A DNA stretch of 28,808 bases from positions 1-28,808 of IMG/VR virus record IMGVR_UViG_3300030116_000357; one strand, given 5' to 3'. Shown piece by piece: positions 1 through 28,808 of this stretch. A program made the position numbers and the translations under genes. The DNA comes from a virus. Position 1 is the first letter of the stretch, and each line of letters begins with the position of its first letter. Under the pieces are notes generated by a model. The model saw nothing but the letters and a program-made list of their open reading frames with translations. It was not told where the DNA came from and did not search any database.

Positions 1-1
1 T

Positions 2-541
2 AGGACTGCTTCTGGTATTAGTATGCTTATGTCTGCTGCCAACGGAAGTATCAGAACAGTTGTTAAGAATGTAGATGACTATCTACTCAAGCCGTTGGGT
101 AAAGCATTCTTTGCATTTAATATGCAGTTTGACTACGATGAAAGTATCAAGGGCGATTTAGAAGTAAACGCATCAGGTACTGAAAGCTTAATGGCTAACG
201 AAGTACGTAGTCAACGCTTGATGCAATTCTTACAGGTTGCACAAAATCCAGTGCTTGCACCTTTTGCAAAAATGGATTACATCATTAGAGAGATAGCTAA
301 GAGCATGGACTTAGATCCTGACAAGGTTACTAACTCTATGGCAGATGCACAGATACAAGCTGAAATACTTAAAGGCTTTGCAGCACCACAACCAGATCCT
401 GCTGCACAAGCTGAAGGACAAGGTGTACAAAGTGTAGCTGACACAACAGGAGGTGGAGGATCACAAATAGGAGTGGGTACAGCACCACTACCTGAAGAAC
501 AAGGATTTACAGGAAATGCACCTCAAGCAGTTGGTCAATGA
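2..541 (+). CDS. Portal protein, C-terminal part (5' end outside window)
   Basis: The frame is open from the left edge, so the true start lies upstream; the first in-window ATG (23) is internal. The visible 179 residues look like the end of a podovirus portal (head-tail connector), the dodecameric ring through which DNA is packaged and ejected. They contain an Ala/Ser-rich helix (TASGISMLMSAANGS), a YLLKPLGKAFFAFNMQFDYD stretch typical of the portal crown and stem, and a helical segment ending ILKGFAAPQPDP. A Gly/Gln/Pro-rich tail of about 40 residues, with a GGGG run, is probably disordered. Position ahead of the scaffold and capsid genes fits. The next gene starts inside its last 26 bases. 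The family call is from pattern and gene order only; fairly confident. Confidence 0.72.
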   Translation, partial: RTASGISMLMSAANGSIRTVVKNVDDYLLKPLGKAFFAFNMQFDYDESIKGDLEVNASGTESLMANEVRSQRLMQFLQVAQNPVLAPFAKMDYIIREIAKSMDLDPDKVTNSMADAQIQAEILKGFAAPQPDPAAQAEGQGVQSVADTTGGGGSQIGVGTAPLPEEQGFTGNAPQAVGQ

Positions 542-707
542 TAAAGAATGTTACGATCAGTTTTTACAACACTTGGATGATTTAATCTATCTAAGACAAC
601 GTGCATTAGAATCAGCAAATGATTCCACTACAATGTACAGACAGCAGGGTGCAATAGATGTACTTAGAAAGCTGAAGCTACTAAAGGAGACAGTAAACAG
701 TGGCTAA
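516..707 (+). CDS. Small helical protein between portal and large virion protein
   Basis: A 63-aa protein of unknown function. It is predicted almost entirely helical, with many charged residues, and has no Cys pair, signal peptide or membrane segment. It starts inside the portal gene (26-base overlap). AAGGA at 501-505 could serve as its ribosome-binding site, about 10 bases from the ATG. It ends 8 bases into the next gene. Small proteins of this size between portal and scaffold are common in marine podoviruses and are usually left hypothetical. The overlaps at both ends argue that it is translated as part of the head operon. I assign no function. Confidence 0.6.
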   Translation: MHLKQLVNDKECYDQFLQHLDDLIYLRQRALESANDSTTMYRQQGAIDVLRKLKLLKETVNSG

Positions 708-3657
708 TAGACGTAGAACCGATACCGAAGGTAAATACAAAAAGCGTGTAGAAGAAGCTGAAACCTACAAAGATATTGCAGGTGTGCTTCCCGGTATTGG
801 AACTGCGATTACTGTTTCTGATATAGAAGATGAACTAAGTAAAGAAGATCCTAGCTATCTCAAAGTTGGTATACTAGGAGCGTCAGAAGCTGCAGGTTTA
901 ATTCCTGGTATAGGTGGTGTTGCTAAAACACTAATACGAAAAGGCGCACAGAGACTTGATGACGCAGCAGATATAGTTAATGCTGAAAAACTTGTAGATG
1001 ATGCAGATGCTATGAAGCAGTGGCAGGAAGCAAATAAGCTACCAGAGACAAAAAGACAGGCTAACCCTACTGCTGCACAACAAGCTGCAAATGATTTGTT
1101 TGAAGGAAAGATAACATCAAAAGAAGCACGTGAGCGTATTGGTGATGCAATACCTAAACCAAGAGAATTTACTGCAGAAGAAGTAATGGAAATGATGCCT
1201 AGTGTTACTCAATTAACAGGGTCACTGGGCAAAAAAGCAGGTAAGTATGGTATACTTGGTGTAAAAGGTTTTGACTTAGAAGCAGGACAACAAGTATCTT
1301 CTAGACTAGATATTCCTGCCTACAATAACTACGACACTTGGGTAGTGTCTATACATGATGGCACAAAAGATGCAGGTAGTGTTGTAGGTTTTGGTCAAGC
1401 TATAAGATTAAAGAATATTAGATTTGGCTCTAAGTCAAAAGAGGCATTAGACATAGCAAGAGGCAAACGTAGAACACCATCAGGTGAAGATAAACCTATG
1501 GGCAAGTCTACGATAGCACGTGTGTTTGGAGAATATGTACCAGAAAATCCATATGATTTGCAGGAGAAAGCTGCAGACATCATAGCCTCTGGTTCAGATG
1601 AATGGACACAGGTAGGGATGAACCCATACAGAGGAAGTGGGTTCTATATAAAAGAAACAGGACAACCTGTGTTTGAGGCTGATGAAGTAATACAAGTTGG
1701 CGCATTAGTATTAGCAAAAAATGTAAAGAAACCCACCATAACTCAAATGAAAGAGCTTGGTGTTAAAACAGCAGATGGAAAAACCAGACTATTTAATGAG
1801 GGCGGTATGGCACTAGAAGAACAAATGGATATGAACTTTGGCACAGGGGAAGTAGATCCTGTATCAGGAAACGAAGTACCAACAGGGTCATTACCTGAAG
1901 AGGTTAGAGATGACATACCTGCACAGTTAAGTGAAGGTGAGTATGTTGTACCTGCAGATGTTGTAAGATACTGGGGTGTAAAAGTATTTGAGGATATGCG
2001 TAGAGAAGCCAAGATGGGCTTTGAACAAATGGATGCAGATGGACGTATCGGTGGTGAACCTATGGAGATGGAGCTAGGTGACATGGGCTTAGAGCTATCT
2101 GATCTTGAAGTAATGGAAATGCCTGACGATATGCCTGAACCAGAAGAAGCTTTCTTGGGTAAATTCTTTGCAGGTCTAAGAGAGTCAAACAAGAAAGCAG
2201 CACAACAATCAGTAAGAGATAGATTTCAAGCAGCTAAAGACAGAAAGTCTGTAGAGCAAATAAAAGCAGGTACAAACAAAAAGCCTAAGTTTAAAAACAG
2301 GGCTGAAGAAATATTGTACAATCTGCGTAATAGAGGCAGCAGCAGTGATGATCGTAGACCAACACTAACAGAAAAACCTTCTACATCTGATGATGTTAGA
2401 TCTTCTGGAACTATAGCAGAACAAATAAACTTTGGTGGTGACTACGATAAAAATAAAAAGACAAAACCTAAAAAGGTAAAACCCGGTGGTAGAGCTACAC
2501 CTTTTGTAGACGATGCTCCAGAAAAAGAAGGAGTAAACCTTAGAGCGCAAGAAAGCTTTGGCACAAGGTTTATGAAGGGTTTAGGCTTTGATGAGGGTGG
2601 TGATGTTAATCCTACCTACGAACAAAAAGGTGGCTTTGATATGACTGATGCAAAACCTATTGAAGGTGTAGCAGCAGGTGAAGTTACCGAAGGTATGACT
2701 ATGGAGGCTAGGATATATGTAAACGAAGCAGGGCATGAGATTACTATCATGTTTGCAAACGGTGTACCTATTACTCCAATCCCTGCAGGATACTATCCAA
2801 AAGCAGAAACAGTAACCCCTGAAACAGGAACACAATCGGGTGGTGGTAACGATGATCCACCTGAAACACCACAACCACAAGCAATCAACTATAAAGAGTT
2901 GAGTATTACTGAACTTACAGAAATGGTAAAAGAGCAAGGCGATATAAAAGGCAATGTTATGGCAACAGTGGTCGGTGCGCTAAATCCATTCTTAGGTATA
3001 GCTGCAAAAGCAGCAATGGTACTACACCAGAAAAACATAGAGAAAGAATTAAAGCGTAGAAGAGAAGATCCTACTACCACTAATGTAGATCAAATGCGCT
3101 TAGACAATTTGATAGAATATACAGAAAGAGAGAAACCAAACTTCCTTGACAAGATTACAGGTAAGGCTTTTGAGAAAACTGTATCACAAATACCTAAACC
3201 AAAAACTCCTGATGAAGACTACAGTGATCCTACTATGGCTCCTTCTGTTGCACAACCTTACACACCAGAAGCAGAAACACCTACGGTTACTCAACCTGAA
3301 GTAACAAGTGAACCTCTTGTTCCGGGTACAGGGTCAACTCTAGATGAAATACTTGCACAACCCACACAATCAAATGCTACAAAAGAAATACAAAATATAG
3401 CTGATGAATTGACCAAGCCGCAAGTCAGAGGTAATACTAGACTTGAAAAAGACGCTCAACGTAGAAGAGACAGACAAAACGAAAACAAAAACATGGTAGG
3501 TAAATCTACTCAAAGAAAAACAGATCAAGCAAAAAGCGCAACACGTGGGCTAGGTTCTACACAGAAAAAAGGTAGTGCAGGACTAGACAGTAGGTTTGGT
3601 ATTTCAGGTCTGAAGGATGGAGGACTCACAACCAAAAAAGGTAAGAAGAAAAAATAA
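700..3657 (+). CDS. Large multidomain virion-associated protein (pre-toxin-like N-terminus, polyvalent-type middle)
   Basis: 985 aa, GTG start at 700 with AAAGGAG at 684-690; the start overlaps the preceding stop by 8 bases. Residues 25-80 hold two hydrophobic Gly/Pro segments (VLPGIGTAITVSDIED and ASEAAGLIPGIGGVAKTL) like the pre-toxin regions of polymorphic toxins. Residues about 165-345 form a globular domain (GILGVKGFDLEAGQ, SRLDIPAYNNYDTWVVSIHD, NPYRGSGFYIK) that resembles domains I associate with large polyvalent phage proteins. FNEGG at 365 is followed at 404-454 by DDIPAQLSEGEYVVPADVV, a 'D-x-x-PA-x-L-x-x-GE-x-V' motif also seen in tape-measure and internal virion proteins. FDEGG (about 630) and KDGGL (near the end) repeat the punctuation. 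The last 500 residues are charged, Pro/Thr-rich and probably disordered, ending in a Lys tail. Likely packaged or ejected; enzymatic activity is unknown. Confidence 0.6.
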   Translation: MANRRRTDTEGKYKKRVEEAETYKDIAGVLPGIGTAITVSDIEDELSKEDPSYLKVGILGASEAAGLIPGIGGVAKTLIRKGAQRLDDAADIVNAEKLVDDADAMKQWQEANKLPETKRQANPTAAQQAANDLFEGKITSKEARERIGDAIPKPREFTAEEVMEMMPSVTQLTGSLGKKAGKYGILGVKGFDLEAGQQVSSRLDIPAYNNYDTWVVSIHDGTKDAGSVVGFGQAIRLKNIRFGSKSKEALDIARGKRRTPSGEDKPMGKSTIARVFGEYVPENPYDLQEKAADIIASGSDEWTQVGMNPYRGSGFYIKETGQPVFEADEVIQVGALVLAKNVKKPTITQMKELGVKTADGKTRLFNEGGMALEEQMDMNFGTGEVDPVSGNEVPTGSLPEEVRDDIPAQLSEGEYVVPADVVRYWGVKVFEDMRREAKMGFEQMDADGRIGGEPMEMELGDMGLELSDLEVMEMPDDMPEPEEAFLGKFFAGLRESNKKAAQQSVRDRFQAAKDRKSVEQIKAGTNKKPKFKNRAEEILYNLRNRGSSSDDRRPTLTEKPSTSDDVRSSGTIAEQINFGGDYDKNKKTKPKKVKPGGRATPFVDDAPEKEGVNLRAQESFGTRFMKGLGFDEGGDVNPTYEQKGGFDMTDAKPIEGVAAGEVTEGMTMEARIYVNEAGHEITIMFANGVPITPIPAGYYPKAETVTPETGTQSGGGNDDPPETPQPQAINYKELSITELTEMVKEQGDIKGNVMATVVGALNPFLGIAAKAAMVLHQKNIEKELKRRREDPTTTNVDQMRLDNLIEYTEREKPNFLDKITGKAFEKTVSQIPKPKTPDEDYSDPTMAPSVAQPYTPEAETPTVTQPEVTSEPLVPGTGSTLDEILAQPTQSNATKEIQNIADELTKPQVRGNTRLEKDAQRRRDRQNENKNMVGKSTQRKTDQAKSATRGLGSTQKKGSAGLDSRFGISGLKDGGLTTKKGKKKK

Positions 3658-4263
3658 ATGATACTATTTGGCTATCCTGTACTTGTCTACGATAACGTCT
3701 TAGGCGAGCAGGAAAGAGAACGAGTTCACCAAGAATGTATAGCAATAGAAAAAGCAGATACAAAAACTAAAGCGATATGGGATTGTGATGTTTATACAAC
3801 ATGTTGGGATTCTGACATGCAAGACAATCCAAAGTTTAACTATCCTTTAAATGTATTTACAGATAAAACTAAACATTTTTTAAACGTACATGGTGTTGAA
3901 GAAAGTCCAGTACTAGAGGGTGCTTGGTTTAACTCTTATAGGAAAGAGCAGTTTCAGGATCAGCATACACACTTCAACACACATGTATCTGCTGTATACT
4001 TTCTTAGCGCACCAGAAGGTTCTGCTCCTTTGAAGTTCCACAATCCTGTACCCAGTAACTTTCAAATTGCTATGACATTTAAGAATGACCATCTAAGACC
4101 CTTAAAATATATACAGGCAGTAGATGATAGACTTGTTGTATTTCTATCCGCTACGCCACATTCAGTTCCGCAAGGATATAACGAAGATCCTAGATACAGC
4201 ATTGCTATAAACTACGGCATCACAGACCACAATAACTATAAGGCTACTCAGCTACCTAGCTGA
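3658..4263 (+). CDS. 2OG-Fe(II) oxygenase-like protein
   Basis: 201 aa, starting directly after the preceding stop. It resembles the putative 2OG-Fe(II) oxygenase family PF13759/TIGR02466, which couples oxidation of 2-oxoglutarate to hydroxylation of an unknown substrate on a double-stranded beta-helix. Visible signs are QDQHTHFNTHVSAVYFL (His103, His105, His109), the following SAPEGSAPLKFHNP loop, a distal ATPHSVPQG segment with His168 as likely third metal ligand, and Arg179 in RYSIAINYGI as likely 2-oxoglutarate contact. Which of His103/105/109 bind iron cannot be decided by eye. Marine phages often carry such enzymes, but here it sits between virion genes, so a virion-protein substrate is possible (inference). 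The ribosome-binding site is weak; translation may be coupled to the upstream gene. Confidence 0.68.
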   Translation: MILFGYPVLVYDNVLGEQERERVHQECIAIEKADTKTKAIWDCDVYTTCWDSDMQDNPKFNYPLNVFTDKTKHFLNVHGVEESPVLEGAWFNSYRKEQFQDQHTHFNTHVSAVYFLSAPEGSAPLKFHNPVPSNFQIAMTFKNDHLRPLKYIQAVDDRLVVFLSATPHSVPQGYNEDPRYSIAINYGITDHNNYKATQLPS

Positions 4264-4286
4264 CCCCAACATAAAGGAGAAAACAA

Positions 4287-5249
4287 ATGCCTATAAGTGA
4301 AGAAGCGAAAGCAAACCCAATGGTAAAACCTGAAATCCCAAAAGTAATGATGGGTAAAGGTGGATACCTAACTAATGAAGAACGCATCAAGAAAGATGAA
4401 GAAGAGCTTTTAGCTCTAAAGAAAGAAGCACTAGGTATAACAGATGAAGAAAGTACTGAAGATAAACCCAGTAGCGAAGAGCCTAAAGCTGAACCAGTAC
4501 AGGCAGAGAGTGATACCGAACAAAAAGAAGAACCCAAAGCAGAAGCACAAGAAGAAAATTTAAGTGCCGAAGAGAAGAACTTCAAAAAACGGTATGGTGA
4601 TCTACGTAGACACTCACAGAAAAAAGAAGAAGAGTTCAATGCAAAGTTAGCAGCACTGGAAGCAAAACTAGAAAAAGCTACTAAGCAAGAACTTGTGCTG
4701 CCTAAGTCTGATGAAGAACTAGAAGCATGGGCTAAACAGTATCCTGATATTGCAGGTATCATAGAAACTATTGCAGACAAAAAATCTAAAGCATCTGCTG
4801 AAGACTTAGAAAAACGTATGGCTGATTTAGAAGAGCTACGTGTAACTGCTACAAGAGAGAAAGCAGAAGCAGAACTAATTAAAATGCATCCTGATTTTAT
4901 ACAAATACGTGAAGATGATACTTTTCATAACTGGGCAAAAGATCAGCCAAAGTGGGTACAGGATGCACTATATGAAAATGTAGATGATGCAAAATCTGTA
5001 GCACGTGTAATAGATTTGTATAAAGTTGACAAAGGTATAACTAAAGTTAAGAAGGGCGGTTCAGATAAAGCTGCAGCATCTTCTGTAAAAACTAAAAGTG
5101 CAGCAGTACCAGAACCTGATGAATCAAGTAAATACGTCAAGGAGTCAGACGTAGCTGCAATGTCAATTAAAGAATACGAAAAGCGTCAAGAAGAAATATT
5201 AGACGCTCAACGTAATGGAAGATTTATTTACGATATATCAAGAAAGTAG
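4287..5249 (+). CDS. Capsid scaffolding protein
   Basis: 320 aa, preceded by AAAGGAG at 4273-4279. It directly precedes the capsid gene and has scaffold composition: very rich in Glu, Lys and Ala. An acidic low-complexity stretch (residues about 45-95) leads to a coiled coil (about 95-135, with ALEAKLEKATK), then a second helical region with LEKRMADLEELR. The lysine-rich, then charged C-terminus ends YEKRQEEILDAQRNGRFIYD; scaffold C-termini commonly contact the coat protein. It should template procapsid assembly and then leave the head. No protease motif is seen, so no fused maturation protease is suggested. Gene order portal-scaffold-capsid is the strongest support. Confidence 0.75.
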   Translation: MPISEEAKANPMVKPEIPKVMMGKGGYLTNEERIKKDEEELLALKKEALGITDEESTEDKPSSEEPKAEPVQAESDTEQKEEPKAEAQEENLSAEEKNFKKRYGDLRRHSQKKEEEFNAKLAALEAKLEKATKQELVLPKSDEELEAWAKQYPDIAGIIETIADKKSKASAEDLEKRMADLEELRVTATREKAEAELIKMHPDFIQIREDDTFHNWAKDQPKWVQDALYENVDDAKSVARVIDLYKVDKGITKVKKGGSDKAAASSVKTKSAAVPEPDESSKYVKESDVAAMSIKEYEKRQEEILDAQRNGRFIYDISRK

Positions 5250-5277
5250 TTGACAATCAAGATATTGTAGATAAAAC
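5250..5277 (+). promoter_or_regulatory. Possible sigma70-type promoter ahead of the capsid gene
   Basis: A perfect TTGACA (5250-5255) begins one base after the scaffold stop. TAAAAC (5272-5277, 4 of 6 matches to TATAAT) lies 16 bases downstream. It opens the longest non-coding gap of the plus-strand operon and would give the capsid gene its own transcript. The -10 match is modest, and the next hairpin begins about where transcription would start, so this is a tentative call. Confidence 0.3.
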
Positions 5278-5280
5278 TAT

Positions 5281-5312
5281 AGCATATACACAACAACTAA
5301 AGTGTGTATGCT
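5281..5312 (+). terminator. 11-bp hairpin in the scaffold-capsid gap (terminator or leader stem)
   Basis: AGCATATACAC (5281-5291) pairs with GTGTGTATGCT (5302-5312) along 11 positions with a single G-T wobble, around a 10-base loop. It is followed by TTATT rather than a clean T run. It could be a weak terminator ending the upstream transcript, or a 5' stabilising stem on the capsid mRNA. The pairing is plain in the sequence; the role is inferred. Confidence 0.45.
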
Positions 5313-5404
5313 TTATTCAAGCACTAGCCACACAAAAGACTTACCTCCAAGTATAAGCCCAACGCAGATAGGAAGCGCATCCTAGAAGCAATGTTGACTA
5401 CCTT

Positions 5405-5437
5405 ACTACGAAGAGCCTCTTCGGGTGGATATGTAGT
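5405..5437 (+). promoter_or_regulatory. Structured leader element upstream of the capsid gene
   Basis: ACTAC (5405-5409) can pair with GTAGT (5433-5437), enclosing a CGAAG/CTTCG mini-hairpin and the string TTCGGGTGG. The same TTCGGGTGG recurs in the hairpin just after the capsid gene. The rest of the 5250-5477 gap shows no convincing gene. It ends with AAAGGAG at 5462-5468, nine bases before the capsid ATG. This may be a leader that stabilises or regulates the capsid mRNA; no known riboswitch class is recognised. Confidence 0.3.
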
Positions 5438-5477
5438 GTACTAACCCCACGCCATATCTATAAAGGAGATTTTAACT

Positions 5478-6545
5478 ATGGCTATAGCATCAGCAAGTGG
5501 AGGCTTTGACGGCAATTTTAGCCCGATCATGTACTCCAAACAGGCGCAGATTGCTTTACGCAAATCGTCTGTAATTAGCGCAATCACCAACAACTCATAC
5601 TTTGGTGACATTGCAAATCAGGGTGACGTTGTACGCATCCAAAAAGAGCCAGACGTAACTGTTAACGCATTACAGCGTCACACAGCTATTTCTGTAGAGA
5701 AACTAGACGACAGTGACTTCCAGTTAACCATTGACAAAGCTAACTACTTTGCTTTCAAAATGGATGACATTGAAGAGCAGTTCTCACACGTTGACTTCGT
5801 AAGCCTAGCTGCAGACAGAGCAGCATACAAAATGGCTGACGCTATTGACGTAGACGTTCTATCTTACATGTCAGGTTACGACACATCAGGTGCGTTAATC
5901 ACAACTGTGTCAGGAACTGCACAACACCCAACATCAAGCGAAATCAACGGTGAATTTTTAAAGACTAACCAGTTGGACGCTACTGATATGGGTCAACTAG
6001 GTTCTGCCGACTCTGCATCAACAGCATACGCTACTGGTGACTCTATTCCACTAGCAACACGTTTGCCCGGTGCAACTTCACTATCAACAGCTACTGTATC
6101 ACCATTGACAGTTGTCGCACGTATGGCACGTCAAATGGACACAGCAAATGTTGACTCACGTGGACGTTGGTTGGTAGTAGATCCAGTATTCATGGAAATG
6201 CTAAAAGATGAAGACTCACGTCTTCTCAATGCAGACTTCGGTGGATCAGGTCTACAGAACGGTCTTGTAATGAACAACTTACACGGCTTCGCAGTACACG
6301 TATCTAACAACCTACCTTCAAAAGGTACAGGCCCAGGTACATCAGGCGCACTTGCCCAAGACTCTAACTACGGTGTGATCTTGGCAGGACAGCAAGAAGC
6401 TGTAGCAACTGCAGAGCAGATCAACAAAGTTGAGAACTACAGAGATCCTGACTCATTCGCAGACATTGTACGTGGTATGCACCTTTACGGACGTAAGATC
6501 CTACGCCCACAAGCATTGGTGTCAGCTATCTACAACGCTGCTTAA
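5478..6545 (+). CDS. Major capsid protein
   Basis: 355 aa with a strong AAAGGAG site. It has the look of an HK97-fold coat protein of marine podoviruses. The N-terminus (FSPIMYSKQAQIALRKSSV) is followed by the conserved GDVVRIQKEP strand and a helical region (DFVSLAADRAAYKMADAIDV) resembling the spine helix. A-domain-like strands follow (RGRWLVVDPVFMEMLKDED, GFAVHVSNNLP), and the C-terminus reads MHLYGRKILRPQALVSAIY. No N-terminal delta domain or protease site is obvious, so it is probably not proteolytically matured. Codon choice is unlike its neighbours: aspartate is GAC 25 times and GAT 5 times by my count, with similar preference for AAC and TTC. This is the pattern of a very highly expressed gene. 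It is flanked by structured non-coding elements on both sides. Confidence 0.88.
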   Translation: MAIASASGGFDGNFSPIMYSKQAQIALRKSSVISAITNNSYFGDIANQGDVVRIQKEPDVTVNALQRHTAISVEKLDDSDFQLTIDKANYFAFKMDDIEEQFSHVDFVSLAADRAAYKMADAIDVDVLSYMSGYDTSGALITTVSGTAQHPTSSEINGEFLKTNQLDATDMGQLGSADSASTAYATGDSIPLATRLPGATSLSTATVSPLTVVARMARQMDTANVDSRGRWLVVDPVFMEMLKDEDSRLLNADFGGSGLQNGLVMNNLHGFAVHVSNNLPSKGTGPGTSGALAQDSNYGVILAGQQEAVATAEQINKVENYRDPDSFADIVRGMHLYGRKILRPQALVSAIYNAA

Positions 6546-6558
6546 TTAAGACAAACTT

Positions 6559-6584
6559 AGAGGCTGCTTTCGGGTGGCCTCTTT
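6559..6584 (+). terminator. Hairpin after the capsid gene
   Basis: AGAGGC (6559-6564) pairs with GCCTCT (6577-6582); a few inner pairs and a TTCGG-type loop extend the stem. Only a short T run follows (TT before G), so it is a weak or leaky terminator, or an mRNA 3' stabiliser that would keep capsid transcript abundant while letting some polymerase through to the tail genes. Confidence 0.55.
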
Positions 6585-6614
6585 GCACATCAACTCATAT
6601 AAGGATATCTCCAA

Positions 6615-7052
6615 ATGGCGATTACAACGGCAATGTGCAACAGCTTCAAGCAAGAGCTACTTGGAGGTGTTCACGACTTAGATACAGATACTTTAAAAAT
6701 AGCTCTAATTAAACCTTCACAGTCAGGTACTTATGGTGCAGCCACTACAAACTATTCTGACGTAACAGGTAACTCTGATGAAGCTACAGGTACAAACTAC
6801 ACAGCAGGTGGACAAAACCTAGATAGTGCAGCAATATCACTATCAGGATCTACAGCAATAGTTGACTTTGCTGATGAAGTTTTTACAAACTTAACGATTT
6901 CAGCAGCAGGTTGTATCATATATAACTCTTCACAAAGTAATAAAGCAATAGCAGTATTTGACTTTGGGGGAACAGTTACATCTACATCTGGTGACTTTAC
7001 AGTTGTTTTCCCGACTGCAGACGCATCAAGTGCTGTGATCCGAATAGCATAA
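6615..7052 (+). CDS. Small conserved virion protein, possibly head decoration
   Basis: 145 aa of marine-phage type, starting MAITTAMCNSFKQELLGG. A beta-rich body follows, with many Thr, Ser and Gly residues, TAGGQNLDSAAISLSG, VDFADEVFTNLTISAAG, and an ending in FPTADASSAVIRIA. AAGGAT at 6602-6607 is the likely ribosome-binding site. No enzymatic motif, signal peptide or membrane segment is seen. Its place directly after the capsid gene suggests a decoration or head-tail protein, but the same gene type may instead belong to the fibre cassette that follows. The call as a virion protein is an inference from context and composition. Confidence 0.6.
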   Translation: MAITTAMCNSFKQELLGGVHDLDTDTLKIALIKPSQSGTYGAATTNYSDVTGNSDEATGTNYTAGGQNLDSAAISLSGSTAIVDFADEVFTNLTISAAGCIIYNSSQSNKAIAVFDFGGTVTSTSGDFTVVFPTADASSAVIRIA

Positions 7053-7064
7053 AGGTAAAGTGCA

Positions 7065-9281
7065 ATGGCATTAATATTAAAAGATCGTGTAAAAGAAGGA
7101 ACCACCACTACAGGCACAGGCGCAATAAGTCTAGCAGGTGCAGGGGCTACCTTCAAAGCATTCACAGACTACATGTCCAATGGTGACACGACTTATTACG
7201 CCATTGCACATACTGCTTCAGGCGTAAATGAATGGGAAATAGGACTAGGAACTTGGAACACAGGTAATACATTAAGTCGTACTACAATACTTGCGAGTTC
7301 TAACTCCAACAATGTAGTCAACTTGTCTTCAGGTACTAAAGACATCTTTATGACATACCCTTCAGACAAGGCTGTGTTTACAGATGCAAGTGGCAACCTG
7401 ACTGTATCAGGTAATCTAACAGTTAGTGGCACAACAACTACAGTAAATAGTACAACTACTACTGTAGACGATCCTGTGTTTACAATAGGTGGTGACACAG
7501 CACCCTCATCAGATGATAACAAAGACAGAGGCATAGAGTTTCGTTGGCACGATGGATCTTCAGCTAAAGTAGGTTTCTTTGGCTTTGATGATAGCACAGG
7601 TAAATTTACATTCATACCAGATGCAACAAACTCAAGTGAAGTATTTAGTGGTTCAGCAGGTACTATTGTAGCTGCACTAGAGGGCAATGCGTCCACAGCA
7701 ACTACACTAGCAACAGCTAGAAACATTGCAGGTCAATCATTCGATGGTTCTGCTGACATTAATATACCACCTACAAGTCTAACAGGTGTTACAGCAGATG
7801 CAACAGAGATTAACACACTAGACGGTATTACTGCAACAACAGCAGAACTTAACCTGTTAGATGGAGTTACAGCTACTACAGCAGAGTTGAACTATGTAGA
7901 TGGTGTAACCTCTGCTATACAAACACAAATGGATACCAAAGGTGGTATTAATAGTATAGCAGTTACTGTTGTTAACTCTGGTGGAAACAAGTATGCTCTT
8001 GACGGAACAGTACAACAAACAGCTTTATTACAAAAAGGTGTAAGGGTAAGGTTTGATCAAAGTGACTCAAGCAACGCAGGTCACCCACTAAGACTAAGTA
8101 CTACATCAGACGGTACACACAATTCAGGTTCAGCGTTTTCCACAGGAGTTACCGTTGTAGGAACTCCGGGTTCAGCAGGAGCCTACACAGAAGTAATGCT
8201 TGAGCAAGATGCTCCAGATTTACTGTATACATATTGTACAAACCACTCAGGCATGGGAGCCAAAGTATATAGCGGAAAAGATTGGAGTACATTAACTTCT
8301 ACTATAGCTGAGTTAAACATTCTAGATGGTGTAACTTCTACTGCTGCAGAACTCAACATACTTGACGGTGTTACTTCCACAGCAGCAGAACTTAACATTC
8401 TTGATGGAGTTACTTCAACTACAGCAGAACTAAATATTCTTGATGGTGTAACATCAACAGCAGCAGAATTAAATCTTGTAGATGGTTCTAGTGCAGGTAC
8501 TATAGTTAATAGTAAAGCTGTAGTTTATGGATCATCAGGTGAAGTAAATGCTACTACACTACAAATAGGCGGCACAGCTATTACATCAACTCCTGCAGAG
8601 ATAAACTTACTAGATGGCGTAACTGCAACAACAGCAGAACTTAACATCTTAGATGGTGTAACTTCTACTGCTGCAGAGCTTAACATTCTTGATGGAGTTA
8701 CAGCAACCACAGCCGAACTAAACATTTTAGATGGTGTAACTTCTACTGCTTCTGAGTTAAATATCTTAGACGGTGTTACAGCAACAACAGCCGAACTAAA
8801 CATCATGGATGGAGTTACAGCAACTACGGCTGAACTAAATCTTATGGATGGTGTAACCGCCACCACAGCAGAACTAAACTACGTAGATGGTGTAACTTCA
8901 AATGTACAGACACAGCTAGACGCAAAAGTTCCTCTAGCAGGTGGGTCAATGACAGGTGCATTACGTCATGCTCAAAACAATCTAACCGCAATCGGTTCTA
9001 CACTAACTATTGACTTATCAGCAGCAAACAACTTTAGGATACAGATGATAGCAAACACTACTCTTGCGTTTAGTAATGTTAGTGCAGGTAGATTTGGTAA
9101 TCTTATTTTTGTGCAAGACAGTACAGGCGGTCGCAGTTTTACGCTACCATCAGCTTGTAAGACACCTGTTAACGGTGCATCTATTGTACAAAGCACTGGT
9201 GCAAACGAAGTAAGTGTGTTATCGTACTATGTGTTAGATAGCTCAAACATACTAGTGAACTACATTGGAGACTTTGCTTAA
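7065..9281 (+). CDS. Tail fibre with TAELN repeats and an embedded cupredoxin-like domain
   Basis: 738 aa. The N-terminus (MALILKDRVKEGTTTTGTG) is the anchoring module shared by many marine phage fibres. Residues about 110-240 are beta-rich (NLTVSGNLTVSGTTTTVNST). The shaft holds 16 copies of a 13-residue repeat (consensus TTAELNILDGVTS) in blocks of 3, 5 and 8. Between blocks 1 and 2, residues about 314-404 look like a cupredoxin: a strand with RVRFDQSDSSNAGHP (His340) and a closing YTYCTNHSGMG loop with Cys391, His394 and Met397, matching type-1 copper ligands. The C-terminal domain (from about residue 625: LAGGSMTGALRHAQN to NYIGDFA) is a likely knob. It should bind host surface structures. 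The stop overlaps the next ATG by one base. Copper binding is an inference. Confidence 0.85.
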   Translation: MALILKDRVKEGTTTTGTGAISLAGAGATFKAFTDYMSNGDTTYYAIAHTASGVNEWEIGLGTWNTGNTLSRTTILASSNSNNVVNLSSGTKDIFMTYPSDKAVFTDASGNLTVSGNLTVSGTTTTVNSTTTTVDDPVFTIGGDTAPSSDDNKDRGIEFRWHDGSSAKVGFFGFDDSTGKFTFIPDATNSSEVFSGSAGTIVAALEGNASTATTLATARNIAGQSFDGSADINIPPTSLTGVTADATEINTLDGITATTAELNLLDGVTATTAELNYVDGVTSAIQTQMDTKGGINSIAVTVVNSGGNKYALDGTVQQTALLQKGVRVRFDQSDSSNAGHPLRLSTTSDGTHNSGSAFSTGVTVVGTPGSAGAYTEVMLEQDAPDLLYTYCTNHSGMGAKVYSGKDWSTLTSTIAELNILDGVTSTAAELNILDGVTSTAAELNILDGVTSTTAELNILDGVTSTAAELNLVDGSSAGTIVNSKAVVYGSSGEVNATTLQIGGTAITSTPAEINLLDGVTATTAELNILDGVTSTAAELNILDGVTATTAELNILDGVTSTASELNILDGVTATTAELNIMDGVTATTAELNLMDGVTATTAELNYVDGVTSNVQTQLDAKVPLAGGSMTGALRHAQNNLTAIGSTLTIDLSAANNFRIQMIANTTLAFSNVSAGRFGNLIFVQDSTGGRSFTLPSACKTPVNGASIVQSTGANEVSVLSYYVLDSSNILVNYIGDFA
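7797..7913 (+). repeat. TAELN-LDGVT repeat block 1 (3 x 39 bp)
   Basis: Three in-frame 39-bp units, each encoding 13 residues (for example TTAELNLLDGVTA). The first unit is the most diverged (DATEINTLDGITA). It forms the beginning of the fibre shaft, just before the cupredoxin-like insertion. Confidence 0.9.
8301..8495 (+). repeat. TAELN-LDGVT repeat block 2 (5 x 39 bp)
   Basis: Five in-frame 39-bp units. The middle ones are identical at protein level (TAAELNILDGVTS) but differ at synonymous positions, so the array is old or under selection against recombination. The last unit ends LVDGSSA, breaking the pattern before a short spacer domain. Confidence 0.9.
8589..8900 (+). repeat. TAELN-LDGVT repeat block 3 (8 x 39 bp)
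   Basis: Eight continuous units with no indels, from TPAEINLLDGVTA to TTAELNYVDGVTS. Blocks 1 and 3 end with the same ELNYVDGVTS unit followed by a Gln-rich linker (IQTQMD and VQTQLD), which suggests duplication of a whole shaft segment. Confidence 0.9.
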
Positions 9282-9964
9282 TGTCGTGGTTTATAAATGG
9301 AATAAAAGAGTTTACTACTACGTTTACTACAACGTTTAGTACTTCTTCTACATTTACAACTACATTTGCAACTTCTAAGAGTACCACTACTACATTTGCA
9401 ACTTCTAAGAGTACAACTACTACATTCTCTACTTCTAAGAGTACAACAACATCTTACAACACATCTAGATCAACAACGACAACGTATCAAACTTCTCGTG
9501 GCACATCACGTACAACTACTTCATCTGTAACTCACAATGGTGGTAACAGTGACTACTGGATTTCTGCTCCTTGGTCTATGGTTAACATATACTGGGGAGC
9601 AACTCCTTATAGAAATCTTGGAGGTGGACACGGTACTACCTCAGTTAACTTTGGTGGCTATACTTGGTACAAGGGTAGCTTTAGGTTTAACTTGAACGAT
9701 GGGTATCCGTATTGGCGAGTGAATAGAACAGGGAGTCAAAGTTACACAACAAACTTTACTACTTACTTTAACACTTCACGTTCTACCACTACAACGTATG
9801 GTACTTCTCGCAGTACCACTACAACATACAATACTACTAGAAGTACAACTACTACGTTCGATACTACTAGAAGTACAACTACTACGTACAACACATCAAG
9901 AAGCACCACTACCACGTTTAACACATCTAGATCAACATCAAGGACAACAAACTTTTATGCCTAA
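9281..9964 (+). CDS. Thr/Ser decapeptide-repeat protein
   Basis: 227 aa, start chosen at the ATG overlapping the fibre stop (TAATG). Two repeat arms flank a compact centre. Residues 11-80 and 165-224 are arrays of a 10-residue unit (consensus TSRSTTTTYN) kept in exact register with no indels. Position 9 is always Phe or Tyr in the regular units, and position 3 is Lys or Arg. Residues about 85-150 are aromatic- and Gly-rich (DYWISAPWSMVNIYWGATPY, GGGHGTTSVNFGGYTWYKG) and look like a small beta domain. There is no signal peptide, Cys or catalytic motif. Context suggests a fibre or adhesin partner. The repeat could be a beta-solenoid or extended shaft, or an O-glycosylation substrate for the adjoining transferase-like protein. 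No family recognised. Confidence 0.75.
   Translation: MSWFINGIKEFTTTFTTTFSTSSTFTTTFATSKSTTTTFATSKSTTTTFSTSKSTTTSYNTSRSTTTTYQTSRGTSRTTTSSVTHNGGNSDYWISAPWSMVNIYWGATPYRNLGGGHGTTSVNFGGYTWYKGSFRFNLNDGYPYWRVNRTGSQSYTTNFTTYFNTSRSTTTTYGTSRSTTTTYNTTRSTTTTFDTTRSTTTTYNTSRSTTTTFNTSRSTSRTTNFYA
9311..9520 (+). repeat. N-terminal Thr/Ser decapeptide array
   Basis: Seven 30-bp units (residues 11-80). The first two are degenerate (FTTTFTTTFS, TSSTFTTTFA), then come TSKSTTTTFA-type units. At DNA level the array is built from ACT/ACA/TCT triplets, so slippage could change copy number. Confidence 0.85.
9743..9952 (+). repeat. C-terminal Thr/Ser decapeptide array
   Basis: Residues 155-224, with six clear units in perfect 10-residue register (TSRSTTTTYG, TTRSTTTTFD and relatives). 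Arg replaces the Lys used in most of the N-terminal array. DNA repeats such as AGTACAACTACTACG recur almost exactly. Confidence 0.85.
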
Positions 9965-10898
9965 AGATACAAATGTTAGTGATACTTTAGATAGCGCAAT
10001 CGCACAAAGCATTTATGGAGCTAGTAAATCAACAGAAGAATTTAAACAAGGAAAAACCGACATAGGTTGGCATCCTAAATTGTCACACTTAGTCGAGGTT
10101 GAGGCTTACGTAAAAAGTAAATTTCCCTACAAAGGCATACAGTTAGCTTATGATTGCACAGCGTCAGAAGATTTATACTTTGATACTATAAACTATACAA
10201 CGTTTGCAGGGTTCTTTATGATGCATCCTATGACGTTTGAACAAAGCTTACGTCAAATGTCTGACGCTTATGCTGATACAGTACAACCAGTAGGACATAT
10301 TGATTGGATTAAAAATAAAATAAAAAAAGATAAAACGTTCAGTAAGTATAGCTATGTAAATAAAGGCATCTCCACAGGAGCAGAAGCTTTAATAGTACTA
10401 CCCGGTGGAAACAAAATAAAGAAACATTGTTGCGTTGGAAAGATAGAATATATTTTAGAAAAGCATGGTGTTCAAAATGTTTTATTTAAAAAGCATCCTA
10501 TATCATGGGATGATGCATATAAAGAGTTAGATGATTACCTTGGTGGTATAAGATTTGCTAATGAGGATTCAGATTTATTTGAGTTAATAAAAAACTCAGA
10601 CTTTATATATTCTACCATGATTTCTGAAAGTGCTTTAACTGCATACATACTAGATAAAAATGTAGGCCACATTGATTTACTACAGAACAGAGACACAGGA
10701 TCTTTTTCACACGTAAACTACTATTTGTATAGCCATCCAAAACCACTAGAGTGGCTTGATAAAACTTTTGCATCCCCTAAGTCAGGTATCATACATCCAG
10801 AGTTAGATGAAAATTGGATAAAAAAGATAGACGATTACTTAGAGTACATTTTTCAACTTAGAAACTTTTACAGAGAAGCATATAGATTGGGTAACTAA
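9957..10898 (+). CDS. Glycosyltransferase-like protein (GT-B-like), coupled to the repeat protein
   Basis: 313 aa. The start is taken at ATG 9957, 8 bases before the preceding stop; upstream codons in this frame only read the Thr repeats out of frame. The sequence suggests two Rossmann-like halves. The second half carries a strand ALIVLPGG, the helix KIEYILEKHG, the strand NVLFKKHPI, then DLFELIKNSDFIYSTMISES and ALTAYILDKNVGHIDLL. This order, with SES before a helix, recalls the donor-binding half of GT-B enzymes such as capsule and TagF-type transferases. No classic signature is complete, so the donor sugar and activity are unknown. Codons are noticeably AT-richer than the fibre genes, consistent with separate acquisition. 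The overlap implies co-translation with the Thr/Ser protein. Confidence 0.42.
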   Translation: MPKDTNVSDTLDSAIAQSIYGASKSTEEFKQGKTDIGWHPKLSHLVEVEAYVKSKFPYKGIQLAYDCTASEDLYFDTINYTTFAGFFMMHPMTFEQSLRQMSDAYADTVQPVGHIDWIKNKIKKDKTFSKYSYVNKGISTGAEALIVLPGGNKIKKHCCVGKIEYILEKHGVQNVLFKKHPISWDDAYKELDDYLGGIRFANEDSDLFELIKNSDFIYSTMISESALTAYILDKNVGHIDLLQNRDTGSFSHVNYYLYSHPKPLEWLDKTFASPKSGIIHPELDENWIKKIDDYLEYIFQLRNFYREAYRLGN

Positions 10899-11195
10899 AT
10901 GTCAGAAACAGCACACTATAAAGCTGAGTTAATAAGGGCATTAGATGCAGCAATAGCTCAAGGACTGCTTTCAGAAACAGATGAAGTAACTGCTTATCGT
11001 GGTTATGTTAATGCTATCCCTGACAGTGCAGATGTATGGGATGTTACATGGCCTAGAAAACCTTATGCGTTTGAAGTTACTAACGAAAACCATGACCCTG
11101 CAACAGGTGCTGACAATCTTAAATACCACTGTAAGAATAGAGACTATATAGCACACCCCTTTAAAACGTTACCAACAGACCCAGAAGATCCGTAA
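10899..11195 (+). CDS. Small protein resembling a tail-fibre assembly chaperone
   Basis: 98 aa, beginning immediately after the preceding stop. An N-terminal helix (HYKAELIRALDAAIAQGLL) is followed by EVTAYRGYVNAIPDSADVWD and VTWPRKP. The order 'YR-x-x-(L/V)-x-x-(I/L)P ... W-x-V-x-WP-x-KP' is typical of the C-terminus of phage tail-fibre assembly chaperones. The C-terminal 30 residues are acidic and probably disordered. Position after a fibre, a repeat protein and a transferase-like gene fits a helper for folding or trimerising one of the adhesins. The match is by motif only. Confidence 0.45.
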   Translation: MSETAHYKAELIRALDAAIAQGLLSETDEVTAYRGYVNAIPDSADVWDVTWPRKPYAFEVTNENHDPATGADNLKYHCKNRDYIAHPFKTLPTDPEDP

Positions 11196-11198
11196 ACA

Positions 11199-11849
11199 AT
11201 GTTAGGTTTTTCAGCATTTTCAGAAACGGCATTAGGCCAAGCCGTAACTTCGAGCGAAGCTAATGCGTTTATCTCAGGGGCGCAAGGAACGTTCTCTCAA
11301 GGTACGCTTACCTTTATAGCTATAGCTAATATTCAAATACCTGCTGCTACAGCTACCATTTCTCCAACGACTATTCCATTGGTGCAAGGTGTTGGTAATA
11401 GTGCTATTACAGGTGTAGGTGCTACAAGCTCTGCAGGTGCTGCTGAAGGTGACGGTCAAGCTACCTCTACGCTTACAGGTGTAAGTTCTACATCTGCAGT
11501 AAGCGCAACCACTGCAAATGGTAAAGCAAACCCAGTACCCACAGGTGCAGCCTCTACATCTACAGGCGGTACTTTAGGCTTTGACGCTAAAGCAAACTTT
11601 ACAATTCCAAGTGTAAGTTCTACTATAACATTTGGAGATTTTTCTGATGAGGATGCTCAAGGTACAGCTACAATAACAGGTGTATCAGCAACAGGAACGG
11701 CTGCTGTTAACACTGACTCAAGTTTAAACGGCGGCGTATACTCAAATAACATCACATATTTGAACACAGACTTTGTTAGAGAAAGATGTGTAAACATCGT
11801 ACCTTATGCAAATTACACTGTGTACATTCAAAAAGTTAGTAACTATTAA
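11199..11849 (+). CDS. Ala/Thr/Ser-rich virion protein
   Basis: 216 aa, three bases after the previous stop. The N-terminus MLGFSAFSETALGQ is a form I associate with marine phage structural proteins. Residues about 30-165 are low complexity with a loose repeat: strands ending in TGVxATSSAG, TLTGVSSTSA, VPTGAASTS and TITGVSATGT, spaced about 20-30 residues. These suggest a repetitive beta structure. The C-terminal 40 residues are more globular (YLNTDFVRERCVNIVPYANY). No enzymatic motif is seen. Its place before the tail adaptor genes suggests a tail or baseplate component; no firm family. Confidence 0.6.
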   Translation: MLGFSAFSETALGQAVTSSEANAFISGAQGTFSQGTLTFIAIANIQIPAATATISPTTIPLVQGVGNSAITGVGATSSAGAAEGDGQATSTLTGVSSTSAVSATTANGKANPVPTGAASTSTGGTLGFDAKANFTIPSVSSTITFGDFSDEDAQGTATITGVSATGTAAVNTDSSLNGGVYSNNITYLNTDFVRERCVNIVPYANYTVYIQKVSNY

Positions 11850-11858
11850 GGAAGTGAC

Positions 11859-12182
11859 ATGGCGTACAAATGGCCTAACCATGACCCAGATGAAGTGGCA
11901 GACTACAGTGTAGATTGGTCACGCTTCTTAGGTTCAGATACTATTGTAAACGATGGTGTAGTATGGAAAGTTAATGGTGAAACACTAGGAGATTCACAAG
12001 CTTACTCTGGTGATACATCTAACAATTTACTTTTAGTACAACCTACAAACACAGACACTGTTGCGACTGTTAGATTTTCAGCAGGACAGGTTGGAACCAG
12101 ATATAAAGTTAACTGTCAGATAACTACTACAGCAGGTAAAACTTTTGATAGAACAATTTACTTAACAGTCAGAGAGAAGTAA
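11859..12182 (+). CDS. Small Ig-like virion protein
   Basis: 107 aa, with AAGGAAG just upstream of the ATG. It begins MAYKWPNHDPDEVADYSVDW. The C-terminal two-thirds alternate short strands: LLLVQPTNTDTVATVRFSAG, TRYKVNCQITTTAG, RTIYLTVREK. That is the end pattern of an Ig-like or fibronectin-like domain. A similar gene commonly precedes the tail adaptor in marine podoviruses (from memory of the group, not searched). Probably a head-tail junction or tail decoration protein. Confidence 0.62.
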   Translation: MAYKWPNHDPDEVADYSVDWSRFLGSDTIVNDGVVWKVNGETLGDSQAYSGDTSNNLLLVQPTNTDTVATVRFSAGQVGTRYKVNCQITTTAGKTFDRTIYLTVREK

Positions 12183-12183
12183 G

Positions 12184-12873
12184 ATGGCATATGATTACCT
12201 TGGCTTAGTAAACGACTGTAACAGAAGATTAAATGAAGTTGCACTAACAACTAGTAACTTTGCTGCTACAACAGGTTACTATAGTTTTGTAAAAGATTCA
12301 GTAAACACAGCAATAAGACATATCAATCAAGAAGAATTTGAGTGGCCTTGGAACCATGTAGAAGATGAGCTAGTTCTTACTGCAGGTACTAGTCGTTATC
12401 CTTTTCCTGAAGATGCAAAGACTATAGACATGGAAACCTTTCGTATCAAAAGAAATGATACACTAGGTAACGGCACTGAGTATCTAAAAAAGTTGAGCTA
12501 TGAAGAATACCTAGAAAAATATGTAGACCAAGAATATGATACTAATACAAGCAACAGAGGTATGCCAAGGTTTATAGTTCGTGCGCCAAGCCGTGAACTT
12601 ATCCTAACGCCTGAACCTGATAAAGCTTACACTTTAGTATATGAGTATTACAGACTTGGTTTTGATATGGTGTTACACAACGATGTTCCTTCTTTACCAG
12701 AGGCGTATAGGCATATCATTGTAGCAGGTGCTATGAGTTTAATATATCAGTTTAGAAATGATACGCAGATGGCACAGATGGCAAAGCAAGATTTTGAAAA
12801 TGGTATAAAGTATCTCAGAAGTATACACATAAATCGTACTGATGCAATAAGAGACAGAAGAGTAGCTTACTAA
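12184..12873 (+). CDS. Tail adaptor / tail tubular A-like protein
   Basis: 229 aa, two bases after the preceding stop; its own stop overlaps the next ATG by one base. It is helical at the N-terminus (DYLGLVNDCNRRLNEVAL, SVNTAIRHINQEEFEWPWNH), followed by a beta part with TAGTSRYPFPED and RELILTPEPDKAYTLVYEYY. A C-terminal helix pair (YRHIIVAGAMSLIYQFRND) follows. This arrangement matches the adaptor ring that docks below the portal in short-tailed phages (P22 gp4 / T7 gp11 role). Being directly upstream of the nozzle-like gene supports the call. Confidence 0.75.
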   Translation: MAYDYLGLVNDCNRRLNEVALTTSNFAATTGYYSFVKDSVNTAIRHINQEEFEWPWNHVEDELVLTAGTSRYPFPEDAKTIDMETFRIKRNDTLGNGTEYLKKLSYEEYLEKYVDQEYDTNTSNRGMPRFIVRAPSRELILTPEPDKAYTLVYEYYRLGFDMVLHNDVPSLPEAYRHIIVAGAMSLIYQFRNDTQMAQMAKQDFENGIKYLRSIHINRTDAIRDRRVAY

Positions 12874-14756
12874 TGGCAACACAATGGCAAACCTTCCCTA
12901 TTGAGTTTAAGGGTGGCCTAATCTCAAACATGAGCTTGCTGCAGCAGGGTACTAATGCTGTTGGTTCTGCTCAAACTTTAACTAACTTTGAAGTTAACAA
13001 AGAGGGTGGCTACAGTAAAATACTAGGCTATTCAAAGTTTAGCTCTACAACAGTTCCAGGTTCTGATGAAATACTTGGCCTAAAAGTTATTGCTTCTACA
13101 CGTATGATTGCAGCAAGGAAGATAGATAGCACTGCGATTTCTAATGTTTTCTTAGACATGAGCCATACTACTGTAGCAACAACCAATGCTAATCTAAATG
13201 CTACCTTTAATAGTAGTGCAGGTACGTTAACCAATGCAGGTACTCAAGCTGCTTTTGCTATCAGTGGTAATGCTTATGCTGCAGGTAGTAAGATAAAAGT
13301 AAATGCACAAACAAATACAGCAGAAAATGGTATATACGAAGTTACTACAGAAGGAAGTGCATCTACTAACTGGGTACTAACACGACTAACTACTTTTGCT
13401 TTTACAACTGGGGATGCATCTAAAACCGCATACTACATTGGTACAGGAACTACTTGGACTCCTATGGTTGCTTCTAACGGAAGCACAGTTGCAGCAGTAA
13501 GCAACAATACAAACGGTCTTAAAATAAAACATGCTGAGTTTAACTTTGATGGCGAAGACAAGGTAGTGTTTGTTGATGGCAAAAGTTATCCTGCAATATA
13601 TACACAACAAGGAAACTTTACTGCTTTTTTATCATCGTCTTCTCCTAACATAAATAACGATGTGGTAGGTGCAGACAATGTAGTTATATTTAAGCGCACA
13701 GCTTTCTACTCAAAAGGTAACACAATATTCTTTACAGCACCTTTTACTGTAGATAACTTTTCTGTAGCAGACGGTGCAGGTAGTATAAGTTTATCTCACG
13801 ACATCACAGGCATGGCGGTCTTTCGTGAACAGTTAATCGTCTTTACAAGTGACACGATTAGTAGACTAACAGGTAATACAGCAGCAGACTTTCAGCTTAC
13901 CCCTATAACAGAAAAGATTGGTTGTATTGATAAAGATACTATACAGGAAGTTGGCGGTGACATCATGTATCTGTCTCCTGATGGTATAAGGCAATTAGGT
14001 GCTACTGATCGTATCGGTGACTTTGCTCTTGATGTTGCATCTGATAAGATAAAAGAAACTGCATCAGATTTTCTTAGAGGCGAGTCTCAGTTTTGTTCGC
14101 ACATACTTAGAGGTAAATCACAGTATAGAATATTTACATATGTTGGTAGTAGAACAGAAGGTAACTCAGAGGGTTTAATAGCTACAAAGATTAACACTCA
14201 AGGTTCTGCAGGAATTGAATGGTCAACTGTTAAAGGCATAAAAGCTTTTGTTGCAGACAGTGTGTACGAAGGATCTACAGAAACTATAGCTTTTGCTAAC
14301 AATGATGGGTATGTATATAAAGGTGAAAGTGGTTCTACCTTTGATGGCTCTGCAATAAATTCAATATTCCAATCAGCGTTCATGCCTATAAGTGATCCAC
14401 AAATAAGAAAAACTTTTTACAAAGCAGTTTGGTTTATTGATCCTCTAGGGTCTATAGACTTAGACTTCAACTTAAAGTTTGACTTCGAGTCAAATACAAG
14501 AAACAATGTTATACAACCTGATACCATAAACCTAGCAACTACATCAGGAGGTGTTTCTTTCTTTGGTCAAGGTGGTTTATTTGGAACAACTTCTCCACCT
14601 GCTGCAAGCTTTGGCTCTACTATTGAAAAGATCTACCCAGTAAATGTCATAGGTTCAGGTATGACTGTTTCTTTAAGAATACAAGACAATACAACAAATC
14701 CAAGCTTTACATTAGATACGGCTATATTAGAATATAAACAAAACGACAGACAGTAA
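12873..14756 (+). CDS. Tail nozzle / hub protein (P22 gp10- or T7 gp12-like) with an inserted fibre module
   Basis: 627 aa, TAATG-coupled to the adaptor. The start (FPIEFKGGLISNMSLLQQGT, LTNFEVNKEGGYSKILGY) and later motifs (VVIFKRTAFYSKGNTIFFT, GMAVFREQLIVFTSDTISRL, DIMYLSPDGIRQLGATDRIG) fit the beta-propeller-rich nozzle of podovirus tails, through which DNA and ejection proteins pass. Residues about 120-200 contain QTNTAENGIYEV followed by WVLTR, the 'AENGIY' module usually found in phage tail fibres, here apparently grafted into the propeller. The C-terminal part (KTFYKAVWFIDPLGSIDLDF to DTAILEYKQNDRQ) is beta-rich. Assembled with the adaptor, it closes the tail. Confidence 0.75.
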   Translation: MATQWQTFPIEFKGGLISNMSLLQQGTNAVGSAQTLTNFEVNKEGGYSKILGYSKFSSTTVPGSDEILGLKVIASTRMIAARKIDSTAISNVFLDMSHTTVATTNANLNATFNSSAGTLTNAGTQAAFAISGNAYAAGSKIKVNAQTNTAENGIYEVTTEGSASTNWVLTRLTTFAFTTGDASKTAYYIGTGTTWTPMVASNGSTVAAVSNNTNGLKIKHAEFNFDGEDKVVFVDGKSYPAIYTQQGNFTAFLSSSSPNINNDVVGADNVVIFKRTAFYSKGNTIFFTAPFTVDNFSVADGAGSISLSHDITGMAVFREQLIVFTSDTISRLTGNTAADFQLTPITEKIGCIDKDTIQEVGGDIMYLSPDGIRQLGATDRIGDFALDVASDKIKETASDFLRGESQFCSHILRGKSQYRIFTYVGSRTEGNSEGLIATKINTQGSAGIEWSTVKGIKAFVADSVYEGSTETIAFANNDGYVYKGESGSTFDGSAINSIFQSAFMPISDPQIRKTFYKAVWFIDPLGSIDLDFNLKFDFESNTRNNVIQPDTINLATTSGGVSFFGQGGLFGTTSPPAASFGSTIEKIYPVNVIGSGMTVSLRIQDNTTNPSFTLDTAILEYKQNDRQ

Positions 14757-14767
14757 GGAAATAAAAA

Positions 14768-16519
14768 ATGCCAACAGGATATGTTAGACAGGATACTACA
14801 GGGCAGTTAGCCAACGGCAATCCTATTGATGCCGATTTGTTTAATGACGAATACAATGCCATTGTAAATGCCTTTAACGCTTCAACAGGTCACAGCCATG
14901 ACGGTACTACAGGCGGCGGTGCGCCTATATTAAAACTAGGTGCATCCAACGAATTAGAAGTAGATGCTAGTGCTGTGTTTCCAAAGATAGACAACTTAAT
15001 CGACTTAGGTAAAACTGGAAAACAATGGCGAGATGGTTACTTTGGACGCACTGTATACATTGGTGATGACCTTTCTGTTACAGATGATGCTACTATAGGA
15101 GGTGATCTAACTGTAACAGGTAATGCAACCATTAACGGAAACCTGACTTTAGGCGATGCAGCTACAGACAATGTTTCTTTTGGTGCAGACATAAACAGCC
15201 ACATCATACCTAACACAGATGATACCTTTGACTTAGGAAGCACAACACAAGAGTGGCGAAATATTTACATTGATGGAATAGCATACTTAGATGAAGTTGA
15301 TATTGATGCAGGTGCAATAGATGGTACACCGATTGGTGCAAACTCTGCAAGCACAGGTGCGTTTACAACTCTTGATGCTTCAGGTGCTACAGGTATTGAT
15401 GGTGACTTCGACATCAACACAAATAAATTTACTGTAGCAGCTTCATCTGGTAATACAGCGATTGCAGGTACACTAGCTGTAACTGGTGCAACTACTATGA
15501 CAGGTGCGCTTACAGCTAATGGCGGTGTTACAGGAGATTTAACAGGAAACGTTACAGGAAACTTGACAGGTGATGTTACATCTAGTGGTACTAGTGCATT
15601 AACTACAGTAAACGTATCCAACACATTTACCGCAAACGGTAACACTGTATTAGGTGACGCTGCTACAGATACAGTTACATTTAACGCAGACGTAGCATCT
15701 AATATCATACCTAGCGCAGACAGCACCTACACACTAGGCGATTCATCTAACTATTGGTCACACGGATATATTGATGCAGTTACCACTACAGGAAATGCTA
15801 CTATTGGCGGCAATGCTGTAATTACAGGTGACCTAACTGTTCAAGGTACAACAACAACCGTCAACTCTACTACAGTAGATGTCGCAGATCTTAACATAAC
15901 AGTCGCAAGTGGTGCGGCTAGTTCTGGTGCTGCTAATGGTGGGGGTCTTACTGTAGGTGGGGCAGGTGCAACATTTACGTACACAAGCTCTGATGACAGA
16001 TGGAACATGAATAAAGAGTTGACCGTAGGAAGAGTTCATGGTAATCTCACAGGAGATGTTACTGGAAACGTCACGGGTAACCTGACAGGTAACGTCACTG
16101 GGAATGTCACAGGAAATGTCACAGGAAACGTAGATGGTATTGTAGGTGGTACTACTCCTGCAGCAGGAACATTTACTACTTTACAATTCAACACAAGTAT
16201 CACTGATGGTACAACAACTATTACAGGCTTTGTTGATGAAGACAACATGTCATCAAACAGTGCAGCCCTTATACCAACACAACAATCCGTAAAGGCATAT
16301 GTAGACTCTTCTGTTCAAGGTGATTCATCCAGTGACTTTAGTGCTGCCTCTATTGATGCTACTGAGTTAGATCTAAATGGTGGCAATGGTTCAGGTTGGG
16401 TTATATACCAATCAGGTACAGATCTTAAATTTAAGTACAATGGCACAGACAGATTTAAACTTTCATCTGCAGGTGCTTTAGTTGTTGAAAATGACGTTAC
16501 CGCTTTCGGTGCTGCGTAA
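14768..16519 (+). CDS. Second tail fibre with GNVT repeats
   Basis: 583 aa, AAGGAA site just upstream. The N-terminal attachment module (MPTGYVRQDTTGQLANG, ADLFNDEYNAIVNAF, TGHSHDGTTGGGAP) is shared by marine phage fibres. The shaft has duplicated blocks: LGDAATDNVSFGADINSHII followed by DTFDLGSTTQEWRNIYIDGI, and again LGDAATDTVTFNADVASNII with STYTLGDSSNYWSHGYIDAV. Tetrapeptide GN(V/L)T runs and a VQGTTTTVNSTTVDVADLNI segment resembling fibre 1 follow. The C-terminus (GTDLKFKYNGTDRFKLSSAG to DVTAFGAA) is a short terminal domain with no intramolecular chaperone. It probably forms a trimeric beta-helical fibre; the receptor is unknown. Confidence 0.85.
   Translation: MPTGYVRQDTTGQLANGNPIDADLFNDEYNAIVNAFNASTGHSHDGTTGGGAPILKLGASNELEVDASAVFPKIDNLIDLGKTGKQWRDGYFGRTVYIGDDLSVTDDATIGGDLTVTGNATINGNLTLGDAATDNVSFGADINSHIIPNTDDTFDLGSTTQEWRNIYIDGIAYLDEVDIDAGAIDGTPIGANSASTGAFTTLDASGATGIDGDFDINTNKFTVAASSGNTAIAGTLAVTGATTMTGALTANGGVTGDLTGNVTGNLTGDVTSSGTSALTTVNVSNTFTANGNTVLGDAATDTVTFNADVASNIIPSADSTYTLGDSSNYWSHGYIDAVTTTGNATIGGNAVITGDLTVQGTTTTVNSTTVDVADLNITVASGAASSGAANGGGLTVGGAGATFTYTSSDDRWNMNKELTVGRVHGNLTGDVTGNVTGNLTGNVTGNVTGNVTGNVDGIVGGTTPAAGTFTTLQFNTSITDGTTTITGFVDEDNMSSNSAALIPTQQSVKAYVDSSVQGDSSSDFSAASIDATELDLNGGNGSGWVIYQSGTDLKFKYNGTDRFKLSSAGALVVENDVTAFGAA
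15533..15580 (+). repeat. Short GNVT tetrapeptide run
   Basis: Four 12-bp units (GDLT, GNVT, GNLT, GDVT) in fibre 2, a smaller relative of the longer run downstream in the same gene. Confidence 0.8.
16040..16135 (+). repeat. GNVT tetrapeptide run (8 x 12 bp)
   Basis: Eight consecutive 12-bp units encoding GN(V/L)T or GDVT, ending GNVD. Copy-number change would be in frame, so this can tune fibre length. Confidence 0.9.
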
Positions 16520-16530
16520 AGGAATAAAGT

Positions 16531-17640
16531 ATGGCTCTCCAAACTAGTGGTGCTATAAGTCTAAATGACATTCATGTGGAAGCAGGAGGTACTTCAGGTA
16601 CTACTGCCAGTATGAACGACACTGATATTAGAAATCTTACTGCTGCGTCAGGAAGAACAATTAACTCTACTTCAAATGGTGTCACAGACTTTTCAGATTA
16701 CTATGGTGCTACGTCTGAAACAAGCCTAGGCGACTCAGCAGGTAGTAACATTAATGGACAGGTTCAGTTGTCACAAATCACAGTATCAAGCTACATATCA
16801 TCTGGTGGTACTCTACGTATACCTTCAAACATGTGGGTTTGGTCTGATAGTACATCAACTGCTGCAATGACAATAGACATACCATGTACTGTTATAAATG
16901 ATGGTAAAATCATAGGTAAAGGTGGTCAAGGTGGAAACACAGCTTTTCAGAATATATCTGCTGTAACAGGTGGTGCAGGAGGCCCGGCTATAAATGTTAC
17001 ATCTAGTGGCGTTACAATTACTAATTCATCTGGTGCTTACATAGCAGGAGGTGGCGGCGGTGGTACTGGACACCCTGTATACCATACATCAGGAACATAC
17101 CAAATGGGTTCAGGCGGCTGTGGAGGTGGCGCAGGAGGCGGTGCAGGTGGAAAAGGTGGCGCACGTTCAAGTAGCTCTTATTCAGGAGGTAGTAATGCTG
17201 CAGGAGGTGTATTAAACGCAACAGGTGCTGACGGTGCATATGAAAATTCATACACTGGTGGCAGCGATCCTTACGCCTATAACGGTCACGGCGGCGGTGC
17301 AGGTGGCGGTGCAGGAGGCCAAGGTGGTGGTCAGATTGATTACGCTGCTGACGGTGGTGCAGGAGGACGTATACTACCCGGAACAGGCGGCTCTGGCGGT
17401 GGTGCAGGTGGTAGCAGAGCGGTAGCAGGTACTTCAGGCGGTAGCGCAGGTAATGCAGGAACGAATAACTCAAGCTACAACTACAATGATTCTCAGCCGG
17501 GATATGGTGCAGCAGGTGGCGGCGGTTGGGGCGCAAATGGTGGAAATGGATATTACTATTCAGGGGGCGCAGGAGGAGCAGCTATAACAGGAACCTCAAG
17601 AACACTAAGCAATAGTGGTACAATATACGGATCTACATGA
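16531..17640 (+). CDS. Glycine-rich receptor-binding adhesin (gp38-like architecture)
   Basis: 369 aa, AAAGGAA site. The N-terminus (MALQTSGAISLNDIHVEAGG) and the first 130 residues form a virion-attachment module ending in a beta segment (LRIPSNMWVWSDSTS). From residue about 140 there are at least six Gly-rich segments (GAGGPA, GGGGGGTGH, GGCGGGAGGGAGGKGG, GHGGGAGGGAGGQGGG, GGSGGGAGG, GAAGGGGWGANGG). They alternate with non-Gly loops rich in Tyr, Ser and Asn. T-even and S16 phage gp38 adhesins share this plan: a polyglycine II helix bundle with hypervariable loops that select the receptor. Homology is not claimed, only similar architecture. The stop overlaps the next ATG (ATGA). Confidence 0.72.
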   Translation: MALQTSGAISLNDIHVEAGGTSGTTASMNDTDIRNLTAASGRTINSTSNGVTDFSDYYGATSETSLGDSAGSNINGQVQLSQITVSSYISSGGTLRIPSNMWVWSDSTSTAAMTIDIPCTVINDGKIIGKGGQGGNTAFQNISAVTGGAGGPAINVTSSGVTITNSSGAYIAGGGGGGTGHPVYHTSGTYQMGSGGCGGGAGGGAGGKGGARSSSSYSGGSNAAGGVLNATGADGAYENSYTGGSDPYAYNGHGGGAGGGAGGQGGGQIDYAADGGAGGRILPGTGGSGGGAGGSRAVAGTSGGSAGNAGTNNSSYNYNDSQPGYGAAGGGGWGANGGNGYYYSGGAGGAAITGTSRTLSNSGTIYGST

Positions 17641-18053
17641 TGAGCCAATATGTTTATGCATCGCAGCCATACGATACTTTAAATGAAGTTGAAGCTGCAG
17701 TCACAGCTATGAAAGCAAAGTTAGATGGCAACCCTACAACTTGGTGTGTAGTTAAGCCTATGATAAACCCTAGAACAATAAAAATATACACTGGTGATGT
17801 AATTGGTTATGACTCAGGGGCAGCTTTAACAGACGCACAAATAAACGCACTAAGTAGTTCTAGCACTGTGTACAATGTTTATGCAATTTATGATGGAGAT
17901 AACTTTACAGAAGTAGCAGAGGCTGACGTTGCCAGTAAAGTCAGAGATATGCGAATATCTTATGCTAGATGGTTATCAGTAGATAAATACTTTGATGCTA
18001 CTACTGGCTCCGTAACTAACGTAACAAATGAGGATATGTCGGGCTATGTCTAA
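17637..18053 (+). CDS. Conserved small protein after the adhesin
   Basis: 138 aa. The start at 17637 overlaps the adhesin stop by 4 bases (an in-frame ATG also follows at 17640). A helix (TLNEVEAAVTAMKAKLDGNP) is followed by a beta part (TTWCVVKPMINPRTIKIYTG) and a second alpha/beta part (YNVYAIYDGDNFTEVAEADV, RDMRISYARWLSVDKYF). No motif or family recognised. Tight coupling to the adhesin suggests a chaperone or an accessory tip protein, but this is inference. Confidence 0.6.
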   Translation: MMSQYVYASQPYDTLNEVEAAVTAMKAKLDGNPTTWCVVKPMINPRTIKIYTGDVIGYDSGAALTDAQINALSSSSTVYNVYAIYDGDNFTEVAEADVASKVRDMRISYARWLSVDKYFDATTGSVTNVTNEDMSGYV

Positions 18054-18294
18054 TATCACACCAGAGGAGTTGGAAGATATGCTAGATCGTGCAGCCAAGC
18101 GTGGTGCTTCAGCCGCCTTACGTGAGGTAGGATTGCATGATGACGATGCTCGTAAAGATATACTTGAGATGCGTAACTTATTAGAAACGTGGCGTGATAC
18201 ACGAAGAGGTGTGTGGTCTACTATTGTAAAGATGTCAACTGTAGCAGTAATAACATTCATTGCCGCATCATTGTGGATGCAAATAGGGAAATAA
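18046..18294 (+). CDS. Single-span membrane protein, DUF6127-like
   Basis: 82 aa from the ATG at 18046, which overlaps the upstream stop by 8 bases; an in-frame ATG at 18028 is possible but adds only six unlike residues. It begins MSNITPEELEDMLDRAAKRG, continues with ALREVGLHDDDARKDILEMR, then LLETWRDTRRGVWSTIVKM. It ends in one membrane helix (STVAVITFIAASLWMQIG) with a very short C-terminus. This layout matches the DUF6127 family as I know it from alphaproteobacterial phages and prophages. A role as a holin, lysis accessory or membrane-bound ejection factor is plausible; family membership was not tested. Confidence 0.6.
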   Translation: MSNITPEELEDMLDRAAKRGASAALREVGLHDDDARKDILEMRNLLETWRDTRRGVWSTIVKMSTVAVITFIAASLWMQIGK

Positions 18295-18297
18295 AAA

Positions 18298-20085
18298 ATG
18301 GCTAAGAAATTTGTAGGGTTTAAGCCTGAAGTAATGCAAAAGAAAATACTCCCATCGTTGGGCTACAAAGGTGCAATGGATCAAAAGTCCATAAACCAGT
18401 TTCTTGCAGCTAGTCCTTCTGCAGCAGCTATGATGGGTCAGCTAACTTTAGCAGCTAAGAAATTAGTAGAACAAAAACCTGTAGAAGCTGCAGACGGTGT
18501 TCTTACAGGCAGTCAGTCTACAGGGCAGATACAAGAAGACCCAACTAAACCAGTTACTAAAGCAGCCACTGTTGCAGGAGATGGTGGAGCAGCAGCAAAA
18601 GTAGATCCTAATGCAGGGGATGCAGGAGCAGCAGCACAAGTAACACCTGCAGCAGCAGCACCTGCAGCACAAGCACAAGCAGCACCTACCACACCTGCTG
18701 CACAGGTACAGGCAACAGAAAGTCAAACAGCAGTCAGAGTAGCAGGAACACAACAACAAGCTGCACAAGGTAATGTGAGTCAACAAGCACAGGCACAAGC
18801 TGCACAAGCTGATCCTCAACAAGCATCACAACTAGGGTTACAAGCTGCACAGCTAGGACAGGCACAACAGGTACAAGCCCCTGCCCCTATGCAGATGACA
18901 GCAGATCAAACAATTAGTGGTTCTACAGTTGACCAAGCACAGGTAGATGCTACCCTAGCAAAATCAGAAGCTGCATCTGTAAAAGATGAACTAGATGATT
19001 TGATGCAAGATTTTCAGGGTGGTAAAACACCGTCATGGGCAGCAGGTGCTATGCGTAATGCAAACGCTATGATGGCTGCACGTGGTCTAGGTGCATCCTC
19101 TATGGCAGGTATGGCAGTTGTACAAGCTGCTATGGAAGCGGCCTTACCCATTGCTCAGATGGATGCATCAAACAAACAGCAAATGGCTATGGCAAAAGCA
19201 GAGCAACGTGCCGCTTTTTTAGGACAGGAGTTTGATCAGAACTTTCAGGCCAAGGTAAAGAACGCAGCACGTGTATCAGAGATTGCAAACATTAACTTTA
19301 GTGCAGAGCAGCAGGTAGCACTAGAGAATGCTAAGATGGCTCAGACTGTAGACCTAGCTAACCTGTCAAACAATCAAGCTAAAGTTATGGCTGATGCTGC
19401 AACTATGGCAAACATGGACATGGCTAATTTAGACAATAGACAAAAAGCTGCAATGCAAAATGCCCAGTCGTTTTTACAAATGGACATGACTAACCTGAGT
19501 AATGAACAGCAGACAACAATGTTTAAAGCACAGTCTCAGATAGCTTCTATCATGTCTGATCAAGCAGCAGACAATGCAGCCAAACAATTTAACGCTACAT
19601 CACAAAACCAAACAGATCAGTTCTTTGCAACTATGGCTACACAGGTTTCACAGTTTAACACAGAACAAACCAACGCTATGGAACGTTTCAATGCAGGTGA
19701 AGCAAACGCTATAGGCAAGTTCAATGCTGCACAAGAAAATGCACGTGAGCAATTCAATACACAAAACCATCTTGTAATTGCACAAGCAAATGCTAAGTGG
19801 GCGCAAAGTATAACTACTGCAGAGAACGCTGCAAACAATCAGGCAAACCGTGATGCAGCTATGGCAGCAAACGGCCTGACAAGAGCAGCATACGATGCTG
19901 TGTTACAAAGAGAAAGAGACATATTAGGATGGGCATGGAAGTCCTCCGAAAACGCAGCACAAAGGGATAACAACATTGCTACTGCTAAAATTTCTGCTGA
20001 TGGTAAAGGTTCTGCTGCCTTTGAAGCAGGGCTTGGAAGTTTCGTGGGTAAACTTACAGAACGAGCAATCGGTTCTATCTTCTAA
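18298..20085 (+). CDS. Internal virion / ejection protein candidate with hendecad repeats
   Basis: 595 aa, start after AGGGAAAT. Four parts are visible. Residues 1-65 are a helical N-terminal domain (FVGFKPEVMQKKILPSLGYK). Residues about 66-230 are a very Ala/Gln-rich, probably disordered stretch. A long helical region follows from about 230 to 560. The C-terminus (FEAGLGSFVGKLTERAIGSI) resembles a short amphipathic anchor. Residues 333-420 are four 22-residue units (starting NFSAEQQ, NLSNNQA, NLDNRQK, NLSNEQQ) and 430-495 are six 11-residue units each led by (Q/R/K)-F. The 11/22 period indicates a very long straight amphipathic helix. A role as a head-internal protein or a DNA-translocation conduit like T7 gp14-16 is inferred from position and form. 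Confidence 0.6.
   Translation: MAKKFVGFKPEVMQKKILPSLGYKGAMDQKSINQFLAASPSAAAMMGQLTLAAKKLVEQKPVEAADGVLTGSQSTGQIQEDPTKPVTKAATVAGDGGAAAKVDPNAGDAGAAAQVTPAAAAPAAQAQAAPTTPAAQVQATESQTAVRVAGTQQQAAQGNVSQQAQAQAAQADPQQASQLGLQAAQLGQAQQVQAPAPMQMTADQTISGSTVDQAQVDATLAKSEAASVKDELDDLMQDFQGGKTPSWAAGAMRNANAMMAARGLGASSMAGMAVVQAAMEAALPIAQMDASNKQQMAMAKAEQRAAFLGQEFDQNFQAKVKNAARVSEIANINFSAEQQVALENAKMAQTVDLANLSNNQAKVMADAATMANMDMANLDNRQKAAMQNAQSFLQMDMTNLSNEQQTTMFKAQSQIASIMSDQAADNAAKQFNATSQNQTDQFFATMATQVSQFNTEQTNAMERFNAGEANAIGKFNAAQENAREQFNTQNHLVIAQANAKWAQSITTAENAANNQANRDAAMAANGLTRAAYDAVLQRERDILGWAWKSSENAAQRDNNIATAKISADGKGSAAFEAGLGSFVGKLTERAIGSIF
19294..19557 (+). repeat. Four 22-residue helical repeats (66 bp)
   Basis: Protein-level repeats with starts exactly 66 bp apart (19294, 19360, 19426, 19492). 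Each begins N-(F/L)-(S/D) and shares Gln and Met/Ala positions. DNA identity is low, so these are old structural repeats. Confidence 0.75.
19585..19782 (+). repeat. Six 11-residue (hendecad) repeats
   Basis: Six 33-bp units in perfect register: QFNATSQNQTD, QFFATMATQVS, QFNTEQTNAME, RFNAGEANAIG, KFNAAQENARE, QFNTQNHLVIA. Phe recurs every 11 residues, the signature of a right-handed coiled coil or membrane-lying helix. Confidence 0.8.
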
Positions 20086-20101
20086 AAACACAGGTATAAA
20101 A

Positions 20102-21421
20102 ATGACATACGATCCTAGACAATCTTTTAAAGCACAGCAACTGTCTTACGCTAGAGCAGCAGGAACACAGACGAGTAAGCAGCAGGGTATATCTAAAGGA
20201 AGAGGTACACCCGACTATTCTTCTAGTGCTTATGATAGTGGTGGTTATGATGAAATAAAATTACCCACTGCTTCACAGGTAGATAAAAAGATTTCAGGTC
20301 TAGGTTCTCCTAGTAGTGGAGATAAAGATGATAGAAACTTAGATCAAAAAATCTATGATGGCATGAAGTATTACGGTGCTAAGTTTTTGGGATTAGATAA
20401 ACCAGACCCAAGAGCAGATGATATGTTTCTACTAGAAGTGTATGGTGGGGATGATATGTTTGTTATACCTGAACCTACACCTGTAACTGTGACAGGCATA
20501 GGCGGTAGTACATATGACTTTATAGATATGTCTAAGTTGGGTAGTGATCCAAAACAGCCAAGGACACAACCTAATATGGACACAACACCACAGATAGGTG
20601 GCTATGATGAAGCACCTGTTACTACTCCAAAAGTTCCGGGTTTAATGTCTCCTCCTACTATAGATCAACCCAATATTGTTGATGATGAAATAGGAAGACT
20701 TGCAGGAGAAGTTTCTGCGACTGCAGCTTACACAATACAATCAGGTGATACTTTAGGTGAGATAGCTGAAGCAACAGGTACTACTGTTGAAGAACTAATG
20801 GTTATTAATGGGATAGAAGACAAACACAAAATAGTGGCAGGTAAAGATATAAAGATACCCATATACAGAGATGTGGATGCAGAAGTAGTAGAGAACGCTA
20901 CAAGTATGAAAGAACTTGAACCTATTAAAACAGCTTACCCATTAGTCAACGCATTACCTCCGCTTAAACCAAATGTAAGTTTAGAAGATGCTATCATAAC
21001 TAGACTAAAAGCAGAAGAGGGTATTGACTACGTAGCAGAGAAAAAGTTTGGTGAAGAGTTTTACACCATAGGACATGGACACTATGGGGCTGATGTAAAA
21101 GAAGGTCAAACTATTACTGCAAAAGAGGCAGATGCTTTACTACGTAAAGACTTAGCAAAAAGAATGCCTAAAATAAGAAGAGCAATCAAAAACTATGATA
21201 AATTGAGTCAAGAGTTACAAGTAGAAATAGCACAAAGTTGGTTTAGGGGTGGCATAGCAGGAAGTCCTAAAACAATAAGACTAATAAATGAGGGTAAGTT
21301 TCAGGAGGCATCCGAAGAATTTTTAGATAACAACGAATACAGAACAACAACCTTGCGTGGTGTTAAACGTAGGATGAAGGGGTTATCTGATACACTAGCA
21401 AAGGAAGCTAATAGGATATAA
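20102..21421 (+). CDS. LysM plus T4-type (GH24) lysozyme
   Basis: 439 aa from ATG 20102; earlier codons in this frame overlap the preceding gene and are unlikely. Residues 1-205 are Pro/Thr/Asp-rich and probably disordered, with no signal peptide. A LysM domain lies at 210-253 (YTIQSGDTLGEIAEATGTTV to IKIP) and would bind peptidoglycan glycans. The catalytic domain spans about 295-439. Glu306 in LKAEEG is the general acid, Thr322 in FYTIGHGHYG matches T4 Thr26, and the C-terminal EYRTTTLRGVKRRMKG segment fits GH24. The usual Asp between them is not evident: Lys occupies its expected place. The long leader and lack of export signal allow either an endolysin or a virion-borne lysozyme. A holin-like gene follows one base later. 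Confidence 0.8.
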   Translation: MTYDPRQSFKAQQLSYARAAGTQTSKQQGISKGRGTPDYSSSAYDSGGYDEIKLPTASQVDKKISGLGSPSSGDKDDRNLDQKIYDGMKYYGAKFLGLDKPDPRADDMFLLEVYGGDDMFVIPEPTPVTVTGIGGSTYDFIDMSKLGSDPKQPRTQPNMDTTPQIGGYDEAPVTTPKVPGLMSPPTIDQPNIVDDEIGRLAGEVSATAAYTIQSGDTLGEIAEATGTTVEELMVINGIEDKHKIVAGKDIKIPIYRDVDAEVVENATSMKELEPIKTAYPLVNALPPLKPNVSLEDAIITRLKAEEGIDYVAEKKFGEEFYTIGHGHYGADVKEGQTITAKEADALLRKDLAKRMPKIRRAIKNYDKLSQELQVEIAQSWFRGGIAGSPKTIRLINEGKFQEASEEFLDNNEYRTTTLRGVKRRMKGLSDTLAKEANRI

Positions 21422-21422
21422 A

Positions 21423-21869
21423 ATGTTTGGACTACCACTAGAATTAATAACCATGCTTGGCTCTACCGTACTAGGTGGGGTGATGTCCATATGGGGGCAG
21501 AGCATGAAGATGAAACAGGAGCAGAACAAAATGCTCATGGAACGTGCCAACGCTAATGCAAGCTTTGCAGCAGAAGCACGTAACGCAGGAAAGAACGATA
21601 AACACTTTGCATGGACAAGAAGACTTATTGCATTGTCTGCAGTTTTTGCTATCATAGTGTTGCCAAAGTTGGTTGCTGTGTTCTACCCTGAAGTAGGCGT
21701 ATATGTAGGCTACACTGAAATACAGGTAGGCTTCCTAGATTTTATCTTCGGGCCAGGTGAAGAAGTAGTTAAGTGGAAGTACGCACAAGGATTTGTAATA
21801 ACACCACTAGACACGCACATAGTATCTGCTATAGTGGGCTTATACTTTGGCGCAGGATTTACTAAGTAG
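21423..21869 (+). CDS. Holin-like membrane protein
   Basis: 148 aa, starting one base after the lysozyme stop. It has three hydrophobic segments: residues about 3-24 (GLPLELITMLGSTVLGGVMS), 68-88 (LIALSAVFAIIVLPKLVAVF) and the end (SAIVGLYFGAGF). A charged helix lies between the first two (MKMKQEQNKMLMERANANAS), with an amphipathic stretch containing GPGEEVVKWKYAQGF before ITPLDTHIVSAIVGLYFG. Position beside the lysozyme and the hairpin-like topology suggest a 3TM-type holin that forms lesions in the inner membrane. A structural membrane-interacting role cannot be excluded. Confidence 0.6.
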   Translation: MFGLPLELITMLGSTVLGGVMSIWGQSMKMKQEQNKMLMERANANASFAAEARNAGKNDKHFAWTRRLIALSAVFAIIVLPKLVAVFYPEVGVYVGYTEIQVGFLDFIFGPGEEVVKWKYAQGFVITPLDTHIVSAIVGLYFGAGFTK

Positions 21870-21879
21870 GATAAAAAAG

Positions 21880-22404
21880 ATGAACCCATTTGATAGACCA
21901 ATTCCGGGTCAGTCTCTGACAGACGAGCCTAAAAATAACCCTTGGGAAAACCCTGCAGAGATGTCTGACATGACAGAGATTACCAAGTACTACATCAATA
22001 GGTTAGCTAATCAAGATGTAATAGATGATATTGGTACGCTAATGATGACAGGCATACCTCTGAAACCTGTGGTAGAAAGTATAACTACAGCAGGTGTTAT
22101 GCGAGGTTTACACACAGTCGATGCAGGTATGAATGTCTCACCTACAATACACCAATTTCTTAAAGAAGCTATTGAGTCGATGGGTATTGAGGTTGATGAT
22201 GATGGGATTGACTATGAACAGCAAGCTAAAGAAAAAGAATTAGAACGAACAAAGATGTTAGTAGCAAAATACTTAGCTGAGAACCCTGATGATGCAGATC
22301 CCGGCAAGCAAATGCTACAAGAAGTATTGGACGCAGGGAAGACTGAAGAGGAAGAAGCAACACCAGAAGAACAACCTAAAGGGTTGATGGCGAAAGGGCA
22401 GTGA
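21880..22404 (+). CDS. Conserved marine-phage protein of unknown function
   Basis: 174 aa. ATG 21880 is preferred: it restores the standard opening MNPFDRPIPGQSLTDEPKNN seen, to my knowledge, in related marine phage proteins, whereas the longer frame overlaps the upstream gene. The middle is helical (EITKYYINRLANQDVIDDIG, VVESITTAGVMRGLHTVDAG). A long acidic linker follows, with EEEEATPEEQ, and the C-terminus is PKGLMAKGQ. No membrane segment or catalytic motif. Position between the holin-like and internal virion genes suggests a structural or ejection role; function unknown. Confidence 0.65.
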   Translation: MNPFDRPIPGQSLTDEPKNNPWENPAEMSDMTEITKYYINRLANQDVIDDIGTLMMTGIPLKPVVESITTAGVMRGLHTVDAGMNVSPTIHQFLKEAIESMGIEVDDDGIDYEQQAKEKELERTKMLVAKYLAENPDDADPGKQMLQEVLDAGKTEEEEATPEEQPKGLMAKGQ

Positions 22405-22405
22405 T

Positions 22406-23776
22406 ATGAGTTTTGATTGGGGTGCATTCGCAGGTAGCTTCTTACAAGAAGTAACTGAAGGTATAGAAAGAAGAGAAACAGAAGCCAAAGACTATAAAGA
22501 AGAACAAAAGAAAAAGGCTGAACGTAATCTAGAACTAGTAAGAGTTCGTAATCAAAGAGCGCAGCAAGCTGCACAAATAGGCAAACAAGCTATGCAACTT
22601 GGTGCTACTAAAGAGCAGGTAATTGCTGCTATGTCTACAGGCATGGGCGGTGTTCAAGACTTCTATACTAAGTTACAACAGATAGCAGCAGACAACAGAC
22701 TGCAAGCAGGACAGCAGTTGACACAAGAGGATATCGAAACTGGTATTGCTATGACAGGTATACCAAGTATTGATCCTAAGTATATCAATATGTCCTTAGA
22801 TAAGATAGCTGCACAAACTTATGGCGGTAGTAGAGAGAAGCCTAGTGTTACTACAGGTGCAGTGACAGAAACACCTCAAATGGATAGCATGAGAGATTTG
22901 TTTGCTTTAGATGAAAGAGCAAAGGTAGACAGAGAACTTGATGAGGGTGGTTACTATGGTGACATGTCTATAGCTGATATTAACTTCCTAGCCCAACAGT
23001 CTGAGTATAAGTCTCTTGTACCAAATGCTACCATGACGTTTGCAGATCTGCCTGTCTTTAACTCTGATGCTAAGTTTGAGTTTGGTCAAGATCTAATATC
23101 GGCACAGGTAGATGGCCTAAAAGCCAGAGAGAGTGAGATTGATGCAGCAGAATCATTAGGGCTTAACAATCAATACATAGTTGACGGTGTAGCATTGTCT
23201 GGAGCGGAAGCAAAAGCACACGCAACTATGGCAATCAGATTAGAGCAAGCAGACTTTCTAATTCGTAAAGCTGCAGAAGACTACACAGCAACAGGTTTCT
23301 TTGATGACCAATCGGTAAAAGCTATGATCATACGCACCATGAACCAAAAGGGTGGAGGTGCAGATGATAAAACTGGATTAGAATACTACAACAATTTAAG
23401 AGCAGAATTTTTACCAGACCTAGAAGAGGAAACCATTGAACCAGACACTACCGAAAAACCAAAAGAGCCGAAAGATCCCGAAGAGAAAACGCCCCTTACA
23501 GCAGTTGAAAAAGAAGCGATACTTACAAAGCAAAGAATACAAGAAAATGTATACTACCGTGATGACGAGGGGAATGTCGTAAAGGGAGTGCCGCCTAGAC
23601 CAGAACTAGGACTTGGCAATATCTTAGGTGGAGCAGGTCTTGGTGGTGATGACATAGAAGAAATCTACAAAGGCAATGCACCTGTGCCTGAAAGACTAAG
23701 ACCTAACCAGTGGGATGAATTGTTTGGTGCAACACACAATCCTGACGGATCTCCTAAAAAATTAAAAGGTGAGTAA
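22406..23776 (+). CDS. Internal virion protein candidate
   Basis: 456 aa, one base after the upstream stop; TAATG-coupled to the next gene. The N-terminal 100 residues are strongly helical and charged (EVTEGIERRETEAKDYKEEQ), then a Gln/Ala-rich helix (NQRAQQAAQIGKQAMQLG). A mixed middle includes QLTQEDIETGIAMTGIPSID and a helical region (IRLEQADFLIRKAAEDYTAT). A Pro/Glu/Lys linker lies near 350, and the C-terminus is Gly-rich (LGLGNILGGAGLGGDDIE). No enzyme motif. In podoviruses, large helical proteins placed just before the largest internal protein usually form the ejection apparatus, so this is a T7 gp15-like candidate by position only. Confidence 0.5.
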   Translation: MSFDWGAFAGSFLQEVTEGIERRETEAKDYKEEQKKKAERNLELVRVRNQRAQQAAQIGKQAMQLGATKEQVIAAMSTGMGGVQDFYTKLQQIAADNRLQAGQQLTQEDIETGIAMTGIPSIDPKYINMSLDKIAAQTYGGSREKPSVTTGAVTETPQMDSMRDLFALDERAKVDRELDEGGYYGDMSIADINFLAQQSEYKSLVPNATMTFADLPVFNSDAKFEFGQDLISAQVDGLKARESEIDAAESLGLNNQYIVDGVALSGAEAKAHATMAIRLEQADFLIRKAAEDYTATGFFDDQSVKAMIIRTMNQKGGGADDKTGLEYYNNLRAEFLPDLEEETIEPDTTEKPKEPKDPEEKTPLTAVEKEAILTKQRIQENVYYRDDEGNVVKGVPPRPELGLGNILGGAGLGGDDIEEIYKGNAPVPERLRPNQWDELFGATHNPDGSPKKLKGE

Positions 23777-26700
23777 TGAGTAGCTTCAACAACCTGATGA
23801 ACCAATACCGTGGTGTTGGCCTCACTAGTCGTAACAATACTTTTGCAACAGAGGCTAGAGATCCTGTATTTGGTGAAGACAGTCTTACTGTAGATGACAT
23901 TGTAAATAACAATCAGTATCTACAGCCTGTGCGAGAGTACATGATAGAACGTAAAGGTGTAGACTACAGAGATGCACCTGATGAAAAAGTCGTAGATGAC
24001 TTTGTAAAACATATGCGTTACTTCAACACTAATGTGTTGTCCACATCTGGTGAGATGCGGTTTGTTTCAAAGGGAGATGAAGCTAGAAAAACTAAAGCAA
24101 GACGTGCCTACGAAATATACGACAACTTAGGTAATGTGTTTGTAAATGATGGTGCGTTGGGTGCGGCTAGTGGTGTGAAAGATTACATCATGGCAGGGGC
24201 TAAAGATCCAACAACTTACTTAGGTTTACTTACTGGCGGTCTTGGAAAGTTTGCAGCAGGTGCTGCTACTTTTACAGGTAAAAAAGCTGTCAATGAAATA
24301 GTACGTAAAGCAGCAAGGGAAGCTGCCTTGGGCGGTGCAGGTAGAGAAGCAGCAAAACAGGCAGGTCTTCAGGCAGGAAAGGTTGCAGCTAAGAGAGCAG
24401 TAGCTAGAGGTGCTAGTAGTGAGGCAGCAGACAGGGCTGCAGCAAGAGTTGCCAAACAGGTGGCAAAAGAAAACCGTAGAACTTTGGCTAGAAAAGCATC
24501 TAGAGAAGCACAGGACAAACTGTTTGATGCAGCAGGTAGAAAATCTTTACTGGCAACAACTGCTTTAGACTCGACTGCTGCTGTGTTACAGGACAACATG
24601 GCTCAAAGAACTTTGATGAGAGCAGGGTCACAAGAAAAATACAGCCTACTACAGACAGGTTTTTCTTCTTTGCTTGGTGGTGTAGCAGGTGCTGCACAGT
24701 TAGGCTTTGGTAAGTTTCGTGGTGCATCAAACCTTGCAGAGGATGCTGATGAAGCACTCACAGGTGTAACGAATGCAATCATAGAGGACGCTACTAAAAT
24801 ATTACCATCTAAAAAAGTGGTAGATATATTTGTAAATGGTACTGAAGAGTGGGCAAAGAAAGTAGAGAAAGGTAAACTCTACGATCAAGCTGTCATGCCA
24901 TCAGATCTAATCTATGACATTGTATTTGGAAGTAACTATAAAGGAACACCAGAAACGTTAGGCGGTATTGCTTCTCTTATGAAGTCGTATGGTTTTAAAG
25001 TAACAAGAAAGATGACTGTATCTGACTTGATGACAAACGTTGTACGTAATCTAGATGACGCTTCTATAAATGATATAAACCAAAAGTTAGTAGGTGCAGG
25101 TTTTCAGGTTGGAGATCTAACAGGTAACCAAGGTAAGGTCAGTGATCTCTTAGCTAGAAAGTTAAGTGAGGCAGGTGCTACACTGAATGTACAATCACAG
25201 CTACGTAAAGTGTTGGATAGTTCTATTGTTGCAGCACAAGATGTAATAGCTGCTCAAGTAGACACCATAGATGCAAAGGAAGAGATAGGTAAAGAACTCA
25301 AGAGAGCGCAAAGACTACGCTATGGTCAGTCTGTATGGAAGCGTATGCTTGTGTCTTCTCCTGCTACAACTGCTATCAACGTGTTTGGCTTTGGTCAGTT
25401 CTACATAGGTCAAACTATGGCAGACATCTTTAACTCTGGTGTACTAGGTGCAAAAGGATTGGCTCAGATGTACACTAATCCAAGAGAAGCTACAAGAACA
25501 TTCCAACAGGCAAGAGCGTTGACTATGATGCAGGGTCAAAAGTTTCGCAACTTACTAGACCCTTACACTACTCACAACGAGTACATGAAGTTCCTTGCTA
25601 AAGATGAAAACAAAGACATAAAGAAAATACTATTTGAAACATACGCAGGTGGTGTTGATCAATCAACTGCAGCAAGGTATGGGATAGACCCTAACGGAAC
25701 AGCAGTAAAGGTCACTGAAGCTGTAGCAGATGCATCAGCACAAATCTCAGGTGTTAGGATACAGGATACGTTTACAAAGTCTCAAATGTTTATGACTGAG
25801 ATGGATAAGTATCTACGTACAGAAAAGAATATGACACTACGTCAAGCTTTGAACGATGATGGTGTAGAGATAACAGAAGACGTAATACAAGCTGCAATAG
25901 ATGGCACTCTTAAATCTGTGTATGCAAAGGACTACACTCAACAGGATCAGCTTCTAGGACAGGTAGCAAAGCTAGTTGAAACCGCTTCAAATACGCCGGG
26001 CATAGGTACTATCATACCATTCGGTAGATTTATGAATAACGTTGTTGCTTCTGCCTATCAGTGGTCACCTCTTGCAGGTATGGGTATCCTTAGAGATTTT
26101 TCTAGAAGAAGTAAATTACTAGGTAGGGTCTTTAAAGATTCGGCTGATGTTAGAACAGGTAAAGGTATACTCAATACAGAAGCTACCTTAGATGAGAGAG
26201 AAGCATTTGGTAGGTTTTTGGTTGGTAGTACTGGTCTATACTTAGCTGCAGAATATGACAGAGAAAGACAAAAGAAAAATCTTGGTGTGTTTGAAATAGA
26301 TGCAGGTGGTGGTACTATCGTTGATGCAAAGAACACATTCCCATTCTCTATATTTCTAGCCGTAGGACGTGTGGCAAACAACATGCGTGATGGTCAGCCT
26401 GTACCTAGAGAGTTGACAACAGAAGCATTGACTCAGCTTGCAGTAGGACAGGTAGCAAAAGACATACAGTTCGGTAACGATCTAATGAATGCACTAGATG
26501 CTATTACAAACGCAGGTCAAGAAGGTGCAAATCGTGGTGTGAACCTAGATGCTTTCTTTAAAGCTTCAGGTAATATTGTTGCAGGTGTTACTCGCCCACT
26601 GGATGTTGCTAACAAACTAGCAGGTGCTGTGTTTGGAAACGATGAGGGTAAAGACATACGTCAAGCAGACGGTGCAAAAGTTTTTACACAATCAGCTACA

Positions 26701-27297
26701 AAATATATAGACAATATATATGAAGCACTGTTTGACAAAGCAGATGCTATATCAGGGGAAGAGTTGAGAGTAGCTACAAGAGAGGGAGAGATATATGACC
26801 CCAACCCTCTTGCACGTATCTTTGGTTTGCGAATAAAACCTGGAAGGACAGCCGTGGAGAAAGCATATTCTATGGCTGAGATGCATGAGTGGACAGCTAG
26901 TGAGCGTACCAAGGTGGCTGCATACGATAAGATATTTAATTCTATGATAGCCCCTGTACTTGAAAGAGAAGTACAAAGACTGCTAGATCATCCACAATTT
27001 AAGAACGGTGATCTAAATACTAGAAGACAGTTACTAAAGAAACGTGTAGCTAATGTAAAACGTTACATGCGTAAGCGCATAGAGGAAGGACACGGTGGTA
27101 ACGAGGGTGCTAGATTAAAGATGGCATCTAAGATAGAGGGGAAAAGTAAAGAGGTAAAGACTGATGCTTTACGTATGGCTAAAGAACAGTTTGGTATAGA
27201 CGGTAAAGTGAGAGACATGGACTATAGAGAGCTAGGCATAGTCCTAGATTACATTGACTACCTAGAAGATATGTATAGAACAGTAGCTAAAATATAG
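23776..27297 (+). CDS. Large internal virion / DNA-ejection protein candidate
   Basis: 1173 aa, the largest protein here, start at the TAATG with AAAGGTGAG upstream. The soluble N-terminus (NTFATEARDPVFGEDSLTVD) is followed by hydrophobic stretches at about 125-168 (AGAKDPTTYLGLLTGGLGKF) and 288-312 (LLQTGFSSLLGGVAGAAQLG). Between them is a very Ala/Arg/Lys-rich helix (REAALGGAGREAAKQAGLQA). A further hydrophobic segment lies near 525-560 (ATTAINVFGFGQFYIGQTMA), with another around 750 (TPGIGTIIPFGRFMNNVVAS). The C-terminal 150 residues are charged helices (RLLDHPQFKNGDLNTRRQLL). Size, amphipathic/membrane-like regions and end-of-operon position resemble the T7 gp16 role (an ejected protein that crosses the envelope). 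No transglycosylase motif was found. Confidence 0.55.
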   Translation: MSSFNNLMNQYRGVGLTSRNNTFATEARDPVFGEDSLTVDDIVNNNQYLQPVREYMIERKGVDYRDAPDEKVVDDFVKHMRYFNTNVLSTSGEMRFVSKGDEARKTKARRAYEIYDNLGNVFVNDGALGAASGVKDYIMAGAKDPTTYLGLLTGGLGKFAAGAATFTGKKAVNEIVRKAAREAALGGAGREAAKQAGLQAGKVAAKRAVARGASSEAADRAAARVAKQVAKENRRTLARKASREAQDKLFDAAGRKSLLATTALDSTAAVLQDNMAQRTLMRAGSQEKYSLLQTGFSSLLGGVAGAAQLGFGKFRGASNLAEDADEALTGVTNAIIEDATKILPSKKVVDIFVNGTEEWAKKVEKGKLYDQAVMPSDLIYDIVFGSNYKGTPETLGGIASLMKSYGFKVTRKMTVSDLMTNVVRNLDDASINDINQKLVGAGFQVGDLTGNQGKVSDLLARKLSEAGATLNVQSQLRKVLDSSIVAAQDVIAAQVDTIDAKEEIGKELKRAQRLRYGQSVWKRMLVSSPATTAINVFGFGQFYIGQTMADIFNSGVLGAKGLAQMYTNPREATRTFQQARALTMMQGQKFRNLLDPYTTHNEYMKFLAKDENKDIKKILFETYAGGVDQSTAARYGIDPNGTAVKVTEAVADASAQISGVRIQDTFTKSQMFMTEMDKYLRTEKNMTLRQALNDDGVEITEDVIQAAIDGTLKSVYAKDYTQQDQLLGQVAKLVETASNTPGIGTIIPFGRFMNNVVASAYQWSPLAGMGILRDFSRRSKLLGRVFKDSADVRTGKGILNTEATLDEREAFGRFLVGSTGLYLAAEYDRERQKKNLGVFEIDAGGGTIVDAKNTFPFSIFLAVGRVANNMRDGQPVPRELTTEALTQLAVGQVAKDIQFGNDLMNALDAITNAGQEGANRGVNLDAFFKASGNIVAGVTRPLDVANKLAGAVFGNDEGKDIRQADGAKVFTQSATKYIDNIYEALFDKADAISGEELRVATREGEIYDPNPLARIFGLRIKPGRTAVEKAYSMAEMHEWTASERTKVAAYDKIFNSMIAPVLEREVQRLLDHPQFKNGDLNTRRQLLKKRVANVKRYMRKRIEEGHGGNEGARLKMASKIEGKSKEVKTDALRMAKEQFGIDGKVRDMDYRELGIVLDYIDYLEDMYRTVAKI

Positions 27298-27306
27298 GAG
27301 GTGATC
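27296..27306 (+). promoter_or_regulatory. Perfect extended Shine-Dalgarno
   Basis: AGGAGGTGATC is an 11-base perfect complement to the 3' end of 16S rRNA. It overlaps the stop of the 1173-aa gene and lies six bases (from the GGAGG core) ahead of a GTG codon at 27308. No other gene in the window has so strong a site. Confidence 0.75.
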
Positions 27307-27307
27307 T

Positions 27308-27385
27308 GTGAGAAAATATATACATCGGCTGTGGTGCGCCTTACGAGGTAAAAAGTGTGCCAGAGAAAATTGTACTTACTGCTAA
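27308..27385 (+). CDS. 25-aa Cys-rich basic microprotein
   Basis: GTG start and TAA stop, 25 residues: MRKYIHRLWCALRGKKCARE then NCTYC. It has four Cys (10, 17, 22, 25), with C-x4-C-x2-C at the end, and eight Arg/Lys/His residues. It could bind a metal ion or form disulphides, or act as a basic peptide on nucleic acid or membrane. The perfect ribosome-binding site and the terminator only 7 bases after the stop make translation credible. No family recognised; too short for standard gene callers. Confidence 0.55.
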   Translation: MRKYIHRLWCALRGKKCARENCTYC

Positions 27386-27391
27386 AAAAAG

Positions 27392-27420
27392 AGGCCGCTT
27401 AATGCGGCCTTTTACTTTTC
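27392..27420 (+). terminator. Strong bidirectional rho-independent terminator
   Basis: AGGCCGC (27392-27398) pairs perfectly with GCGGCCT (27404-27410) around TTAAT, followed by TTTTACTTTT. An A-run at 27384-27390 supplies the T-run for the minus strand, so it ends both the late operon and the convergent minus-strand operon. The stop codon of the HNH gene lies in the T tract. Confidence 0.92.
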
Positions 27421-27825
27421 ATAGTGTTTCTTTAAAAAGTTTAGGGCGTTAGTTACCCCTTCTATGTTATCACCAAGTTTACCTATGCCTTGGTTACATT
27501 GTATACACAACCAACCTCTGAACTCAGCAGTGTGATGGTCATGGTCAAGGTGTAGTTTCTTTGTCTCTTTACCACAGCAGTCACAGTGTGTTTGATTACA
27601 TTTATATTTCTTAGATAGTGCTGCTCTATCCCTATCACTTTTTTTCATACAGTCCATACAGCTATGGTGTCTATTGTATTCCTTTCCGTTCTTCTTAATC
27701 ATTCCATTTGTTTGTTCTTTGAACATAGGTAATGGTTTTTCTATATTACATTTAGTGCAAACTCTTGTCTTCTCTCCTTCTTTTATTTGTACCTTTAGTT
27801 CCCCGAAAAGATCGAGTTGCTCCAT
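27412..27825 (-). CDS. HNH endonuclease, recombination endonuclease VII type
   Basis: 137 aa. The start at 27825 (MEQLDLFGELKV) is chosen because AGGAGGT lies just upstream and the ATG overlaps the previous stop (TAATG); a longer frame exists but lacks this. The N-terminal zinc knuckle has C23-x2-C26 and C56-x2-C59 (CTKC, CMDC). The catalytic part has C81-x2-C84, LHLDHDHHTAEFRGWLC (residues 91-107, the DHDH core), C107-x2-C110, Asn111 and GDN at 118-120. This matches the Endo VII domain, a beta-beta-alpha metal nuclease. The phage role may be resolving branched DNA before packaging, or a free-standing homing or mobile endonuclease beside a reductase gene. It ends in the shared terminator. Confidence 0.85.
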   Translation of the reverse strand: MEQLDLFGELKVQIKEGEKTRVCTKCNIEKPLPMFKEQTNGMIKKNGKEYNRHHSCMDCMKKSDRDRAALSKKYKCNQTHCDCCGKETKKLHLDHDHHTAEFRGWLCIQCNQGIGKLGDNIEGVTNALNFLKKHYEK

Positions 27826-28022
27826 TAGACCTCCTGTGGTATTTGCGTACACCAGACCCAGTAAACTGCATCTTTCATGTAGTCGGGTCTAGTAGCTTCT
27901 AATATTTGTCTACGTTTTACTACCGCCTCTTGGCATTTATCTAATTCAAAGTAAATCTTTTGATCACTTAACACAGACGGTTGTCCGTTGAACATAAAAG
28001 TTGCTACTAAGACCCACATCAT
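27825..28022 (-). CDS. Small protein with hydrophobic N-terminus
   Basis: 65 aa from the ATG at 28022, which has AAAGGAA 7-8 bases upstream; the longer frame adds 11 residues without a better site. The hydrophobic start MMWVLVATFMFNGQP resembles a short signal or membrane segment. It is followed by IYFELDKCQEAVVKRRQILE and AVYWVWCTQIPQEV, with two Cys (30 and 58) that could pair if exported. The stop overlaps the HNH start by one base. Marine phages often have such small proteins beside nucleotide genes; function unknown. Confidence 0.6.
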   Translation of the reverse strand: MMWVLVATFMFNGQPSVLSDQKIYFELDKCQEAVVKRRQILEATRPDYMKDAVYWVWCTQIPQEV

Positions 28023-28026
28023 ATTT

Positions 28027-28140
28027 CTATTCCTTTGCTTCTGTATACTGGTCAACCTTATCGCTGACCCAAGGTGACACCTTATCTACGATGTCGTTGG
28101 CTACTATAAACAGCATTAATGCACCTAAAATCGCTTCCAT
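28027..28140 (-). CDS. 37-aa membrane micro-ORF
   Basis: MEAILGALMLFIVANDIVDK followed by VSPWVSDKVDQYTEAKE. An AGGAG site (28151-28147 read on the minus strand), which overlaps the stop codon of the reductase gene, lies six bases before the ATG. Residues 3-18 form one short hydrophobic helix, and the rest is amphipathic and charged. It fills the gap between the reductase and the 65-aa protein and its stop lies 4 bases before the next ATG, typical of operon coupling. No family recognised. Confidence 0.6.
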   Translation of the reverse strand: MEAILGALMLFIVANDIVDKVSPWVSDKVDQYTEAKE

Positions 28141-28149
28141 ATTTAACTC

Positions 28150-28808
28150 CTATGTTATATCTACGACTTCACACACGTCACCAGTACAGGCAAATGTTTG
28201 ACTAGATTTCGTGTTGTCTTCTTTTTCATACTCTGACAGTTTATTCCAATCAATCTTCTCTGGCATACACGACAGTAGATATTCATAGTCATGCTTACCA
28301 CAGTCTTGATATGGTGCTTGCTGATAGGTATGATCTGAGTGTGGTAAAAAAGATACACCTGACATTTCATCAAAGTGTTTATAAACGAATGCCCCCACAT
28401 CTAGCCACTCGTCATCTCGTACTGATATTGTTACACTAGGTTTATGTTCACACCAATGGCGTTGGTATGTAAGCCATGTCTCTAGCTGCTCAATAGCAGT
28501 CATATCGTTACGTGTCACAGCATTCTCTGGTGATTTGACAGGGAAGCTGAACACAGTTGTTGTTTCTGGTTTGAATACACATGGTTCGTTAGGAACCTTC
28601 TGATCAATCATAAACTGTGTAAGGGGATCTTTATTATCACCTCGTACAGTACGGATGTAATATGGAGAGTGACGAGCATGTATACCACTGGCACTGTCCA
28701 CCAACTGCGAGACAGTACCCGAAGGTTTGACGCAGGTAATAGCAGCAGACTGAGGTATACCAAGCAACTCAGCATATTCAGCATTAGTATCCACTGCGAT
28801 AGTTCGTA
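28150..28808 (-). CDS. nrdJ: Class II (B12-dependent) ribonucleotide reductase, C-terminal part
   Basis: The frame is open to the right edge; the GTG at 28794 is an internal Val codon, so the 5' part lies outside. About 219 residues are visible. AAITCVKPSGTVSQLVDSAS with GIHARHSPYYIRTVRG matches the active-site barrel of adenosylcobalamin-dependent reductases. FACTGDVCEVVDIT at the end carries a C-x4-C pair, as in the C-terminal reducing cysteines of the monomeric Lactobacillus leichmannii type enzyme. The enzyme converts ribonucleoside triphosphates to deoxy forms for phage DNA synthesis and needs host or environmental B12. Convergent orientation places it in a separate nucleotide-metabolism operon read toward the late genes. 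Confidence 0.9.
   Translation of the reverse strand, partial: RTIAVDTNAEYAELLGIPQSAAITCVKPSGTVSQLVDSASGIHARHSPYYIRTVRGDNKDPLTQFMIDQKVPNEPCVFKPETTTVFSFPVKSPENAVTRNDMTAIEQLETWLTYQRHWCEHKPSVTISVRDDEWLDVGAFVYKHFDEMSGVSFLPHSDHTYQQAPYQDCGKHDYEYLLSCMPEKIDWNKLSEYEKEDNTKSSQTFACTGDVCEVVDIT

Follow-up and report, generated by a model that had tools for sequence, protein, structure and literature searches.

A predicted type-1-like copper site in a cupredoxin-fold module of a phage tail-fibre protein

The virus record examined here, a stretch of 28,808 bases which is referred to as the window, encodes a tail-fibre-like protein in which a domain reminiscent of the small blue copper proteins is set among fibre repeats (Table 1). 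The question raised by this locus is whether a phage fibre carries a cupredoxin with a working copper site, a cupredoxin fold that serves without metal, or a different beta-sandwich in which a few suggestive residues fall together by coincidence. The major head protein encoded in the window has 79% identity to that of Roseobacter phage CRP-2 and 60% to that of Puniceispirillum phage HMO-2011, and on account of these identities the window most likely represents a genome fragment from a marine podovirus of the HMO-2011 type.

The protein has a fibre-type N-terminus, followed by TAELN..DGVT repeats and then a C-terminal fibre domain. It matches the PHROG families phrog_697 (structural protein) and phrog_693, phrog_30742 and phrog_1833 (tail fiber protein), and its fibre relatives are found in HMO-2011-type roseophages and others. 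Homology to fibre families together with the shaft repeats places it among the tail fibres, the context that the preliminary description had proposed. Translation and Tandem Repeats Finder both show TAELN..DGVT repeats on either side of the domain, which had likewise been described as lying between two TAELN blocks. The fibres of cultured HMO-2011-group phages match the protein outside the cupredoxin-like domain, and no cultured relative of this group was present among the domain-carrying phages when 50,697 phage records were scanned.

Table 1. Features of the tail-fibre-like gene and of its cupredoxin-like domain (window coordinates).
Feature	Position	Strand	Basis
Tail-fibre-like protein, 738 aa, carrier of the domain	7065..9281	+	ORF, PHROG
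Upstream TAELN repeats, ending in the linker NYVDGVTSAIQTQMDTK into the domain	7800..7955	+	Translation
Cupredoxin-like domain, residues ~298-406	7956..8282	+	Homology over 107-112 residues, AlphaFold2, Foldseek
His340, first predicted copper ligand, followed by Pro	8082..8084	+	Numbering; invariant in alignment A2; 353/356 copies
Cys391, predicted thiolate ligand	8235..8237	+	Invariant in A2; aligns with ligand Cys of cellular cupredoxins
His394, predicted ligand	8244..8246	+	Invariant in A2; aligns with ligand His of cellular cupredoxins
Met397, predicted axial ligand (C-x2-H-x2-M, amicyanin spacing)	8253..8255	+	Invariant in A2; aligns with cupredoxin Met
Downstream 39-bp (13-residue) TAELN..DGVT tandem repeats, fibre shaft	8293..8901	+	Tandem Repeats Finder, translation

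A number of other genes were identified in the window. A second fibre-like gene (14768-16519; phrog_697, phrog_25747) is devoid of the cupredoxin-like domain. The products of two ORFs (9281-9964 and 9798-10898) are rich in threonine; the ORFs contain tandem repeats of 30 bases (TTTFATSKS-like units) and share 167 bases within the repeat region. A 2OG-Fe(II) oxygenase (3658-4263; phrog_81, E 1e-28) is encoded directly upstream of the head genes. There is also a 481-residue protein (19976-21421) with two lysis-type modules, one transglycosylase-like (residues ~245-311) and one of the phrog_7 endolysin family (residues ~331-466). Its ORF opens with TTG and the first 110 bases also belong to the preceding ORF, suggesting that the true start is probably located downstream.

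The translation of the fibre gene contains RVRFDQSDSSNAGHP and the closing loop YTYCTNHSGMG, the latter bearing Cys391, His394 and Met397 as first described, and the numbering of these residues and of His340 was correct. Their order, His...Cys-x2-His-x2-Met, is that of a type-1 copper site. The likeness of the loop to that of amicyanin also held, with identical spacing in 7 of 46 aligned cellular PF00127 domains. The extent first given for the domain (8004-8276) does correspond to residues 314-404, but homology and the structural model point to a longer domain that begins about 16 residues earlier, since the first two strands (IAVTVVNSGGNKYALDG) precede or sit at position 8004. Placement of His340 inside a strand was not borne out; the model puts it in a loop just before one. 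The C-x2-H-x2-M motif on its own is not above chance at the DNA level in the window (2 found, 1.57 expected), and so the case for a metal site is carried instead by homology, fold and conservation.

Homology to established cupredoxins was apparent in profile-profile comparisons. With hhalign, alignment A2 matched the set of 46 cellular PF00127 domains, which come from other genomes and in which row L377 is misread, with a probability of 92.6 (E 4.7e-7), and alignment A3, representing the P-TIM68-type clade, did so with a probability of 96.4 (E 1e-9); a reversed control gave 0.1-0.4. In the profile alignments of both A2 and A1 the first His, the Cys, the second His and the Met pair with their cupredoxin counterparts. 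Searches of PDB and Pfam with the single sequence of the window copy gave chance matches only; this copy has no Pfam match and PF00127 was not found anywhere in the window. Single members of the family do reach PF00127 (best E 1.8e-4), falling below the curated cut-off where a score is shown, as with relative L007 at 19.7 bits against 21.2 bits. As the window copy gives no match and L007 is under the cut-off, the domain is not filed under PF00127 and is classed, from sequence, as a predicted cupredoxin-superfamily domain with a type-1 ligand set. No cellular homologues were found in genome contigs with the P-TIM68-type profile, and a search of such contigs with a copy from Prochlorococcus phage MED4-213 returned two MAG contigs, possibly phage-derived, and one 19-residue match in Clostridium. 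MED4-213 itself has two such copies (L162:3001-3348 and L162:4768-4995), very divergent cupredoxin-like domains with full ligand sets that share one ‘hypothetical protein’.

The AlphaFold2 model built from A2 (pLDDT 91.3, pTM 0.83) has nine predicted strands, in keeping with the cupredoxin fold, a Greek-key beta-sandwich of about eight strands. Foldseek ranked 2ux6, a pseudoazurin with an engineered amicyanin loop, first in the PDB (E 2.5e-3, prob 1.00), and ranks 1-6 were all cupredoxin-type, comprising after 2ux6 another pseudoazurin, rusticyanins and the cupredoxin domain of a nitrite reductase, although no match in this list passes E 1e-3. Plastocyanin 1byp was also matched, with TM scores of 0.57/0.63. 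Predicted strands 45-48, 89-94 and 103-106 surround domain residues 43, 94, 97 and 100, such that the first His sits on a loop that leads into a strand and the Cys-His-Met group on the loop that connects the final two, a placement as in blue copper proteins. An earlier model from 36 close homologues (pLDDT 80.6) had given a mixed list of cupredoxins and antibodies, which the wider alignment resolved. The cupredoxin fold with a complete type-1 ligand set, as proposed in the preliminary description, is supported by the structural prediction, by the profile alignments and by the conservation of the four residues, above that of nearly all others, in remote homologues.

Scans of viral contigs returned hundreds of relatives of the domain. 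Alignment A2 consists of 85 homologues that are 25-68% identical to the window copy (the ligand-poor L266 and the truncated L268 being left out), and its only invariant columns are H43, G69, C94, H97 and M100 in domain numbering, these being the four ligands and one glycine. In the contig scans all four ligands are kept in 350 of 356 domain copies, or 47 of 50 when made non-redundant at 70%. These scans use short peptides, some of which span ligands, and copies obtained free of any ligand-bearing search peptide served as the control, with all four ligands present in 110 of 116 (27 of 30 non-redundant). Only one contig copy, L266, has a partial set, in which the Cys and the second His are missing while the first His and the Met remain.

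The clearest result came from 23 copies from named phages that were reached by BLAST with no peptide selection, their ligand states being read by eye from translations. Fourteen possess all four ligands, seven have none and two have the first His only; sets of two or three do not occur. Column shuffles of these copies gave an expectation of 3.6 with all four ligands and never so few intermediates, bearing in mind that the shuffled sequences are mutually related and that the shuffle therefore gives no probability. Such an all-or-none pattern is what would be expected of one metal site and not of unrelated packing residues. A tree of the domain has two ligand-state changes where one is possible, though it is poorly resolved owing to the shortness of the domain, and row L161 is out of frame. 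The window copy is of the complete-ligand kind. The ligand-free relatives (L395-L400, L404-L406) belong to cyanophage fibre and baseplate-region proteins, and such copies occupy other virion proteins, an example being the fibre family of S-SM1, S-RIM12 and P-RSM3. Their persistence suggests that phages can use the fold without the metal site.

The domain also appears to be mobile. Over the first 283 residues of the window fibre two others (L410, L411) share 86% identity with it, and they do not possess the domain, while a third (L412, 89%) carries it about 110 residues further on, flanked at both ends by near-identical repeat linkers, the one before the domain (TSAIQTQIDTK) being near-identical to that of the window. 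In L413 and L414 the domain lies at the position equivalent to that in the window fibre. Other carriers are a baseplate wedge protein (L202), the P-TIM68 connector between baseplate wedge and fibre, a virion protein close to the S-TIM5 portal, and a fibre of the collagen-like type that has the domain in its interior (L186). Small proteins of some 240 residues bear it C-terminally, while in a head-tail adaptor of the SU10 type (PF24175; L025, 2977-3996) it is N-terminal; the number of copies per locus ranges from one to three. The adaptor N-terminus is an unusual place for a decoration domain. As near-identical fibres lack the domain or carry it elsewhere, and as it is fused to other virion proteins, its sequence distribution indicates that it is a plug-in module. 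Matches occur in 309 of the 50,697 phage records, namely phages of Synechococcus, Prochlorococcus, Pelagibacter and Methylophilales along with a few marine or uncultured records, and judging by names and hosts all 309 are aquatic. Phages S-TIM5, P-SSM2, HTVC028P and Baldr are among the carriers available in culture.

With the structural model, the profile alignments with their reversed control and the conservation of the ligands in agreement, residues ~298-406 are best read as a mobile cupredoxin-fold module between fibre shaft repeats. We regard it as likely that this module has a type-1-like site formed by His340, Cys391, His394 and Met397, very probably holding one mononuclear copper. One feature of the window copy was counted against copper, that being the Pro which follows His340, since in small blue copper proteins the first His is mostly followed by Asn or Ser. 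Pro is usual after the type-1 His of multicopper oxidases, whose His-Pro is the same as that of the phage domain.

The alternative that departs least from this reading accepts the cupredoxin fold and regards it as a metal-free spacer or adhesion sandwich, the four residues persisting because they serve packing or are simply inherited. Ephrins have the cupredoxin fold and bind no metal, metal-free Ig-like sandwiches are often carried by phage virions, and ligand-free copies of the present domain exist in several fibre and baseplate families. However, at 25-40% identity hardly any other column persists as these four do, and where they disappear they do so together; packing offers no plain reason why a free Cys should be conserved jointly with two His and one Met, leaving this explanation unlikely. 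Structural binding of Zn, Fe or Ni in place of copper is a smaller prospect and in our estimation quite improbable: metal selectivity is unreadable from sequence, and iron held by paired histidines (HxH) is documented in the tail fibres of phage T4 and proposed for marine phages (PMC11705849), but the type, order and spacing of the ligands here are those of type-1 copper, the protein closest in fold is a blue copper protein that bears exactly this loop, and HxH iron is held in an arrangement unlike that of cupredoxins. An immunoglobulin-like domain with a coincidental CxxHxxM loop is hardly to be expected. Ig V domains do appear among the Foldseek matches of both models and among weak sequence matches, and BFVD gives one relative the name ‘Immunoglobulin domain-containing’, yet in the list of the better model they stand below the top six, with lower probability and TM scores mostly of 0.35-0.43 against 0.50-0.57, and the profile alignment is to cupredoxins while its reversed control failed.

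A further proposal competes with the role of the module and not with its copper site, namely that the metallated module acts as copper bait, docking to an outer-membrane copper uptake receptor of the host. Its position in a fibre and its occurrence in aquatic phages accord with this, as does the iron Trojan-horse idea, proposed for iron in fibre HxH sites (PMC11705849). A module with a receptor-specific role would not be expected in head-tail adaptors, in baseplates or in small structural proteins, all of which contain this one, and because of its presence in adaptors and baseplates copper bait is not favoured and seems rather improbable. Electron transfer is also unlikely, because the domain sits in a fibre with no known partner. 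The most likely role would be that of an accessory adhesion or decoration domain, comparable in use to the Ig-like domains of phages. Such an accessory module would be made in the apo form inside the cell and may take up one copper ion at or after lysis, or in the water; it would be exposed at the virion surface, where the metal might fix its fold or its binding face.

With the amicyanin, pseudoazurin and plastocyanin group (PF00127) the phage domain shares the predicted fold, the order H...C-x2-H-x2-M and the loop Y-x-Y-x-C-x-x-H-x-x-M-x-G. Those proteins are soluble electron carriers, whereas the phage domain is embedded in virion proteins, has the Pro after the first His and, in the window copy, misses the PF00127 cut-off. 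Rusticyanin and copper nitrite reductase are represented among the Foldseek matches (1rcy, 2dv6), and nitrite reductase 9cck gives a weak but register-consistent sequence match; the phage domain differs from these and from the multicopper oxidases in having no second copper centre, no enzyme partner and other loop lengths. Phage Ig-like domains are, like this module, mobile and dispensable sandwich decorations of fibres, baseplate and other structural proteins, but the module is distinguished from them by cupredoxin topology and a conserved set of metal ligands. Phage T4 gp37 and the marine fibre HxH sites have in common with it a metal in a phage fibre (predicted in the present case), though theirs is iron held by paired histidines (PMC11705849), unlike a cupredoxin domain in which Cys and Met take part.

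So far the discussion of metal sites in phage fibres has mainly concerned iron (PMC11705849). A literature search among open-licence papers found none linking cupredoxins or type-1 copper with phage tail fibres, tails or virions, an absence which is no proof. A mobile, virion-borne module of the blue-copper type appears to be undescribed so far, while its parts are of known kinds and automatic database annotation may already flag some family members.

More broadly, it is conceivable, though we hold this only tentatively, that aquatic phages share a widespread and horizontally moving blue-copper module in their virions (in fibres, baseplates, adaptors and small structural proteins), and that many marine particles among them carry several copper ions which matter for host attachment or particle function and make virions a part of the marine copper ligand pool. 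If this were true, a conserved type-1 copper ligand set across aquatic phages would add redox-active copper to the chemistry of the virion, and many structural-protein domains of cyanophages and pelagiphages now listed as ‘unknown’ would gain a function that is readily assayed by colour, EPR and copper content. Should the module be metallated in nature, it would also bear on the speciation of copper in seawater.
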